From Drouetiella hepatica Uher 2000/2452 (GTDB lineage Bacteria > Cyanobacteriota > Cyanobacteriia > Elainellales > Elainellaceae): 64,000 nucleotides of DNA. Where the stretch lies: positions 124,001 through 188,000 of the forward strand of contig JAHHHD010000001.1 of NCBI GenBank assembly GCA_019359505.1. Direction: 5' to 3'. Each line of letters opens with the position of its first letter. Positions within the stretch are counted from its first letter, which is position 1. The position numbers and the translations under genes are program-made. The notes below the pieces were generated by a model. It was not told where the DNA came from and made no database searches. It worked only from the letters and a program-made list of their open reading frames with translations. Below are positions 1 through 64,000 of this stretch, piece after piece.

Positions 1-1
1 A

Positions 2-577
2 GATTGGTTGCCGACTCTGGGTGGGCGATCGATGGTGCCAATTTTGCAGCAGCTTGACCAGACGGTGCAGCGCGTCAGAGCGGAAACGGGGAGCGATCGC
101 ATTAACTTGGTCGGTCACTCGGCAGGCGGCTGGATTTGCCGAATTTACCTAGGCGAAACCTCCTACGACGTTCATCCCGGCGATGCGGACAAGGTGCGTC
201 TCTGGAAAGCTTTCTCGCAGGTGCAGACCCTGACGACGCTAGGAACGCCCCATGTGAGCCAGGAGCGCTGGACAAAGCGCAATTTGGATTTTGTCAAAAA
301 TAGCTGCCTTCCGCATCCTGAAGTGCGCCATATTTGTGTTGCCGGAAAATCAATCTATGGCAAACGGCAGCTTGGCAATTGGTTTGCCTACAGTAGCTAT
401 GAACTCACCTGCGGGCGGGGTGACTGCTGGGGCGATGGCATTACGCCGATCGCATCTGCCCATCTGGAGGGCGCAGAAAACCTGACCTTAGAAAACGTGC
501 TGCATTCTCCGCGATCGGGAAAACTCTGGTACGGATCGGCTGAGCCGCTAAAGGTTTGGGCGGCACATCTGGCGTAA
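2..577 (+). CDS. Alpha/beta hydrolase (lipase-like), 5' truncated by window edge
   Basis: C-terminal part of an alpha/beta hydrolase. The frame is open from the first base of the window (reads DWLPTLGG), so the true start lies upstream. A nucleophile elbow GHSAGG carries the probable catalytic serine, about residue 38 of the visible part. A later WGDGITP segment and the LHSPRSG segment near the C-terminus could supply the Asp and His of the triad; this assignment is inferred from order, not aligned. It resembles cyanobacterial triacylglycerol-lipase/esterase-like proteins; the substrate cannot be read from the sequence. It ends in TAA at 575-577. A degenerate piece of the D-type palindromic element follows at about 593-650. 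Confidence 0.75.
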   Translation, partial: DWLPTLGGRSMVPILQQLDQTVQRVRAETGSDRINLVGHSAGGWICRIYLGETSYDVHPGDADKVRLWKAFSQVQTLTTLGTPHVSQERWTKRNLDFVKNSCLPHPEVRHICVAGKSIYGKRQLGNWFAYSSYELTCGRGDCWGDGITPIASAHLEGAENLTLENVLHSPRSGKLWYGSAEPLKVWAAHLA

Positions 578-730
578 TCTCTCCTCTCTTCGTTATGGCT
601 GTCGCCAGTTTGCTGGGGGCATTTTGGGTGGTTGCTATGCTTACCGCTGGCAAACGGAGAGGTGATGATAGTCATGAAGTTGAGGCGATCGGTTACATTA
701 ACGAAAGACGAATTACATCTAGCCCCGCCC

Positions 731-1117
731 ATGCTAATTGAACTTTTGCCTTTCCAATTTAAAATTGACATCACCACATTGGCAGGCATCGGGCTGTGGG
801 CACTGGCGCTGTACCTGGGCTTTTCCCCCGTTAGCGAATGGGTGATAGAGCAGTTGACGCGCTGGATGAATTTTATGGAGCGATCGCTCTACTTCTCTAC
901 GCAGGAGTATGAGCGTTCCCGCAAAGCCAGTGAATCGCTCAACGATCTGTTTGCTTCACTGCTGAGCATCATTCCCTTTCTGGTCGTGGGCGGATTGTGC
1001 AACTGGGGCGTTGATGCAGGGCTGGGACATAGCTGGACAATTAGCATGGGCATTATTGCCTGTATTAGCTGTGGTGTCTACGACCTGGGTCGGCGAGATG
1101 GGCAGTCGGCAGATTGA
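731..1117 (+). CDS. Hypothetical small membrane protein
   Basis: A 128-residue protein that I do not recognise. The ATG at 731 is preferred over an upstream start because the upstream part overlaps a degraded repeat and is not protein-like. There is one hydrophobic segment near residues 15-32, a charged middle (WMNFMERSLYF, then a SxKASESLNDL helix), and two more hydrophobic segments near residues 75-95 and 103-120. It is therefore probably an integral membrane protein with two or three spans. The gene stands alone and converges on the anti-sigma-factor-like gene at 1176; a strong hairpin lies between them. No functional motif is visible. Confidence 0.55.
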   Translation: MLIELLPFQFKIDITTLAGIGLWALALYLGFSPVSEWVIEQLTRWMNFMERSLYFSTQEYERSRKASESLNDLFASLLSIIPFLVVGGLCNWGVDAGLGHSWTISMGIIACISCGVYDLGRRDGQSAD

Positions 1118-1125
1118 AGGGGATG

Positions 1126-1170
1126 TTTTTTGTTGAAGAGGGGCGCAGAGCGCCCCTCTTCAACAAAAAA
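1126..1170. repeat. Palindromic hairpin element between convergent genes
   Basis: Two 21-nt arms (1126-1146 and 1150-1170) are perfect reverse complements separated by AGA. The arms begin with T6 and end with A6, so the hairpin can act as a Rho-independent terminator in both directions. That suits its place between a plus-strand gene ending at 1117 and a minus-strand gene ending at 1176. The core design (T-run, unique stem, GC-rich top with a 3-nt loop) is the same as in the other palindromes of this window. Confidence 0.8.
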
Positions 1171-1175
1171 TCATC

Positions 1176-1595
1176 TTAGAGAGCGCAGTGCCATTGCTTC
1201 ACCATTACCAAGCAGTTGCGTCGATCGACACGAGTATAGCTAAAGCCATCTGCCAGCTGTTCCAGCAATTTCAAGCCGCGCCCACCCGTTGAGGCTGTGT
1301 CTACTTTTTCGGGCAAACTCTTCACTTTTTGCAGCAAATCGAACGGTTCGCCGTAGTCCCAAATGCGGATTTCAAGCTGCTGATCTAGTAATTGCAGCTC
1401 AATATCGATCGGCAGATCGATCGCCTTGCTTTGATGGGCGTGACGCACCGCATTGGTAAATCCCTCTGCCAGAAGCGTCTGGCACTGCATAAAGGTTGTT
1501 TCTGGCAGCGATGACTGAGTAAACGCATCAAACCAGGTCAGGATCTGAACCAGTTCACTCAAATCGGTTTTCGCTCGAAAACTGCTTTTTGGCAT
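1176..1595 (-). CDS. RsbW-like anti-sigma regulatory kinase (HATPase_c_2)
   Basis: A 139-residue stand-alone GHKL-type ATPase domain of the RsbW/SpoIIAB class. These are serine kinases that hold anti-anti-sigma factors or sigma factors in partner-switching systems. Visible signs are the N-box region (LLAEGFTNAVRHA, with Glu44 and Asn48), the G1-type box DYGEPFD, and the G2 region GGRGLKLL. There is no sensor domain or histidine-transfer domain, which separates it from sensor kinases. It is divergent from the receiver-PP2C gene starting at 1797, with about 200 bp shared. That pairing is typical of a phosphatase/kinase switch, though no STAS-domain partner is visible in the window. The switch role is inferred; the fold assignment is firm. 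Confidence 0.8.
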   Translation of the reverse strand: MPKSSFRAKTDLSELVQILTWFDAFTQSSLPETTFMQCQTLLAEGFTNAVRHAHQSKAIDLPIDIELQLLDQQLEIRIWDYGEPFDLLQKVKSLPEKVDTASTGGRGLKLLEQLADGFSYTRVDRRNCLVMVKQWHCAL

Positions 1596-1796
1596 TGTGG
1601 AGAACGGTCACAACGGAAGATAGGGAACGCGGCGGGATGTTAGCTGAACGTTGAGAGCGTGGCTTAATCTGAGTATGAATTTTTTGAAAGGCAGAGTACC
1701 CAGATCACTGTATCGTTTTGGGCATGATATTTCCAGAGGTGCTTTGAGCGCATCAAGCCTTAGCTCTTGAAGTCTCAGAATTATCATGGTTTAGAA

Positions 1797-2954
1797 ATGG
1801 TTCAGATACTAATTGTTGACGATGACCCCGTCATCCGGATGATTTTAAGGAAAACGCTGCAAGCTCAAGGTTATCAGGTTGCGGTCGCAGAGAGCGGCGA
1901 GGAATGCATCCTGCAAGCGAAAGCCCTGCGTCCAGCGCTGATCATTTGCGATTGGCTGATGGCAGGCATTACGGGTCTAGAAGTCTGCCGTCAAATCAAA
2001 GCTGACCCAGACTTATCCAGTATTTTCTTCATCCTGCTTACCTCTCGATCGGGGGTCGTAGATCGGGTCATAGGGCTAGATGCAGGAGCTGATGATTTTT
2101 TGCCCAAGCCCATTGAAGTGCATGAGCTACAGGCAAGAGTGCGATCGGGACTACGGCTCCACCAGTCGGCACAAGATCTTCAGCAGCTAGTCCAAGATCT
2201 GCAAACGCAAAAGCAGCTTCTAGAAACCGAACTTGCCGAAGCCTCCGCCTATGTGCGATCGCTCTTGCCCCATCCCCTCACTGGAAAAGTCTCCACCACC
2301 TATCGGTTTTTACCCTCTAGCCAGCTGGGCGGCGATTGTTTTGACTATTTTTGGCTCGATCCCGATTTCCTAGCCATTTACCTGCTCGATGTTTCAGGAC
2401 ATGGACTAGGCTCAGCACTGCTCTCGGTGACTGTGCAAAATATGCTGCGATCGCAGTCTCTCCCCAGCGCCAATTTTTATCAGCCCAGCAATGTGTTGCG
2501 ATCGCTCAACGAAATCTTTGATATGGATGAGCATCACAGCCGCTATTTCACCATTTGGTATGGAGTGTACAACCAACAGAAACGGCAGTTAGTTTATGCG
2601 AGTGCCGGACATCCTCCAGCGGTTTTGATGTCGGCGCAAGTCTCGTCATCTGCCGATATTCAGCTCCTCAAAACGCGGGGAATGCCGATCGGCATGTTAA
2701 CGGAGAGCAAGTATCCCAGCGACTTCTGTGAAGTTCGCCCGGACGACACGCTCTACCTCTTTAGCGACGGTATTTATGAGGTGGCGCAATCAGATGAAGT
2801 GCCCTGGAACTTAAATGAATTTATTCAGCTCCTCAGCCAGATGCATGGTTCGCAGCCCGATCCGCTCGATCCCATTATTCAAGCCATGCAGTCTTTCAGC
2901 GGCAAAGGCAGCTTTGAGGATGATTGCTCTCTGTTGCAGGTGAAATTTGGCTAG
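1797..2954 (+). CDS. Response regulator with PP2C/SpoIIE phosphatase output (RsbU-like)
   Basis: 385 residues from the ATG at 1797; a TTG at 1767 would add ten residues not needed by the receiver fold. Residues 3-120 form a receiver domain with the acidic cluster DDD at 8-10, phospho-acceptor Asp52 (IICDWL) and the Lys of LPKP. A coiled linker follows (about 130-165). The rest is a PP2C-type SpoIIE phosphatase with metal-binding signatures GGDCFDY, DVSGHG, FSDGIYE and a final EDDCSLL. The family dephosphorylates serine-phosphorylated anti-anti-sigma factors when the receiver is phosphorylated. The neighbouring RsbW-like gene on the other strand supports that role. The cognate histidine kinase is not identifiable here. 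Confidence 0.85.
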   Translation: MVQILIVDDDPVIRMILRKTLQAQGYQVAVAESGEECILQAKALRPALIICDWLMAGITGLEVCRQIKADPDLSSIFFILLTSRSGVVDRVIGLDAGADDFLPKPIEVHELQARVRSGLRLHQSAQDLQQLVQDLQTQKQLLETELAEASAYVRSLLPHPLTGKVSTTYRFLPSSQLGGDCFDYFWLDPDFLAIYLLDVSGHGLGSALLSVTVQNMLRSQSLPSANFYQPSNVLRSLNEIFDMDEHHSRYFTIWYGVYNQQKRQLVYASAGHPPAVLMSAQVSSSADIQLLKTRGMPIGMLTESKYPSDFCEVRPDDTLYLFSDGIYEVAQSDEVPWNLNEFIQLLSQMHGSQPDPLDPIIQAMQSFSGKGSFEDDCSLLQVKFG

Positions 2955-3075
2955 AGTGAAAAGGCGCTAATAGATCGCAAATGAAAAATAAATATTGCTA
3001 AATTCCTCCGTTTTCGAGACTTGACCTTATAATCACAGCGTGCTTTTCGCAAATGCAAGGTTCAGTCAGGATTTT

Positions 3076-5283
3076 ATGAAACTATCTAAGAAATGCAATG
3101 CCGTAACCGCTTTAGCGTTGCTAGCTTTTGCCGTTACTCCATCAGCCGCCTTAACCTCAAACGTAGTCCTGGCTCAAGCTGCATTCCCCATTCCAGCACC
3201 TCTGCCCCAAGGCACAACGGTAAAGATTGACGGATCTACCAGCATGAAGTCCATTAACCAGGCGCTGAGCGATCGCTTCAAAACTCAGTTTCCGGGTACG
3301 CAGGTAAATTCCGGCTACGGCGGCAGTGAGGCGTCGCTCCAGGCGGTCTTGGACGGCAAAATAGATTTGGCGGCGATCGGTCGTCCGCTGACGGCAGAAG
3401 AACTGGCGAAAGGCTTGGTTGCCGTCCCGGTTGCCCGCAGCAAGATTGCCATTTTTGTGGGAGCCAACAATCCTTTTACTCAAGGCTTGACGGGCGAACA
3501 GTTTGCCAGCATCTTTAGAGGCGAAGCTGTGGAGTGGTCGCAGGTGGGCGGAATCGATTTGCCGATTCGTTTGATCGATCGCCCCGATGCCAGCGACACC
3601 CGCCGCGCTTTGTCCAGCTATCCTGTCTTTCAAGCCGCTCCCTTCCAGACGGGCGCAAACGCTCTCAAAGTGGCAGAAGATAGTACAGAAGCCGTGATTC
3701 AGCAGTTGGGCAATGATGGCATCAGCTATGGCATTGTCGAGCAGGTGAGCAACAACCCGGCTGTGCGCGTTCTTCCCCTCTACGGAACCTTGCCCAACGA
3801 TCCACGCTACCCTTTCTCACAGCCGTTTTCCTACGTCTACAAGGGCGCTAATCCTAGCCCAGCCGTCCAGGGTTTCTTGGGCATTGCTACTGCGCCCGAT
3901 AGTCAGGCAGCCGTAGAGGCAGCCAGAATCGCTGCGGTCACGGCGGGAGCGATCGCAACGGCGGCAAGTCCAGCGGCGGCTCCAACAGCTCCTCCTCAGC
4001 TCAATGCTCCTAGCCCAGCAGTTTCGCCGGGAGCAGCATTACCCAGTGCAGCCTCGCCAGGAACAGCCTCGCCGAGCGCAGTTGCCTCAAGTCCCAGCGC
4101 AAGCGCTTCACCGGGTAATCTAATCGCTGACGTTGAAGGTGACGGTCTATTATCGCGCTGGTGGTGGCTGCTCCCAGCCTTAGGAGGATTAGGGCTTTTG
4201 GCATGGCTACTGCGCGATCGACCACCCGCTGACGAAATCAGCAGTGGAATTAGAGTGGAGCCAGGATCGAGGGAACCGATCGCACCTGCCACTGTTATTC
4301 CTGCTGCATCTATTCCTGCTGCATCAGAAGACACGTTTGCACCTGTACTACCAGTATCTTCAGCAGTGTCTAGCGTCCCTGACAGCCGCATTGTTCTTAC
4401 CCCGCGCAACTGCAAATCTGCTTATGCTTACTGGGAAGTGCCCGAAGCCCATAAAACCTTGCTCAAGCAACAGGGTGGACAAGAGCTGACGCTGCGGCTT
4501 TACGATGTCACCGATATTGATGCCTACTACCAAACTCCCCATAGCACCCAGGAGTTTGCTTGCTCAGAAGCATCTCCAGATCTGCATGTGCCCATTCCTG
4601 TGGACGATCGAGACTATATTGCTGAAATTGGATACATGACGGCTGAGCAACGCTGGCTGCCCTTAGCGCGATCGCCCCATGTGCGGGTTCCGGTCTGCAT
4701 TCCTTCAGATCAGAAACTCAGTTCGCCTACCGAGACTCCCCTCAGTTTCGAGGCTCCGCCTGTGGATGCGGTTGCACCCGTCGTTCTTAACACAGCTCCG
4801 GCCGATGCCCCTCTAGTTGACGCTCCTTCAAGAGAAACCGCTCATTCAAGAGAATCCATTCCTTCAAGAGAAGTCGTTGCGGCAGATCCTCCCCCGTCTA
4901 ACATTTCAGCTGCCTCAGAAAGTCGGCTACTTCTGGTTCCCCGCAGTGCAGACGAAATCTACGTCTACTGGGAAGTTTCGGAAGAGCGTAAGCAGGAGTT
5001 GCGGCAGCAGGGCGGACATCGTCTGGTGTTGCGAATTTACGATATTACGGGCGTAGACTTGAGCGATCAGCCACCCAAAGGCTTACAGCAGTTTGAATGC
5101 AGTGAAACCGCTAACGATCGCCATGTTAGCGTTCCCTCCTATGGTGATTACATTGCGACGTTAGGCTATCTCACCGAAGAAGGAAGATGGCTCCCCGTAG
5201 CGCGATCGACCCCTGTACGCATCCGCTCTGCCAATGCTCCCACGAATGCTCCTACCCCCCGACAAACTCCGCACGATCGTTAA
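3076..5283 (+). CDS. PstS-like substrate-binding domain fused to two DUF4912 domains
   Basis: 735 residues from the ATG at 3076, preceded by TCAGGA; a GTG at 3040 is an alternative. A signal peptide (KLSKKCNAV then a hydrophobic stretch ending near SAALTSNVVLAQ) is followed by a phosphate-binding-protein-like domain (VKIDGSTSM, GYGGSEASLQAVLDGKIDLAAIGR). A Ala/Ser/Pro-rich linker of about 60 residues, a membrane segment (WWWLLPALGGLGLLAWLLRD, near residue 365) and two copies of DUF4912 complete it; each copy shows the YxYWEV and RLYDVT or RIYDIT signatures. The two DUF4912 copies flank another linker with SREx repeats. The binding domain would lie outside and DUF4912 on the other side of the membrane, so it may be an anchored sensor rather than a transporter subunit. 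No Pst permease genes adjoin it. Confidence 0.8.
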   Translation: MKLSKKCNAVTALALLAFAVTPSAALTSNVVLAQAAFPIPAPLPQGTTVKIDGSTSMKSINQALSDRFKTQFPGTQVNSGYGGSEASLQAVLDGKIDLAAIGRPLTAEELAKGLVAVPVARSKIAIFVGANNPFTQGLTGEQFASIFRGEAVEWSQVGGIDLPIRLIDRPDASDTRRALSSYPVFQAAPFQTGANALKVAEDSTEAVIQQLGNDGISYGIVEQVSNNPAVRVLPLYGTLPNDPRYPFSQPFSYVYKGANPSPAVQGFLGIATAPDSQAAVEAARIAAVTAGAIATAASPAAAPTAPPQLNAPSPAVSPGAALPSAASPGTASPSAVASSPSASASPGNLIADVEGDGLLSRWWWLLPALGGLGLLAWLLRDRPPADEISSGIRVEPGSREPIAPATVIPAASIPAASEDTFAPVLPVSSAVSSVPDSRIVLTPRNCKSAYAYWEVPEAHKTLLKQQGGQELTLRLYDVTDIDAYYQTPHSTQEFACSEASPDLHVPIPVDDRDYIAEIGYMTAEQRWLPLARSPHVRVPVCIPSDQKLSSPTETPLSFEAPPVDAVAPVVLNTAPADAPLVDAPSRETAHSRESIPSREVVAADPPPSNISAASESRLLLVPRSADEIYVYWEVSEERKQELRQQGGHRLVLRIYDITGVDLSDQPPKGLQQFECSETANDRHVSVPSYGDYIATLGYLTEEGRWLPVARSTPVRIRSANAPTNAPTPRQTPHDR

Positions 5284-5345
5284 GCTATAAAAATAATGCC
5301 TATGCCAATTGCTTTACTCAGTAGTGCGAATCTTTAGTTCTTCAG

Positions 5346-5440
5346 GTATGGCAACCGCCAAGGCGGTTAGGATGGGGACGTTTTGGGTGGGACGCTGCGC
5401 GCCCCACCCAAAACGTCCTAAGCAAACTGGTGATATAGCC
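5346..5440. repeat. Palindromic element, family D
   Basis: The hairpin 5376-5418 (GGACGTTTTGGGTGGG and its complement) sits inside ends reading GCAACCGCCAAGGCGGTTAG on the left and CCTAAGCAAACTGG on the right. The same ends recur around 7443, 41448 and 59034. It abuts and slightly overlaps a family A element on its right. Confidence 0.75.
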
Positions 5441-5536
5441 CTACGTAATTGAGTTAGGACGGGTTATTTTTTGAGAGCCGCGCGGAGCGCGGCTCTCAAA
5501 AAATAACCCATTGGATCTAAGCGCGTAGTTCTATAG
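5434..5536. repeat. Palindromic element, family A
   Basis: The ends are TATAGCCCTACGTAATTGAG on the left and ATCTAAGCGCGTAG..CTATA on the right, giving imperfect terminal inverted repeats TATAG..CTACG. The core hairpin 5461-5509 has two perfect 23-nt arms starting GGGTTATTTTTTGAGAG with loop GGA. Other A copies are at 43536, 57208 and, degraded, 31615. Confidence 0.8.
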
Positions 5537-5541
5537 CTATA

Positions 5542-5571
5542 AGAGAGGGGCGATCCATATCGCCCCTCTCT
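5542..5571. terminator. Hairpin, possible bidirectional terminator
   Basis: AGAGAGGGGCGAT and its exact complement are separated by CCAT. It lies between the convergent ends of the PstS-like/DUF4912 gene and the DUF937 gene. There is no long T-run on either side, so terminator function is likely but not certain. Confidence 0.45.
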
Positions 5572-5666
5572 AGCATTTAAAGCATCATGACTTGAAGCTC
5601 TATGTACTCTGTATTCAGATTACTGAATATACAGATTGCGACTATCCAAATTACCGAGATGGATAA

Positions 5667-6314
5667 TTACCGAGATGGATTCAGAAAGCGAGTTGCAAAT
5701 TTCATGACATCGCCCAAATCAGTATCTCCATCTCGATCGCTATCTAGGAAAGCACTGAGCAGAGGATTGCCGCCACCACCCGGTACACCTGGCTTGTTGG
5801 CTCCCAGGTTCAAAAAGCCCAGCACCACAGGAATCAACATAGGCAGCATAGACTGCACCATGGTTGGATTTAACCCCGTTTTTTGCGCCACAGCCTGCGC
5901 TACTTGCTGCTGCATTTGAGCCGGGATCAAGGACTGGAGCGCCGCGCCCATGCCGCCCCCCATGCCGCCCCCCATGCCGCCCCCCATAGCTGCCGTTGCT
6001 GCCTGACCCAGCATTCCTCCCAGAGGATTGCCTCCAGCAGTCTGACCCAGCATCCCTCCCAGAGGATTGCCGCCCCCTGCGAGCTGACCCAGCATTCCTG
6101 CAAGCTGCGAACTCCCCATCTCCGAACTCTGCTGCTGCAAAACCGGACGGAGTGCGCCTCCCAAAGCTGAGATCACATTTTGCGTTGTACCCGCATCTAA
6201 TCCAGTTTGCTGGCTAACCTGCTGAACTGAACTCAAAAGCGATCCCAATTGCCCTACACTGGCTTGCTGGTTGGGATTATTAACAGCGCTCAATACATCA
6301 AAGAAAAGTCCCAT
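5667..6314 (-). CDS. DUF937 family protein with Gly/Met repeats and an acidic Ca-binding-like motif
   Basis: 215 residues with an ATG start at 6314. The N-terminal half (GLFFDVLSAVNNPNQ, then a QxVSQQTGLDAGTTQNVIS helix) and a later SMLPMLIPVVLGFLN segment match the DUF937/YidB-like pattern. In between are repeats GGMLGQxAGGNPL and a run of GGGM units, encoded by short tandem DNA repeats at about 5948-6070. The C-terminus has DSDRDGDTDLGD, a dockerin/EF-hand-like calcium-binding loop. The family's function is unknown. The gene stands alone, converging with the upstream plus-strand gene. Confidence 0.75.
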   Translation of the reverse strand: MGLFFDVLSAVNNPNQQASVGQLGSLLSSVQQVSQQTGLDAGTTQNVISALGGALRPVLQQQSSEMGSSQLAGMLGQLAGGGNPLGGMLGQTAGGNPLGGMLGQAATAAMGGGMGGGMGGGMGAALQSLIPAQMQQQVAQAVAQKTGLNPTMVQSMLPMLIPVVLGFLNLGANKPGVPGGGGNPLLSAFLDSDRDGDTDLGDVMKFATRFLNPSR

Positions 6315-6404
6315 TTTTTTGCACCTTAGCTTGATAAAAGCTGGATAGTCTTTTCGGAGATATCTGCAACTCGATCGGCAGATTTAGAAGACTCATCTTT
6401 TACA

Positions 6405-6490
6405 GATCAGCCCCTCGTTAATGAATACCTCTAAATCAGAGGTTTTTACACTGATTTAATGGTTTTTTATCAAGCGGGGCTGATTTTTTA
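6405..6490. other. Structured intergenic stretch with alternative stem-loops
   Basis: An outer stem (ATCAGCCCC at 6406 pairs with GGGGCTGAT at 6476-6484, followed by T6) encloses two overlapping smaller stems. ACCTCT/AGAGGT is followed by T5, and TAAATCAG pairs with CTGATTTA. The two inner stems share bases and cannot form together. The T-runs read on the plus strand, although both flanking genes are on the minus strand. It may be a terminator or a 5' leader structure for the DUF937 gene. Confidence 0.4.
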
Positions 6491-6501
6491 TCAAGTGCAG
6501 G

Positions 6502-7125
6502 TCAAAACCCTCGTGGCGATCGCCTCCGTGCAGCCGTAGAATCTGCCATCAGCCAAGCGGCAACAATGCCACCTACAAAGCCAAACAGGTGCCCCTGCCA
6601 GGAAATGCCTAGCTGTCCTGGTAAAACGCCCCAGATTAAGCCTCCGTAAGCCAAACCCACGATAACGGAGAATAGAATAGAAACGAAGCTGCGCTCGAAG
6701 TAGCCGCGAGAGATCAAAAATCCCAGGTAGCCAAAAATTACGCCACTTGCCCCAATATGAACGGTGTTTGCGGGTGCAATAAGCCAGGTGCCCAGCCCAC
6801 CAATTAGCATGGCGATCGCCGTCACCCCAAAGAAATCGCTGGTGCGCCGCAGCATCATAAACCAGCCCAGCGTCACGAAAGGCACGGTATTGGCAATCAA
6901 ATGGGCAAAGTTGCCATGCAAAAAGGGTGCAAACAAAATCCCTCGCAACCCCATCACACTCCGAGGAATGATGCCAAAGCTGTTAAGCGCTCCACCCAAG
7001 AAAAAATCGACGATTTCGATCGCCCACATCAAGCCCACGGCGAAGACTAGGATGGCTACCTGAGCTTTGACTTCGCCCACCAAACCCCGAACTTCACGGT
7101 TTCTCCCAACTTCACGATTGCTCAT
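6502..7125 (-). CDS. Rhomboid-family intramembrane serine protease
   Basis: 207 residues with about six hydrophobic segments. The catalytic serine is in GASG (Ser127) and the catalytic histidine in GHLFGFVGG (His179). The HGNFAHLIAN segment near residue 70 carries the oxyanion-region His and Asn of the family. Rhomboids cut single-span membrane proteins within the bilayer; the substrate here is unknown. Its ATG overlaps the TGA of ycf34 (ATGA, positions 7122-7125), so the two genes are almost surely translated from one message. Confidence 0.85.
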   Translation of the reverse strand: MSNREVGRNREVRGLVGEVKAQVAILVFAVGLMWAIEIVDFFLGGALNSFGIIPRSVMGLRGILFAPFLHGNFAHLIANTVPFVTLGWFMMLRRTSDFFGVTAIAMLIGGLGTWLIAPANTVHIGASGVIFGYLGFLISRGYFERSFVSILFSVIVGLAYGGLIWGVLPGQLGISWQGHLFGFVGGIVAAWLMADSTAARRRSPRGF

Positions 7126-7370
7126 GTAGGCACCAACTCACCCGGACGCAAGCGTACCCATTTACCGATCTCTTCCTTAAAGCTCAGACAGCCTACCACG
7201 TCATATTCTTTCTCGATTGCGTCATCTAAGACCCGAATATTGGCGTTAATTTCGGGTGCTGTCGCTTCAAAATCAGGAGACTCGGTTAGATGCCGCTGTA
7301 GATGAAGCTCTTCTACTGCGTGATAGGTCGTGCAGCGATCGACGTAGTGGCAATTGATGCAAATACACAT
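7122..7370 (-). CDS. ycf34: Ycf34, plastid/cyanobacterial conserved protein
   Basis: 82 residues starting MCICINCHYVDRCTTYHAVE, the hallmark N-terminus of Ycf34. A longer frame reaching 7496 runs back into a palindromic element and is not real. Cysteines at 2, 4, 7 and 13 could hold a metal centre. Published work on the Synechocystis homologue describes an iron-sulfur protein linked to photosynthetic electron transport; that is family knowledge. It is the first gene of a two-gene unit with the rhomboid protease, and a family D element lies just upstream. Confidence 0.9.
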   Translation of the reverse strand: MCICINCHYVDRCTTYHAVEELHLQRHLTESPDFEATAPEINANIRVLDDAIEKEYDVVGCLSFKEEIGKWVRLRPGELVPT

Positions 7371-7442
7371 GGGCAAACCCCTCGCTTTTGCTACTCCATA
7401 CCCAATTCTAGAATATCCAATAATATTCTTGGGAAAACCTTT

Positions 7443-7538
7443 ATGGCTATCGCCAGTTTGCTTAGGATATTTAGGGTGGGGCGCTTCGCGCCCCACCCTA
7501 AATATCCCCGCCCTAACCGCCTTGGCGGTTGCTATATC
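7443..7538. repeat. Palindromic element, family D
   Basis: The hairpin 7465-7507 has perfect 20-nt arms (GGATATTTAGGGTGGGGCGC) with loop TTC. The ends GCTATCGCCAGTTTGCTTAG and CTAACCGCCTTGGCGGTTGC match the copy at 5346 in reverse orientation. Confidence 0.8.
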
Positions 7539-7683
7539 TCTTCTTGAAGGCTCTTTTCGAGTCCGGTTAGGATCGCGTACAAAAAAAGCCCAACAGGTTT
7601 TAGAAGGGTTGCAGGTTAATTTGCGATCGTTGGAAGAAGCTTACGAGGGCTGCGATCGCCTCGCGTTGATTAGAAAGCATTGA
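7539..7683 (+). other. Possible short coding remnant, uncertain
   Basis: This short open plus-strand frame between the element and the tRNA reads like protein (VRLGSRTKKAQQVLEGLQVN, then LEEAYEGCDRL). It has no start of its own outside the repeat. It may be the tail of a gene cut by insertion of the element, or a chance frame. No homologue is recognised. Confidence 0.2.
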
Positions 7684-7722
7684 CCTACAGCGGGGCAGAT
7701 TCCTCCACGCTATAAGTCCCAA

Positions 7723-7795
7723 AGCTGGTGACAAGACTCGAACTTGCGACCGGCGGTTTACAAAACCGCTGCTCTACCAACTGAGCTACACCAGC
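7723..7795 (-). tRNA. trnT-UGU: tRNA-Thr (anticodon UGU)
   Basis: On the minus strand a 73-nt cloverleaf runs from GCTGGTG to its pairing CACCAGC plus discriminator U. The D arm contains GCTCAGTTGGTAGAGC. The anticodon stem is GCGGT/ACCGC with loop TTTGTAA, giving anticodon UGU. The T arm contains GTTCGAGTC. CCA is not encoded. Confidence 0.95.
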
Positions 7796-7840
7796 AATTC
7801 GGATCTCAATATAACAAACTTTCAGCCGTTTCTATGCAAT

Positions 7841-7948
7841 TCACAGCGCTTTGCGCTTAGTTAATTGTGGGTTATTTTTGTAGAAGCCGCGCAGAGCAAG
7901 GCTTCTACAAAAATAACTGTGGTTTATGCAATTGAAAATTGCTGTAAA
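7841..7948. repeat. Palindromic element, family C
   Basis: The ends TTCACAGCGCTTTGCGCTTAG and GCAATTGAAAATTGCTGTAAA share the terminal inverted motif TT.ACAGC. The hairpin 7871-7917 (GTTATTTTTGTAGAAGCC arms) is perfect except at the top. The second copy, in reverse orientation, is at 23999-24102. Confidence 0.75.
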
Positions 7949-7966
7949 TCATGCCTCGACCAGCCA

Positions 7967-10084
7967 CTATTGAGAAACCTGCGTTGGCGTAGCGACAGCA
8001 GCAGCGACAGCAGCTCCCAGCGGATCAACAGCAGTCCAGCCTTCTGTAGAAGGAAGCAACGTTTCAAAATGCAGGTGTGGCCCAGTAGAGCTGCCGGTAC
8101 TGCCGACTAACCCTAAAACACTGCCCTGCTCTACGCGATCGCCCGGTCTGACGGCGATCGCTGACAGGTGAGCGTAAAGATTTTGCTGTCCTACAGAACT
8201 CGCTTCTACAATCACAGCCAGTCCGTAGCCCCCCATATCTCCAGCCGCGACCACACGACCTGCTAAGGCAGATAGTACCGGAGTGCCAAAGGGCGCACCT
8301 AAGTCAATCCCGCTATGAAAGCGGCGATCGCCCCCAATCGGGTGAGTTCGCCAGCCAAATCCAGAAGTCAGGGGAACAGGGATAGGCAACGGAAAGACCA
8401 TGTCCCTCGCCAGTTGATTACTTTCAGAAGAGACGGTGATGCTGTCGGTCTGCAATCCGCCGCAGTTTGCCGCGATCGTTCTCCAATAGCCTGAAGTTGG
8501 GCTAGAAGTTGGGCTAGAAGTTGGGCTAGAAGCAGGGCTAACCGTCTGATTCACGGCAACAGATTTGTTAGGTGCGCCGACGCTAATTTTGGTTGCTTGT
8601 CTAGAGAGCTTAATTAACTGCGGCAAAGAGGATAGCTGAGATTGGGCATCATATACATCGGCTACATCGGCTTTGTCCGGAAGCCTGATAGCAGACGGGC
8701 TAGCACTGTACATCCAGCTCTCAAGGATAGATTGCAGCGTCGGTATTCCCGAAGGTAGAACCATTCCCAGGTCTTTTACGGTTATCTCAGCTTTTACCTT
8801 AGCCGCATTTACCCCAGTCGCATTGACCAGCCGATCGCCTCCAGTTGAGGCAATGCCAGCCGCCGGGGCGTTTGATAGGCTAACCTGCTGAGGATTTTTT
8901 TGAGGCTGAACCCCAAGAGGAATCGCCGCAACACGGCTGACCTTAACGGTTTGCATAGGAATGGGCTGTACTTGCTTTGCAGTCGGCTTGACGACATGAG
9001 TTGCCAACACCTCATCAGCCGATAGCCGCGCCGCAACTTGTTGACCAATCGGCAAAAAGGACGAGCTGCGTTTGGGCTGTGCTGCAACGAGTTTGCTAGA
9101 TGTATCTCTCTTCGCAGGGACACCAGCCGCAGGGACACCAGCCGCAGGGACACCAGCCGCAGGGATACCAGCCGTAGCGCTGGAGGAATTCAGGCAGCGA
9201 TCGCTCAAGTAGGGCTGAAGCAGTTCTGGCGTTGAAGGCACAGTCAGGTATCCGCCTTCAGGGTAGCTGCCAGCGATCGGCGTCGCGATCGGCGTCACGA
9301 CGACTGCATCTTCTGGCGAATTAACCAGACTGGCGGTATTGACGATCGTTTGTACGGTTGCGGGCTGTCCAGGAACAAGTTGTCCAGCTGCCTCAGCCAC
9401 TTTAGATCCAGACTGCTCAGGCGCAGAAACCGCAAGTTTCTCAATTTCTGCCAGCGTTGCAGCTTGTATTTCAAGAGACAGAGCCGGATGCTGAATAACC
9501 TGCCGCGCGTCTGCAAATTCACCCAGCTGAGCATAGTAAAGGGCAAGCGCCACCAGATTTTGCTGAAGCTGTGCTTCTTTGGAAAGGCGATCGCGGTTTA
9601 CCAGGGCTGCCAATCGCTCTGAAACGGCTTGTCTAGAGGCGGCAAGGCGATCGGATGCTGCGGTGCCTTCCAGATTTTGCCTAACCTTATTTGCAGTTTC
9701 AGCAGTTTTCTCAGTGGGAATAGGTTGAGTTTCTGCATTTGAGGCAGTTTCAGGTGCGGCAGTTTCAGGTACGGCAGCTTCAGGTACGGCGGTTTTGGGC
9801 ATGACAATTTCAGATGCAACAGCCTCAGAAATATCGGCTGCGGGTGCCAGACCTTCGGGTGCAGAGTCACTGGGCTTAGGAGAAGCAATTGTTTCTGGCG
9901 TGGCAACTTCGACAGCCGCCTCCGAACCAGTTGACATGCCGGGGCTTTGGATATCAACGGATGGGCTAGGGGAACTTGGGGGGTTAGATGCGCCGAAGAT
10001 GGGCAGCATATAAACTTCAAGCACGGTTGAAGTCATAAGGACAGTCATTAGAGACTGACCGATAGATTTTTGAAAATGCTTCAT
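7967..10084 (-). CDS. M23-family (LytM-type) cell-wall metallopeptidase, secreted
   Basis: 705 residues. A hydrophobic N-terminus suggests export. A long low-complexity region (about 40-480) holds Pro/Glu/Ala repeats such as AVPEAAVPET, three AAGVP units and three SPTS units. The C-terminal M23 domain (about 555-690) has zinc ligands HxxxD at 590-594 (HSGID) and HLH at 670-672 (HLHFE), plus the catalytic-type His639 in LYAHL. M23 enzymes cut peptidoglycan cross-bridges; all key residues are present, so it is probably active in cell-wall remodelling. It is monocistronic, with about 480 bp upstream before the next gene. The low-complexity DNA is made of in-frame tandem units that probably vary in number. 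Confidence 0.88.
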   Translation of the reverse strand: MKHFQKSIGQSLMTVLMTSTVLEVYMLPIFGASNPPSSPSPSVDIQSPGMSTGSEAAVEVATPETIASPKPSDSAPEGLAPAADISEAVASEIVMPKTAVPEAAVPETAAPETASNAETQPIPTEKTAETANKVRQNLEGTAASDRLAASRQAVSERLAALVNRDRLSKEAQLQQNLVALALYYAQLGEFADARQVIQHPALSLEIQAATLAEIEKLAVSAPEQSGSKVAEAAGQLVPGQPATVQTIVNTASLVNSPEDAVVVTPIATPIAGSYPEGGYLTVPSTPELLQPYLSDRCLNSSSATAGIPAAGVPAAGVPAAGVPAKRDTSSKLVAAQPKRSSSFLPIGQQVAARLSADEVLATHVVKPTAKQVQPIPMQTVKVSRVAAIPLGVQPQKNPQQVSLSNAPAAGIASTGGDRLVNATGVNAAKVKAEITVKDLGMVLPSGIPTLQSILESWMYSASPSAIRLPDKADVADVYDAQSQLSSLPQLIKLSRQATKISVGAPNKSVAVNQTVSPASSPTSSPTSSPTSGYWRTIAANCGGLQTDSITVSSESNQLARDMVFPLPIPVPLTSGFGWRTHPIGGDRRFHSGIDLGAPFGTPVLSALAGRVVAAGDMGGYGLAVIVEASSVGQQNLYAHLSAIAVRPGDRVEQGSVLGLVGSTGSSTGPHLHFETLLPSTEGWTAVDPLGAAVAAAVATPTQVSQ

Positions 10085-10485
10085 CGGAACCTAAAGAACG
10101 ACACGGCGTTGATCCGGCTAAACTTCTGAGACAAAATGTAAGGCAAAAGAATTTCCTTAAGCCCTATAACTTGAAAGATTGAAAAGATGGCGATTGATTA
10201 ACCTGGTCTCTCAGGGCTGGGTAATTAGATGGAAATATCGCTTAAATCTTGCCATGAGATGATCCTCATGACCAGTGTTTTTACGGGGCTTCATCGACAC
10301 TTAATTGGCTAAGCTTGCTTAATCTGCTATTCCACAGAGATAGCCAGTCAATCCGGATAAGCCAAGGTAACGCTGGAAATCTTTCCGCAAAGTGATGACT
10401 TGGACAGCATTCTGTAAAAATTCGTTAAAGCTCAGAAAATCTCCTCAGAACTTTCCGGTTCACAGCTCTGACTTTACTTAATCGG
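10085..10485. other. Intergenic leader of the M23 gene, no gene seen
   Basis: About 400 bp without a convincing frame. It should contain the promoter and leader of the M23 peptidase gene on the minus strand. A small hairpin (CATGAG/CTCATG) lies near 10245-10265. I looked for the conserved ydaO (c-di-AMP) riboswitch motifs that often precede cyanobacterial wall hydrolases and did not see them. Confidence 0.4.
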
Positions 10486-10538
10486 GGTATGAATTTTTTG
10501 AAAGGGTCGCTCAGCGACCCTTTCAAAAAATTCATACC
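10486..10538. repeat. Palindromic hairpin element
   Basis: Two perfect 26-nt arms start GGTATGAATTTTTTGAAAGG, with one unpaired central base. The left flank and arm (CTTAATC..G.ATGAATTTTT) recur in degraded form at about 1666 and 17430. It lies just downstream of the minus-strand GGDEF-EAL gene ending at 10562 and probably terminates it. Confidence 0.8.
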
Positions 10539-10561
10539 TGAAATCAGCAGCGCTACAGCTT

Positions 10562-12436
10562 TTACCAGCGGGGTGATTGCGCGATCAATTGGGTGGCTTC
10601 CTGAGCCGCCAGCGCTTCTGAAAACAAAAAACCTTGACCAAAGTTACATCCTAGCGCTCGGAGTTGAGCCAACTGCTGACTGGTTTCAATGCCCTCCCCG
10701 GTAACATTCATACCCATTGTCTGGGCAATGTTGATGATCAGGGGAATGAGATCCGTAGTTTCTAAGTTGCTATCCATACGTTGAACAAAAGAGCGATCGA
10801 TTTTTAGCGTATCAATCGGGAAAGCGTGCAAATAGCTCAAGGAAGAATACCCGGTGCCAAAATCATCAATGCTGAGCTGAATTTTTCTGGCTCGAAGCTG
10901 CTGCAAAACGTTGACTGCCGATCGGGCATTATCCATCAGCGCACTTTCCGTAATTTCTAGCTTCAAATATTGAGGATCGAGCTGGGTTTCTAGCAAGATT
11001 TGGTCTATCTCTTGCACTAAGTCAGGTTGGGTAAACTGACGGGCTGAAATATTGACACTCATGGACAGATGGGCATCAGGATAGTCTTTTTGCCATCGGT
11101 AGAGCTGCTGACAGGCTGCTTTCAATGCCCAGTTGCCGATCGCATAGATTAGCCCCACCTCTTCAGCCGTTGGGATAAATGCCCCCGGCATCACCAATCC
11201 TCGCTGAGGGTGCTGCCAGCGAATTAGCGCCTCAAACCCAACTATTTTGCCGCTTGTCAAATCAATAATGGGCTGGTAGTAACAGACAAATTCGTTGTGC
11301 TGAAGGGCGCGGCGCAGATCGGTTTCTAGCTGCAAAAGCTCTAGAGTGGCGGCATGCATGGCGGGTGCAAACACCTGATACTGAGCTTTGCCCGAAGCCT
11401 TGGCGCGATACATGGCGGTATCGGCATCTCGGAGCAAATGCTCTGGTCTGCTATAGCTAGAATCGCCGATCGCAACGCCAATACTGGCATTGATAAAAAC
11501 TTCATGATGCTCTAACTGAAATGGATGGGTCAAAGCCTCCAAAATTTGGTCGGCAAGCTGAGCCTGAAGCTTAGAAATGTGAAGCGGGAAGCTATTGGAG
11601 CGATCGATCAAGATGGCAAACTCGTCACCGCCGAGTCGAGCCAGCGTATCCCTTGGAGACAGCAGCGTTGCCAAACGGCGACCAATGGCAATGAGCAGCT
11701 CATCTCCGGCAAGATGGCCGAGAGAATCGTTGACGAGCTTGAAGCGATCGCAGTCTAAAAACAGCACGGCGATCTGCCCTCCAGCGTCATCTTTAATTCG
11801 CTTTAACGCGGTTTCCAAGCGCTGCATAAATAGCGATCGGTTGGGGAGCTGCGTCAGGGCATCGTGGAGCGCCATCCGCATCAACTGAGTCTGTAAAAGC
11901 TGTCGTTCATTAATTTCTTGCTTCAGCTCCTGGTTAGCCAGTTCTAGCTGATGCGTCCGTTCCTGCACGCGCTGCTCTAGCTCGGCAGTCAGCTTTTGGT
12001 TCTTTAACTTGACTGACCTTAAGGTAATCTGCTGTTTTACCCGCGCCAAAACTTCCTCAAGCTGAAAAGGCTTGGTGATATAGTCTGCGCCGCCTACGCT
12101 AAAGGCTTTGGCTTTGTCGTTGCCTTCGCTGAGGGCGCTGAGAAAAATAACAGGGATCTGATTGGTTTGCGGGTTAGCTTTCAGATGTTGGCAGACTTCA
12201 TAGCCGTTCATTTCTGGCATCATGATGTCTAGCAAGATCAAATCAGGCTGCACCGTTTGAGCTGCCATCAAAGCAATTTTCCCATTAATGGCTTTGCGCA
12301 CTCCATAGCCCTGACGGATCAAAATAGTAGAGAGCAGACGCAGATTTTCGGGTGTGTCATCCACAATGAGAATATCTTCTTTGGGCGACCGCTCTTGTTG
12401 AGCAAAATGATGTTGGTGATCGAGGTACTGAGACAT
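10562..12436 (-). CDS. Receiver-GGDEF-EAL cyclic-di-GMP response regulator
   Basis: 624 residues: a receiver domain (about 20-140, phospho-acceptor Asp70 in LILLDIMMPE), a coiled linker (about 145-185), a GGDEF domain with intact GGDEF at 269-273, and an EAL domain with intact EAL at 402-404. The EAL domain keeps the catalytic-region motifs NISARQF, EITES, DDFGTG, KIDRSF and GEGIE. Both cyclase and phosphodiesterase activity are therefore possible. The inhibitory I-site reads SPRD instead of RxxD, so product inhibition is probably absent. It is the last of four minus-strand signalling genes. Its likely phosphodonors are the hybrid kinases upstream. Confidence 0.9.
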   Translation of the reverse strand: MSQYLDHQHHFAQQERSPKEDILIVDDTPENLRLLSTILIRQGYGVRKAINGKIALMAAQTVQPDLILLDIMMPEMNGYEVCQHLKANPQTNQIPVIFLSALSEGNDKAKAFSVGGADYITKPFQLEEVLARVKQQITLRSVKLKNQKLTAELEQRVQERTHQLELANQELKQEINERQLLQTQLMRMALHDALTQLPNRSLFMQRLETALKRIKDDAGGQIAVLFLDCDRFKLVNDSLGHLAGDELLIAIGRRLATLLSPRDTLARLGGDEFAILIDRSNSFPLHISKLQAQLADQILEALTHPFQLEHHEVFINASIGVAIGDSSYSRPEHLLRDADTAMYRAKASGKAQYQVFAPAMHAATLELLQLETDLRRALQHNEFVCYYQPIIDLTSGKIVGFEALIRWQHPQRGLVMPGAFIPTAEEVGLIYAIGNWALKAACQQLYRWQKDYPDAHLSMSVNISARQFTQPDLVQEIDQILLETQLDPQYLKLEITESALMDNARSAVNVLQQLRARKIQLSIDDFGTGYSSLSYLHAFPIDTLKIDRSFVQRMDSNLETTDLIPLIINIAQTMGMNVTGEGIETSQQLAQLRALGCNFGQGFLFSEALAAQEATQLIAQSPRW

Positions 12437-12538
12437 CTGAATCTAAGAAGCATCCAAAAAGCGGGGACGAGAAGCACCTGATAGAGCACAGTATTCCCAG
12501 GAAGGGAGCGCTTTACTCAGCGATTTTACTCAACGATT

Positions 12539-15500
12539 TTACTCAGCAGGTCTGTCAGCAGGTCTGTCAGCAGGTCTGTGCATGGGTTCGGTGAGAGCGA
12601 CAATTTGGTCAAAGCGGAAGCTTTCAGTGAGATCAGTCAGAACGATCGCCAGATCAAGGTGCTCTTCAGGAATTTGATCGATCAAATCAAAAATGAGGCG
12701 ATCGCTACATTGAGAAGCAGCGTATCGCAACTGATTCACCCAGCCAGAAGACATCCCTTGCAAGGCGGTCGGATTCACAGCTGGCTGGTCGAGCATAAGC
12801 GATGAATAGCGCTGCCCATTGCGGCCTGACAAACCCAGTGATGCTAGACTTTCAGACTTCTGTTGAGTTTCTGATTCATAGAGGAATTCCACCCCTAGAT
12901 ATTGACTCAATTTCAGCATCAACTCCTCTCTTTGGAAGGGCTTGCTCACAAAATCATCACAACCCGCTGCAAAAGCTGCCTGCCGCTGTTCTTCAAAAGC
13001 ACTTGCCGTTAGGGCAATAATGATCGTATCTTGCCCTCTGGCAGAAGCCTTAATGCGTTGAGTCGCCTCATAGCCATTCATAATCGGCATCTGGATATCC
13101 ATCCAGATCAGATGCGGCTGCCACTCTTGCCAAATCGCCACAGCTTCTTGCCCGTTGTGGGCTTCCTGCACTTCAAACCCCAGCGTCCTCAGCAACTTGA
13201 CAAGCAGCAAACAATTGGTGAGGCTGTCTTCTACAACCAAAATTCGATAGAGAGGCTGATGGGTGGCTAAGCCTAGGATCTTTGGTTCGGTCGTCTGATA
13301 GGCGATCGCAGATGGCTCATGCCCCAACTCAACCTGAATCTCAAAGCTAAATAAGCTTCCCTCCCCCAATCGACTGCTAACCTTGATCTCGCCGCCCATA
13401 ATCTGCACAAACTTTTGGCTGATGGGTAGCCCTAGCCCGCTACCCTCTGCCGATTGCAGCCCTGTCTTTGTCTGCTCAAAAGGTCTGAACAGCTTATCTA
13501 GCTCATCGGCAGCAATTCCAGAACCCGTGTCTTCAACCTCGAAGAAGAGGGTTCGGGAAGGGGCGATCGAGAATTCTCTCTCTTCCTGCCCTGGCTCATG
13601 CTGCCTAGGCTGCCCTAGCCTAACGCGCAGGATAATACTGCCCTGATGGGTAAACTTGACGGCATTGCCCAAAAGATTGATCAAAACCTGACGGAGCTTA
13701 CTTTCATCGGCATTAATGAATTTCGGAACATTGGAGGCGCGATCGATTACGAGTGCCAGGGCTTTGGCTTTAACCCGTAGCAGCAGCATTTCCTCTAGGC
13801 TATCCAGCAGCCGATAGAAATTAAAGCTGCTCTTGTGCAGGGTAGTACGCCCTGCCTCAATTTTTGACATTTCTAAGATGTCATTAATTAGCCCCAGCAG
13901 ATGGGCACCGCTCCGGCTAATGATGTCTAAGTATTGGCTATGCTCCAGGCTAAGAGAGTCATCGTGATGCATCAGTTGAGCAAAGCCCAAAATGGCGTTA
14001 AGCGGCGTACGCAACTCGTGACTCATGTTAGCCAAAAACTCAGTCTTGGCGCGATTAGCAGCATCGGCGGTTTCTTTCGCCGTTTTTAGCTCTTCGGCCT
14101 GCTGTTGGGTACGGGCAAATAGCTCTGCCTGCTGCACCGCAACGCCGAGCTGAGTACCAATCTGAGTCATCATGCGATTGTCTGCGGCTTCCCACTGGCG
14201 AGGTTCAGAGTTTTGGTAGCTTGCCAGTAGCCCCCACAGCTTGTTGCCACAGAAGATTGGAACGGCAATGTAAGCTCTCGCCTGAAAGGATTTCAAGCGT
14301 TGCAGGTAGCAGTCTTGAAATCCAGCCTTGTCGATATCAGGTACACAAAGATAGGGAGTACCTTTGCTAAAGCTGCCGCCTTGGGTTTCCTGAAGATAAG
14401 TATCTTGACTCAGCGTGGCGTAGGTGCCCAAGTTTTTGATGGCACAGCTCCTGCCTCCCGACAAATTTTCTGACAGGTGCATCTGCTGGAGGTGCTGTTG
14501 AATCAAAGGTACCCAGAGCGGTGCAACAGACTCAGCCACAAATTCGCCGCTCCAATCGGCATGGAAGCGATAAATCACCACCCGATCGCAGTTGAGGGCG
14601 CGGCGTAGCTCCTGGGTGGTAGTAGCAAAAATAGTGTCTAGATCCAGGGTTTGGCGCATCTGCTGAATCACGCGGGCGATCGCCTGCTCCCGTTCCACCG
14701 TTTTTTGCAGAGCCGTCTCTGCCTGCTTTTGGTCGGTAATATCGCTAAGAGTGCAGACAATACGCTCAACGCTACCGTCTAGCGCGAACTGGGGATCAGC
14801 ATTGACCAAGAGCCAGTATCGGCGAGTCTGATAAGGCTCTATGCCAATCACAGCATCGTGAATAGGGCGACGCAGGGCGATCGCTTGCTGTACGGGCAGA
14901 TCCGCGATCGCAAACGGCGCACCATTTTCTTGCAAAAGCTGCCAACCTACACCAAAGACGGGATGCATCTGCTTTTCATCAGAAGAGTTGAGTAGCCGGA
15001 TTGCTGCCCGATTGCGAATTAGGATTTCGGCACGGTTATTGAGCAGCAAAACGCCAACCTGCATTTCTCGAATCAGCATCCTAAAACGCTTTTCGCTTTC
15101 TTGCAGCACCTGCTCTCGCAGCAGATGAACCGCAATGTAGCGATCGAATAGCGACACAGTCAGCGCCAGCATCAGAATCGCGATCGTACCGATGCCGATC
15201 GTGATGGCCAGCTGAGAAGGGTTGAGAAACGCGGTGCTGTCTGTGGAGTTGGGCAGGAGGATAGAGTCGGGCAGGAGGGCAGACTGATTTACCTTAGCGG
15301 TTTCTTCGACTAGCTCACTCCCCATTTCAGGCGGCACAAAATGTGTTGCTGCCATGCCAAGAAGGTGCGTGCTGCCCGTTGCCAATCCCATCATCAGCGC
15401 ACTGCTCAGCCTCTGACGCATTAGCTTTCTAGCGCTCTCTTTGAGAGGACAAGCAAGACGCACCGCCACGAAGGAGAACGCTATAGCTGTGATGACCGAG

Positions 15501-16063
15501 AGGGCAACCCACACAATGTTGTACTGGATACGAACGGGCATCTGCATGGCTGTCAGACTTGCATAGTGCATCCAGGCGATCGCCCCTCCCAGACAGACCG
15601 AACTGCTAACAAACCGGAGCTGCCTCAAGCTGGACTGTCTCAAGCTAGACTGCCTCAAGCTGGATTGCCTCAATAGCCCTAAAGCAATTCCAGAAACCGC
15701 AATGCTGTGAATGAGCGACAACAGAATTTCCCAGGTTTTATAGATCACCCCTTGAGGCAGATCAAACGCCATCATGGCAATGAAATGCGCTAGCCAGATG
15801 CCAGTACCCATAGCGATCGCCCCTCCCAGCAGCCACAGCCAGCGCCTTCGGCGTTCGGTGGGAACATGCCCACGAGCTGCTAAATCTAATGCTGTGTAGG
15901 ATGCAACAATCGAGAGCGCCAGCGAGAGTGCTACTAGGCTCAAGCTGTAAGCGTCAGGGAGCGTGCTAAAGGCGCCAATGAGGAATGCCGTTGTGGAGTT
16001 TGTAAGGGTCACGCGATTTTGGAATGCGGCTAGGCTTGAAGGTAAGGCGCTTAAAAGAGGCAA
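12539..16063 (-). CDS. MHYT-PAS-GAF hybrid sensor histidine kinase
   Basis: 1174 residues. The N-terminus has about seven membrane spans with MHYT-type motifs (GIWLAHFIAMM, AWMHYASLTAMQMP), a sensor thought to bind copper or a gas. It is followed by a PAS domain (about 330-450), a phytochrome-type GAF domain (about 465-650), HisKA (SHELRTPLN), HATPase (NLLGNAVKF, DTGSGI, GSGLGL), and a C-terminal receiver with MDIQMP. No ATG exists at the 5' end; the start is TTG at 16063 or GTG at 16012. Two in-frame repeats are notable: SSLRQ units after the third span and RPAD units at the extreme C-terminus. The GAF domain's chromophore Cys was not located, so light sensing is not claimed. Confidence 0.85.
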   Translation of the reverse strand: MPLLSALPSSLAAFQNRVTLTNSTTAFLIGAFSTLPDAYSLSLVALSLALSIVASYTALDLAARGHVPTERRRRWLWLLGGAIAMGTGIWLAHFIAMMAFDLPQGVIYKTWEILLSLIHSIAVSGIALGLLRQSSLRQSSLRQSSLRQLRFVSSSVCLGGAIAWMHYASLTAMQMPVRIQYNIVWVALSVITAIAFSFVAVRLACPLKESARKLMRQRLSSALMMGLATGSTHLLGMAATHFVPPEMGSELVEETAKVNQSALLPDSILLPNSTDSTAFLNPSQLAITIGIGTIAILMLALTVSLFDRYIAVHLLREQVLQESEKRFRMLIREMQVGVLLLNNRAEILIRNRAAIRLLNSSDEKQMHPVFGVGWQLLQENGAPFAIADLPVQQAIALRRPIHDAVIGIEPYQTRRYWLLVNADPQFALDGSVERIVCTLSDITDQKQAETALQKTVEREQAIARVIQQMRQTLDLDTIFATTTQELRRALNCDRVVIYRFHADWSGEFVAESVAPLWVPLIQQHLQQMHLSENLSGGRSCAIKNLGTYATLSQDTYLQETQGGSFSKGTPYLCVPDIDKAGFQDCYLQRLKSFQARAYIAVPIFCGNKLWGLLASYQNSEPRQWEAADNRMMTQIGTQLGVAVQQAELFARTQQQAEELKTAKETADAANRAKTEFLANMSHELRTPLNAILGFAQLMHHDDSLSLEHSQYLDIISRSGAHLLGLINDILEMSKIEAGRTTLHKSSFNFYRLLDSLEEMLLLRVKAKALALVIDRASNVPKFINADESKLRQVLINLLGNAVKFTHQGSIILRVRLGQPRQHEPGQEEREFSIAPSRTLFFEVEDTGSGIAADELDKLFRPFEQTKTGLQSAEGSGLGLPISQKFVQIMGGEIKVSSRLGEGSLFSFEIQVELGHEPSAIAYQTTEPKILGLATHQPLYRILVVEDSLTNCLLLVKLLRTLGFEVQEAHNGQEAVAIWQEWQPHLIWMDIQMPIMNGYEATQRIKASARGQDTIIIALTASAFEEQRQAAFAAGCDDFVSKPFQREELMLKLSQYLGVEFLYESETQQKSESLASLGLSGRNGQRYSSLMLDQPAVNPTALQGMSSGWVNQLRYAASQCSDRLIFDLIDQIPEEHLDLAIVLTDLTESFRFDQIVALTEPMHRPADRPADRPAE

Positions 16064-16110
16064 AAAAGGCGCACAGCGGCATAGATTGGGCTAGATTGAG
16101 CTGGGCTAAT

Positions 16111-16206
16111 ACCAATTTAAGACCCAAACAGGGCAGATGATTTTCGAGAGCCGCGCGGAGCGCGGCTCTCGAAAATCATCTGCCGCCTCATTTTAAAGTG
16201 GCATAA
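16111..16206. repeat. Palindromic element, family B
   Basis: The ends are ACCAATTTAAGACCCAAACAG on the left and CATTTTAAAGTGGCATA on the right. The hairpin 16132-16184 has perfect 25-nt arms with loop GGA. Its upper stem (GAGAGCCGCGC) is identical to the family A core, although the ends differ. Confidence 0.78.
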
Positions 16207-16268
16207 CTTGGGCTGGTATAACTTGGGCTAGCTTGGGCTGGGCTAGCTTGGGCTAAAAAGCGTGAAGG

Positions 16269-17333
16269 TTAAATTTCTACGACTAAAATAGCGCCCGTCG
16301 GCTGATTTTCTTCTACGAAGATTTTTCCGCCATGAGCTTCGATCGCCATTTTGCAAAAGGCAAGCCCCAGACCCATTTGGGCAACTCCATTAACACAGTC
16401 CCCCACCTCATATTTGTCAAAGATAGACTGGCGTAGCTCTGCTTTTATGCCCTTGCCCTGATCGGCTACTTCTATTCGCACTCGCTGGGTTGAGGAGAAG
16501 CTAATTCTCAGCGTCACCTGGCTGCCGTAGGACGAAAACTTGATGGCATTAGACAGCAGATTATCCAAGACGCGCCGGAGCAAAGCCTCATCGACATAAA
16601 CAGACTGGTGATGAGAAGGAAAATCGCTAATGAGATCAATCTGCTTAGCGAGGGCGATCGCTCGAAAATCGGCGAGGGACTGCTGCGCCAGCTCACAGAG
16701 ATCCACAGACGATCGCTCTAGCACTAGCCTGTCTGCCTCTAGCTTTGCCATCAGCAACAGGCTGTCAATCATCGACTGAAGCTGTTGCCCTGCCTGAAGA
16801 ATTTGCTCAACCTTATGCTGCTGCATTCCCTGTAGCTCGGTGCGCTTGAGAATGGCACAGGACAATATGATGCTGGTTAGCGGATTACGCAGATCGTGAA
16901 TCACCATGTCGGACATATCTTGCCGGAGCTGAAGCGAGGCTTGCAGCGCGTCATGCTGTTTTTTGATTCGCAGCATCGATCGCACCCTTGCCCTTAGCTC
17001 TAGCGGGTTGACGGGTTTATCAATAAAATCATCTGCGCCCGTCTCTAGGCAGCGCGCCAAGACCACCTTGGAGCTGAGCGCCGTCACCATAATCACTGGA
17101 ATATGCTGAGCTGAGCTAGTTTTAATCCAGCGGCAGACTTCAATGCCATCCATATCAGGCATCATTACATCGAGCAAAATCAAGTCGAGTAGGACAGTTT
17201 CTATGCGTTTAATCGCTGCTGCGCCACTTGATGCATAGTGCAGCTCATAGTTTTCGCCAAACAGGATGCCTTCAATAACATCAAATCCACTAGGCTCATC
17301 ATCTACGACTAAAATGGAGTTTTTTTTGTCCAC
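16269..17333 (-). CDS. Receiver-histidine kinase (hybrid, N-terminal receiver)
   Basis: 354 residues with a GTG start at 17333. The receiver comes first (Asp55 in LILLDVMMPD), followed by a coiled linker, HisKA with His146 (MVIHDLRNPLTS), and an HATPase domain with NLLSNAIKF, DQGKGI and MGLGLAFC. It has no membrane or sensor domain, so its input probably comes through the receiver from another kinase. This is a common relay design in cyanobacteria. It lies between two large hybrid kinases on the same strand, about 200-250 bp from each, so co-transcription is possible but not shown. Confidence 0.88.
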   Translation of the reverse strand: MDKKNSILVVDDEPSGFDVIEGILFGENYELHYASSGAAAIKRIETVLLDLILLDVMMPDMDGIEVCRWIKTSSAQHIPVIMVTALSSKVVLARCLETGADDFIDKPVNPLELRARVRSMLRIKKQHDALQASLQLRQDMSDMVIHDLRNPLTSIILSCAILKRTELQGMQQHKVEQILQAGQQLQSMIDSLLLMAKLEADRLVLERSSVDLCELAQQSLADFRAIALAKQIDLISDFPSHHQSVYVDEALLRRVLDNLLSNAIKFSSYGSQVTLRISFSSTQRVRIEVADQGKGIKAELRQSIFDKYEVGDCVNGVAQMGLGLAFCKMAIEAHGGKIFVEENQPTGAILVVEI

Positions 17334-17582
17334 AAGCTCTGATTACCTATACGTTTTTACGCTTTAGTTTTTGCGTTAATTATGCTCTTTTATCCTATGC
17401 CTTCACATCCAAGCACTTTCAGGCATGGCTTAATCGGAGGATGAATTTTTATGTGAGAGGGGCACTTTTGAACAACAGGCTTGTACTCTCAGGGTGCCCA
17501 CTTCGATAGCAAAACAGAGCTGTTTAATCTTGTGTTGGGGCGGGATTCAAATCTGCTGGCAATGGCTCAAGGTATTACTGAA

Positions 17583-20500
17583 TTAAGATAGCGCTGGCTC
17601 AAGGTAGCGCTGGATTAGCTCAACAAGCTGCTTTAACCGAACTGGCTTAACTAAATAATCATTTGCGCCTGCCAAATGACACTTTTCTTGCTCTCCTGGT
17701 AAAGCCAAACTGGTCAAGGCAATGATGGGAACCTGCTTAAGATGCGATCGAATTTGGCGAATGGCTTCTAGCCCGTCTATTTCCGCCGCCTGACTATCTG
17801 CCGCGCCCAACATTTGCACATCAATTAGAACCAGATGCGGCGACTGAGCGATCGCCTTTTGCACCGCTTCGGCACTGTCATGGGCGAGGATCATTTGAAA
17901 CCCTCGCATCTGTAAATAGTCTGTCAAAGTGGCGACCCCGTCCAAATCATCCTCCGCAAGCAGAATGCGAGGCTCAGTCACCAGAATGAGCTGAGGTTCT
18001 GGCAAATCTTCCAAGCAAACGGCTCCACTCCAGGATGACGGACTTTGGGGAGTTTTCCAGGGTAGCGTTACCCGAAAGCAGCTTCCTCGACCGACTTCGC
18101 TGGATACCGTGATCTGTCCACCGTGCAGCTCGACGATTTGTTTAACCAAGACAAGACCTAATCCTGTGCCTTCGTAGTGCCGCGAGAGGCTGCTATCAAG
18201 CTGCACAAATGTCTGAAACAGCTTGCTAATATCTTCAGGAGCAATGCCAATTCCAGTATCAGTAATGCTGAAACTTAGACTGTTTTGAGTAGGATCTCCC
18301 TCAACCTCTAGGGTGACACGCCCCCCTTCAGGCGTAAATTTTACGGCATTGCTCAACAGATTCAGCAAGACTTGCCGCATTCGACGCTCGTCAACCTGAA
18401 GGGTACCCAAGTCTTCAGTGAGGCAAACTAACGAGATATTTTTTTGGTGAGCCTGCTGTTGGATCATCGTCAGGCTGACCTCGCACAAGCTGTGGATAGA
18501 GGTTTCAGCTATCAGCAGGTCTAACATGCCTGCCTCAATTTTTGCCAGATCTAGCACATCGTTGATCAGCGCTAGAAGATGCTTGCCACTGCTTTGAATA
18601 ATGATTAGAAACTGACGCTGTTTGTCGGTGAGGGTCCCAAAAGCTCCTTCCTGCATCACCTCCGACAAACCCAAAATAGAATTGAGGGGGGTGCGCAATT
18701 CGTGGCTCATGTTGGCTAAAAATTCATCTTTGAGGCGGGTGGCGCGGGCGAGTTCGGCATTGGTTTGGGCAAGCTGTGCGTTGGTGTGATAGAGCTGGGC
18801 TTCGGCGGCTTTGCGATCGCTGATATCCATCCAGGAGCCGATTCGCTCTAACGGATTGCCCCATTCATCCTGCACTAGCTTGGTTTGGTCATAGAGCCAG
18901 CGATAGCTGCCGTTTTTGTGGCGAAACCGATATTCGCAGGTGGCATAGCCCTGGTGAAGCATTTCTTGCTCAGCCGTCGTGAAGACGCTGCGATCGTCTG
19001 GGTGAATGCCCTTGAGCCAAAAATCGTTCTCCAGACACTCTTGCGACTCGTAGCCAAGGATCTGCATCACGTTGGTGCTAATAAAAGTCAGAGTTTGAGG
19101 TTGGTTTGGCGCACCGGGCGTTGCCGCATAGATAATGCCAGGGCTGGAAGACAGCAGGTGATGCAGCCGCTCTTGGGTGATAAAGAGCTGTTCTTGGACA
19201 GCCAGCAGCTTGTGTTCGGTCTGCTTGCGATCGTTGATATTTTCGACCATGCCCATCAGGTAGATCGGCTCGCCCTTAGCATCGCGGATGAGAGCACAAG
19301 TCAGGTTGCCCCACAGCAGCTCGCCATTTTTGCGGATGTAGCGTTTCTGCATTTTGAAATCGACAATTTCACCCGTCACAAGCCGCTGAACCTGTTGCAG
19401 ATCGGCATCAATGTCGTCAGGATGCGTAATGGTTTCAACCGTTAGATCTGCAATCTCATCATCGCCATAGCCAAATAAGGTGCTGTGTGCCGCATTGTAA
19501 TGGACATGGCGATGGGTGTGGATATCCACTAGACCAATGGCGAGCGGCGCATTTTCAAAAATTGCTCTGAGTCGAGTTTCGCTTTCACGAAGGGAGGCTT
19601 CTGCCCGCTTCAAGTCAGTAATATGGCGCACTACGACCAATACCGATTGCACCCTGCCTTCTGAGTCAAATTCAGGAATGAATCGGGCTAAGTCTGCCTG
19701 TTTGCCAATCAGGAGATCAATCTCGTACTCTAGGGCTTGTTCTACTGACGTTGCCAAGGTGCGTTCGATTGTCTCTGTCCAGCAAGTGGTTAACAACTCT
19801 GGAAAACCCAGTTCGCTGGGCGTTTTGCCGATAAACTCTGCTGCCAGAATGCCTGTTTCTTGCTCCATTCTCGGATTGACGTAACGGTAGCGATTTTGAC
19901 GATCGAACCGAATGATCAGGTCAGGCGAGTTTTCGACTAAAGTCCGAAATTCTTGCTCACGTTGGCGCAAGGCTTCATCGATCGCCTTTTTTTGAGTAAC
20001 ATCTCGAAACGCCACTATACCGCCCGCAATCTGTTCAGTCTGGTCATAGAAAGGACGGATGGTGGTATCGATCCAAACGCCTTCCGGCTTTTGAGAATTG
20101 CGGATAAAAATCTCTACGTTGTCTGCCGCTTCGCCTCGGATAGCGCGGATCAATGGCAGCTGATCGAATGGGCAAAGCGTGAGCCGATCGCTGATATAAA
20201 CGCCATAATGCGCCACCCATGCTTCGGGCGGGATGGCTTCAGCCCCGATTCCCAAGATTCTTTCAGCTGCCGGGTTAAACACCAAGAACCGCCCCTCTAA
20301 ATCCGCCACAATTAAGCCGTCACCCACGTTATCCAGGACGGCTTGCAGGAGTCGGGCTTGCTTTTGCAGCTCTGTTTGAAACTGGGCAAGCTCCTGAGTG
20401 CGTTGAGCGACTCTGGTTTTAAGTTCCTGATTGATTTGGTCGAGAACTGTAGTCGATCGCTGGCGCTCTAGCTCGGTCGCGGCACGGGCTGCAAAAATTC

Positions 20501-22184
20501 TCATCAGCGCCTCGGTACGGGCAATATCGGCAATGGGCTTAGTGTCTAAAATGCACAAAACGCCGATCGGAATGCCAGCAGTATTGTACATAGCTACGCC
20601 CAGATAGCTCTCGGCTTCTGCTCGTTCTAAAATTTCGACATTTGGGAAAACTGCCCGAACCTGCCTGGAGCAGACATAGATGCCCTGATCTATTGACTGA
20701 ACGCAGGGAGGAACCTTTGGCAAGCTGTAGCTGACTTTGGGCTGAAATTGGTCATCTGACCACCAAGCCAACATATCCAGGGTTTGTGCATCTTTCAGCT
20801 CGGCAATGCCCACATGGTAGACCCCTAATGCCGATACCAAACTCTGTACCAGCATCAAGAAAAAGTCTTCTCCGGTGACAAAGGCTGTTCCCTGCAAAAT
20901 AGTTTTGAGAGCCGCTTCTGTGCGTTTGCGATCGCTGATATTTACCCCAATACCCAAGACTCCGTACTCTTGGCGATCGGGCAACCAGATGGGCTGTTTC
21001 TGCCATTGCAGCCACTCAATGCCTTGATGCTGGCCGCTATCCACCTGCTCTTCAGCGATGAACATACCCTGCTGATGGTCAATCACCCACTGATTTTGCT
21101 GGCGAAATAGCGCAGCTCTTTCGGGGTCGGAGCAGAAATCTTCTAGCGCTTTGGCCAAGAGTTCTTCTATCGGCAGGTTATGGAAGTCGGCAATAGCCTG
21201 GTTTGCCAACACATACTTTCCCTTTGCATCTTTAACAAAGAGCAGGTTGGGATTAGTATCAATCACCTGACGCAAAAATTCTTGCTGCTGCTGAAGTTGG
21301 GCTTGGCTGGCGGCGAGAGCAAGTTCTATTTGCTTGCGATCGGTAATGTCAATGATTAGCCCCATGACCTGTACCCATTCGCCTGCCTGATTGCGCACCC
21401 CGCGACCTCTGCTACCGAGCCAGTGCAAACTGCCATCAGAATATACTGCTCGATACTCCACATTAATATCAGAAGCGGTTGCTAAAGAGCGGGTCATTGA
21501 CTGCTCAACCCCCTCGATATCCTCCGGGTAAACGCAGTCGCGCCATGCTTTATAGACAGGTTGATAGGTGCCAGAAACGAGTCCTAGCAGCCGCTCAGCA
21601 TTTTTATCTAATGCCACTCTGCCGCTGGTAATGTCCCAAATCCAGCTCCCCACGTTGGTGTAGTCCAGCGTGAGCTGAAGTCGCGCCTCCGGCTGCAAAA
21701 GCTCTTCAGGCGGGTTGGGCAGCAGTAGTTCGGGGGGCAAATGGGTAGGCGGAGAACAGTCGTCATGGCTTGCCTTCTGCGATCGAATCACGAGCATTGT
21801 GCCATCTGCGTGAATCATCTTGAGCCAGAAGCAGCAATCGGTCAAACGAATTTCCTGGTGAATTTCATGACATTCAGAGAATGCTTTAGAATTAACGCCC
21901 AACGCAGAGGATTGGGCAGCGCTCAGAATCCGATCGATCGCCAGCTGAGGTAGGCGATCGAATGCAGGATTGCACCACTCAATCTGCCCCTGAGGATTGA
22001 CCCAGGCGATCGCATCCTGAATATGTGCCAAAGCCAATTTCATTTGATTGAAAGCAGCTTGATTGAAAGCTGGGCTGAGGATCGTCTGAAGTGGATGCAG
22101 CCCAGAAGGTTCAGCAGTATCGTGCATAGTCGCAGGGTCGTCAGTCGCAGAGTCGGTCGCAGAGTCGGTCGCAGGGTCAGCCAT
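17583..22184 (-). CDS. Multi-PAS/GAF hybrid sensor histidine kinase (1533 residues)
   Basis: A large soluble sensor kinase. After a DSAT-type repeat at the N-terminus come a succession of PAS/PAC modules (each ending in ITDRK, VSDRK or similar), one GAF domain (about 425-585), a coiled coil (about 585-615), more PAS domains, HisKA (SHELRTPLNSIL, near 1150), HATPase (NLLSNAVKF, DTGIGI, GTGLGL) and a C-terminal receiver (LLAEDD, LIDVQM). No membrane span is visible, so it senses a cytoplasmic signal; the ligand is unknown. The ATG is at 22184. The DNA at the start contains GTCGCAGAGTC repeats that encode the DSAT units. Confidence 0.88.
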   Translation of the reverse strand: MADPATDSATDSATDDPATMHDTAEPSGLHPLQTILSPAFNQAAFNQMKLALAHIQDAIAWVNPQGQIEWCNPAFDRLPQLAIDRILSAAQSSALGVNSKAFSECHEIHQEIRLTDCCFWLKMIHADGTMLVIRSQKASHDDCSPPTHLPPELLLPNPPEELLQPEARLQLTLDYTNVGSWIWDITSGRVALDKNAERLLGLVSGTYQPVYKAWRDCVYPEDIEGVEQSMTRSLATASDINVEYRAVYSDGSLHWLGSRGRGVRNQAGEWVQVMGLIIDITDRKQIELALAASQAQLQQQQEFLRQVIDTNPNLLFVKDAKGKYVLANQAIADFHNLPIEELLAKALEDFCSDPERAALFRQQNQWVIDHQQGMFIAEEQVDSGQHQGIEWLQWQKQPIWLPDRQEYGVLGIGVNISDRKRTEAALKTILQGTAFVTGEDFFLMLVQSLVSALGVYHVGIAELKDAQTLDMLAWWSDDQFQPKVSYSLPKVPPCVQSIDQGIYVCSRQVRAVFPNVEILERAEAESYLGVAMYNTAGIPIGVLCILDTKPIADIARTEALMRIFAARAATELERQRSTTVLDQINQELKTRVAQRTQELAQFQTELQKQARLLQAVLDNVGDGLIVADLEGRFLVFNPAAERILGIGAEAIPPEAWVAHYGVYISDRLTLCPFDQLPLIRAIRGEAADNVEIFIRNSQKPEGVWIDTTIRPFYDQTEQIAGGIVAFRDVTQKKAIDEALRQREQEFRTLVENSPDLIIRFDRQNRYRYVNPRMEQETGILAAEFIGKTPSELGFPELLTTCWTETIERTLATSVEQALEYEIDLLIGKQADLARFIPEFDSEGRVQSVLVVVRHITDLKRAEASLRESETRLRAIFENAPLAIGLVDIHTHRHVHYNAAHSTLFGYGDDEIADLTVETITHPDDIDADLQQVQRLVTGEIVDFKMQKRYIRKNGELLWGNLTCALIRDAKGEPIYLMGMVENINDRKQTEHKLLAVQEQLFITQERLHHLLSSSPGIIYAATPGAPNQPQTLTFISTNVMQILGYESQECLENDFWLKGIHPDDRSVFTTAEQEMLHQGYATCEYRFRHKNGSYRWLYDQTKLVQDEWGNPLERIGSWMDISDRKAAEAQLYHTNAQLAQTNAELARATRLKDEFLANMSHELRTPLNSILGLSEVMQEGAFGTLTDKQRQFLIIIQSSGKHLLALINDVLDLAKIEAGMLDLLIAETSIHSLCEVSLTMIQQQAHQKNISLVCLTEDLGTLQVDERRMRQVLLNLLSNAVKFTPEGGRVTLEVEGDPTQNSLSFSITDTGIGIAPEDISKLFQTFVQLDSSLSRHYEGTGLGLVLVKQIVELHGGQITVSSEVGRGSCFRVTLPWKTPQSPSSWSGAVCLEDLPEPQLILVTEPRILLAEDDLDGVATLTDYLQMRGFQMILAHDSAEAVQKAIAQSPHLVLIDVQMLGAADSQAAEIDGLEAIRQIRSHLKQVPIIALTSLALPGEQEKCHLAGANDYLVKPVRLKQLVELIQRYLEPALS

Positions 22185-22240
22185 TTTAATCTATGGTTTT
22201 AAGCTGTTTTGAGCAGTCATAGCCGTATCCATACTTTGCT

Positions 22241-22290
22241 TATGATTCAATGGCGCATGATTCAATGACGCATGATTGAATGACGCATTA
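22241..22290. repeat. 15-bp tandem repeat, three copies
   Basis: Units of ATGATTCAATG(A/G)CGC are repeated about three times in the spacer between the divergent 1533-residue kinase gene and the YrdC-type gene. A fragment of a family D arm (CACCCAAAATGTCTCTGTCC) follows at about 22301. Confidence 0.7.
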
Positions 22291-22413
22291 AAGTGTGCCA
22301 CCCAAAATGTCTCTGTCCTAACACCTATGAGTGCAGTCTTCTATAAAGCGAACAGTTAACAAGTCCATAGCAACTTAAACTCAATATAGAGCAGCTTTGC
22401 TTTTCGTGATTCC

Positions 22414-23040
22414 ATGCCTTCAGTGCCTCTCATTGATTTAATTGCGGCAGCTCAATCGGGCGATCGTCTCATTAGCTTTCCCACAGATACTCTACCTGCC
22501 TTGGCAGTGCGCCCCGACCGCGCTAGCCTGATTTTTGCGGCAAAACAGCGGAGCTTGACAAAGCCCCTGATTTTGATGGGCGCAGAAGCGACCGACCTTT
22601 GGCAATATGTGCAGGGCAGCAGGGCAGACCGAGCAATTTGGCAGCAAATCGCCGATCGCTACTGGCCTGGAGCGCTAACGCTGGTGTTACCCGCTAGCGA
22701 TCGTTTGCCGCCCGAAATGAACCCCACCGATCCGACCACCCTAGGACTCAGAGTTCCCTGCTGTGCGATCGCTTGCCACATTTTGGCTCAAACTCAGCCA
22801 CTAGCGACAACGAGCGTCAATCGATCGGGAGAACCACCGCTGCAAACCGTAGCAGAAATTAATGCCCAGTTCCCTGAAGTTTTGACTCTACTGCCCCAAG
22901 ATATCCCCGATGGAGATTCCAATCAGACTTTTCTCAATAAGTCGTCGAGTTTTTCTCAGGGACAACCCTCAACCGTTGTGAAGTGGACGGGCGAGGGCTG
23001 GACGGTATTAAGGCAAGGTCAGGTCAAATTTGAAGCTTGA
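22414..23040 (+). CDS. YrdC/Sua5-family L-threonylcarbamoyladenylate synthase
   Basis: 208 residues forming a single YrdC domain, without the extra Sua5 C-terminal domain. The signatures are FPTDTLPALAV (substrate-binding loop), KQRSLTKPLIL, WPGALTLVLP, LRVPCC and TSVNRSGEPPL. The family makes threonylcarbamoyl-AMP from threonine, bicarbonate and ATP for the t6A37 modification of ANN-decoding tRNAs. YciO-type paralogues share the fold, so the exact subgroup is not certain. The ATG is at 22414. It is monocistronic and divergent from the large kinase gene; a tRNA-Thr, a t6A target, is elsewhere in the window but not linked. Confidence 0.82.
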   Translation: MPSVPLIDLIAAAQSGDRLISFPTDTLPALAVRPDRASLIFAAKQRSLTKPLILMGAEATDLWQYVQGSRADRAIWQQIADRYWPGALTLVLPASDRLPPEMNPTDPTTLGLRVPCCAIACHILAQTQPLATTSVNRSGEPPLQTVAEINAQFPEVLTLLPQDIPDGDSNQTFLNKSSSFSQGQPSTVVKWTGEGWTVLRQGQVKFEA

Positions 23041-23175
23041 CAGGAGGATGGGCTAAGGAGCGCCAGCGCTAATTTTTTGAAGGGCTGCTCAGCAGAAAAG
23101 CCCCGCCTGAACGAGACTTTTCTACTGAGATCTAAATGAAACTGTATTTCAAAGTTAGATTCTAAAAATTAAATC

Positions 23176-23289
23176 TTAGGAATTCAGCTGATTTCCGCGT
23201 TTGTACTGGAAGTAGGCAGCTACAAACAGACCCGCTAGGGTAATAGGCACTAGACCCAACACAATCCCTACAAGTAAAGGCTCAACCAC
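23176..23289 (-). CDS. petG: Cytochrome b6-f complex subunit V (PetG)
   Basis: A 37-codon gene on the minus strand with GTG at 23287-23289, a clean GGAG seven bases upstream and TAA at 23176. The product reads [20 protein letters not shown], then [12 protein letters not shown]. This is the one-span PetG subunit needed for assembly or stability of the b6-f complex in the thylakoid membrane. Length and the EPLL..GIVLG and YxQYKR signatures match the family. It faces cytM across about 300 bp, so two genes of photosynthetic electron transport are divergent here. Confidence 0.92.
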
Positions 23290-23596
23290 AGTGCATCTCC
23301 TTATTTGTCCCTAAGATCTTATCAAATTTACCGACCTACCCGTTGCTTAACGGTTTTTATTCTTTTATCATAATTCTCGATCGCCTTCTACTTCGTGTCT
23401 GATCTCTAGAAAAATTGGAAGAAGTTCTCTAGAATAATGAGTAGACAAGAGCTTTGGCGATCGATGATACGAGAAATTCTGGAGGCGAGCGCGCAGAAAT
23501 GCTGCTACACCTCTTAGAAAGATTAAAATATGATGGGTTACAACGTTAAGTAAGTTAAATTCTTGGTCTGTCTTGTATCTCTAATCCCCTCCTACT

Positions 23597-23983
23597 TTGA
23601 CTAAAGCGCTCTTGAACAATCAGGTTTCAGAAACTGGTGTTTTCCAAAGGGCTGCCCTAACGGTGATGGCAGTCGCGTTGGCGATCGCCCTAACTTGGGC
23701 AGTCACGCATCAGTTTTGGCGCGTCGATCCCTATACTCAAAGCGTCCTGTCGCTGAAGGGCGATTCATTGCAGGGACAAATTATTTTTCAGCTCAACTGC
23801 GCTGGGTGTCATGGTGTCAGCGCCGATGGTTTGGTGGGGCCAGATTTGCACCATGTGTCTTCTCGCAAGTCGCGCACTCGAATTATCCATCAGGTCATCA
23901 GCGGCGAAACGCCTCCAATGCCCCAATTTCAGCCAGGTACTCAGGCAATGGCAGACCTGCTGGAGTATTTGGAAGGACTGTAA
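23597..23983 (+). CDS. cytM: Cytochrome cM
   Basis: 128 residues. A hydrophobic segment (about 19-36) acts as an anchor or signal. It is followed by the conserved DPYTQSVLSLKGD, a single haem site C68-A-G-C71-H72 and a distal Met108 in TPPMPQF. The C-terminal MADLLEYLE helix is typical. The whole layout matches cyanobacterial cytochrome cM, a low-abundance c-type cytochrome linked to stress and dark/heterotrophic electron flow. The start is TTG at 23597: an in-frame stop lies four codons upstream and no ATG occurs before the anchor. It is divergent from petG. Confidence 0.85.
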   Translation: MTKALLNNQVSETGVFQRAALTVMAVALAIALTWAVTHQFWRVDPYTQSVLSLKGDSLQGQIIFQLNCAGCHGVSADGLVGPDLHHVSSRKSRTRIIHQVISGETPPMPQFQPGTQAMADLLEYLEGL

Positions 23984-23998
23984 TAGAGTCTTGTGGGC

Positions 23999-24102
23999 TT
24001 ACAGCAATGTTCAATTGCGTAAACCATAGTTATTTTTTAGAAGCCGCACTCCGCGCGGCTTCTAAAAATAACCCACACTCAACTAAGCGCAAAGCGCTGT
24101 AA
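23999..24102. repeat. Palindromic element, family C (reverse orientation)
   Basis: Terminal inverted repeats TTACAGC/GCTGTAA bound the element exactly. The hairpin 24029-24072 uses arms GTTATTTTTTAGAAGCCGC with one bulged T. The ends match the 7841 copy in reverse order. It begins 16 bp after the cytM stop. Confidence 0.8.
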
Positions 24103-24307
24103 AGTTGCGGGCTTGGGGAACTTGAGGCTTTTTCTGACGGTCTATTGGGATATAGTCCGAAACTGATTGATGCTTCTACCGCTTCTGACTTCTGGTTTTA
24201 ACAAACTAGACCCTGGAGAAGTCGGTGAAAATCAACGGTTTTGTGCAGAGGGTGTAGTTTCAGCTGTGCATCCTCGATCGCCGCATTTCTTAAAAGAGGA
24301 TTTTCCC

Positions 24308-25579
24308 ATGACTCATGTTCGCTCCTGGCAGTCAGGTGCTGCTTTGCTAACCGCGCTAATGTTCACGGCAGGCGCAGCAGCTCCGCTCATCATTCAAGCT
24401 CCGGTTCAGGCTCAGGCTGTCACCTTCTCCGATGTCTCGTCTGACTACTGGGCAAAAGGATTTATTCAAGAACTCGCCAATCGCGGCGTTCTCAGCGGTT
24501 TTCCAGATGGCAGCTTCCGCCCCAATCAGCCTGTGACTCGCGCCCAGTTTGCCGCAATGGTGCGTCAGGCGTTCCGTAAATCTCCGATTCGTCCGGCGGT
24601 TAGCTTCACAGATGTGCCAGAAACCTACTGGGCGATCGGCGCAGTGCGCGAGGCATACACCACGGGCTTTATGTCTGGGTTCCCAGAGGGCAACTTTTTG
24701 CCGGATGCCAATATTTCGCGATCGCAAGTCTTAGTTTCTCTGGCAAATGGCATGGGCTACGCCGCTAATGGCTCTGTCAACAATACACTGCAAGTCTATA
24801 GCGATGGCAATGCCATTCAAGACTGGGCACGCCCCAGCATTGCTGCTGCCACCGAAAAACAGATCGTGGTCAACTATCCCAACGTGCAGACCCTCAACCC
24901 CAACCGGGATGCCACCCGTGCTGAAGTTGCTGCCGTCATCTATCAGGCGTTAGTTAGCGCTGGAAGAGTTAGCGCTATTGCTTCGCCTTATGTGGTGAGC
25001 CAAAGCACGGTGGGCAACCCTGCCAATGGTGGCAATGGCGGCAGCGGTCAGGCAGCCGTTCAAATTCCGGCAGGAACCACAATTCCCATGCGCTATGAAT
25101 CCGCAGAAAAAATTCTGGTGTCTCTCGACGAACCTGATCCCGTTCCAGTGACGCTGACGACGGCGCGAGATGTGGTGTCGTCTAACGGCAGAGTGCTAAT
25201 TCCTGCCAACAGTCGAGTCTCTGGCGAACTGCGTGTGGTGGATGGCGGGGCGCAGTTCTATGCCCAGGAGATTGTGCTACCCGATCGCACGCGGGTGGCA
25301 TTGAGCGCCACTTCGTCGATTGTTCGCACTACCGAGCAAGTGCGCAAGAGCGCGAATTTGCTGGAAGTCTTAGCAGGTAGCGTCCTGGGTGCAGGAGCTG
25401 CTGCCGGGGTGTCGGCTGTGACCGGCGATCGCACCATTACTCCTGAAGAAGTTCTGGGCGGAGCGGGTGCCGGGGCGCTGGGCGGCTTGTATCTGGGTCG
25501 CAACGAAATTACGCTAATTTCCATTAGCCCGAATACTGATCTGGATGTAACTTTAGATTCACCGCTGGTGATTCGCTAG
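24308..25579 (+). CDS. SLH-domain secreted protein
   Basis: 423 residues from the ATG at 24308, which has AGAGGA upstream. The frame is open upstream but does not look coding. A signal peptide ends near PVQAQA. Three S-layer-homology repeats follow (about 39-95, 100-160, 170-225), marked by FSDVSSDYWA, FPDGSFRPNQPVTRAQF and FTDVPETYWA. A Gly/Asn linker leads to a beta-rich C-terminal domain (IPAGTTIPMRYESAEKI, then a RTRVAL segment) and a glycine-zipper stretch. SLH domains bind pyruvylated wall polymer at the periplasmic face. It resembles Synechocystis-type SLH proteins, though it lacks the long OprB barrel. Confidence 0.82.
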   Translation: MTHVRSWQSGAALLTALMFTAGAAAPLIIQAPVQAQAVTFSDVSSDYWAKGFIQELANRGVLSGFPDGSFRPNQPVTRAQFAAMVRQAFRKSPIRPAVSFTDVPETYWAIGAVREAYTTGFMSGFPEGNFLPDANISRSQVLVSLANGMGYAANGSVNNTLQVYSDGNAIQDWARPSIAAATEKQIVVNYPNVQTLNPNRDATRAEVAAVIYQALVSAGRVSAIASPYVVSQSTVGNPANGGNGGSGQAAVQIPAGTTIPMRYESAEKILVSLDEPDPVPVTLTTARDVVSSNGRVLIPANSRVSGELRVVDGGAQFYAQEIVLPDRTRVALSATSSIVRTTEQVRKSANLLEVLAGSVLGAGAAAGVSAVTGDRTITPEEVLGGAGAGALGGLYLGRNEITLISISPNTDLDVTLDSPLVIR

Positions 25580-26070
25580 AGCGTCAGGAGTAAGGTGTGA
25601 GGAAATCGGGGGAGCGATCGCTCCCCTACAAAAATGAGTTCTGGTTAGATTTATAGCTGCCGCCAGTTTGCTCAGAGGACGTTTGAAAAGTGGTCGGCTG
25701 TGATTTTAAGCACCTGTTGATCCCTCTGCCCCCCTTAAAAAGGGAGAAATGAATTCAAAGTCCCCCTTTTTTCTAGCGCAGCGGCGCGATAGCGCGGGGA
25801 TTGAGGGGGATCTGAAACGTTTCGCTATCCATAGTTGGACTTTTCAATCATTCTCTTAGGACAGGGACATTTAGGGTGGGAGATCTGGAGTTCAGTCTAC
25901 GTAAGCCCTGCATAAAAGTTGAGCCGATCAGCTAAACCGACCTGAGTTAAGCTGATCGGCTTAATCTAATTTAATTCTAATTTTAATTTTCCTGGGATCA
26001 GAGTAAATACAATATACGGGCGACTGAAAGATGTCATTCATCCTGTATTTATTCTGTGAGGAGTACTTTG
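25580..26070. other. Intergenic region with hairpin and repeat debris
   Basis: No gene is seen. A perfect palindrome GGGGAGCGATCGCTCCCC at 25609-25626 follows the SLH gene and may terminate it. A degraded family D end (GCCGCCAGTTTGCTCAGAGG) lies at about 25660. A segment at 25730-25815 contains CCCCCCTTAAAAAGGGAG and TCCCCCTTTTTT, a CCCCCT-type repeat. Another D-like fragment (AGGACAGGGACATTTAGGG) is at 25858. A GAGGAG ribosome-binding site precedes the next ATG. Confidence 0.5.
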
Positions 26071-27234
26071 ATGCTGAGGTTAGGTATTAGACAGGGAGCT
26101 AGAGCATTTCTGGCGCTGGCGACATCGGTGAGTTTACTAATTTTGGGCAGTGGAGCGATCGCCAACGAGAACGCTAGCATGGTCAAGATCTCAAATCTCC
26201 CTCAGATCGTCGCGAACTCTAGCTTTATCAGCCCGCTGGTTGAGCTGTTTGGCGACGTAGGAATCGGTTCACAAAGCTTTATTGCTGGAAATACAGTAGT
26301 TCGAGCCGATCCGGGAACTCAGATTTGCATTGGCAACGAGACAAATTTGCAAGACAACATTTTGTTTTTAGCGTCACAGGAAACGGCTGCTCCTGCGGCT
26401 CCCTGCGGCTCGGTTTCTAGCAGCACTGGCAATAGAGTTAGCATTGCCCACCAAGCTGTGGTCAAAAACTCGCGCATTGGCAACTTTACCTTTGTTGGTT
26501 TCAATGCTCACCTCAATAATGTGGTGCTAGAGGATGGAGCGTTTGTTTTGCACGGTGCCCAGGTGGAAAACGTCACGATTGGCAAAGATAAGCTGGTGCC
26601 CATTGGAGCCGTCATCACGACTCAAGCCGAAGCTGATGCTCTGCCTTCCAAAACACATGACAATGCTGAGTTTCAAGATGAGGTCTTGGAAGTTAACGAA
26701 GAATTTGCTGAGAGCTATGGCAAGCTGTACGATAGCGCTGGCTATGAAGCCGTGACAGGGGTTAGCCGTTCGCCCGTGACTTCCTGGAATGTCACTTCGG
26801 TGAGTCCTAGCTTGGGAGAAAATGTCCAGCTAGGAGAGTTTGTCCGCATTGTGGGAGATGTGCAGCTAGGAAAAGATAGCCGAGTGGGTCAGCGCACCTC
26901 TATTCGGGCCGACGAAGGCTCACCGATCGTGATTGGTGAGAATGCCCGCATTGAAGATCGGGTTACTTTTCATGCGCTGAAAGGAAGCGACATTCGGATT
27001 GGCGAAGATCTGAGAACCGCTGACAATATTGTGTTTCACGGTCCGCTGAAAGTGGGTGACGACTTGAATATTGGGGATGATGCTATCCTCTTCAGATCTA
27101 CGGTGGGCAATAATGTCTCCATTGGTACTAGGGCGATCGTGGTTGGAGTCACTCTGCGCGACGGGACTCAAGTTCCGCCCAATGCCCACATCATTACTCA
27201 AGAACTGGCAGATAAACTTGAGGTTGTGCAGTAA
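26071..27234 (+). CDS. Secreted tandem gamma-carbonic-anhydrase-like protein
   Basis: 387 residues from the ATG at 26071, nine bases after GAGGAG; a GTG at 26056 is less likely. A signal peptide (about 1-31) is followed by two left-handed beta-helix domains (about 45-225 and 245-385). Each has the Cam/CcmM hexapeptide pattern and an RAD segment. Domain 1 even keeps the Cam tail ITTQAEADALP. Compared with the Cam zinc ligands His81/His117/His122 as I recall them, domain 1 has Leu100/His127/Lys132. Domain 2 has His301/Asp318/His323. Neither domain has a full set, but together they do. Proton-shuttle Glu62 is Pro in domain 1 and Glu282 in domain 2. Bicarbonate chemistry outside the cytoplasm is plausible but not proven. 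Confidence 0.8.
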   Translation: MLRLGIRQGARAFLALATSVSLLILGSGAIANENASMVKISNLPQIVANSSFISPLVELFGDVGIGSQSFIAGNTVVRADPGTQICIGNETNLQDNILFLASQETAAPAAPCGSVSSSTGNRVSIAHQAVVKNSRIGNFTFVGFNAHLNNVVLEDGAFVLHGAQVENVTIGKDKLVPIGAVITTQAEADALPSKTHDNAEFQDEVLEVNEEFAESYGKLYDSAGYEAVTGVSRSPVTSWNVTSVSPSLGENVQLGEFVRIVGDVQLGKDSRVGQRTSIRADEGSPIVIGENARIEDRVTFHALKGSDIRIGEDLRTADNIVFHGPLKVGDDLNIGDDAILFRSTVGNNVSIGTRAIVVGVTLRDGTQVPPNAHIITQELADKLEVVQ

Positions 27235-27302
27235 GCGATCGCCAAGTCTGCGCAGCCGCAGAGTCAACCCCAATGCAGCGACTTTATTGACTTCATTCGT
27301 CA

Positions 27303-27400
27303 CACCAATTTAAGACCCAAACAGGGCAGATGATTTTTGAGAGCCGCGCGGAGCGCGGCTCTCAAAAATCATTCATTGGATCTAAGCGCGTAGCGCTGTA
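27303..27400. repeat. Chimeric palindromic element (B left end, A right end)
   Basis: The left end ACCAATTTAAGACCCAAACAG is the family B end seen at 16111. The right end CATTGGATCTAAGCGCGTAG is the family A end seen at 5510. The hairpin 27330-27372 (ATGATTTTTGAGAGCCGCGC arms, loop GGA) joins them. Confidence 0.8.
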
Positions 27401-27440
27401 TTGCTGTATGAGCAATTTGGGCTTTTGGATAGGTTCTTAG

Positions 27441-27590
27441 AACAAGAACGATCGCACTTTAACCCTCACGTTCCGACCTCAGAACACCATCTTCCAGGGT
27501 CAGAACAGGAACGATCGCCCTTCAACCCTCACGTTCCGACCTCAGAACACCATCTTCCAGGGTCAGAACAGGAACGATCGCGCTTTTTGC
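27441..27590. repeat. 63-bp tandem repeat, two full units and a partial third
   Basis: The motif ACGATCGC starts at 27448, 27511 and 27574, giving a 63-bp period. Units contain AACCCTCACGTTCCGACCTC and CAGAACACCATCTTCCAGGG and are nearly identical. A further degenerate AACGATCGCACTTTTTG follows at about 27614. The period is a multiple of three and leaves a frame open on the plus strand, but I see no convincing gene there. Confidence 0.85.
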
Positions 27591-27763
27591 TCGAAGTCTC
27601 TTATTTGTGACAAGAACGATCGCACTTTTTGCCCAAAGGGTGCTTTTCTCTCCTGCAACTCTTGCATTGCAGACTGAACTTTTTGAAGATTTTCACGGAC
27701 AAAGCGGTAGGCTTCTTGAAATCGGGCGAGGCGATCGGCAGCGGGGATTGAAGAACCAGACAT
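27563..27763 (-). CDS. Small hypothetical protein, C-terminus reworked by repeats
   Basis: 66 residues with ATG at 27763 preceded by AGGA. The first 45 residues look like a genuine helical protein (DRLARFQEAYRFVRENLQKV, then MQELQERKAPF). The last 20 residues repeat KVRSFL and KARSFL and are encoded by the edge of the 63-bp tandem array, so the array has probably replaced the original end. No family is recognised. It lies about 100 bp upstream, on the opposite-facing side, of the HNH gene's end. Confidence 0.45.
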   Translation of the reverse strand: MSGSSIPAADRLARFQEAYRFVRENLQKVQSAMQELQERKAPFGQKVRSFLSQIRDFEQKARSFLF

Positions 27764-27867
27764 CGGAAATCCTGGGAGAAGCTGAGGGATTACAGCCTAT
27801 CATCGCGTAATTTTGGTGCGATCGCTTCCCGCTAAGCCTCACTTCCCGATATCAGGCATTTTTAAAG

Positions 27868-28113
27868 CTACAGGTCAAAATGCCGACGAAAGCGGGGATC
27901 AAGGTGATGCTTTTTGCGGGAGTTGCAGGAACGGCAGAGGGTTTGAAAATTGCTGATGTCGTCAGCTCCGCCTTTAGCAAGCGGAATAATATGATCGATC
28001 GTCAGTTCGCCCTCTGTCGCCGTGCAGCCACAGCCTTTGCATTGAAAGCTGTCTCGCTCTAAAACATATTTTCGTACTTCAGGTGGAATCCGAATGCGTC
28101 GTAATTTTGCCAT
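27868..28113 (-). CDS. Small HNH endonuclease
   Basis: 81 residues. The HNH motif is complete: IDHIIPLAKGG (His-Ile, metal-binding), SNFQTLCRSCNSRK (Asn and the second His region), framed by two CxxC zinc pairs (CKGCGC and CRSC). The N-terminal IPPEVRKYVLERD is the usual lead-in. Such short stand-alone HNH proteins are common in cyanobacteria; their targets are mostly unknown. It lies 36 bp downstream of the KGK-family gene on the same strand, so the two may be co-transcribed. Confidence 0.85.
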   Translation of the reverse strand: MAKLRRIRIPPEVRKYVLERDSFQCKGCGCTATEGELTIDHIIPLAKGGADDISNFQTLCRSCNSRKKHHLDPRFRRHFDL

Positions 28114-28149
28114 AGTGTTGTGATGGATTTACCGATAGGAAGCGATCGG

Positions 28150-28518
28150 TCAACTTGCCTCATTCAACATTTGCCGAATGTCGTCAAGCGGCGATTCTAC
28201 TTGAGCATTGCTTACGGGTAAGTAGGGAATCTCTGGTTCATCAGGCAAAAACTCTACTAAGACAGTGAATTTGATTTTCCCTTTCTTCCAATCTCCTGAG
28301 CCGAGGCTTAAAACTTCACAATTAGTACCTTCAGTAAACCATTGATGCAGTGCAGGAACTTTCCACTTAGTTAAGTGTTTATTTAAGCCATCGAGCACTC
28401 CAAAACTGATCGCATCCTGAACAGCTGATCTAAAGCTATCAACTTTAAGGATGTCATTCCCGAAAGCAATAACATCTTTATCATTCAGTTCGTTCAAAGC
28501 TTCTAAAGCATCTCGCAT
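28150..28518 (-). CDS. KGK-family protein
   Basis: 122 residues with an ATG start at 28518. The C-terminal half carries the family signature WKKGKIKFTVLVEFLPDEPE, which gives KGK proteins their name, followed by a short acidic tail (SPLDDIRQML). The N-terminal half (VIAFGNDILKVDSF) is also family-like. KGK proteins are almost confined to cyanobacteria and have no established function. It sits upstream of the HNH gene in the same direction. Confidence 0.75.
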   Translation of the reverse strand: MRDALEALNELNDKDVIAFGNDILKVDSFRSAVQDAISFGVLDGLNKHLTKWKVPALHQWFTEGTNCEVLSLGSGDWKKGKIKFTVLVEFLPDEPEIPYLPVSNAQVESPLDDIRQMLNEAS

Positions 28519-28572
28519 CTTTAATTCCTTAACCTATTCATATCATTGATAGAATTTTGTAGGATATGTTAG

Positions 28573-28626
28573 GCGTTAGCTGTAACGCATCAAAGCTTAC
28601 AAGTGATGCGTTACGCTGCGCTAACG
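28573..28626. repeat. Imperfect hairpin, GTAACGCATCA type
   Basis: GCGTTAGCTGTAACGCATCA pairs with TGATGCGTTACGCTGCGCTAACG around an 11-nt loop. It lies between the KGK gene start and the end of the dynamin-like gene. Its sequence is unrelated to families A to F. Confidence 0.6.
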
Positions 28627-28673
28627 GCATTCTACGCAGAATTTCACGCTAGTAAATCTACAATCCTTGCTAT

Positions 28674-31160
28674 CTAAACTTCGACAAACTCGATCGCCTC
28701 AATTACTTCAGCCTCGATCGCTTCTTCTTCTGACTCAGCAACTGGGCTGACTTCAACGGGCACGATCGCCAAATCATTCTTGCTAATTTCGGGTAGCTTT
28801 TTGCGATCGAGCTGCATCATTTCTAGACAGGCATTAATCCCGGCGATCGCTTGATTGTAGATGGCAATCTTTTGTTCAATTTCAGCCTGGTTACGCTGGT
28901 TGCTGCGGATTTTCTCTTCGGCTTCTTTGTCCAGAACTTGCGCCAAATAGGCTCGCGCCTGATCATACTGTTGCAGAATCACGTCGGCTTGATCGGCGGC
29001 ATTTTGCAGCAGGTGCACGTTGAGCGTTTGGTTGATGGTTTGCCGGAACGTCCGCAGCACCGTTTCCTTCACCTTTTGCTCAAAGTCCAGCTTCAAAAGC
29101 TGACGAATGGCGGGTTCGGCTTCCACCATGTTCTGGTAATCATAGCCGCGACAGGCTTGCTGCAAGGTCTGGCGGAGCTGCCACATTGAGGAAGTGCCCT
29201 CAGTGTAGAACTCAGGACGTTCGCGCACATAGCGATCGCACTCTGTCCGGGCTTCATTCACCAGCGCGTCAGAGACTTTTTGCTGGAGGCGAATTAGGCT
29301 AGCCTCAATGCCACCATCGTTGCCCAACAGGCGATAGAGGTTGCGGTAGTAGTCTTGCTGATGGACGCGATCGTTCAACGCCTGAAAAAAGGTGGCAATG
29401 ACTTCCTGTGAGGCATCCACCAGCACTTCCTCTAGTCCGTCTGCCAGATAGTAAAAGGCTTCCGCCAAAATGCCCAGCAGGGGAACAACCGAATGGCGCT
29501 TGTGGCTTGCCTGGGCGCGTTTGTGAACCTCACCCACCGAAAAAGTGTTGAGCAACTCATCCAACCGGAGAACCATACGGGTTTTCAGCCTCGAAAAGCT
29601 GTTTTCCAAAGCTAGGTTGCCGTCGCTGGCGACCGCTTCGTTGACGGTTTGCTCAATATCCTGCCGAAAGCGATCGCCCACCTGCTTTAGCTCCTTACTG
29701 AGCTGGCGCAATTCCTGCTCTTTGATTGCGTTAATGTCTTGGGGCTGACTGCCCAAATGCTGCCATGCCTCCACGTAGGACTTTTTCAGGCTAATGCTCA
29801 AAGGCTGCAAATCATCGGCAAGATTGGACAGCAGCAGCGGGCGCTTCTCTGTGGTCAGGTAGCGGGTGATTGCCGTGCGAAATTCCTCAATGCCGCTGTC
29901 TTTAATCAGTTGCTCAATCAGCGGTGAACCCGTTTCGCTGAGAATGCGCACATAGTTTTCATTCGGCGACTCGTAGCTTTTGACATCAATGCGGAAGCGA
30001 TCGGCAGGTAGCTTACCCGAACTAGCGCAGTAGCGGTTAAACTCGCTGACGAACTGCGGCGTTTCTTCCTGTCCTTCGGTTTGTCTCTCGACCTGACTTG
30101 CAGCAAAGAGCGTGTCTAGCCCAAAGCGATCGCCCCGTCCGGCAACCTTGAGCTGACTGCCAAAAAATCCCAGCAGACCGCTAGTTTTGTAAACTCGGCT
30201 GGAATCCCGAAACTGCTCTTGCAGCAAACGCTCTAGCCGCTGGCGAAGCTGAGTGTTGTACCAAGTTTCGTCAATGCGATTGAAGACATAGAAGACGCGA
30301 TCGCGGATGCCGGGATTGGATTTGGTTTTCTCCAGCAGCTCAGTTTCCTCGGTAGTCATGTCGCCTGCTGCTGCGGGCTTAAGGACGCAGACAACAGCAG
30401 AGGTGTCTGGATTCTCGATCTTGGCGTAGGTTAGCTCAGCATCTTTTTTGACGGGCGCATCAATTCCCGGCGTATCCACCAAGACATTGCCGTCTCGGAG
30501 CAGCTCATGATGGCAGTAGTATTCCACCCGCTTCAGCACGGCGCTATTGGCTCCCCGGCGGGCATAGCTGGCAGCTTCCTGAAGGTTGCGGAAGTTGAAC
30601 CGCTCCATGGAGAAAGTGTTGTTGTTGACGGTGTGAATATGTTCGCGATTGGCAACAAAGCCCTCCAGCAGAAATCTTAAGGCGCTAGCTTGTTTGGCGC
30701 GATCGGACTTACTCTCGCCTCCTTCCTGCTCAATAATCACCTGACAAGCCTGAGCCACTAAATCAATTACTTCTTGGCGATTAATGTTATCTCGTACCGT
30801 CAGCCCCAGCCGTTCGCAGAGCAGAGTTGCCTGTTGCCGAATTTCGGCTTCGCTGAGGAAGGTCAACACCACTCGCTCTTGATCTAGCTCTGCGTAAGCA
30901 ATCTGGCACTCAGTTCCAGTAGCGTGCCCCTCGGCGCTGTAGAGTAATTCTCGCTCCAGCAAGGCGTTAATCAGCATCGACTTTCCGGCGCTAAAAGCCC
31001 CGGCAAAGACAATCTCGAAGGTCGGCGCGATCGCTTTCCGCAAGGAATTTTGAATGGCGGTCGTGTCCTGCGATCGCAACAAAGGCTCTTGCTGCTGAAG
31101 TTCTAGAAGGCTATTCACCTGCTCTTGAAGATTTTGGCACTGTGGAAAGGCTTGTGACAT
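28674..31160 (-). CDS. Bacterial dynamin-like GTPase
   Basis: 828 residues. The GTPase domain is at the N-terminus: G1 GAFSAGKS (54-61), a G2 threonine in GHATGTECQI, G3 VDTPG and G4 NRID. A long alpha-helical part follows, with a hydrophobic patch near 550-590 (VPLLGILAEAFYYLADGLEEV) that could be the membrane-inserting paddle. A C-terminal coiled coil follows. This layout is that of bacterial dynamin-like proteins, which tubulate or fuse membranes; cyanobacterial homologues were among the first described. The last 40 residues are acidic. It is monocistronic, and the ATG at 31160 is clear. Confidence 0.88.
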   Translation of the reverse strand: MSQAFPQCQNLQEQVNSLLELQQQEPLLRSQDTTAIQNSLRKAIAPTFEIVFAGAFSAGKSMLINALLERELLYSAEGHATGTECQIAYAELDQERVVLTFLSEAEIRQQATLLCERLGLTVRDNINRQEVIDLVAQACQVIIEQEGGESKSDRAKQASALRFLLEGFVANREHIHTVNNNTFSMERFNFRNLQEAASYARRGANSAVLKRVEYYCHHELLRDGNVLVDTPGIDAPVKKDAELTYAKIENPDTSAVVCVLKPAAAGDMTTEETELLEKTKSNPGIRDRVFYVFNRIDETWYNTQLRQRLERLLQEQFRDSSRVYKTSGLLGFFGSQLKVAGRGDRFGLDTLFAASQVERQTEGQEETPQFVSEFNRYCASSGKLPADRFRIDVKSYESPNENYVRILSETGSPLIEQLIKDSGIEEFRTAITRYLTTEKRPLLLSNLADDLQPLSISLKKSYVEAWQHLGSQPQDINAIKEQELRQLSKELKQVGDRFRQDIEQTVNEAVASDGNLALENSFSRLKTRMVLRLDELLNTFSVGEVHKRAQASHKRHSVVPLLGILAEAFYYLADGLEEVLVDASQEVIATFFQALNDRVHQQDYYRNLYRLLGNDGGIEASLIRLQQKVSDALVNEARTECDRYVRERPEFYTEGTSSMWQLRQTLQQACRGYDYQNMVEAEPAIRQLLKLDFEQKVKETVLRTFRQTINQTLNVHLLQNAADQADVILQQYDQARAYLAQVLDKEAEEKIRSNQRNQAEIEQKIAIYNQAIAGINACLEMMQLDRKKLPEISKNDLAIVPVEVSPVAESEEEAIEAEVIEAIEFVEV

Positions 31161-31344
31161 AGGTAAAGCGAGTTAATTCAGCAAAGGGGAATCTTAGAGG
31201 GCAATGGCTCGCCGCTAAAGACACGCTCTGAGGCGCGAGCAGAGCAAACCTAACCTAGCTTAGGAATCCCTATTTTGGGAGATGAAACGCACTCACCATA
31301 GATAATGTTCTAGGCTTGCACTAAACACTGGGGAGATGCGATCT

Positions 31345-31572
31345 ATGTGGCGGGTAATTATTCAATGTTCTGCCGAAAGCTGGCGTCACCATGCCGAAGC
31401 CTTTAAGGCGATCGCCGCAAAATATCCCGGCACCCCAATTGCCTCCAAAAAAATGAAAGGCGACGAGCGTCGCATCATGGAATATCAGCTGGAGAACGTA
31501 GGCGATGCTGAAGAATTCATAGATGAATGCCTTACTCTAGAAGGCTTCACTGCTACCTTCGAGTCTCTTTAG
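31345..31572 (+). CDS. Conserved small hypothetical protein
   Basis: 75 residues from the ATG at 31345, with GGGGAG about nine bases upstream; the earlier ATG at 31336 is too close to that site. The sequence looks structured and soluble: WRVIIQCSAESWRHHAEAF, a KKMKGDERR basic stretch, then EFIDECLTLEGF. I do not recognise a family with certainty; similar short proteins are common in cyanobacteria. It is divergent from the dynamin-like gene across about 185 bp and followed by a degraded family A element. Confidence 0.6.
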   Translation: MWRVIIQCSAESWRHHAEAFKAIAAKYPGTPIASKKMKGDERRIMEYQLENVGDAEEFIDECLTLEGFTATFESL

Positions 31573-31614
31573 CGCTAACAAAACTTATGCCTTGCGCGAC
31601 TCAGGGCTGATTTA

Positions 31615-31705
31615 TGTCGCTATGCGCTTAAGTCCAATGGGTTATTTTTTGAGGGCTACGCTCCGCGCAGCTCTCAAAAAATAGCTTGTTCTAACTCAAT
31701 CTACT
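31615..31705. repeat. Palindromic element, family A, degraded
   Basis: GCTATGCGCTTAAGTCCAATGG and the right end CTAACTCAATCTACTC correspond to the A ends with several changes. The hairpin GGTTATTTTTTGAG/CTCAAAAAATAGC is imperfect and the top of the stem has lost symmetry, so this is an old copy. Confidence 0.65.
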
Positions 31706-31978
31706 CAAGTGGAGCGAATCAAGTGGAGCGAACCTTTGACGCAGATGTGAGTACAGAGATGTGAGTACATAAATATGAAGCCCAAGCTTACAGAGCCTAG
31801 GATCAAGCCGTAGACATCTCAAGCCACAGCATCGTCACACAAATTTTTATAGTTTTGGTTACAATTTTGCTCCTGACAACTTACCATAGCGATTGCCTTC
31901 CCTCTGCATCCCAATTCTTCCGAACAATCACCCGCCGATTTACGTCTTTGAACCTCACGTTGCCTCCCCTAGTGCCCC

Positions 31979-32995
31979 ATGATTCAAGTCGAACACCTCA
32001 GCAAAACCTACGGCTCTACATCTGCCATTCAGGATGTCACCTTTGAGGTCGAGAAAGGAGAAATCCTGGGATTCCTGGGTCCCAACGGTGCCGGAAAGAC
32101 AACCACCATGCGAATTCTGACAGGATATCTACCCGCCACCAGCGGCACCGCCAAAATTGCTGGATTTGACGTGCATGAGGATTCGCTGGCTGTCCGAAAA
32201 AGAATTGGCTACCTGCCCGAAACGCCGCCGCTCTACCCCGAAATGACAGTCGAAGATTTTCTTCACTTCGTGGCGCGAATTAAAGGCGTGTCGGCAGGCG
32301 ATCGCCCCCTCCGAGTCACCCTGGCGCTAAAGCGCTGCAACCTGCTAGACAAGCGAAAAGTCTTGATTCGTAAGCTGTCTAAGGGCTTTCGGCAACGGGT
32401 TGGCATTGCTCAGGCAATTGTCCACGACCCTCCGGCGATCATTTTGGATGAACCGACGGTGGGGCTAGACCCACGCCAGATTATTGATGTGCGCAACTTA
32501 ATCAAGAGCTTGGCGGGCGAACACACCATTATTCTCTCGACCCATATTCTGCCGGAGGTCAGCATGACCTGTAGCCGCGTCGCCATCATCAATCGCGGTC
32601 AGGTCGTTGCCACCAATACCCCCGATCAGCTGATGGCGCAGCTCAACAGCGGCTTGGGCTACGAGCTAGAGGTAGAAGGCAATGCCGAGGCGCTGGCGCA
32701 GCACCTGCGAAACTTAGCGGGCATTCAATCCGTTCAGGTTTCTGGCGCTGACTTGTCTGACGGATTGCCTGAGAATCGGCGGAAGCTATCGATCGCCCTC
32801 TCATCTAGCAGTGACGATCTGGGACGACAGATTGCCGCTACGGTAGTCAGGGGCGGTTTGGGTCTGTATGAAATGAAGCGATCGCGAGTCAGCCTGGAAG
32901 ATGTGTTTCTGGATCTAACAACCGAAGAAAAACCGCTGGAAGTGGAGCCTGAAGCCGAGCCACCGTCATCTGAGCTTTCTGGAGGAGAAGACTAA
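31979..32995 (+). CDS. ABC transporter ATP-binding protein (GldA-like)
   Basis: 338 residues with ATG at 31979. Walker A GPNGAGKTT, signature LSKGFRQRVGIA and Walker B AIILDEP are all intact. After the ABC domain (1-235) come about 70 residues of the type seen in CcmA/GldA-like exporters and an acidic tail. Its TAA overlaps the ATG of the permease gene by one base (TAATG), which indicates translational coupling. With the next three genes it forms the cyanobacterial GldA/GldF/GldG/DUF4340 cluster. In Bacteroidetes the Gld set is tied to gliding; in cyanobacteria the role is unknown, and envelope export or motility is only an inference. Confidence 0.85.
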   Translation: MIQVEHLSKTYGSTSAIQDVTFEVEKGEILGFLGPNGAGKTTTMRILTGYLPATSGTAKIAGFDVHEDSLAVRKRIGYLPETPPLYPEMTVEDFLHFVARIKGVSAGDRPLRVTLALKRCNLLDKRKVLIRKLSKGFRQRVGIAQAIVHDPPAIILDEPTVGLDPRQIIDVRNLIKSLAGEHTIILSTHILPEVSMTCSRVAIINRGQVVATNTPDQLMAQLNSGLGYELEVEGNAEALAQHLRNLAGIQSVQVSGADLSDGLPENRRKLSIALSSSSDDLGRQIAATVVRGGLGLYEMKRSRVSLEDVFLDLTTEEKPLEVEPEAEPPSSELSGGED

Positions 32996-33795
32996 TGGGC
33001 ATCATTGCCGCCAACATCATCGCCATCTATCGCCGCGAACTGCAAAGCTACTTTTCTTCTCCAGCCTCCTACGTGATTGCCGGGACTTTCTGGCTGCTCA
33101 GCGGACTCTGCCTGTTCTTCATCTTGCTGAGTCCTAGTAGCCTCATCTCTCAGGTGGCGGCACGCGATCAGATGGGCATTACCACCCCTCCTGTAGATGT
33201 GGCATACGAATTTTTGAACGTGTTCCTGGGAGCCGTGGGCAACATCGCTCTCTTTGTGCTGCCCATGCTGTCGATGGGTCTTTACACCGAGGAGCGCAAG
33301 CGCGGCACCCTGGAACTGTTGGCGACTTCGCCGATCACCAATTGGGCGGTGGCAGTAGGCAAACTGCTGGGGGTGCTGACGTTTTTTATCGCCATGATCT
33401 TGCCCTTGCTGATCTATGAGGCGATTGTCCTGGGAGCCTCGAATCCGCCAATTCAGCCGACCACGATGCTGTTAGGGCATGGCGGTCTGGTGCTGATGGC
33501 GGGCGCAATCCTGTCGCTAGGAATGTTCTTATCCTCCATTACCAGCAGTACAGGGCTAGCGGCAATGCTGACCTATGCTCTCAACTTTTTCCTTTGGGTG
33601 GTTGATTATATCGCTCAGGGGGTGGGTGGCTCCATTGGCGCTGCTCTCAGCCATCTGGCGCTGCTCAAGAATTTTACAAACTTCACCCAAGGTATTTTCG
33701 ACACCAGCAGCATTGTTTTGTTTCTCAGCTACGTGGTTTTGGGGCTGTTTTTGACGGCTCAATCCATCGAAGCCTTTAGATTCCAGCGATCGTAA
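32995..33795 (+). CDS. ABC-2 type permease (GldF-like)
   Basis: 266 residues with six predicted membrane spans. The start IIAANIIAIYRRELQSYF and the EERKRGTLELLATSP motif mark the ABC-2/GldF permease family. It is the membrane partner of the ATPase encoded just upstream, coupled by a one-base overlap, and precedes the GldG-like gene by 36 bp. The substrate cannot be read from the sequence. Confidence 0.85.
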   Translation: MGIIAANIIAIYRRELQSYFSSPASYVIAGTFWLLSGLCLFFILLSPSSLISQVAARDQMGITTPPVDVAYEFLNVFLGAVGNIALFVLPMLSMGLYTEERKRGTLELLATSPITNWAVAVGKLLGVLTFFIAMILPLLIYEAIVLGASNPPIQPTTMLLGHGGLVLMAGAILSLGMFLSSITSSTGLAAMLTYALNFFLWVVDYIAQGVGGSIGAALSHLALLKNFTNFTQGIFDTSSIVLFLSYVVLGLFLTAQSIEAFRFQRS

Positions 33796-33831
33796 GCCGT
33801 TTAGCGAAAGCGTCTGTCCTTTAACAGCCTC

Positions 33832-35454
33832 ATGAAAAAAGTCCAAACCTTTAACTGGAAATTACTCAAATATCTCTTCTGGTTCGGGCCAGTGCTGATC
33901 GTCATGGGGCTAACCTCCGGATCGATCGCAGGCTGGGGAGTCGTGCCCACGGCGCTGATCGTGGCAGGTTTGGCGGTAACGGCGGTCTGGCTGTTTCTCG
34001 AAAGCTCAGCACATCCCGGATTTTGGAGAGCGCGATCGACCCAGGTGGGCACCAATGCGCTGTTGGCAACGCTGGCAATGCTGGCGATCGTCGGCATGGT
34101 CAACGTGCTGGCAGTCCGCTACCCTGGACGAATTGACCTAACTGAAAACCGGATTTTTACCCTCGCGCCGCAGTCTCAGGAAGTGGTGCAGAGCCTGACG
34201 CAGCCTGTCAAAGTCTGGGTGTTTTCGCCGAATGCCAATCCGGTCGATCGCGAACTGTTGGAAAACTACCGCCGCCGTAGCTCTCAGTTTAGCTACGAAT
34301 TTGTTGATCCCCAGGCAAAACCTGGCGTCGCCAAAACTTTTAACGTCCAGTCAATTGGCGAAGTGTATCTGGAGACAGGCGGCAATCGGCGGTTTGTCCA
34401 GTCGATCGCCAGCGGAGAAGCCCTGTCTGAGCGCAGGCTAACCAACGGACTGGCGCAGCTCAGCTCTACCCAGCAACAAAAAATCTACTTCCTTCAGGGA
34501 CATGGCGAACGCATTCCTGAAGCGACGGGTAAGGGCGGCATGTCTGCGGCGACGGGCAAACTTAAGGAAGTCAGCTATGTGCCGCTCTCCCTCAACTTGG
34601 TTGAAAATCCTAAAGTCCCTGATGATGCCTCGGTGGTCGTGGTGGCTGGGGCACAGCGTCCACTCTTAGACAAAGAGCTGGAGGCATTGCGCACCTACGC
34701 TTCTGGCAAAGGTGGATTGCTGCTGCTGGTCGATCCCCAGACCGATCCTAATCTTGACACGCTTCTAAGCGACTGGGGCATCAGGGTGAGCGATCGCCTC
34801 GTGATCGATCCGGCAGGACAGGCTTCAGGTCTAGGCCCCGGCGTAACAATCGTCAATCAATATGGCGATCATCCGATCACGCGCGGCTTCGGCAAAGGTA
34901 TTTCGTTTTATCCGTTAGCACGTCCGCTGGAAACCTCCAAGATTGCAGGAATAGATGGCGCAACGCTTCTCTATACGAGCGATCGCACCACCGCTCAGCA
35001 AATCGACGAAACGGGCGAACTTAAATTTGACTCCGCCACCGATCCCAAAGGTCCTTTCAGTATCGGCATGGCGCTGACGCGATCGACTCAGCCTACCCCC
35101 ACTCCCTCACCTTCCCCATCCCCCACTCCCTCACCTTCCCCATCCCCCACTCCCTCACCTTCCCCATCCCCCGCTTCCCCTCAATCCCAGTTTCGCCTGG
35201 TCGTTATCGGCAACTCCAGTTTCGCCACTGACGGACTGTTCGAGCAGCAGCTCAATGGCGACTTGTTTCTCAATGCCACCACCTGGTTAAGTCAGCGCGA
35301 CGACGAGGTGCTATCCATTCGTCCCAGAGAAGTGACCAATCGGCGGGTTGTCCTCTCGCCTGAGCAGGTAATTTCAGTGGCGTTGATTTCCATGCTGTTG
35401 CTTCCCTTGGTTGGCTTTGGTACCGCGACAGCAGTTTGGTGGAAGCGGAGATAA
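33832..35454 (+). CDS. GldG-like ABC auxiliary protein
   Basis: 540 residues. Two N-terminal membrane spans, a third (TNALLATLAMLAIVGMVNVL, near 70-90), then a large extracytoplasmic ABC-transporter auxiliary domain (IDLTENRIFTLAPQSQEV, QGHGERIPE, LLLVDPQTDP) and a final C-terminal span. A Pro/Thr/Ser insert of about 28 residues near 422-448 is encoded by three perfect 24-bp DNA units (35096-35172). The insert lies between the auxiliary domain and its last strand and probably varies in length among relatives. Third gene of the export operon; the next ATG follows its stop by five bases. Confidence 0.83.
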   Translation: MKKVQTFNWKLLKYLFWFGPVLIVMGLTSGSIAGWGVVPTALIVAGLAVTAVWLFLESSAHPGFWRARSTQVGTNALLATLAMLAIVGMVNVLAVRYPGRIDLTENRIFTLAPQSQEVVQSLTQPVKVWVFSPNANPVDRELLENYRRRSSQFSYEFVDPQAKPGVAKTFNVQSIGEVYLETGGNRRFVQSIASGEALSERRLTNGLAQLSSTQQQKIYFLQGHGERIPEATGKGGMSAATGKLKEVSYVPLSLNLVENPKVPDDASVVVVAGAQRPLLDKELEALRTYASGKGGLLLLVDPQTDPNLDTLLSDWGIRVSDRLVIDPAGQASGLGPGVTIVNQYGDHPITRGFGKGISFYPLARPLETSKIAGIDGATLLYTSDRTTAQQIDETGELKFDSATDPKGPFSIGMALTRSTQPTPTPSPSPSPTPSPSPSPTPSPSPSPASPQSQFRLVVIGNSSFATDGLFEQQLNGDLFLNATTWLSQRDDEVLSIRPREVTNRRVVLSPEQVISVALISMLLLPLVGFGTATAVWWKRR

Positions 35455-35459
35455 ACTTT

Positions 35460-36215
35460 ATGAAACTCAAACCCTCAACCCTGCTTCTCATCCTGACAGC
35501 CCTGCTTTTAGGCGGCGTAGTGCTGCTGGTACAAACTCAGCCACCTCCCTCCCAAACCCAGGCCGACGAACCGCAAAACCTGTTTGCCTTCCAGGAGAGC
35601 CAAGTGCAATCCCTAACTTTGAAAACGCTGCTGCGATCGCTCAAATTTGAGCGCGATTCCAGCGGCAAGTGGCAGATGCTAGAACCTGAGAAGGCGATCG
35701 CCAGCGATCCCAGCCTTTCTTTTCTGCTCAATCTGGTGGCAACGGGCAAAAGCCAGCGATCGTTTACCGCTCCGGCAGGCGATCGTGAGCAATACAGCTT
35801 CCATCAGCCCCTTGCCACGATCGATGTCACCCTTGCCAACAAAGAAACCCATCAGCTGATCCTGGGCGGTTATGACTTCAACCGTACCAACCTCTACGCC
35901 CTAGTCGATCCACCGACCGACCCCAAAGCAGACCTAAAGGTGCTGCTGGTTTCCCCCAATTTTGACAATGCTGTCAACCGCTCTGTAGACGACTGGAAGC
36001 AGACTGAGTCGAAGCCATCCCCCTCTTCCCCTACCCCCAGCATTTCCCCTAGCTCATCTCCTAGCTCCCCTAGCTCATCTCCTAGCTCCCCTAGCCCATC
36101 TCCTAGCTCCCCTAGCCCATCTGGCGAATCGCCTGAACCCGAAGAAATTCCTGAAATTAAACTCAGCCCTTCATCTGCTCCAGAAAGTTCGGTCACGCCC
36201 CAAGCCAGTCCCTAA
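35460..36215 (+). CDS. DUF4340 domain protein
   Basis: 251 residues from the ATG at 35460, which has GGAG ten bases upstream; an earlier in-frame start would overlap the previous gene. One N-terminal membrane span (STLLLILTALLLGGVVLLV) is followed by a DUF4340 domain (about 40-180). The C-terminal 70 residues are low complexity (SPSS repeats), then acidic (EPEEIPEIKL). DUF4340 proteins accompany GldG-like auxiliary proteins in many phyla, and the tight spacing places this one in the same operon. Function unknown; an extracytoplasmic accessory role is inferred. Confidence 0.78.
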   Translation: MKLKPSTLLLILTALLLGGVVLLVQTQPPPSQTQADEPQNLFAFQESQVQSLTLKTLLRSLKFERDSSGKWQMLEPEKAIASDPSLSFLLNLVATGKSQRSFTAPAGDREQYSFHQPLATIDVTLANKETHQLILGGYDFNRTNLYALVDPPTDPKADLKVLLVSPNFDNAVNRSVDDWKQTESKPSPSSPTPSISPSSSPSSPSSSPSSPSPSPSSPSPSGESPEPEEIPEIKLSPSSAPESSVTPQASP

Positions 36216-36265
36216 CAAATAGCGCTGCGATCGCCCATCCTCCTACTTCTACCCCACTCCCCGTC

Positions 36266-37144
36266 ATGCCGATCGCCAATTCCACCGATTCTACCGATCC
36301 CACTGCGACATTATTGATCTCCTGCCCCGATCAGAAAGGATTAGTCGCCAAAATTGCTAGCTTTATCTATTCCAATGGCGGCAACATCATCCATGCCGAT
36401 CAGCATACCGATCGCCTAGCCAATCTATTTCTCACGCGGATTGAATGGCAGCTAGCAGGATTCAACCTGCCCCGCGAACTAATTGCACCTGCCTTCAGCG
36501 CGATCGCCCAGCCTTTAGAAGCCCAGTGGCGGCTGCGATTTTCTGATGACATTCCTCGGATTGCCGTTTGGGTCAGTCGTCAGGATCACTGCTTGTTTGA
36601 CCTGATCTGGCGGCAGCGTGCCGGAGAATTCGCCGCAGAGATTCCGCTCATCATCAGCAACCATCCTAATTTGGGGGCGATCGCCGATCAGTTTGGCATC
36701 GACTATCACCACATTCCCATCACCGCCGATACTAAGCCTGAGCAGGAAGCCAAACAGCTTGAGATCTTGCAGCATTACAGCATCGATCTGGTGGTTTTAG
36801 CAAAATACATGCAGGTCTTGAGCAGCAGTTTCGTCGCCCAATTTCCCCAGGTAATCAACATTCATCACTCCTTTCTGCCCGCTTTTGCTGGAGCAAATCC
36901 CTATCAGCGGGCATATGAGCGAGGCGTGAAAATCATTGGGGCGACAGCGCACTACGTCACACAAGATCTAGACGAAGGCCCAATCATTGAGCAAGATGTG
37001 GTGCAGGTTAGCCATCGCGATCAAGTCGCAGATTTGATCCGCAAAGGCAAAGACCTAGAGCGGGTCGTATTAGCAAGAGCCGTGCGGTTGCATTTGCAAA
37101 ATCGCGTTTTGGTCTATGGCAATCGCACGGTTGTATTTGCATAA
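36266..37144 (+). CDS. purU: Formyltetrahydrofolate deformylase (PurU)
   Basis: 292 residues. An N-terminal ACT domain (about 12-90; ISCPDQKGLVAKIASF) is followed by a formyltransferase-fold catalytic domain. Catalytic-site motifs include VVLAKYMQVLS, NIHHSFLPAF and GATAHYV..DLDEGPII. PurU hydrolyses 10-formyl-tetrahydrofolate to formate and tetrahydrofolate, feeding formate to PurT-type purine synthesis and balancing the one-carbon pool. Length and domain order match the family. It starts 50 bp after the DUF4340 stop but is probably independent. Confidence 0.92.
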   Translation: MPIANSTDSTDPTATLLISCPDQKGLVAKIASFIYSNGGNIIHADQHTDRLANLFLTRIEWQLAGFNLPRELIAPAFSAIAQPLEAQWRLRFSDDIPRIAVWVSRQDHCLFDLIWRQRAGEFAAEIPLIISNHPNLGAIADQFGIDYHHIPITADTKPEQEAKQLEILQHYSIDLVVLAKYMQVLSSSFVAQFPQVINIHHSFLPAFAGANPYQRAYERGVKIIGATAHYVTQDLDEGPIIEQDVVQVSHRDQVADLIRKGKDLERVVLARAVRLHLQNRVLVYGNRTVVFA

Positions 37145-37893
37145 TATATGCCCAAAATGTCTCGATAAGGGCTACTGAATGCGGGTAGGATTGACCCTCG
37201 TCCCCAGATCCATTTCATAGAGAGAAGGAGCTAGCTCCTCATATTTTCTTTTCCAGGAAGAGGGCTAGGTTGAGGGTGAATTTTACGATTCATGCCTCAA
37301 TTTAGCAATGCTGCCTCATCCATCAGTCTTGTTATATAGATTAAGCTACACACCAATCTTCCTTTGGGCATTCGGTAACTCAAGCATCCCCTCTCCAGCG
37401 CCAGACGAAAGAATGTTCATAGATTTCTATAGTTAATTGTATTGGGATATGTGGTTTTTCTTAAATTTCCTCTGTTGGGTTCAGAGAGTTTAGTCTCATT
37501 CACTCTCTGTTGTAAGGGACTTATGAACCAGAAGATGCCGAGAAAAGCTTCGTTGTATTGGCTGGTACAGGAAGGACGGCAATCGCTTTAGATAGTGAGA
37601 ACTTTGCTAGACCGTCATTACAACAGATATTTCAGCGTTGCTAATTTCATACCTATGGCAGTTAGCCTACCGTTCTACAGCAAAGGATTGAAAAAATTAG
37701 GGGTGTAACCAGCTAGAGTTGCACTCCATATATTGGTTAGATCCTGTACTAGACGCGATCGTTTATGTTGCTGGGTATCCCACTTGCGAAATCATTGTGG
37801 ATGATATAGGTCGTATTCTCGATCTCATGCGAAAACTCTCATCGGTCTCTAGTGGATATTTTGCTTACCCTCATTGGAGTAGATGATCAGTAC
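37145..37893. other. 750-bp spacer without a firm gene
   Basis: The composition is A/T-richer than the rest of the window, with few HIP1 sites. A 22-codon frame starts at about 37523 after AAGGGACTT, and an open stretch of about 55 codons (about 37701-37880) reads YWLDPVLDAIVYVAGYP in part. Either might be a gene remnant, but neither has a good start and length. No palindromic element of families A to F is present. Confidence 0.35.
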
Positions 37894-38103
37894 ATGAAAA
37901 TACCCAAGCTTGAGAGTGATCTTAACAATCTGTACGAACCGATCGAACGTTACGAAAAATCACTAGGTGATTACAGCGATAAAACCACTCCTAGTTTTCT
38001 AAATCAACTCGATTCTCATCCAGCGGCAAAGCGAGAGGCGATCGCTGGAGTTAGCGCCCTAGCGCTGCTAGCAATCCAAGCCTCAAACGGTACAAAGTCC
38101 TAG
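37894..38103 (+). CDS. Small hypothetical protein (possible)
   Basis: 69 residues from the ATG at 37894 (KIPKLESDLNNLYEPIERYE). There is a hydrophilic helical N-terminal part and a weakly hydrophobic Ala-rich C-terminus (AIAGVSALALLAIQAS). No ribosome-binding site stands out, and an upstream ATG at 37852 would add 14 residues. It ends 27 bp before the SRPBCC gene, so it could be the first gene of that unit. Not recognised. Confidence 0.4.
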   Translation: MKIPKLESDLNNLYEPIERYEKSLGDYSDKTTPSFLNQLDSHPAAKREAIAGVSALALLAIQASNGTKS

Positions 38104-38130
38104 TTCAATTCACGTCAGGAGCTAAAAACG

Positions 38131-38835
38131 GTGGAAATAATTTCTAGCAACAGCGACGAGCAGCAGCCCGCAAGCATTGGCGAGACTGAGCGTTGGGGTT
38201 CGCTAATTACAGGCGGCGCAATGGTGTTGATGGGACTGCGAGATCGGTCTTTGCGCGGTGCGTTGGTGGCATTGGCGGGTGGTGGGCTGGCTTATCACGG
38301 CGCAAAGGGAGAGAAATGTTTACAGGACAAAGTCGCGGAGGCAGCCAATTTGAGTCAGAGCATTCGCGTGGAAAAGTCGGTGACGATCGCCAACAAATCG
38401 CCCGAAGAACTTTATCGCTTCTGGCGTAGTTTCGAGAACTTGCCCACCTTCATGAAGCACCTAAAATCAGTCACGGTGATTGATGAAAAGCGATCGCATT
38501 GGGTAGCCACTGCACCTTTGGATGCCAGCATAGAATGGGATGCTGAAATCATCAACGATCAGGAGAATCAGCTCATTTCTTGGGCATCAGTAGCCGGAGC
38601 AGATGTCGACAATTCTGGCTTCGTGCGATTCAAGTCTGCACCTCAAGGGAGAGGGACTGAGGTCAAAGTGGTGATTGAATACAATCCGCCCGGTGGTGCA
38701 GTCACAGCAGCAGTTGCCAAGCTGTTTGGCGAAGAGCCAGAACAGCAAGTCGGAGATGATTTGCGCTACTTCAAAATGCTGATGGAAACAGGCGAGATTG
38801 CGACAACCGAAGGCCAGTCAAGCGGTCGAAAGTAA
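38131..38835 (+). CDS. Membrane-anchored SRPBCC (polyketide-cyclase-like) protein
   Basis: 234 residues with GTG at 38131 and CAGGAG upstream. The N-terminal part (about 15-60; GGAMVLMGLRDRSLRGALVA, GGGLAYHG) is a short paired hydrophobic region of the YgaP/DUF2892 type. The C-terminal 150 residues form an SRPBCC/START-like fold (SVTIANKSPEELYRFWRSFE). Such proteins bind hydrophobic ligands and are often found in stress-induced cassettes with alcohol dehydrogenases, as here. The ligand is unknown. It is followed by the zinc dehydrogenase gene 113 bp downstream. Confidence 0.75.
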   Translation: MEIISSNSDEQQPASIGETERWGSLITGGAMVLMGLRDRSLRGALVALAGGGLAYHGAKGEKCLQDKVAEAANLSQSIRVEKSVTIANKSPEELYRFWRSFENLPTFMKHLKSVTVIDEKRSHWVATAPLDASIEWDAEIINDQENQLISWASVAGADVDNSGFVRFKSAPQGRGTEVKVVIEYNPPGGAVTAAVAKLFGEEPEQQVGDDLRYFKMLMETGEIATTEGQSSGRK

Positions 38836-38885
38836 AAGAGCAAATTGGTTAAATCTCCGCTTCATTAATTTGCCCTCACATCTAT

Positions 38886-38936
38886 CTATTCACATCCTTA
38901 GGCTATTCACATCCTCAGGCTATTTACATACTCAGG
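38886..38936. repeat. 17-bp tandem repeat, three copies
   Basis: CTATTCACATCCT(T/C)AGG is repeated with a 17-bp period immediately before the ribosome-binding region of the dehydrogenase gene. It may space or modulate that gene's promoter. Confidence 0.7.
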
Positions 38937-38948
38937 AAATTTTATCCT

Positions 38949-40142
38949 ATGAAAGCAGTTTGCTGGCAAGGTACTAACAAGGTAACAGTTGAGACTGTCC
39001 CCGATCCAAAACTCATCAATCCGCGTGATGCAATCGTCAAAATCACGTCAACCGCAATTTGCGGCTCTGATTTACACCTATACAATGGCTTCAATCCCAC
39101 CATGAAACAGGGAGATATCCTGGGTCATGAATTTATGGGGGAAATCGTTGAGCTAGGCAGTGCCTTCAAGAATGGTAATATTCATGACAAGGGCAAGGCT
39201 CTTGCAGTTGGCGATCGCGTAGTCGTTCCATTCACTATCTCCTGCGGTGGTTGCTTCTTCTGCAACCGCGATCTGTGGTCGCTGTGCGATAACTCTAACC
39301 CTAACGCCTGGATGGTGGAAAAGGTCATGGGTCATTCCCCATCGGGTCTTTTTGGCTACTCTCATCTGACGGGAGGCTATGCGGGCGGTCAAGCTGAGTA
39401 TGCTCGTGTTCCTTTTGCAGATGTGGGTTTATTCAAGATTCCAAGTGACTTGACTGACGAACAGGTTTTGTTTCTAACCGACATATTCCCAACCGGGTAT
39501 ATGGCAGCAGAAAACTGTAACATTCAGCCAGGAGATACGGTGGCAATTTGGGGTTGTGGCCCCGTCGGGCAATTTGCAATCAGAAGTGCTTTTCTGCTCG
39601 GTGCGGAGCGCGTGATTGCGATCGATCGCGTTCCTGAACGTCTTCAAATGGCAAAGGAAGGGGGTGCGGAGATCTTGAACTTTGAAGAGATCGAAGTTGG
39701 CGAAGCCCTGAAAGAAATGACGGGAGGACGGGGTCCCGATTCTGCGATGGATGCAGTTGGAATGGAAGCCCACGGTATGGGGCTAGAAGGCTTTTATGAT
39801 AAGGCAATGCAGGCAGTCCGAATGGAAACCGATCGTCCTAATGTTTTGCGTCAGGCGATCGTGGCTTGTCGTAAAGGTGGCACAGTGTCAGTACCCGGTG
39901 TTTACACGGGTTTCGTAGACAAGATGCCTATGGGTGCTTTCATGAACAAGGGTCTAACGATGAAAACGGGTCAGACTCACGTTCATCGCTATCTCCAGCC
40001 CTTAACTGAACGGATTCAAAAGGGTGAAATTGACCCGTCATTCCTAGTGACTCATACCCTACCGATCGAGCAAGCACCGCACGGCTACGAAATCTTCAAG
40101 CACAAGAAAGAAAGCTGTATCAAAATCGTTCTCAAACCTTGA
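38949..40142 (+). CDS. Zinc-dependent alcohol/formaldehyde dehydrogenase family
   Basis: 397 residues of the medium-chain dehydrogenase family. Catalytic-zinc ligands are seen in ICGSDLHLY and GHEFMGE. The structural-zinc loop region has four cysteines ([16 protein letters not shown]). The nucleotide-binding motif is [10 protein letters not shown]. The length and the inserted segment near 270 ([17 protein letters not shown]) match the glutathione-independent formaldehyde dehydrogenase-like subgroup, often annotated as threonine or alcohol dehydrogenase. The true substrate is unknown. The gene follows an SRPBCC protein gene, a frequent pairing in bacterial stress cassettes. Confidence 0.85.
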
Positions 40143-40159
40143 GCAGATGATATCGCTCT

Positions 40160-40212
40160 ACAGCGGTTAGGACAGGAGCATTTTTGTGGGGCGCGTCTCC
40201 ACAAAAATGCCA
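40160..40212. repeat. Hairpin, short family D derivative
   Basis: GCATTTTTGTGG pairs with CCACAAAAATGC (40178-40210). The left flank AGCGGTTAGGACAGG resembles the D end. It lies 36 bp after the dehydrogenase stop and probably terminates it. Confidence 0.6.
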
Positions 40213-40288
40213 TAAGCCCTGATCACTGATGCGATCGCCCCTAGATTTGGGAAGTCTAAGGGCTAGTCGCATTTCAATAGAAGCTGTT

Positions 40289-41329
40289 ATGGTCAGAAAC
40301 CTAGGAAATACCTTTCAGACGGCGAAGCCTTTTCCAGTTAGTGAAACTCGTCGGACTATCAAGGCAGCTTTGACCTCACAAGATCAAATTGATATTTGGA
40401 AAATTAGCCCTAAAGTCAGAAGCAGCTTGGATGTAACGCTCAACGGCATTCGTAAAAAAGCCAATGCCGACATTGACCTCATAGATGCAGCAGGGCGGCT
40501 AATCAAATTCTCGAACCTGCGCGGTAACAAAACCGACACGTTGAGTAAAATTCCTCTAGAGGCAGGCACTTTTTATTTACGGGTTAAGCTTCAACGGCAG
40601 AGTCGCGATACGCGCTATGCGCTTACCGTGTCGGCAACTCCCTCAAATGACTTATTTGGCAACTCTTTCGAGACTGCGACTCAGCTCACCTCCGCAACAG
40701 GTGATGGAAAAGATTTTGTCGGCAATAGCGATCCCGACGACTTCCTAAAATTTGGGGCGCTGGTTGCGGGTCGATTTAACTTCAATTTAACGGGTAGTAA
40801 CGATGCCAGTCTTGAACTTTATGACAACAGCCGCAACTTGATTGCTGTTTCCAACAGCGCGGGCACACTCAACGAAACCCTAAATCAACAGTTGACTGGC
40901 ATTGCAGGCTCTACCTACTATGTGCGAATCGCTCAAGCGTCCGGAAAAGAGGCTAGCTACAGCTTCAACTATTCTTTTGCATCAGATGCGGTTACCAGAA
41001 CGGCATCTGGGCTGCAATACATTGATCTGGCAACCGGAACCGGAGCCACGCCCCAAACGGGTCAAACAGTGACGGTAAACTATACCGGGATCTTGCTGAA
41101 CGGCACCAAGTTTGATAGCTCCCGCGATCGCAATCTCCCCTTTTCATTCCCGATTGGCGAAGGGCGCGTCATTAAAGGCTGGGATGAAGGGCTAAGCACC
41201 ATGAAAGTGGGCGGTCGTCGTCAGCTTATTGTCCCGGCAAATTTGGCTTACGGCTCCAGCGGCAATAGCGTAATTCCGGCAAATGCAACGCTAATTTTCG
41301 ATGTTGAGGTCATTGGCATTAGCGGTTAA
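40289..41329 (+). CDS. PPC-PPC-FKBP fusion (peptidyl-prolyl isomerase)
   Basis: 346 residues from the ATG at 40289. Two copies of a pre-peptidase C-terminal (PPC) beta-domain (about 5-125 and 130-235) are recognised by IDLIDAAGRLIKFS..TFYLRVKL and LELYDNSRNLIAVS..TYYVRIAQ. An FKBP-type isomerase domain ends the protein (about 245-346). Its active-site motifs are GQTVTVNYTGILLNGTKFDS, GEGRVIKGWDEGL, GGRRQLIVP and AYGSSG, and it looks active. There is no signal peptide. PPC domains usually sit on secreted proteases, so export by a non-Sec route or an unusual intracellular role is possible. The start is chosen from the onset of PPC homology; a frame from 40229 exists. Confidence 0.82.
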   Translation: MVRNLGNTFQTAKPFPVSETRRTIKAALTSQDQIDIWKISPKVRSSLDVTLNGIRKKANADIDLIDAAGRLIKFSNLRGNKTDTLSKIPLEAGTFYLRVKLQRQSRDTRYALTVSATPSNDLFGNSFETATQLTSATGDGKDFVGNSDPDDFLKFGALVAGRFNFNLTGSNDASLELYDNSRNLIAVSNSAGTLNETLNQQLTGIAGSTYYVRIAQASGKEASYSFNYSFASDAVTRTASGLQYIDLATGTGATPQTGQTVTVNYTGILLNGTKFDSSRDRNLPFSFPIGEGRVIKGWDEGLSTMKVGGRRQLIVPANLAYGSSGNSVIPANATLIFDVEVIGISG

Positions 41330-41447
41330 CTGCTGAGTAGAATCATGAGCTGCTAGATCTTTGGATGATCTCTGCGTCTTCGGCAAACACCAAACCAAGA
41401 CAAGCGCCACAAGGTTTCTGACAATACTGCTCAAACGCATTGCAGAC

Positions 41448-41536
41448 ATGACAACCGCCAAGCTGGTTAGAACAGAGACATTAGGGTGGGGCGCGGAGCG
41501 CCCCACCCTAATCTCCTAAGCAAACTGGCGACAGCT
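41448..41536. repeat. Palindromic element, family D
   Basis: The ends GACAACCGCCAAGCTGGTTAG and CTCCTAAGCAAACTGGCGACA match the D type. The hairpin 41480-41512 has perfect 15-nt arms (ATTAGGGTGGGGCGC) with loop GGA. It lies just past the convergent ends of the FKBP fusion and the oxidoreductase. Confidence 0.78.
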
Positions 41537-41540
41537 GTAG

Positions 41541-42932
41541 TTACGTGAAGAGCGGCAGAAGTGGCTGCATTTCGCCCAAAACTGTGGGAATAAGTTCAGA
41601 TACCGTTGGATGAATGGGCACAGCCTCTTGCAATGTGCTGTAGGGCTGGTCAGCATTCATCGTATCGAGCAGTCCGTGAATTGCCTCATCGCCACCTATA
41701 CCCAGGATTGCCGCACCGAGAATACGCTGAGTTTCCGCATCGACCACGATTTTTATAAAGCCCTGAGTCTCCCCCTTCTCGATCGCGCGACCAACTCGCG
41801 TCATCGGTCTTGTGCCCATGAGCAGCGGACGACCGGAAGCTCGCGCCTGCGCCTCTGTCATGCCAACGCGTCCCAGTGGCGGATCGATGTAGAGGGCATA
41901 GCCAGGGATGCGATCGCTCACCCGTTTTGCAGCACCGTCCAACAGATTAGCAGCGACGATCTCAAAATCGTTGTAAGCCGTATGGGTGAATGCACCCCGA
42001 CCATTGCAGTCGCCCAATGCCCAAATACCAGGTACATTCGTGCGGAGCTGATCATCGACCGTGATGTAGCCATGTTCATCAGTTGCGACCCCAGCGCGAT
42101 CGAGACCCAGATCGTCGGTATTAGGCTGTCGCCCGATCGCCAGCAAAACATGGCTACCGATCAGTTCGGGTTCCCCCTCAGCGCAGTTAGCACGCACAGC
42201 CACGCCGTCAGGATGGGGCGCAAAGGCAATGCACTCAGACCTTGTGCGAATCTGCACACCTTCGGCTTCAAGAATATCTCGGATGGCGGTAGATACATCC
42301 TCGTCTTCGCGGGCAACAAGGCGCGGACCTTTTTCAATTACCGTAACTGCTGCACCAAAGCGACGGTAAATTTGAGCAAACTCCAGCCCGATGTAGCTAC
42401 CTCCTACCACTACTAAATGGCGTGGGAGACTATCCAGCGCCAGCATAGAAGTATTGGTCAAATAATCAATCTCTTGCAGACCGGGCATCTCAGGCACCCG
42501 CGCCCGTCCCCCAACATTGATGAAAATTTGCGGCGCGGTGAGGAGTTCGTCGCCGACCCGCAGCGTGTTCGCGTCCTCGAAGTAAGCCTGCCCTTGGAAC
42601 ACCGTTAACTGTTGCATACTGCGAAGCCAAGCCTCGACACCATTCCGAGAGTTTGCCGCAACAGCGTCAGCCCGCGCCTTCACTCGCTTCATGTCAACAG
42701 CGATCTCCCCCGCGATCGTCACGCCATAATCGGCGGCGCGGCGGGCAAGATGAGCGGCATAGGCACTAGCGACCAGCGTTTTGGTGGGTGTGCAGCCCGT
42801 ATTGACACAGGTGCCGCCAAACAAATGTCTCTCAATCAGCGCTACCCTCATCCCTGCCGCAGTTAGCCGTCCCGCTAGCGGTGGGCCTGCCTGACCGGCA
42901 CCAATAATCAGAGCATCAAAGGACTGACTCAT
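41541..42932 (-). CDS. FAD-dependent pyridine nucleotide-disulfide oxidoreductase (mercuric-reductase-like)
   Basis: 463 residues. FAD-binding GAGQAG, redox-active disulfide GGTCVNTGCTPTKT, NAD-binding GGSYIGLEFAQ, the second FAD motif GIWALGDCNG, and the C-terminal dimer motif with HPTVSELIP. This is the class I flavin disulfide reductase layout. It lacks the MerA N-terminal metal domain and the C-terminal Cys pair, so true mercuric reductase activity is unlikely; a generic NAD(P)H oxidoreductase is the safe call. Its ATG overlaps the stop of the DUF4126 gene by four bases, so the two are coupled. Confidence 0.83.
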   Translation of the reverse strand: MSQSFDALIIGAGQAGPPLAGRLTAAGMRVALIERHLFGGTCVNTGCTPTKTLVASAYAAHLARRAADYGVTIAGEIAVDMKRVKARADAVAANSRNGVEAWLRSMQQLTVFQGQAYFEDANTLRVGDELLTAPQIFINVGGRARVPEMPGLQEIDYLTNTSMLALDSLPRHLVVVGGSYIGLEFAQIYRRFGAAVTVIEKGPRLVAREDEDVSTAIRDILEAEGVQIRTRSECIAFAPHPDGVAVRANCAEGEPELIGSHVLLAIGRQPNTDDLGLDRAGVATDEHGYITVDDQLRTNVPGIWALGDCNGRGAFTHTAYNDFEIVAANLLDGAAKRVSDRIPGYALYIDPPLGRVGMTEAQARASGRPLLMGTRPMTRVGRAIEKGETQGFIKIVVDAETQRILGAAILGIGGDEAIHGLLDTMNADQPYSTLQEAVPIHPTVSELIPTVLGEMQPLLPLFT

Positions 42933-43390
42933 CGCAACATCCCCACTACTACAACTGCGCTAATGATGGCGATGGCATCTTCGATCAGCGCCGCTGGCAG
43001 GTCACGCCCCAAAGCAGTGGCGAGCCGAGAACGTATTGCTGCCCCCCCCAACGTGCCAATCGCTGCACCGACAATGCCTGCCACTAACCCGCCTAAGAGC
43101 GCGCCACCATTGACCCCTACCATGGCTCCTGAGAGCGCACCACTGATAAGGCGAGCGCCAAACTGAACAGGTACTTTGCGGCTGGGTGTGGAAGGCAGCT
43201 GATCGGTCACAAATTCGCCCAAAGCCAGTACGGAGAGAATCCATGGCGTGAAGCGGTAGCCCATAAAAGCGAGCCAGCTCCCGTCAAGATTGAGGTAACC
43301 GAGATAGGCTGCCCAACTCATCGCAGCGGGCGCAGTCATGGTGCGCAGACCCGCAATAATGCCTATAACCAGAGCAAGAAGATAAACCAT
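42929..43390 (-). CDS. DUF4126 family membrane protein
   Basis: 153 residues, mostly hydrophobic, with about four or five spans. The GLRTMTAPAAMSWAAYLG start is the DUF4126 hallmark. The GGALLGGLVAGIVGAAIG stretch is glycine-zipper-like. Function unknown. It is the first gene of a pair coupled to the flavin oxidoreductase through an ATGA overlap, a pairing seen in several bacteria. That suggests the membrane protein and the reductase work together, but no substrate can be assigned. Confidence 0.7.
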   Translation of the reverse strand: MVYLLALVIGIIAGLRTMTAPAAMSWAAYLGYLNLDGSWLAFMGYRFTPWILSVLALGEFVTDQLPSTPSRKVPVQFGARLISGALSGAMVGVNGGALLGGLVAGIVGAAIGTLGGAAIRSRLATALGRDLPAALIEDAIAIISAVVVVGMLR

Positions 43391-43535
43391 TGCACCCGTT
43401 TAGATTTGTGCTGTACCGCCATCGACAAACAACTCAATGCGTTCAAGCTAAGGAAGACTGCCCGTAACATATAGCGCTTCACTCGTGACTCAGGCTAAAT
43501 CAGAAAACACGAAGAAAACGATGGCAGGGACGACG

Positions 43536-43628
43536 TAGCGCTACGCGCTTAGATCCAATGAGTTATTTTTTGAGAGCCGCGCGGAGCGCGGCTCTCAAAA
43601 AATAACTCATCCTAACTCAATTACGTAA
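43536..43628. repeat. Palindromic element, family A
   Basis: The ends TAGCGCTACGCGCTTAGATCC and CCTAACTCAATTACGTAATG are intact A ends. The hairpin 43558-43610 has perfect 25-nt arms with loop GGA. It is nearly identical to the copy at 57208. Confidence 0.82.
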
Positions 43629-43823
43629 TGTCATATCCTGCGGCTGTCCGATGTGACCCAGTAGGGTTAGCGATCGTAACTCCTGGTACCTCTATGAGAA
43701 ATCCTGAATTATTCCTTGTGTTCCTAGGCAATTAGGTGCCCCTTAGCCTACTCTCTAAAGTAGAACCCAAAAAATAGCTTCAAGTGGGCTTACTGGGGTT
43801 CAGTCTAGCCTTCACGAGAATGT

Positions 43824-46358
43824 ATGCAGGTCATCCCCGACAAAGTTATCACGAATAAAGCTATTGCGAACAGGGGCATTACAAACAGGGCAACTACTGA
43901 CGCTACAGGCACACCCGCCCTTGAGACTATCACCTTAGATGTGCATGGCATGAAGTGTGCAGGCTGCGTTAGAGCCGTAGAAAATAATCTGATGCAGCAA
44001 CCGGGCGTAGTTGCCGCCACCGTCAATTTAGTGACTGAAGTGGCGATCGCCGATTGTCAACCCGGCATTGATCCGGCAATCCTGGCGCAGAAGTTGACTG
44101 AGGCAGGTTTTTCGAGTCAGCCCCGCCCTCTGTCTGGCGAAGCCCACAACGAGGACAGTGCGTTTAGCGATCGCCAGCAGCAAGAAACTCGGCAGCAGAT
44201 TCGTAGAACAGCGATCGCCCTCTCCCTACTGGCGCTCTCCGCGATCGGGCATCTGGTGCATTTTGGCTGGCTAAATCTGCCGGGACTCGGCAACATCTGG
44301 TTTCATTGGGGGCTTGCCACCTTAGCGCTGCTGTTTCCTGGGCGATCCATCATTACAGATGGCTGGATGGGGCTGAGACGCAATGCCCCTAACATGAATA
44401 CGCTGGTGGGCATGGGTACGCTTACCGCCTACGTTACTAGCTCCATTGCGCTGGTGTTTCCCAACCTAGGCTGGGAATGCTTCTTCGACGAACCCGTGAT
44501 GCTAGTAGGATTCATTTTGCTAGGGCGAACCCTGGAGCAGCAGGCGCGTACTAAAGCCGCCCATGCCTTTCAATCTTTGCTGGCTCTGCAACCCACGATC
44601 GCACATCTCATTAGAGAAGCTCATCCGCTCGAAGACGGCAAGCCTCAGATTGCCACGATCGCCGATGCGATCGCCATTCCTGCCAGCCAGGTCAAGGTAG
44701 GTGAGCTACTGCGGGTGTTGCCTGGAGAAAAGATTCCTGCGGATGGTGAGATCTGGGCAGGGCAGACCATGGTGGATGAGTCCATGCTGACCGGGGAAGC
44801 TACGCCTGTCCTTAAGCAGGTAGGGGACGGGGTGAGCGCCGGGAGCCTCAATTTGTCTGGAGCGATCGCCCTCAAAACTACCCGTATCGGGAAAGATACT
44901 ACGCTAGCGCAAATCATCGCCTTGGTCGAAACCGCCCAAACCCGCAAAGCTCCGATTCAGGGACTTGCCGACAAGGTTGCCGGATACTTTACCTACGGTG
45001 TTATGGCGATCGCCGCACTCACCTTTCTCTTCTGGTACTTCATCGGACTGCCGCTGTGGGGTGATCAGATTTGGGGCAAGATCTTGGGTAGTGCGGCAAT
45101 GGGAATGAGCGAACACATGATGAGTGAGCACATGGCGATGCCCGCGATGCCGCCCTCGCCGCTATTGCTCAGCCTGAAGCTGGCGATCGCTGTCCTGGTA
45201 ATTGCCTGTCCTTGCGCCTTGGGGCTGGCTACACCCACCGCAATTTTGGTGGGTTCGGGTCTGGGTGCCGAGCGTGGACTGCTGATTCGCGGGGGCGATG
45301 TGTTAGAGAACGTGCATCGGCTTCAGACGATCGTCTTCGACAAAACTGGAACGCTGACCATCGGGCATCCAGAAGTTACGGACTGCATCTCCCTACTGAA
45401 AAGTATGTCTGAGACAGATCTGCTCCAGATTGCCGCCTCTGTGGAGAGCGGCGCCCAGCATCCGCTGGCTTATGCTATTCAGGACTATGCCAAGCGTCTC
45501 AAACTGGAGCTGCGATCGGCAACAAATTTTCACACAGAGCCAGGATTGGGGGTTTCAGCGGAAGTTGAGGGTCAGCCTGTCGTGCTAGGCAATGCAGATT
45601 GGCTAATACGGCAGAGCATCCCGATGGAGAGCATGCAGATAAAGAGCATGCGGATAGAGAGCATCCAGATAGAGAACATTCCCAACTTCGAGGCAACGGA
45701 CAAAACCCTGGTGTATGTGGGCATATCTGGACAGTTAGCCGGACTCATCACCGTACAGGACAAGCTGCGTCCAGAGGCACAACAAACGCTACAAGATTTA
45801 CGGCAAATGGGGCTGCGGGTCATGCTGCTGACAGGCGATCGTCCTGAAGCAGCGGCAGCAATCGCGCAGTCCCTAGGTTTATCCCCTGAAGATATCCGCG
45901 CTAATGTCCGACCGGATGGCAAGAGTCGAGTCATTGCAGAGCTACAGGCGACTGGGCAATCTGTGGCCATGGTGGGCGATGGCATTAACGATGCACCTGC
46001 ATTAGCTCAAGCAGATGTCGGTATTTCGCTGCATTCGGCAACTGATGTGGCGATCGAAGCGGCTGACATCGTGCTGATGCGCGATCAGTTGAGTGCTGTC
46101 GTGGAAGCGATTCGCCTCAGCCAAGCCACTTTTGACAAGATTCAGCAAAATCTGTTTTGGGCATTTGCTTACAATATTCTGGGAATTCCTGCGGCTGCGG
46201 GTCTGCTGCTACCCAGTTTGGGAATTGCTCTGAGTCCAGCCACAGCCGGAGCGTTTATGGCGTTTAGTTCCGTCAGCGTTGTCACCAATTCACTGCTGCT
46301 GCGCCGAGCGTTTGCTTGCCTTAGCGCTGAATCGATCGCCAAATCGGGAATCCTATAA
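43824..46358 (+). CDS. Copper-type P1B ATPase
   Basis: 844 residues. The N-terminal heavy-metal-associated domain has C45-A-G-C48. Eight membrane spans are implied; the transport site is CPC (about 460-463). The phosphorylation site DKTGTLT is near 507, the actuator motif is TGEA, and the hinge is GDGINDAP. The CPC motif and the single HMA domain fit Cu(I) transporters of the CtaA/PacS group; which of the two cannot be told from sequence alone. A His/Met-rich loop ([12 protein letters not shown], about 428-447) lies just before the CPC span and may hold Cu(I). An in-frame repeat ([16 protein letters not shown], about 601-621) inserts into the nucleotide-binding region. Monocistronic. Confidence 0.9.
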
Positions 46359-46454
46359 ACTTCATCCCAATTAAACAATGCCCAATTTTTATGAGGCAAC
46401 TTATCATAAGCAGATTAAATACTGGCTTAAAGGGCGATCGCCAAGGGTAATGTT

Positions 46455-47369
46455 GTGACCATGGGCGTACTCAGACTGTTAACAAAATCAGATTATTTGC
46501 TGCGCGAAACGCTGCTGGGATTGCGACGGGGCGGCTGGATGAACTGGGCAGCCGTTAGCACTGTGACCGTGCTGCTGTTTCTATTTGGCGTGAGTTTGCA
46601 AGCTTCCTGGCAAATGGAGGGATTGCTCCATCAGTTCGGCAGTCAGCTCGAAATATCGGTGTATCTAGACACGGGTATTCAGGCAAAAGACTTAGAGCCG
46701 ATGATGATCGCAATGCCCGATGTCACGGATGTCACAGCCATTTCTAAGGAAGAATCTTGGGCGAAGTTGATACGTGACATGGGCTTATCGGATATCAAGG
46801 GCGTGACTGAGCAGCTTGATGGCAATCCGTTGGTAGATGAATTGCGGGTAAAAGCCGCCACTTCCGAGGTTGTGCCCGCTTTAGCTGCAAAAATCAATCA
46901 GATGCCGGGAATTGACCATGTGCAGTATGTCGATGAAGCTGTGAAACGCATTGCGCAACTGAGCCAGGGACTTAGCTGGGTGAGTTTAGGCATGACAACA
47001 CTGCTGAGCCTGACGGCGATCGCCGTTGTCACCACCACCATTCGCCTGATTGTTATGGCGCGGCGGCGCGAGATTGAGGTGATGCAGCTTGTAGGAGCCA
47101 CGACGACCTGGATCTACCTGCCGTTCATTCTCCAGGGCTTGGTTTTAGGAGTAGTGGGAGCGATCGTTGCTTGGGGATTGATCGTAGCGCTTCAGAGATT
47201 TATTCAAGATCTGCTGGCGCAGCAGCCTGAATTTATTCAGTTTCTCACTGACAGCATGCAGCTTTCAGCCAGAGAAACCTTTCTGTTGCCCTCGGCTCTG
47301 CTAGGGTTGGGGCTATCGGTAGGGCTAATGGGGAGCTTATTTGCCGTACGCCGATTTACAACACGCTAG
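46455..47369 (+). CDS. ftsX: FtsX-like cell-division permease
   Basis: 304 residues with four membrane spans and a large periplasmic loop after the first (about 55-165; ISVYLDTGIQAKDLEPM). The C-terminal part (LIVMARRREIEVMQLVGATT) is the FtsX/ABC permease signature. FtsX partners the FtsE ATPase to control wall hydrolases at the septum. No ftsE gene is adjacent, as is common in cyanobacteria. The start is GTG at 46455 (AAGGG seven bases upstream) or ATG at 46461. Confidence 0.88.
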   Translation: MTMGVLRLLTKSDYLLRETLLGLRRGGWMNWAAVSTVTVLLFLFGVSLQASWQMEGLLHQFGSQLEISVYLDTGIQAKDLEPMMIAMPDVTDVTAISKEESWAKLIRDMGLSDIKGVTEQLDGNPLVDELRVKAATSEVVPALAAKINQMPGIDHVQYVDEAVKRIAQLSQGLSWVSLGMTTLLSLTAIAVVTTTIRLIVMARRREIEVMQLVGATTTWIYLPFILQGLVLGVVGAIVAWGLIVALQRFIQDLLAQQPEFIQFLTDSMQLSARETFLLPSALLGLGLSVGLMGSLFAVRRFTTR

Positions 47370-47411
47370 GAAATCCAGAATTCTGCTCTCTGCGTTAGAC
47401 CTCTTGCAGAT

Positions 47412-47433
47412 TAGACCTCTTGCCAGAGGTCTA
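47412..47433 (+). terminator. Terminator after ftsX
   Basis: TAGACCTCT and AGAGGTCTA flank a TGCC loop, followed by TTT. It lies between the convergent ends of ftsX and aat. The upstream CCTCTTGCAGATTAG resembles the end of the family F element at 60739. Confidence 0.6.
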
Positions 47434-47434
47434 T

Positions 47435-48019
47435 TTATGAGAAAGCGCAGTTGAGGGAGAGCGCTTGTCTAAGGAGCTTGTCGTAGCTACGTTTACTGAC
47501 CACATAGGCTCCAAAACGGGCGAGATGCGGGTTCATCATTTGGGCATCAAAGAGATGAAAATGGCGCGATCGCAGGTGTTCGACTAGCTTCACCATGGCG
47601 ACCTTAGAACCTTCGGGAATGTTGAAAAACATGGATTCGCCGATGAAAGCGCCGCCGATGGCGATCCCCAAGATTCCTCCGGCAAGCTCGTCACCCTGCC
47701 AAGTCTCGAAGCTATGGGCATAGCCAGCCTGATGCAGCTCCCAGTACAGCTTTTTCAGCTCCTCAGAGATCCAGGTGACATCGCGATCGGCGCAGCCCTC
47801 GACCACGGCTCCAAAATCTCGGTTGATGGCAACTGTAAAGCGATTTTGATTGAGGACGCGCCGCAGAGAAGTGGGATAACGAAAGCGATCGTCTAGGGGA
47901 ATGAGCGTCCGCTCCTGGCTAGAGTACCAGCCTAGATTTTCGCCATCGTCATCTGCCATCAAGAAGAAGCCCTGAGCGTAGCCATTGAGGATGGTAGGAA
48001 TATCGTATTGCTGAGTCAC
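47435..48019 (-). CDS. aat: Leucyl/phenylalanyl-tRNA-protein transferase
   Basis: 194 residues with a GTG start at 48019. The family signatures [56 protein letters not shown] and [16 protein letters not shown] are all present (quoted in parts). The enzyme adds Leu or Phe from charged tRNA to proteins with N-terminal Arg or Lys, marking them for ClpAP degradation through ClpS. The length is slightly shorter than in E. coli, at the N-terminus. It is transcribed in the same direction as the HicB-like gene, 19 bp upstream. Confidence 0.9.
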
Positions 48020-48038
48020 GGAGCCGCTACATCCTCAC

Positions 48039-48266
48039 CTAAATACCACGCAGAGGATAGTCAAAGACATCTTTGATTTTGCTCAGGTGAACGGGGTTTT
48101 GTCGTTCTTGGCGAGCTTCTAAAAGCTTTTTGGCAACGTCGCGGGCAATTGCTAGGGTTTCTGCGATCGTTCTTCCTTGAGCGACGAGTCCTGGAATATC
48201 GTCTGATGTAGCTAGGTAGCAACCTTCAGGGAGCTTTTCGATGTGAAGTGTGGCGATGTGTTCCAT
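48039..48266 (-). CDS. HicB/DUF1902-like small protein
   Basis: 75 residues from the ATG at 48266. The frame is open further up to 48371, but that part overlaps the upstream spacer and is not conserved-looking. The segment GCYLATSDDIPGLVAQGRTIAET is the HicB-type partial RNase-H fold (antitoxin) pattern, also shared with DUF1902. No hicA-like toxin gene adjoins it. It is flanked by the STAND NTPase gene upstream and aat downstream. An orphan antitoxin or regulator is the best guess. Confidence 0.65.
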   Translation of the reverse strand: MEHIATLHIEKLPEGCYLATSDDIPGLVAQGRTIAETLAIARDVAKKLLEARQERQNPVHLSKIKDVFDYPLRGI

Positions 48267-48367
48267 GATTGCTCTGGGCTTGCTAATGGATCGTGCTGAT
48301 TTTATCGTAGCCTTCTGAGAGATTGGAACTGTTGAGCGATCGCAGAGCCACTGAAGCGTCATTACGA

Positions 48368-50920
48368 TCATGGGTTCAATCTTTTCTTTAGCGCATCCCT
48401 TGCCGATTTTGCCATCGCATGATCGGGAAAGACCGTGAGGAAATCTTCTAAATCCTCGATCGCTACCTGAATTCGATCGCTAGGCGCACCCCGATCGATC
48501 GCATCTCGGTAGAAAAACCGGGCTTGCTCAATGTTGCCGATCGTCAAATAGTAGAGAGCAAGATTGAAAATGACTCTCCAATCTTCAGGTTTTTTGGAAT
48601 ATTCCTGTTGCGCCAGCCGAATTGCTTGCTTCAGATCGTTTTGCGCTTCAGGAATTTGATTGAGAGCCTGGTAGGAGAGCGCTCGTTCGTATAGATACCA
48701 GTCGTCTTCAGCATCTAGCTCGATCGCTCGGTTGAAGTCTAAGATTGCTTGTTGATATTGTTGAATCAATCGATAGACTCGCCCTCGGTTTAATATCGCC
48801 CAGGCATATTTGGGATTGAGTTCAATTGCTAGGTCAAAGTCTCTGAGCGCTTCTTGATATCGTTGCATTAGATGGTATGTTCGACCCCGATAGGCGAGCG
48901 CCCAATCCAGTTTAGGATTAAGTTCAATTGCTAGGTCAAAGTCTTTGAGCGCTTCTTCGTATCGCTTCATCGATCGGTATGTTTGACCTCGACTGGCGAT
49001 CGACCAAGTGTATTTAGGATCAAGTTCAATTGCCATATCAAAGTCTTTGAGTGCTTCTTCATAGTGCTTCATTCGACGGTATGTTCGACCCCTAAGTGAG
49101 AACGCGCGGTTGTCTTTAGGGTTGAGTTCAATTGCCAGGTCAAAGTCTTTGAGCGCCTCCTCATACCGCCCCATTAGATGATACGTTCGCCCCCGATTTG
49201 CAATTGCTGAACCATACTTAGGATCAAGTTCAATCGCTAAGTCGAAGTCCTTGAGCGCTTCCTCATAATGCTCCATCAATTGGTAAGTGTTACCACGCCA
49301 AGCCAGCGTAATATGCTGCCACTGCGCTTCTATTTCAGGGCTTGCCAACAGTGCCGAAAATAGCTCAAGCGATGCTTTACAAGGCCCCTCATCATAGGCT
49401 TGCAAACCTTCAACCAATCGTTTGCCCCACTGCCGGATTTCGGACTTTTCGCTATCTCGCCCTGCCCGAAATATCTGGTTTGCCCACCGCTCAGCAAATT
49501 TGCGTTGCTCCTTCAGCGCTACCAAAAACTCATTCAGGGCGATCGACAAATATTTCTGGGGCGCTTGGCAAAGACGATGATACAGCAGGGTCAGCGTGTG
49601 CCGCTGCCAGTCTGCATCCTGGTGTAGGCTTGCCTCCGGTAGCTGCAACTGCGTTCGCAATGCCTCCGCCTCATCTGCCAGCCTGCCATGCCGCTCTGCC
49701 CATTCCTTCGGCGACTCCTGCCGCTTGTAGCGCAACATCTGCGATCGCACAATCTCGTGATACACCCACCCTTCCGATCGCGCCTCCACAAACGGCATTT
49801 GTTTCAGCCAGTCAAAGAGGGCGATCGCCTGCTCCTCTCCCGCCAGCACCGCCACCACATCCCGATTCAGGAGCAGAGGCAAGGCCCCATCCAACGCCAA
49901 CTGTCGCCGCTGCGGGTCGGTTTCCCACTGCAAAAACCGCTGCACCGCCGAGCCGCTACAGTCGCCCACCTCAGCCGGATCAGTAGGACAATTGCTTGCC
50001 AATAGCGCCAGCAGCACGGGCAGGCGATCGGACAGCGAAAAAATCACCTCAATCACCCGCTCATCCGTGATGCCCTTCTGCCCCAAAAACTGCCGCGCCT
50101 CTGCCTCCGTAAACTGCCCCAACGGCATCTGTGCCGGATCATAGTCACTCCAATGCTGCGGGTCGAGTGGATTACGTCCGGCGATCGTCACAATCAAATT
50201 TTCTGGCGCAGCCCCATAGCGCCCCTCACACAGATCCCGCAGCCAGTCATCCAGCACATCTGCCGTGCGCTCATAGGTATCAAAAAACAGCGCGATTCCC
50301 CGTAGCTCGGCAACTTTGGCGATCGCCTCCAAAAACAGCGGCGTCAGCACCTCGACGGGTTCCTGCACCAGCCGCACCTCATCCTTATTGGTCAGCTTCT
50401 TCGCCACATAAGCCGACCACTCACTCACCTGCGTCGTCAGCCCATCCTCATCCACAAACGGCATCACCGCCCCGCTGCCCGGAATCTGCTTCGCCAGCCC
50501 CAAACCCGCCTTGGTGAGCGATCGCCCCAAAAACGCCGAAAATCCCTGGGGAGCCTCCGGATCGGCCTCTAGCTCCTGCTTTTTCTGGCGGTAGGTTTTG
50601 TAGCTTGCGCTAAACGCCAGCTTCACCCCCGGCTGCTCCAACTGCGCCACCAGCCGCCCCATGATTTCTGGCAGGCTGCGATCGTCCTCATTCACATAGG
50701 CAGTCACCCAGTTTGCCGCCGCCGCAATCTTGATAAATTCCTTACTCAGCGTCGTTTTACCTACGCCGCCCTGACCCCAAATATTAAAAATAAAGCGGCG
50801 GTTCTCCAGCGGCAGCCCCAAATTTTGCTGAAACCAGCTCATCTGAGCCTCGCGCCCTACGAAACTCGATCGCTGACGCTGCTTCAAACGATCCTGAAAA
50901 CTCGGCTTGGGTGCATTCAT
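48368..50920 (-). CDS. STAND-type NTPase with C-terminal TPR array
   Basis: 850 residues. The N-terminal NTPase module has the FVGREAQM lead-in, Walker A GQGGVGKTT (49-57) and a Walker B-type ALFFDTYE (Asp214). A winged-helix-like middle and about seven TPR units follow (545-800, each about 34 residues, consensus YEEALKDFDLAIELNPKY). The first five TPR units are nearly identical in DNA (102-bp period, 48775-49290), so the array is young or homogenised. The layout fits STAND ATPases, whose repeat domains sense a trigger and whose N-terminal effector responds. No clear effector domain precedes the NTPase here. Defence or signalling are both possible; the HicB-like gene follows on the same strand. 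Confidence 0.8.
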   Translation of the reverse strand: MNAPKPSFQDRLKQRQRSSFVGREAQMSWFQQNLGLPLENRRFIFNIWGQGGVGKTTLSKEFIKIAAAANWVTAYVNEDDRSLPEIMGRLVAQLEQPGVKLAFSASYKTYRQKKQELEADPEAPQGFSAFLGRSLTKAGLGLAKQIPGSGAVMPFVDEDGLTTQVSEWSAYVAKKLTNKDEVRLVQEPVEVLTPLFLEAIAKVAELRGIALFFDTYERTADVLDDWLRDLCEGRYGAAPENLIVTIAGRNPLDPQHWSDYDPAQMPLGQFTEAEARQFLGQKGITDERVIEVIFSLSDRLPVLLALLASNCPTDPAEVGDCSGSAVQRFLQWETDPQRRQLALDGALPLLLNRDVVAVLAGEEQAIALFDWLKQMPFVEARSEGWVYHEIVRSQMLRYKRQESPKEWAERHGRLADEAEALRTQLQLPEASLHQDADWQRHTLTLLYHRLCQAPQKYLSIALNEFLVALKEQRKFAERWANQIFRAGRDSEKSEIRQWGKRLVEGLQAYDEGPCKASLELFSALLASPEIEAQWQHITLAWRGNTYQLMEHYEEALKDFDLAIELDPKYGSAIANRGRTYHLMGRYEEALKDFDLAIELNPKDNRAFSLRGRTYRRMKHYEEALKDFDMAIELDPKYTWSIASRGQTYRSMKRYEEALKDFDLAIELNPKLDWALAYRGRTYHLMQRYQEALRDFDLAIELNPKYAWAILNRGRVYRLIQQYQQAILDFNRAIELDAEDDWYLYERALSYQALNQIPEAQNDLKQAIRLAQQEYSKKPEDWRVIFNLALYYLTIGNIEQARFFYRDAIDRGAPSDRIQVAIEDLEDFLTVFPDHAMAKSARDALKKRLNP

Positions 50921-51012
50921 CTAAACGCAGCAAAAACAGCTACGTTAAATCTAACGCCATTATGTTGAATTCTAGAATCCAAACGCCCGATCGCTCTACC
51001 TATGCAACGCGA

Positions 51013-51106
51013 CCTCTCCCGCCCCTCCACAATCTCGTGCGGAGGGAGTGTGGGAGACGGGCACGTCCCCTGCTAGGGGTTTGGGGGAAACCTCCAAGGC
51101 TGTTCT
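51013..51106. repeat. Dispersed repeat H, copy 1
   Basis: About 94 bp ending in TTTGGGGGAAACCTCCAAGG and containing GGGCACGTCCCC. The copy at 57328-57418 matches it in reverse complement at about 80 per cent by eye. It lies between the divergent STAND and pseudokinase-like genes. Confidence 0.65.
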
Positions 51107-51161
51107 AGGCTAGAAACTGTTCTAGGCTAAGATAGGCAAGACCTTTTATCTCAGATGAGCT

Positions 51162-52322
51162 ATGACCCTAAAGACTGGAGAATCCCTTCAGAACAGCAAA
51201 TACGTTGTTCAATCCGTCCTAGATCAAAGCGACTTCGGGATCACTTACAGTGCCAAACACACGCTACTCGACCAGCCTGTCCACCTACAAACCCTAAACG
51301 AAGTTGTGCAGCAACGCATCGACTTTGCCCAGCTCAAGCAGCAATTCCTCACCGAAGTCCGATCGATCTCCCAGCGATCGGATGCCCTACGAGTCCTAGA
51401 CTGCTTCGAGGAAAACGCTCTGCCCTACGTTGTTCTACAGGCAACATCCAGGACACCTCACCTCAGCGATTGGCTAACGCTGCCACCAGAACCCCTCACG
51501 CCAAGCCCATCTAACTCTGAACTGCCCAAAGCCCTGAAGCCCGAAGCCTCAAAGCCGGAAGTCCCTGAATCCGAAGTCCCTAAGCCAGAAACAGTCACCG
51601 TTCCCATCAATACTGTCGTGCCGATCGCACCTGAACTCATGCGAGAGGCTGTGCTGCCACAAATAGATAGCGCTGCAAACAACGGCACCCCAGACAACGG
51701 CACCCCAGAGCGATCGCCTCAAAGCATTCAGCCTCGGCGTATTCCCGTACCTTTTCTCATGACTCTGGTTGTGGGTCTGGGTTTGGGTGCAGGCGCAGGA
51801 TTTGCCCTACGTTTTCAGCCCACGGGAGCAACCGGACTCACCCCCAGCTTATTTGGTCAAGAGCAGACTTTTCCCGCTCAGGGTGACTGGCCTATTACCG
51901 AAATGCCTGACTCCCTGAGTGAAGAACCCAAGATAGAGGAACCGCTCTATCGCACAAACGTTCCTGATTACTCCAGCACTACTCCTGAGCCGCTTTACAG
52001 CCCCAGAACCGATTTCAATAGCCCACCGTCTGCCTCCTATCCATTGCCTGAGGTAACATCCGATCCCGCCCTCGACAATCTTCCAAGTCCTGAACCATCG
52101 GACAACTTTTCTAGCCCCGTACCCCAAGAACAGGCGATCGACTCTATTCCCAGTTCGCCATTGGACGAGTTTAATTCAATTCCCAACATCCAGCCTTCTG
52201 CGGCTCCCGCCAATCCAGCCCCCGCAGCTCCTATCGCTCCACGCAGCGCTCCAGAGTTTTTTCCCAGAACTGCTCCAGAGCGATCGCCTAAGGCATTCAA
52301 GCCGCCAGTCATAAGCCAGTAA
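51162..52322 (+). CDS. Pseudokinase N-lobe-like membrane protein
   Basis: 386 residues. Residues 5-105 look like the N-lobe of a cyanobacterial Ser/Thr kinase (GESLQNSKYVVQSVL, SDFGITYSA, TLNEVVQQRIDF, QQFLTEVRSIS, ENALPYVVLQ). The glycine loop is eroded (DQSDFG), the ATP-anchoring lysine is replaced (PVHLQTL), and the whole catalytic C-lobe (HRD, DFG) is absent. After a KPEx/VPEx repeat linker comes a membrane span (about 195-220) and a 165-residue Pro/Ser-rich extracytoplasmic tail. It cannot be an active kinase. It may bind kinases or act as a scaffold. The reading frame is intact and long, which argues against a dead pseudogene. Confidence 0.65.
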   Translation: MTLKTGESLQNSKYVVQSVLDQSDFGITYSAKHTLLDQPVHLQTLNEVVQQRIDFAQLKQQFLTEVRSISQRSDALRVLDCFEENALPYVVLQATSRTPHLSDWLTLPPEPLTPSPSNSELPKALKPEASKPEVPESEVPKPETVTVPINTVVPIAPELMREAVLPQIDSAANNGTPDNGTPERSPQSIQPRRIPVPFLMTLVVGLGLGAGAGFALRFQPTGATGLTPSLFGQEQTFPAQGDWPITEMPDSLSEEPKIEEPLYRTNVPDYSSTTPEPLYSPRTDFNSPPSASYPLPEVTSDPALDNLPSPEPSDNFSSPVPQEQAIDSIPSSPLDEFNSIPNIQPSAAPANPAPAAPIAPRSAPEFFPRTAPERSPKAFKPPVISQ

Positions 52323-52328
52323 ACTTCA

Positions 52329-53462
52329 TCAAAAGTCTACGCCGCGCTTCAAGTCAACTCCCTTCTCGGCATAGTGTTTGTGGCAATAGACCTCTGAATG
52401 AGCGCTAGCTAGATCGAAATAGTCTGGCGGATTTTTGCAGCGCCCCGTAATCACGATCTCAGTATCGCGGGGTTTGCGCAAGAGCGCCTGCACAATCGGC
52501 TCTTGGGGCAACAGCTCCAGATCGACCGTAGGGTTGAGTTCGTCTAGAATAATGGTCTTGTAGAGTCCCGAAGCGATCGCCGCCTTGGCAATCTCCCAGC
52601 CGCGCTCCGCCTCCACATAGTCCAGCTCTTGCTGCTGTCCTCGCCAGACGATCGCATCCCGACCGCAGCGCTGGTGATCCACTAGGTTGGGATAGCTCTG
52701 GTTGAGCGCCGCGATCGCCGCATCCTCGGTATAGCCGCCACCGCCCTTGAGCCACTGCAAAATCAGCACCCGGTGAGATTTGTCCTGACTAATCCCCTTG
52801 CCGATTGCCTGAAGCGCTTTGCCCAGGGCACTTGTAGATTTACCTTTGCCGTCCCCAGTGTAAATTTCGATACCTTCAATGCCGTGGGCTAAAGCATTGG
52901 GATGATCCTGCGGCTTCATTTCTGAGTGCAGATCGGCAATATCTAGCAGCCCATGGGGGGCACCTCGCCCCGTCGCGATAATCTCTAGCTCTTCCGGCTT
53001 GTGCGCCAGCGTTTTGACAACCTCCTCCACCGAGAGCAGCCCTAGGTCGAGAACAGGATTCAGTTCATCTAACACCACAACGGAGTACAGCCCAGAGGCG
53101 ATCGCCCCTTTCGCCACATCCCAACCGCGCTGAGCTTCCAGGCGATCGAATTTGGTGATTTCATCTACGCCAAAATACTCGGCTCGCCCGGTGCGCACTT
53201 GGTCGATCAGGTGAGGAAAGCCACGTCGGAGTGCCTCGATCGCCGCATCCTCGTCGTATGTCCGTCCAGGCCCTTTGAGAAATCGTAATAACAAGATGCG
53301 AGTCTGGCTTCCGGTGTTGATGCCTAAGCCAATAGACCGCAAAACGACACCCAGAGCCGCTTGAGACTTGCCCTTGCCTACCCCGTCATAGACATGGATT
53401 TGCCCAACTAATCGCTCATTCCGGCTCTGAGCCGTGCGAATACCAATGCCAGTCCTTACCAT
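52329..53462 (-). CDS. Tandem CobO/BtuR-type adenosyltransferase
   Basis: 377 residues made of two homologous P-loop domains (about 20-195 and 200-377). Each has the CobO pattern: GVGKGKSQAAL and GDGKGKSTSAL P-loops, then YDEDAAI or YTEDAAI, ERGWxxAKxAIASGLY and ILDELNP. Single-domain CobO/BtuR enzymes transfer adenosyl from ATP to cob(I)alamin as dimers; here the dimer is in effect covalently joined. Both P-loops look intact, so both may bind ATP. No other cobalamin gene or riboswitch is near. The gene converges with the pseudokinase-like gene (7 bp apart). Confidence 0.85.
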   Translation of the reverse strand: MVRTGIGIRTAQSRNERLVGQIHVYDGVGKGKSQAALGVVLRSIGLGINTGSQTRILLLRFLKGPGRTYDEDAAIEALRRGFPHLIDQVRTGRAEYFGVDEITKFDRLEAQRGWDVAKGAIASGLYSVVVLDELNPVLDLGLLSVEEVVKTLAHKPEELEIIATGRGAPHGLLDIADLHSEMKPQDHPNALAHGIEGIEIYTGDGKGKSTSALGKALQAIGKGISQDKSHRVLILQWLKGGGGYTEDAAIAALNQSYPNLVDHQRCGRDAIVWRGQQQELDYVEAERGWEIAKAAIASGLYKTIILDELNPTVDLELLPQEPIVQALLRKPRDTEIVITGRCKNPPDYFDLASAHSEVYCHKHYAEKGVDLKRGVDF

Positions 53463-53765
53463 AGGGTTTACGGGGTGGGTTTGAGGAAAGTTTATAGAAA
53501 CCTAGAGAAGCGCTGAGCCTAGAATGCCCAGGAGTTGATCTTAGCGAAGGAATTCGCGAGGTGCTGACTATTTGACGTTTTTACGCCTTAATTTTTGTAT
53601 AAAAACGCTATTCGTGGCGCACGGTCTCCAAAGAGCGGCATCTTTTATTCTATCTATAGTGTTATATCCGTCTAGCTTGACTAAAATTAGCGAGAGTCAT
53701 CCTGACTCAGCCGCTTTTCAGCCATCGCCCCGACCTATTCAGGTTTTCGGTCAGGAGCTACCGTC
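53463..53765. other. Spacer with the fraC promoter region, no gene seen
   Basis: About 300 bp between the divergent CobO-type gene and fraC. I see no convincing gene or repeat. AGGAG precedes the fraC ATG by eight bases. The promoter of the fra operon should lie here. Confidence 0.4.
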
Positions 53766-54377
53766 ATGTTTCCCGATTCTTTTCCCAATATTGTGCCGCT
53801 ACGGGCGATCGTGCTCCAAAGCCTATTTTTGCTGATGGCGATCGCCATTGAGGCAACGGTCATCCACCGACAGCTCAAAATGGCTCCTAAACCCAGCATT
53901 TACTACGCTGCTGCCATTAACCTCCTCTGTGTCGTGCTGGGCTGGCTGGCGCTATTCATTTTTTTGGACATAGCCGATATTCTGCCTCCAGGAATTCAGG
54001 TGCCGCTGATCAGCTTCATCTTTTTTGATCAATGGTCAAGCGAGACGGCAACATTGCTGATTGTGGCTTGCTTCATTATTTTCTTTGTCAGCATTGGGAT
54101 CAAGCTTCTAGGTCTGTTGGGGCTAAGGCTCTTATTAGAATTTGATAAGAAGCCGGATGAGAAAAAGCCGGACGAGAAAAAGCTGGATGAACCGCCGCCA
54201 TTGGCACTAGAAGAAACGGCTCCAGAGGCTAAACCGAGTATCTTCCGAGAGTTGCGACAAGAACCCAATCCCTTCCGGTCTGAAATTGCGACGATCCTAT
54301 TTGCCAATGCCTGGAGCTATAGCGCTATTCTGCTAACTCTGATGATTCGACAAGCCCTCCTGATAGCCCCCTTATAA
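53766..54377 (+). CDS. fraC: Filament integrity protein FraC
   Basis: 203 residues with ATG at 53766. The N-terminus IVPLRAIVLQSLFLLMAIAIE and the ATVIHRQL segment match FraC. Three to five membrane spans; a cytoplasmic insert near 125-145 is made of KKPDE repeats. In Anabaena, FraC and FraD are septal proteins needed for filament integrity and cell-to-cell transfer. The order fraC-fraD-fraE, with 40- and 23-bp gaps, is the same here, so a three-gene operon is likely. This shows a filamentous, septal-junction-forming organism. The call rests on gene order plus remembered family features. Confidence 0.82.
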   Translation: MFPDSFPNIVPLRAIVLQSLFLLMAIAIEATVIHRQLKMAPKPSIYYAAAINLLCVVLGWLALFIFLDIADILPPGIQVPLISFIFFDQWSSETATLLIVACFIIFFVSIGIKLLGLLGLRLLLEFDKKPDEKKPDEKKLDEPPPLALEETAPEAKPSIFRELRQEPNPFRSEIATILFANAWSYSAILLTLMIRQALLIAPL

Positions 54378-54417
54378 TCCTCGTTAGATTAAGTAACCGT
54401 TGGACTAAGTAACCGTC

Positions 54418-55557
54418 GTGGTCTTCATCAAAAGAGTCTTAGAACAGATCCAAAAGCAGTTGGAGGGCATCAAGCCTTTCTCATGGCAGGTTGCCCTACT
54501 GCTTAGTCTATTTTCCTGGTTTACCTATTTGCTGATTCGAGATCCAGCCGTACGACAGTTTGTGTCGCTGTTTGGCTGGTTTTTTCTCATTATCGGCACC
54601 GAATGGGCGCTGATCAAAGCGGAGTTTGTGGTTCCAGGCTTAAAGCTGAAAATTAAGTATGGCCCTTGGATTACGGGAGCGATCGCTAGCTGTGCCCTGT
54701 GGAGCAATCGCATCATCATTCAAGATGCTCAGGGTGCATTTGAGTGGTGGCCTTTGCTGTCGGTTGGGTTCGCGGCTTTTCCTAGATTTCTCAAAACGGG
54801 GCCATCTTTCAAACGACCCGATGCCGATGCCCGCCGCGATCTGGTGATTCTGACGCTGGTGGGGCTAGTAATGAGCTGCTGGTTCCGGTTTCATTTTCTG
54901 CTGCAAGATTTTCTGGTCAATTATCCTAGCCTTGCTGCCGACAATATAGATCGCAGTGCGTTTGTGGTGCGGATTAACCCTAACAGCGTGCCTGTCTCCA
55001 GCGGGGTTGCCGTGCTTGATGCTGCCGAAACGATCGTCCGAAGTGAACTCACCCAGCGATCGTGGGCTGATGGTCAGCGTTGGCTGAATAGTATGCCTAC
55101 ACAGGCGACTAATTTGGGCAGTCAGGCATTGATTTCGGCGTACCAGACTGCACCCAACCTCAAAGAAGCAAACCTTTGGCGATTCACGGCGCAGTTTTCC
55201 CCCAGCATCCCCACAAATCTGTTGCGAATGCAGACCATCTGGCTAGGCCCCAGTTCGCAGGTCGGCGGCTATAGATTGGAAAAAAATTGTTCCATTAGCG
55301 AAGCCCCTGTGCAGCAATTCGTTAACGGGCTGGCGGAAGCGACTGGAGCGACCACACCTCCGACTACACCCCTGACTCCCTATCGCATGGATTGTGGCGC
55401 GATCGAGTCCTCTCCGCCCGGTGTAAATGTCATAAGACCCGAACCGCTGATGCAGCAAACGGGTAATTTCTTTGAACGGCTGATGAATGCAGTTCTGACC
55501 TTAATAAAGGGATTTGTGGATCTTTTGGGCAGAATTTTGGGTATTGGTAGGCAGTAG
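54418..55557 (+). CDS. fraD: Filament integrity protein FraD
   Basis: 379 residues with GTG at 54418. Five hydrophobic segments in the first 170 residues (including VALLLSLFSWFTYLLI, LFGWFFLIIGTEWALI, YGPWITGAIASCALW) are followed by a long periplasmic domain (LAADNIDRSAFVVRINPNSV onwards) and a C-terminal hydrophobic helix. In Anabaena the periplasmic part of FraD reaches into the septum and belongs to septal junctions. This domain is Pro/Thr-rich near its end. It lies second in the fra operon, 40 bp after fraC. Confidence 0.85.
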   Translation: MVFIKRVLEQIQKQLEGIKPFSWQVALLLSLFSWFTYLLIRDPAVRQFVSLFGWFFLIIGTEWALIKAEFVVPGLKLKIKYGPWITGAIASCALWSNRIIIQDAQGAFEWWPLLSVGFAAFPRFLKTGPSFKRPDADARRDLVILTLVGLVMSCWFRFHFLLQDFLVNYPSLAADNIDRSAFVVRINPNSVPVSSGVAVLDAAETIVRSELTQRSWADGQRWLNSMPTQATNLGSQALISAYQTAPNLKEANLWRFTAQFSPSIPTNLLRMQTIWLGPSSQVGGYRLEKNCSISEAPVQQFVNGLAEATGATTPPTTPLTPYRMDCGAIESSPPGVNVIRPEPLMQQTGNFFERLMNAVLTLIKGFVDLLGRILGIGRQ

Positions 55558-55580
55558 TGTTGTAATGCGGAGATCTTGTA

Positions 55581-56360
55581 GTGAATTTGACTCGCATCCT
55601 GGTCGTTGCCTCCAATGTGTTTCGTGAGGTCATCCGCGATCGCGTTCTCTATTTGATTGGTTTTTTTGCGATCGCTTTAATTGGAGCATCGGTGCTGCTG
55701 CCGGAGGTGTCGGGCGGCAGTGGCGACAAGATTATTCTGGATTTAGGGCTTGCCGCCATTAGCCTTTTGGGGCTGGCGATCGCCATATTTATTGGTACTG
55801 GGCTGATCAGTAAAGAAATTGAGAAGCGCACGGTTTACGTGATGATTGCCAAACCCATCAGCCGTGCTGAGTTTATTATGGGTAAGCATTGGGGCTTGTC
55901 TGCGGTGCTGGTAGTGTTGGTGAGCGCCATGATGGTGATTTATCTGGGAGTTTTGACGTTCAGACAGGTGGCATACCCGCTGGATAGCTTGCTGTGGGCG
56001 GCGCTGTTTCAAATTTTGGAGCTATCGCTGATTGCTGCCGTGGCTCTGTTGTTTGGGGTGTTTACCAATTCTCTGCTGGCGATGCTGCTCACGGTGGCGG
56101 TGTATTTAACGGGGCACTTTAGCCGCGATTTGCTGTCTCTAGGCAAGCTAGCTAAGGATGCTAGTCTGCAAACGATCACGGAAACGCTGTATCTGATTCT
56201 GCCTGATTTGGCGCGGCTCGATCTGAAAAATCAGGCAGTCTACGGTATGTCGCTGTTGCCGTCGCCGCTAGAGCTGGTTGAGAATTTTGCCTATGGGGTG
56301 ATTTATATTGCGCTGCTGCTGGCGATCGCCACCTTCATTTTCTCGCGGCGGCAGTTTTAG
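55581..56360 (+). CDS. fraE: ABC-2 type permease FraE
   Basis: 259 residues with GTG at 55581, preceded by GGAG. Six membrane spans, with the opening NLTRILVVASNVFREVIRDR typical of ABC-2 permeases such as FraE. The KEIEKRTVYVMIAKPISRAEF motif is the ABC-2 signature. FraE works with an ATPase encoded elsewhere; in Anabaena it is needed for filament integrity and for heterocyst maturation. It follows fraD by 23 bp, which makes co-transcription likely. Confidence 0.85.
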   Translation: MNLTRILVVASNVFREVIRDRVLYLIGFFAIALIGASVLLPEVSGGSGDKIILDLGLAAISLLGLAIAIFIGTGLISKEIEKRTVYVMIAKPISRAEFIMGKHWGLSAVLVVLVSAMMVIYLGVLTFRQVAYPLDSLLWAALFQILELSLIAAVALLFGVFTNSLLAMLLTVAVYLTGHFSRDLLSLGKLAKDASLQTITETLYLILPDLARLDLKNQAVYGMSLLPSPLELVENFAYGVIYIALLLAIATFIFSRRQF

Positions 56361-56458
56361 AAGATAGTTTTGCATAACAGGTTTGATGGGTTTGCTGCTA
56401 AGGGCAGACAGTGGCAAAATGATCCAATTGACTCAACTTGCTGGATCTAGAAATACCC

Positions 56459-57205
56459 ATGATCATGAACTCTTCTCTCCAATCTGCTTTTCAAAAAAAG
56501 AATGCTCTGAAGGTAATTAGCGGCTTGATGAACTTTGATGCCGATCGCGTTGCGGCTGTGGTGAAGGCTGCTGATCAGGGTGGGGCAACTTTTGTCGATA
56601 TTGCCGCACAAGCTGACCTGGTTCGCATGGCAAAGCAGTTGACCCATCTGCCAATTTGCGTGTCTGCGGTAGAGCCTGAGAAGTTTGTGACTGCCGTGGC
56701 TGCGGGTGCAGATTTAATTGAAATTGGTAATTTTGATGCGCTCTATGCTCAGGGCATTCGCTTTGAGGCAGCGGAGGTGCTGGAGCTAACGCGCAAAACG
56801 CGATCGCTGCTGCCCAATATCACGCTTTCGGTGACGGTGCCCCACACTTTGCCTCTGGATCAGCAGGTGCAGTTGGCGGAGGCTTTGGTGAAGGCTGGAG
56901 CCGATATTATTCAAACGGAGGGCGGTATGAGCAGTCAGCCTGTCCATGCCGGGACGCTGGGGCTGCTTGAAAAAGCTGCGCCGACTTTGGCGGCGGCTTA
57001 TGAGATTTCGCGGGGGGTGAGGGTGCCTGTAATCTGTGCTTCGGGGTTGTCGAGCGTGACGGCTCCTTTGGCGATCGCGTCTGGGGCTTCGGGGATTGGG
57101 GTAGGCTCTGCAATTAATCAGCTCAATAGCGAGGTGGCGATGGTTGCAGTTGTACGGAGTTTGGTGGAGGCGATGGCTAGTCGAGTGAATGTGGGGATTT
57201 TTTAG
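56459..57205 (+). CDS. ycf23: Ycf23/DUF561 TIM-barrel protein
   Basis: 248 residues from the ATG at 56459; a second ATG six bases on is also possible. Family signatures are ALKVISGLMNFD, GATFVDIAAQADLV, VSAVEPEKFVTAVAAGADLIEIGNFD, QTEGG and VICASGLSSVTAPLAIASGASGIGVGSAIN (quoted in parts). The fold is a TIM barrel with a phosphate-binding tail similar to indole-glycerol-phosphate synthase-like enzymes. Function unknown; present in plastid genomes of red-line algae. A frame further upstream to 56438 is not needed. Confidence 0.88.
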   Translation: MIMNSSLQSAFQKKNALKVISGLMNFDADRVAAVVKAADQGGATFVDIAAQADLVRMAKQLTHLPICVSAVEPEKFVTAVAAGADLIEIGNFDALYAQGIRFEAAEVLELTRKTRSLLPNITLSVTVPHTLPLDQQVQLAEALVKAGADIIQTEGGMSSQPVHAGTLGLLEKAAPTLAAAYEISRGVRVPVICASGLSSVTAPLAIASGASGIGVGSAINQLNSEVAMVAVVRSLVEAMASRVNVGIF

Positions 57206-57207
57206 GG

Positions 57208-57310
57208 TATAGCGCTACGCGCTTAGATCCAAATGAGTTATTTTTTGAGAGCCGCGCAGAGCGCGGCTCTCAAAAAATAACTCGTCCTAACTCAATTATG
57301 TAGGGCTATA
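57208..57310. repeat. Palindromic element, family A
   Basis: TATAGCGCTACGCGCTTAG and CAATTATGTAGGGCTATA form the ends. The hairpin 57235-57283 has perfect 23-nt arms with loop AGA. It begins three bases after the ycf23 stop and probably terminates it. Confidence 0.82.
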
Positions 57311-57327
57311 TAACGCGTTTGGGGAAC

Positions 57328-57418
57328 TAACAGCCTTGGGGGTTTCCCCCAAACCCCCTGCTGGGGACGGGCACGTCCCCCACACCCCCTCCGCATAAGG
57401 TTGGGGATGGGCGGTAGG
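57328..57418. repeat. Dispersed repeat H, copy 2 (inverted)
   Basis: AACAGCCTTGGGGGTTTCCCCC starts the copy. It contains GGGCACGTCCCC and CCCCCTCCGCA and matches 51013-51106 in reverse complement. It lies between the family A element and selO. Confidence 0.65.
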
Positions 57419-57463
57419 GATCGCTTCGCATGGGTGGAGCGGATCGTGGGTTTGTGGAGTAGC

Positions 57464-58921
57464 TTACGGGGCTACGGCGGTTCTGAGGCGGTTGATTAGC
57501 TCGTAGAAGGGTTGCCAGTTGTTTTCTATGGCGATCGCTTCCCAAACGGCTTCGATCTCTGGGCGGATCAGGACGGTGGTAGGGTTATGTTGGGCGAGGT
57601 GAAGGGCGATCGCTTCTAGGTCTGTTTCAGGTAGGCTGAGCAAGATTTGATGGTAGAACGATCGCCACTGCTCGAAGATGTTAATGGCGGCGTCTGACGG
57701 CTCAAGGGTGGGGTCGAGGGCTTCGCTGAGAATGTTTTGGGCAGATTGCCGCCAAGGCGGGGAAAACTGCTGCCGCAGGGTGGCAAAAAAGTCGTGATAG
57801 CTGACTTTGCTTTCCCAGAGAAGCTGGAGGGTGAGCCGCAGGAGGCGATCGCTGACTTCATCTGAAAGCTGATCTGGCTCAAATCCTAATCGATAGAGCA
57901 TCCGCTGACGATAGGCGGCAAGATAGTGGGCTTCAAATTGCGTGAGGGCTGCCTCCATTTCAAAGGGGTCAATTAAGCCTTTGAGGGGAACTTGCAGCAT
58001 CTGTAGATTCCAGGCGCAGGCGGAGGGCTGGTTTCCGTAACAGTATCGTCCGTAATGGTCAAAATAGGCGGCAGTGAATTTGGGATCGTATTGGGTGATG
58101 AAGGCGTAAGGTCCATAGTCGAAACTTTCGCCTGTAATTGCCATGTTGTCGGTGTTCAGCACGGCGTGGCAGAAGCCGACTGACATCCACTGCGCGGTTA
58201 GCTCGGCGACGCGCTGGACTAGCTCGGCATAGAATTGGGCGTAGCGATCGTCTCCCTGCAAGTGCGGGTAATAGTACGCAATCACATGATCTAGCAGGGT
58301 TTGGGTCAAATCTTTTCTGCCGAGGAAATGCAGCCGCTCGAAGGTGCCAAACCGGATGTGCGATCGTGAGAACCTCACCATGACGGACGATCGGGTAGGA
58401 GAGGGTTCGTCACCGCGCCAGAGCGGTTCTCCTGTCTCGATCAGGCTGAGGCAGCGGGAGGTTCTTACGCCTAGGGTATGCAAAGCTTCTGCGGCTAGCA
58501 CTTCGCGCACGCCGCCTTTTAGGGTCAGCCTTCCGTCGCCACCTCTGGAGTAGGGTGTAGTGCCTGAGCCTTTGGTACCTAGGTCATAAAGTTCGCCATC
58601 TCGCCCTCGGAGCTGTCCGTACAAAAAGCCTCTGCCGTCCCCTAACCGGGGGTTGTAGTCGCCGAACTGGTAGCCATGGTAGCGCATAGCTAGCAAGTTC
58701 CTTGGCGGCTGGCGATCGCTAAATTTCCCAAAGGCTTCCAGGAAATCCTCGTCGCTGACGGCTACTGGGTCTAGACCCATTTGAGGCAGCAGTTTATCGT
58801 TGCGAAAGCGCAGGAGATACTGGGGGAACTCAGCCGCCGCCACGATATCGGCATAATCTTCGCCTAGCTGCTCGAAGGCAGGTTCGTAGGGCAGGGTAAG
58901 GAAAGGGTTGGGCGATCGCAT
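57464..58921 (-). CDS. selO: SelO/YdiU protein adenylyltransferase (pseudokinase fold)
   Basis: 485 residues from the ATG at 58921, where SelO homology begins ([15 protein letters not shown]); a TTG at 58951 would add ten residues. Signatures include [50 protein letters not shown] (split here), [24 protein letters not shown] and YCYGNQP. SelO-family proteins have a kinase fold but transfer AMP rather than phosphate to proteins, with a role in redox stress. All key regions look intact. Monocistronic, divergent from the palindrome pair at 59034-59225. Confidence 0.9.
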
Positions 58922-59033
58922 GAAATCAGATAGGGGCTTATAGAATTCCAATCCATTTCAAGTCTAGGGGCGATCGGGTCTTCTGGGGACTGTCGCTCTG
59001 CGGAAAGCTCGAATCGTATCGAAAATCAACTAC

Positions 59034-59132
59034 GGCTATTGCCAGTTTGCTTAGGACGGGAACATTTAGGATGGGGCGCTTCGCGCCCCATCCTAAATGT
59101 TCCCGTCCTAAGCAAACTGGCGGTTGCGATAG
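59034..59132. repeat. Palindromic element, family D, perfect long hairpin
   Basis: Two exact 39-nt arms (59041-59079 and 59083-59121) with loop TTC. The symmetry runs right through the D end (GCCAGTTTGCTTAGGACGGG), so this copy has identical ends on both sides, unlike the other D copies. Confidence 0.9.
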
Positions 59133-59136
59133 AAAT

Positions 59137-59225
59137 AGGACTTACGCAGTTTTGCTGTGTGTGGTAGGCGTAGCCTACCACACACAGCAAAACTGCACTA
59201 CAGCTAAAGGGCTTGCGTAAGTCCT
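59137..59225. repeat. Palindromic element, family E
   Basis: Perfect 12-bp terminal inverted repeats AGGACTTACGCA/TGCGTAAGTCCT. The inner hairpin 59146-59196 has perfect 24-nt arms (GCAGTTTTGCTGTGTGTGG) with loop GTA. The terminal sequence resembles the ends of some cyanobacterial insertion sequences. It lies four bases after the family D element. Confidence 0.85.
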
Positions 59226-59231
59226 AAGAAA

Positions 59232-59266
59232 GTAAAAATGGGAGAGCTGTTGAACAACTCTCCCAA
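59232..59266 (-). terminator. Rho-independent terminator of the GS-family gene
   Basis: On the minus strand GGGAGAG pairs with CTCTCCC and is followed by ATTTTTAC. It is in the right place and orientation to end the glutamine-synthetase-family transcript. Confidence 0.6.
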
Positions 59267-59375
59267 CCATCAGGGTGCATCTACATAACACAGTATGACA
59301 TGGGATAGGTGAGGGGCGTAACCCCCTACGAAAGTTTTTTTGAACATTAGTTGGCAGAATGAGGTCGAAATCCTG

Positions 59376-60710
59376 TTAGTAGCGCTCTAACAATAGCTTC
59401 ACTTCTTCCTCTAAAGTCTTTTCCTGCAAGGCTTTCCACTCCATTTTGCGTACCGCTAAAAAGGCTTGCGATAAATCTGCGCCCAAAGCCTCTAGCAAAG
59501 TTTTGTTGCACGACAAATGCTCGATCGCCACTCCCAGGTTCTCTGGCAAGCGATCAATGCTCCGTTGTTGCCGCTCTGCCTCGGATAAATGCCCTGGATC
59601 GATCGCCATTGGCTCACCGGGATCAAGCCCCTGCCGAATGCCGTCTAGCCCTGCGGCGATCGTTGCCCCTAGCGCCAGATAGGGATTTGCCGAAGCGTCC
59701 ACGGTTTTCAGCTCAATATGAGTCGGGCTAGGAAGCTCAGGATTGCTGGGCACTCGCACTGCCGCTTCGCGATTATCCAGGCCCCAGCAGCGGTAGGCTC
59801 CGCTCCAAAAATGCGGCTGTAGCCGACGGTAGGAATTGACGCTGGGGGTCGTCAGCGCCATGAGGGCAGGCAAGTGGTGCAAAATGCCGCCTACAAAGGC
59901 ACGGGCGATCGCCGATAGTTCACCTGTCTCGCTTGGCATCAGGTTTTCTCCCTGTCGCCATAGGCTCAGGTGCAGATGACAGCCGCTACCTGCCTGGTCG
60001 GCAAAAATCTTGGGCAGAAAAGAGGCGCGTAAACCATGACGCAATGCCACGCCTCGCACAGTCTCTCGAAACACGATCTGCCAGTCGGCAGACTGCAAAG
60101 CCTGGGTATAGCGGATGGCAATCTCATGCTGCCCTCCACCCGACTCCGGGTAATAGCGCTCGACCGGAATGCCTTGAGCCAAAAGCGCTTCAGCAATATC
60201 ATCAATGACGGCAAGGTTCAAATCCATTGCCAATGTCGAGGCAAATACAGTCTCATCCACAGGAACGATCGCCCCCCGATCGCTTGTCTGCTGCAACAGA
60301 TAGAATTCGTTTTCAAAAGCCGCCAAGACCTGCAATCCTTCACTTTCCGCTTTGGCAATCATCCGCTTGAGGAAACCTCGCGGACAGAGCGCCCAAGACT
60401 CGCCGTTTCGCACCATATCGCCCATGACTCTGGCATGACCAAGGGCGTAGGGCAGAGCATTGTAGGTTGTCCAGTCGGGCACGAGCCAAGCTTCGCCCAC
60501 AGGACTTAAGCCGCTGTCGGGAGCCACTGCATCATACATGACAGGAATTGCCTGTTGCGCGATCGCAATGCTGATGCCCCGATGCTGATGCTCTGCCAAA
60601 AAGCCTGTGTGAAAAGCTTTGCCGCGAATCACGTTCGCATTGTCGCACCATAACACCCGTACAAATCGAATATTCTGCTGCTCAAGGGTTTGCCGGAGTT
60701 CGCGGTTCAT
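59376..60710 (-). CDS. Glutamine-synthetase family enzyme (GlnA-like, not canonical GlnA)
   Basis: 444 residues from the ATG at 60710; the codon before it is TTG. The beta-Grasp part lies at about 1-110 and the catalytic domain after. ATP/metal motifs include FENEFYLL (for the usual ExE), SGGGQHEIAIRY, GSGCHLHLSLW, and VNSYRRL, FWSG, NREAAVR, where canonical enzymes have NSYKRL and NRSA. The sequence is most like the gamma-glutamyl-polyamine/amine synthetase subgroup. It may attach glutamate to an amine rather than to ammonia. No polyamine genes adjoin it. A terminator follows at 59232. Confidence 0.8.
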   Translation of the reverse strand: MNRELRQTLEQQNIRFVRVLWCDNANVIRGKAFHTGFLAEHQHRGISIAIAQQAIPVMYDAVAPDSGLSPVGEAWLVPDWTTYNALPYALGHARVMGDMVRNGESWALCPRGFLKRMIAKAESEGLQVLAAFENEFYLLQQTSDRGAIVPVDETVFASTLAMDLNLAVIDDIAEALLAQGIPVERYYPESGGGQHEIAIRYTQALQSADWQIVFRETVRGVALRHGLRASFLPKIFADQAGSGCHLHLSLWRQGENLMPSETGELSAIARAFVGGILHHLPALMALTTPSVNSYRRLQPHFWSGAYRCWGLDNREAAVRVPSNPELPSPTHIELKTVDASANPYLALGATIAAGLDGIRQGLDPGEPMAIDPGHLSEAERQQRSIDRLPENLGVAIEHLSCNKTLLEALGADLSQAFLAVRKMEWKALQEKTLEEEVKLLLERY

Positions 60711-60738
60711 CAAAGTTTTTCTAACCCAACGCTAATAG

Positions 60739-60813
60739 ATCTCTTGCAAATTAGGATTTTGAGATTGGATGGGGTGGGGGCTGTGCCCCCACCCCATCCA
60801 ATTTGCAAGAGGT
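60739..60813. repeat. Palindromic element, family F
   Basis: Terminal inverted repeats TCTCTTGCAAATT and AATTTGCAAGAGG. The inner hairpin 60765-60801 has perfect 17-nt arms (TTGGATGGGGTGGGGGC) with loop TGT. It abuts the stop codon of the next minus-strand gene and lies between it and the GS-like gene start. Confidence 0.82.
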
Positions 60814-61311
60814 TTAATGTTTGTTCCACTTATCTCTCAGCGCGCTGTCTAACTTTTCTCTCAAGGTAGCGTCACCAGACGGTTCAGGGACGGCAGGTAG
60901 CTCTGATGCGGCTCCATCGGTCTGGCCATATGAGGCATCAGGGATAGGCTGGGTTTCCACTTGAATGGGGCTACTGTCCGATAGCCCTACCTCAGCCGAG
61001 CGATCGGGCTGATTGACCTCTACCTGATCCATCTCTACCTGATTGATCTCTATCTGATCCATCTCTACCTGATTTATCTCTGGCTGATTCGTTTCCAGCA
61101 GAGACGCATCTGGAGAAAAGGTATTAGAAACCGAAGGCTCTGTGCTGGGGGTGGGCACAGCAGAATCACTGGCGGGAGTCCAAGGGGCAGGGGTGGCAAA
61201 ATAGCGCTGCACCATGGTGGAAACCACAGCAGTTGCCGTAATTGAAAGAATTCCCATAAAAGCCCGAACCAGCAAATTTCCCGAACCAGAAGAATTAGAG
61301 TGTTGTGCCAT
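60814..61311 (-). CDS. Membrane-anchored hypothetical protein with QVEMDQ repeats
   Basis: 165 residues from the ATG at 61311. One N-terminal membrane span (LLVRAFMGILSITATAVVS) is followed by a Ser/Pro linker and a tandem repeat (INQVEMDQIE and variants, about 82-102, encoded by 15-bp units). The tail is Pro/Ser-rich and the C-terminus is charged (LREKLDSALRDKWNKH). Not recognised. The ordered design suggests an anchored extracytoplasmic spacer protein, but the repeat may be mere slippage. Confidence 0.55.
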   Translation of the reverse strand: MAQHSNSSGSGNLLVRAFMGILSITATAVVSTMVQRYFATPAPWTPASDSAVPTPSTEPSVSNTFSPDASLLETNQPEINQVEMDQIEINQVEMDQVEVNQPDRSAEVGLSDSSPIQVETQPIPDASYGQTDGAASELPAVPEPSGDATLREKLDSALRDKWNKH

Positions 61312-61518
61312 AGGAGTTGCGATCGATGAACTAATCGTTAAAAGAGGCTGGCTCCAGATTGCCGAGTCATGGCGCTCTAGATGCATCCAGCCCACTAGAC
61401 ACCTCAGTCGCGCCTGTTGTTGCCTAAACTGAAAAATTGCCTAAATCAAAGAATTGCCTAGTGAAGAATGACTTGAACTAAAGGCTAGCTGATATCTTCC
61501 TTTAAGGAGTCTGCCATT

Positions 61519-61579
61519 GGGACACTTTTCCTAGGACACTTTTCCCAGGACACTTTTCCCAGGACACTTTCCCAGGACA
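61519..61579. repeat. 14-bp tandem repeat, four copies
   Basis: AGGACACTTTTCCC units with 13- or 14-bp spacing lie upstream of the MBL-fold gene. A non-coding microsatellite, probably variable in copy number. Confidence 0.75.
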
Positions 61580-61686
61580 GATTGCCCAGACTATCTCAGA
61601 TGTTCTGTGAACAAATTGTTACAACCTGCTTGTTACAATAGGAATCAACTAGGGAAACCTATAGCTGGCGATAAGGAACGTAAGCA

Positions 61687-62478
61687 ATGTATCTCACCTG
61701 GCTAGACAATAATTCTTGGCTAATTGAGATAGGAGAACAGCGCATTCTTCTAGATCCTTGGCTAGTTGGCTCCCTCGTTTTCGGCAATATGCCCTGGCTA
61801 TTCAAAAGCACTCATACTCAGCCGTCCCCCATTCCTGAAAACATTGACCTGATTCTCCTATCCCAGGGGCTAGAAGATCATGCTCACACGCCAACGCTGC
61901 AACAGCTCGATCGCTCCATTCCAGTTGTGGCTTCTCCTAATGCTGCTAAAGTGGCTCAAAAATTAGGGTACAGCCAGATCACAGCCTTGGCGCATGGTGA
62001 GAGTTACGCTTCAAACAACCGGATGGGCGATCGCCTCACTATTCAGGCAGTGCCAGGTGCACCCATTGGACCGCTTTTGGTGGAGAATGGCTACCTGCTC
62101 ACATTGGCTAGCGGCACCAGTCTTTACTACGAGCCTCATGGGTTTCATTCAGCCACCCTGCAAGCTGTAGGTTCTGTGGATGTGATCATTACGCCACTGA
62201 TTAGTCTAGAAATTCCTCTCTTAGGTTCTGTGATTCAGGGCAGCAAGACGGCGCTTCAGGTAATTGAGTGGCTGAAGCCTCAGGTTGTTGTGCCAACCGC
62301 AGCTGGAGGCAACGTGCAGTCTGAAGGATTGCTAACCTCGGTATTACAGGAAAAGGGAAGCATTGAAGCGCTGCGAGCAACCCTAGCGGATCGCCAGATC
62401 GCAACCCAAATCATGACTCCAAAACCGGGCGATCGCTTTCAGCCGATCGCAGTTCCTAGAAAAGTCGCTTTTTCCTGA
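61687..62478 (+). CDS. MBL-fold protein with eroded metal site
   Basis: 263 residues. The fold matches the UlaG-like metallo-beta-lactamase superfamily (WLDNNSWLIEIGEQRILLDPWLVG at the start; quoted in parts). The canonical HxHxDH motif here reads SQGLEDH, so only the last Asp and His are left. Later positions include ASPNAAKV and EPHGFH. With two of the four usual His ligands missing, classical di-metal hydrolysis is unlikely. Similar SQGxxDH variants occur in plants and cyanobacteria, where function is unknown. The start is ATG at 61687. It is followed by about 400 bp of spacer. Confidence 0.8.
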   Translation: MYLTWLDNNSWLIEIGEQRILLDPWLVGSLVFGNMPWLFKSTHTQPSPIPENIDLILLSQGLEDHAHTPTLQQLDRSIPVVASPNAAKVAQKLGYSQITALAHGESYASNNRMGDRLTIQAVPGAPIGPLLVENGYLLTLASGTSLYYEPHGFHSATLQAVGSVDVIITPLISLEIPLLGSVIQGSKTALQVIEWLKPQVVVPTAAGGNVQSEGLLTSVLQEKGSIEALRATLADRQIATQIMTPKPGDRFQPIAVPRKVAFS

Positions 62479-62885
62479 CCTTGCAGCCTTAGTAAATTCG
62501 TCAAGGTGAAGCTCGTTAAAATTTTGTTAGAAAAATTAGTTAGCCTGGAAGACCTGATAGTTTTTAAAGCCTAAGCAATTCAGCATCTGCCCTACCCTGC
62601 TTTTTTACAGTAACTTTGCTCTTTCGTAGCGTGTTTCTAGCTTACTCTTCTAAAAATCCTCCTGATTATAGAGAGATTGCCTTTTGTACCCCATCACCCA
62701 GGTTTATCAGGATTTATTGATTTATTTCTGCCTCACTGATAGCTCAGCGAGGTTGTTAGCATGTTATTTCAAGTTGCTGCCAAAGGTTGGGCACACTGAG
62801 AACATGACTCGCCCATTGCCTTACCAACCGTGGCACGCTGGCTACGCTGCATAACTTGCTCATTTCATCATCGGACAGACCCTGC
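62479..62885. other. 400-bp spacer, no gene seen
   Basis: No convincing reading frame or palindromic element. It should carry the promoter of the partial histidine kinase gene at 62886. Confidence 0.3.
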
Positions 62886-64000
62886 ATGCTTTCTTCTTTT
62901 CAAGATGAATCGCCTAATCTTGAGGAAACCCCCAGAGTGAAGGGTCTTGAGACCTGCGAATCCAATGTGGCGGCGATGACTACCAGCGCCCAGCATCTGA
63001 TCCTAGATTCCTTCTTTGCGGCTGCTTCAGCGGTTTCCGCTGGGCTGTGCATTTACGACGCTCAGCTGCGGTTTGTTCGCATCAATAAAGCTCTGGCAGA
63101 AATCTATGGTTTGCCTGTGGAGGCGTACCCTGGTAAAACCATGCAGGAGGTGATCCCTGAATTTTCTACGGCTTTGGAGCCGATCTGTCGGCGGGTGCTA
63201 GACAGGGGCGAACCCATTGCCAATGTGGAAGTTCATGGAGAAAGTAAGTCTCAGCCCGGTATCGCTCGCTACTGGATGACCTCTTGCTTTCCGGTGCCGC
63301 TACCCCAAGGACAGGGTGTGGGCGTAATTGCCTTAGACAATACTGCCCGAAAACAGGTTGAAGAAGCCCTGCGCATGCAGCAATCAAGGCTCTATCAAGA
63401 AATTCAGCGCCTAAATGATGACTTGGAAAGCGAGGTGGAGGCGCGCACCGCTCAGCTTCAGCTTGCCTTTGAATTTGAGGCAACCCTGAAGCGAATTACC
63501 GATCGCGTTCGAGATAGTCTAGACGAAGATCTGATCCTGCAAGCCGCCGTGCGTGAACTTGCTACCGTCATTGGCGTGAGCGGCTGCAATGCCTCGCTTT
63601 ACGATATTGAGCAGGGCACCTCGACGATCTGCTATGAGTACACCCACTCCATGTCGCCCTATCAGGGACGGGTGTCCAAGTTCTCCACGGTTCCAGAGCT
63701 TTACGACCAGATTCTCAAAGGGCAGTATTTTCAATTCTGTACCCTGGTGCCCAACCCAGAGCGGGGATTGGTAGCAACGCTGACCTGTCCTATGCGAGAC
63801 GATCAAGGTGTAATTGGCGATTTGTGGCTGATTAATCACAAAGACTATTGCTTTAGCGATCAGGACATTCGTTTGGTAGAGCAGGTTGCAAACCAATGCG
63901 CGATCGCTATTCGCCAAGCCCGTCTCTACGAAGCTTCTCAGTCGCAGGTTAAGGAGCTGGAGTATCTCAACCAGCTCAAAGACGACTTTCTCAGCACGGT
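62886..64000 (+). CDS. PAS-GAF sensor histidine kinase, 3' truncated by window edge
   Basis: The frame is open from the ATG at 62886 to the window end (about 371 codons). A PAS domain (about 40-155; SAGLCIYDAQLRFVRINKAL) is followed by a coiled coil (LQLAFEFEATLKRI), a GAF domain (about 200-345; ELATVIGVSGCNASLYDI), and the start of HisKA (NQLKDDFLSTV). A histidine kinase is therefore very likely, but the catalytic domain is outside the window. No membrane span is visible, so it should be cytosolic. Confidence 0.85.
   Translation, partial: MLSSFQDESPNLEETPRVKGLETCESNVAAMTTSAQHLILDSFFAAASAVSAGLCIYDAQLRFVRINKALAEIYGLPVEAYPGKTMQEVIPEFSTALEPICRRVLDRGEPIANVEVHGESKSQPGIARYWMTSCFPVPLPQGQGVGVIALDNTARKQVEEALRMQQSRLYQEIQRLNDDLESEVEARTAQLQLAFEFEATLKRITDRVRDSLDEDLILQAAVRELATVIGVSGCNASLYDIEQGTSTICYEYTHSMSPYQGRVSKFSTVPELYDQILKGQYFQFCTLVPNPERGLVATLTCPMRDDQGVIGDLWLINHKDYCFSDQDIRLVEQVANQCAIAIRQARLYEASQSQVKELEYLNQLKDDFLST

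Follow-up and report, generated by a model that had tools for sequence, protein, structure and literature searches.

A tandem gamma-carbonic anhydrase homologue of Drouetiella hepatica and its relatives, with metal-ligand equivalents divided between two domains

In Cam, the gamma-carbonic anhydrase (gamma-CA) of Methanosarcina thermophila (1thj), one subunit supplies His81 and His122 while its neighbour supplies His117, according to PMC4519908. What becomes of such a site when two gamma-CA domains lie on one chain? This question is raised by a gene in a 64,000-nt stretch of the Drouetiella hepatica Uher 2000/2452 genome (hereafter the window); the gene and its parts given below are on the plus strand. 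The gene (26071..27234) encodes 387 amino acids plus a stop; its ATG at 26071, with an AGGAG ribosome-binding site (26059..26063) 7 nt 5' of it, and the stop codon ending at 27234 agree with the coordinates in a preliminary description of the window. A GTG at 26056 is an unlikely start because it lies upstream of the AGGAG. Residues 1–31 (26071..26163) form a probable signal peptide of the Sec type, called by eye and not by a predictor from the basic start, the hydrophobic stretch and AIA/N; AIA is also present in the sequences of several relatives. The protein is probably exported, and two invariant cysteines of the first domain, C86 (26326..26328; 28/28) and C112 (26404..26406; 29/29), which may form a disulfide, fit export.

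The protein contains two hexapeptide-repeat domains (Pfam PF00132 scores 68.2 bits, its cut-off being 27). This match and the phmmer E-values of 1.7e-30 to CcmM and 1.6e-25 to Cam place it, by sequence, among the left-handed beta-helices of the gamma-class Cam/CcmM superfamily. Domain 1 (D1, the candidate donor half; residues 36–216, 26176..26718) has a CcmM/Cam-like beta-helix followed by a C-terminal helix, and its residues 47–216 align with residues 42–212 of the N-terminal gamma-CA domain of CcmM (3kwc), its best PDB match, the C-terminal helix included. A linker (residues 217–228, 26719..26754), delimited by alignment, leads from this helix to the N-terminal segment of domain 2 (D2, the candidate acceptor half; residues 229–387, 26755..27231), which has a short loop and no C-terminal helix. 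The nearest PDB relative of residues 229–384 is Cam, matched in two overlapping pieces, as expected if D2 does not have Cam's acidic loop. In the alignment, the Cam-type acidic loop with Glu84 was found in neither D1 nor D2; the loop in D2 is a short HALKG, and that in D1 is different and cysteine-bearing. On these sequence matches D1 and D2 are classed as Cam/CcmM-type beta-helix domains. The scores against the NCBIfam models for Cam (NF040597, 174.2 bits) and CcmM (NF053794, 178 bits) were under the curated cut-offs of 380 and 550, respectively. An hhalign comparison of the two domain alignments was rejected as evidence of D1–D2 likeness, as the same CcmM row occurs in both. AlphaFold2 models had mean pLDDT values of 49.0 for the whole protein and 48.4 for the mature part, with 11 alignment rows each, and were not used for geometry.

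MAFFT was used to align the window protein, the domains of its relatives, Cam and CcmM. The alignment bore out every ligand position previously read by eye: the equivalents of Cam His81, His117 and His122 are L100, H127 and K132 in D1, and H301, D318 and H323 in D2. Three His ligands were found in neither domain sequence; D1 has one of the three and D2 two, and the domains together have all three. The proton-shuttle glutamate had been described as retained in D2 only. This is correct for the Glu62 equivalent (E282); Cam, however, has two such glutamates, Glu62 and Glu84, which act in proton transfer according to a passage of PMC4519908, and the Glu84 equivalent is gone from both domains, being Q103 in D1 and K304 in D2.

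Conservation was then counted over 30 rows from 29 non-redundant proteins, namely that of the window and 28 others, of which those measured share 55.7–72.3% identity with it; an incomplete copy was left out of the count at each column that it does not cover. In D1, His127 (26449..26451), the counterpart of the donated ligand, is present in 29/29. N92, Q94 and D95 (Cam N73, Q75 and D76; 26344..26355) are each present in 28/28 and belong to the donor side, N92 presumably so, and N209 in the C-terminal helix (Cam N202; 26695..26697) is likewise found in 28/28. The position of Glu62 is occupied by P81 (26311..26313; 28/28), that of His81 by L100 (26368..26370; Leu in 20, Ile in 5, Val in 2 and Ala in 1) and that of His122 by K132 (26464..26466; Lys in 15, Glu in 9, Arg in 3 and Val in 2). 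Two other acceptor positions of D1 are partly kept: R78 in 23/28 (Ser in 5) and D80 in 20/28 (Glu in 8).

The pattern in D2 is the complement. R279, D281 and E282 (Cam R59, D61 and E62; 26905..26916), His301 (26971..26973) and His323 (27037..27039) are each present in 28/28, and W239 in 27/28. At the position of His117, Asp318 (27022..27024) is found in 27/28, with Asn in locus L037. Among the remaining donor positions, 293 is variable, E295 (27/28) replaces Gln75, D296 is found in 27/28, and the helix carrying Asn202 is absent. His never occurs at position 100, 132 or 318 among the 29 non-redundant proteins. Close homologues, that of Deinococcus deserti included, thus keep the split pattern, on which the original proposal had been made to depend. 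Between them, D1 and D2 carry equivalents of R59, D61, E62, N73, Q75, D76, H81, H117, H122 and N202, with no exception in the counted rows. Since the R59 and D61 equivalents on the acceptor side of D1 and the D76 equivalent on the donor side of D2 are largely kept, the split comprises the ligands, E62, Q75, N73 and the terminal elements, and not everything.

His161 in D1 (VLHGA; 26551–26553) was also invariant, in 11/11 rows of the first alignment. By eye, the hexapeptide register places it on the donor face, two coils above His127, where Cam has Pro; a role in proton transfer or as a ligand of a second metal is possible.

We further asked whether the residues sort by side of the subunit interface. 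A passage of PMC8000050 describes gamma-CA trimer interfaces in which one chain contributes R45, D47, V48, H66, H89 and N-terminal residues, and the next chain Q60, D61, H84 and the C-terminal helix; it also reports an R45–D61 salt bridge and, in the Thermus thermophilus protein, hydrogen bonds between the N-terminus of one chain and the C-terminus of the next. By spacing and alignment, the listed residues correspond to Cam R59, D61, E62, H81 and H122 on the one side and Q75, D76 and H117 on the other. Asn73, Gln75 and Asn202 of Cam form a hydrogen-bond network (passage in PMC4519908); we infer the sides of Asn73 and Asn202 from the place of the former two residues before Gln75 and of the latter in the C-terminal helix. 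Set against the interface residues given in that passage, D1 keeps the donor-side active-site residues and the C-terminal helix and has lost most acceptor-side active-site residues, whereas D2 keeps the acceptor-side active-site residues and the N-terminal segment and has lost most of the donor side, including the helix. The R59–D76 salt bridge of Cam would correspond to R279–D95, both conserved in 28/28. The conserved split and this sorting of active-site residues, C-terminal helix and N-terminal segment by side support the view, put forward in the preliminary description, that the domains are donor and acceptor halves.

Conservation was also compared over the wider interface (positions numbered 119, 122, 136 and 138 were left out of the conservation, Fisher and hydropathy sets). 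At acceptor-side positions the mean entropy was 1.01 in D1 versus 0.17 in D2 (p = 0.0009, or 0.018 once catalytic positions are removed). The greater conservation of the D1 donor side over the D1 acceptor side fell short of significance (p = 0.053, or 0.24 once catalytic positions are removed), and the acceptor and donor sides of D2 did not differ in conservation (p = 0.34); an earlier, smaller row set gave p = 0.10 and 0.36 for these two comparisons. Fisher tests of the split gave 0.008 for each domain when scored strictly; scoring partly kept residues as kept changed this to 0.17 (D1) and 0.048 (D2). These tests are purely descriptive, the positions having been picked after the pattern was seen.

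The chemistry of the faces was also compared. Mean hydropathy at non-catalytic acceptor positions was 2.21 in D2 (Cam, 1.68; CcmM 3kwc, 2.05) and 1.08 in D1; at non-catalytic donor positions it was 0.34 in D1 (CcmM, 0.08) and -1.94 in D2 (Cam, -1.52). The interface positions in the coil above the ligands are F144, 147, 149, D336, D337, I/V339 and F341. Hydrophobic interface residues are kept at F144 on the D1 donor face (29/29) and at I/V339 and F341 on the D2 acceptor face, and positions 147 and 149 of the D1 acceptor face are mostly polar. The former donor face of D2 is 52% acidic at six non-catalytic positions, at which Cam has no acidic residue. The acidic residues of this face (26836–27081) are E256 (25/28) and, in 27–28/28, E295, D296, D318, D336 and D337, the last two (27076..27081) being present in 28/28 and 27/28, respectively. 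Such a face could bind a cation or a partner.

These data point to a reading in which D1 would act as the donor subunit, supplying His127 as third metal ligand together with Gln94, Asp95 and, from the C-terminal helix, Asn209. D2 would act as the acceptor subunit, binding the metal through His301 and His323 and contributing Arg279, Asp281, Glu282 and its TSWN segment at the N-terminus. Packed like neighbouring Cam subunits, the halves would together make a single site for Zn, Fe or Co, which could convert CO2 to bicarbonate and back, either in the periplasm or on the cell surface. We regard one composite metal site made by D1 and D2 as likely. Its formation within one chain would be the simplest geometry: the 12-residue linker joins the D1 C-terminal helix to the D2 N-terminal segment, elements that touch in ordinary trimers, so the site is probably intramolecular, although we set the chance of this at about even. 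As linker position and interface chemistry both favour an in-chain site, the homo-oligomer envisaged in the preliminary description would probably not be needed.

The closest precedent for a single surviving site, as far as passages of PMC7567890 and PMC7447434 describe it, is the gamma-CA/CAL heterotrimer of plant mitochondrial complex I, in which subunits have lost some ligands and one complete metal site is left; the sole remaining site of this asymmetric trimer holds a metal, which we count for the composite site. That assembly differs in consisting of three separate chains on complex I, of the CamH subclass and without fusion. Several observations count against the composite site: the Glu84 equivalent is absent, a ring of three subunits is not filled by two domains, the split is incomplete (R78 and D80 in D1; D296 in 27/28 in D2), the conservation contrasts between the two sides of D1 and of D2 fall short of significance, and the mean hydropathy of the D1 acceptor face is still positive (1.08).

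The composite site might instead be formed in trans by D1 and D2 of different chains, arranged as a mixed ring or as a chain-linked polymer. Gamma-CAs are normally trimers, a chain with two domains leaves one of three ring positions vacant, and the residue pattern alone cannot tell cis from trans. However, the linker spans from the donor C-terminus to the acceptor N-terminus, which touch in related trimers, so that a cis site needs no long crossing, and the faces that would close a ring are acidic in D2 or partly polar and variable in D1. We consider the trans arrangement, which is included in our estimate for the composite site, unlikely.

Two readings dispense with a site shared by the halves, and we judge both improbable, to the same degree and slightly more so than the trans arrangement. 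Asp can bind metal. D318, acidic in 27/28 at the position of the third ligand, could therefore be a ligand and allow a D2–D2 site; D2 would then form a homotrimer with a modified 2-His-1-Asp site (H301, H323 and D318), and D1 a separate homotrimer serving as an inert structural part. Against this, D318 is Asn in locus L037 (one draft genome) while H301 and H323 remain, D2 is without the C-terminal helix that is part of the donor side in related trimers, and D336 and D337 replace ordinary interface residues on its donor face; nor would separate homotrimers explain why D1 keeps all five donor-side residues. The fold may otherwise have been reused as a non-catalytic scaffold or bicarbonate-binding protein, its residues being kept for binding or folding. 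The absence of Glu84 and the acidic loop would suit this, as would the reports, in passages of PMC13249358 and PMC7447434, respectively, that CcmM of Synechocystis PCC 6803 and S. elongatus is without CA activity and that some CamH proteins show none. A scaffold, however, would not need the ten active-site equivalents, from R59 to N202, that are present without exception across D1 and D2.

If the composite site is correct, the protein could be described as a gamma-CA freed from the homotrimer, with a donor and an acceptor beta-helix on one chain, a single internal site and a location outside the cytoplasm, and maybe a new role for the acidic D2 face. We hold this full picture tentatively, at a little under an even chance, and the new role of the freed face (cation, wall or partner binding) is a guess.

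Compared with known systems, the protein shares with Cam the beta-helix, the equivalents of R59, D61, E62, H81 and H122 in D2 and those of N73, Q75, D76, H117 and N202 in D1. Cam has one domain per chain, three sites in a homotrimer and a long acidic loop with Glu84, whereas here two domains share a chain, the halves are divided, and the loop and Glu84 are gone. CcmM is a cytosolic, carboxysomal protein fused to RbcS-like repeats; the window protein is without these repeats, begins with a probable signal peptide and has its ligand positions split across D1 and D2. A putative signal peptide is also mentioned for Cam in a passage of the review PMC5746736, which describes Cam as active only as a trimer. 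A literature search within an open-licence library gave no paper whose title or abstract opening describes a gamma-CA of tandem or split-ligand type. CcaA and CcmM are the carboxysomal CAs named in a 2026 review of how cyanobacteria concentrate CO2, and its matched passages contain no mention of an exported gamma-CA (PMC13249358). The split-ligand tandem protein would represent a variant form of gamma-CA. A natural chain with donor and acceptor halves apart and fixed would let each half-site be mutated on its own and might serve as a single-chain enzyme for engineering. It points to an exported gamma-CA in cyanobacteria, and would show clearly how the two copies of a tandemly repeated subunit can lose complementary parts of an active site that lies between subunits.

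We next surveyed relatives of the gene. They occur in 11 loci of the genome contig collection, one with a frameshift. Full-length or split copies are present in 5 of 60 related whole genomes, own genome included; 14 of the 60 passed the 1e-20 threshold, those beyond the five being single-domain matches. A phylum-wide draw gave relatives in 5/386 genomes and the own order in 4/36, both including the own genome. The orders of genomes G355, G234 and G059 gave 15/388 (among them a split copy in G063 and a truncated copy in G590), 3/42 and 3/3, respectively; these whole-genome draws overlap. The distribution in cyanobacteria is patchy. Searches of the phage collection and two scans of the viral contig collection found no relative. 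Among the best 10 of 607 records matched in the plasmid collection, the only full-length close match was on plasmid 3 of D. deserti VCD115 (WP_012694801.1; 58% identical), which has the identical split and whose record bears only the database name 'carbonate dehydratase'.

In a tree of 16 of the proteins cut into domains, all D1 sequences formed one clade (100/96) and all D2 sequences another (100/100), so one fusion is enough to account for them. All copies may stem from that fusion, and the 29 proteins are therefore not 29 independent tests. The D. deserti domains branch within those of cyanobacteria, with support that is not strong (89/78 and 93/72); this placement suggests transfer from cyanobacteria into Deinococcus. 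D2 neighbours Cam (92/83), a deeper order made uncertain by the tree program's long-branch warning.

A comparison of 13 loci showed that most neighbouring genes are not shared. In L033, L034 and L047 the stop codon is followed after 9 nt, on the same strand, by the start of a beta-CA gene; in L063 such a gene lies beside the two-domain gene, and in L070 a related gene precedes the truncated copy. The beta-CA proteins of L034 and L033 pass Pfam PF00484 and have, by eye, a Tat-like twin-arginine start. By group code all five loci belong to family f26 (L033 and L034 assigned through identical proteins), and no beta-CA neighbour was found in the available stretches of the other f26 loci (L049, L061, L062 and L064–L068). 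We therefore counted this neighbourhood as one event, in favour of the composite site.

A Fur-family box of the 7-1-7 form is a Zur-type pattern. Upstream of the gene in 19 stretches (L075 and L077 left out), no such box was found at up to 4 mismatches except in L031, which has two overlapping matches at 3 mismatches. In L048 of family f1 and in three loci of family f25 (L046, L075 and L077), the two-domain gene is directly preceded on its own strand by one for a CobW-type GTPase, and the L048 and L046 GTPases score 503.2 and 503.3 against a CobW cut-off of 332.1. A specific zinc role for this neighbour is not supported, as the same two proteins reach 153.2 and 160.6 against a ZigA cut-off of 600. 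Passages of PMC2770081 link COG0523 genes with gamma-CA genes in proteobacterial Zur regulons and describe cyanobacterial cobW as not clustered with B12 genes. A search of the own genome for an alpha-CA gave no match; the genome encodes two beta-CAs, a CamH protein and a CcmM that, by eye, retains all three His.

Some loci showed further features. A frameshift breaks the gene in two genomes (L036, 5119–6200; L025, 1476–2640), through assembly error or decay. Downstream of the truncated copy in L070 lies a transposase-like ORF (by eye), and in D. deserti two annotated genes lie between the gene (L038, 7995–9137) and recA. The L033 contig (1–5688) is labelled as a Tatlockia MAG, a label that looks wrong on sequence grounds. 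Gene order is shared between L033 and the Chlorogloea locus L034. The L033 protein also has exactly the sequence found in G593, a genome assigned to the same class as that of the window and perhaps the very genome from which L033 derives. In the window, a terminator scan gave none on the plus strand at 25922–25961, between an SLH-domain gene and the two-domain gamma-CA gene. An inverted repeat seen there by eye, AGCCGATCAGCT / AGCTGATCGGCT with a 16-base gap and followed by an AT-rich stretch, is possibly the terminator of the upstream SLH-domain gene.
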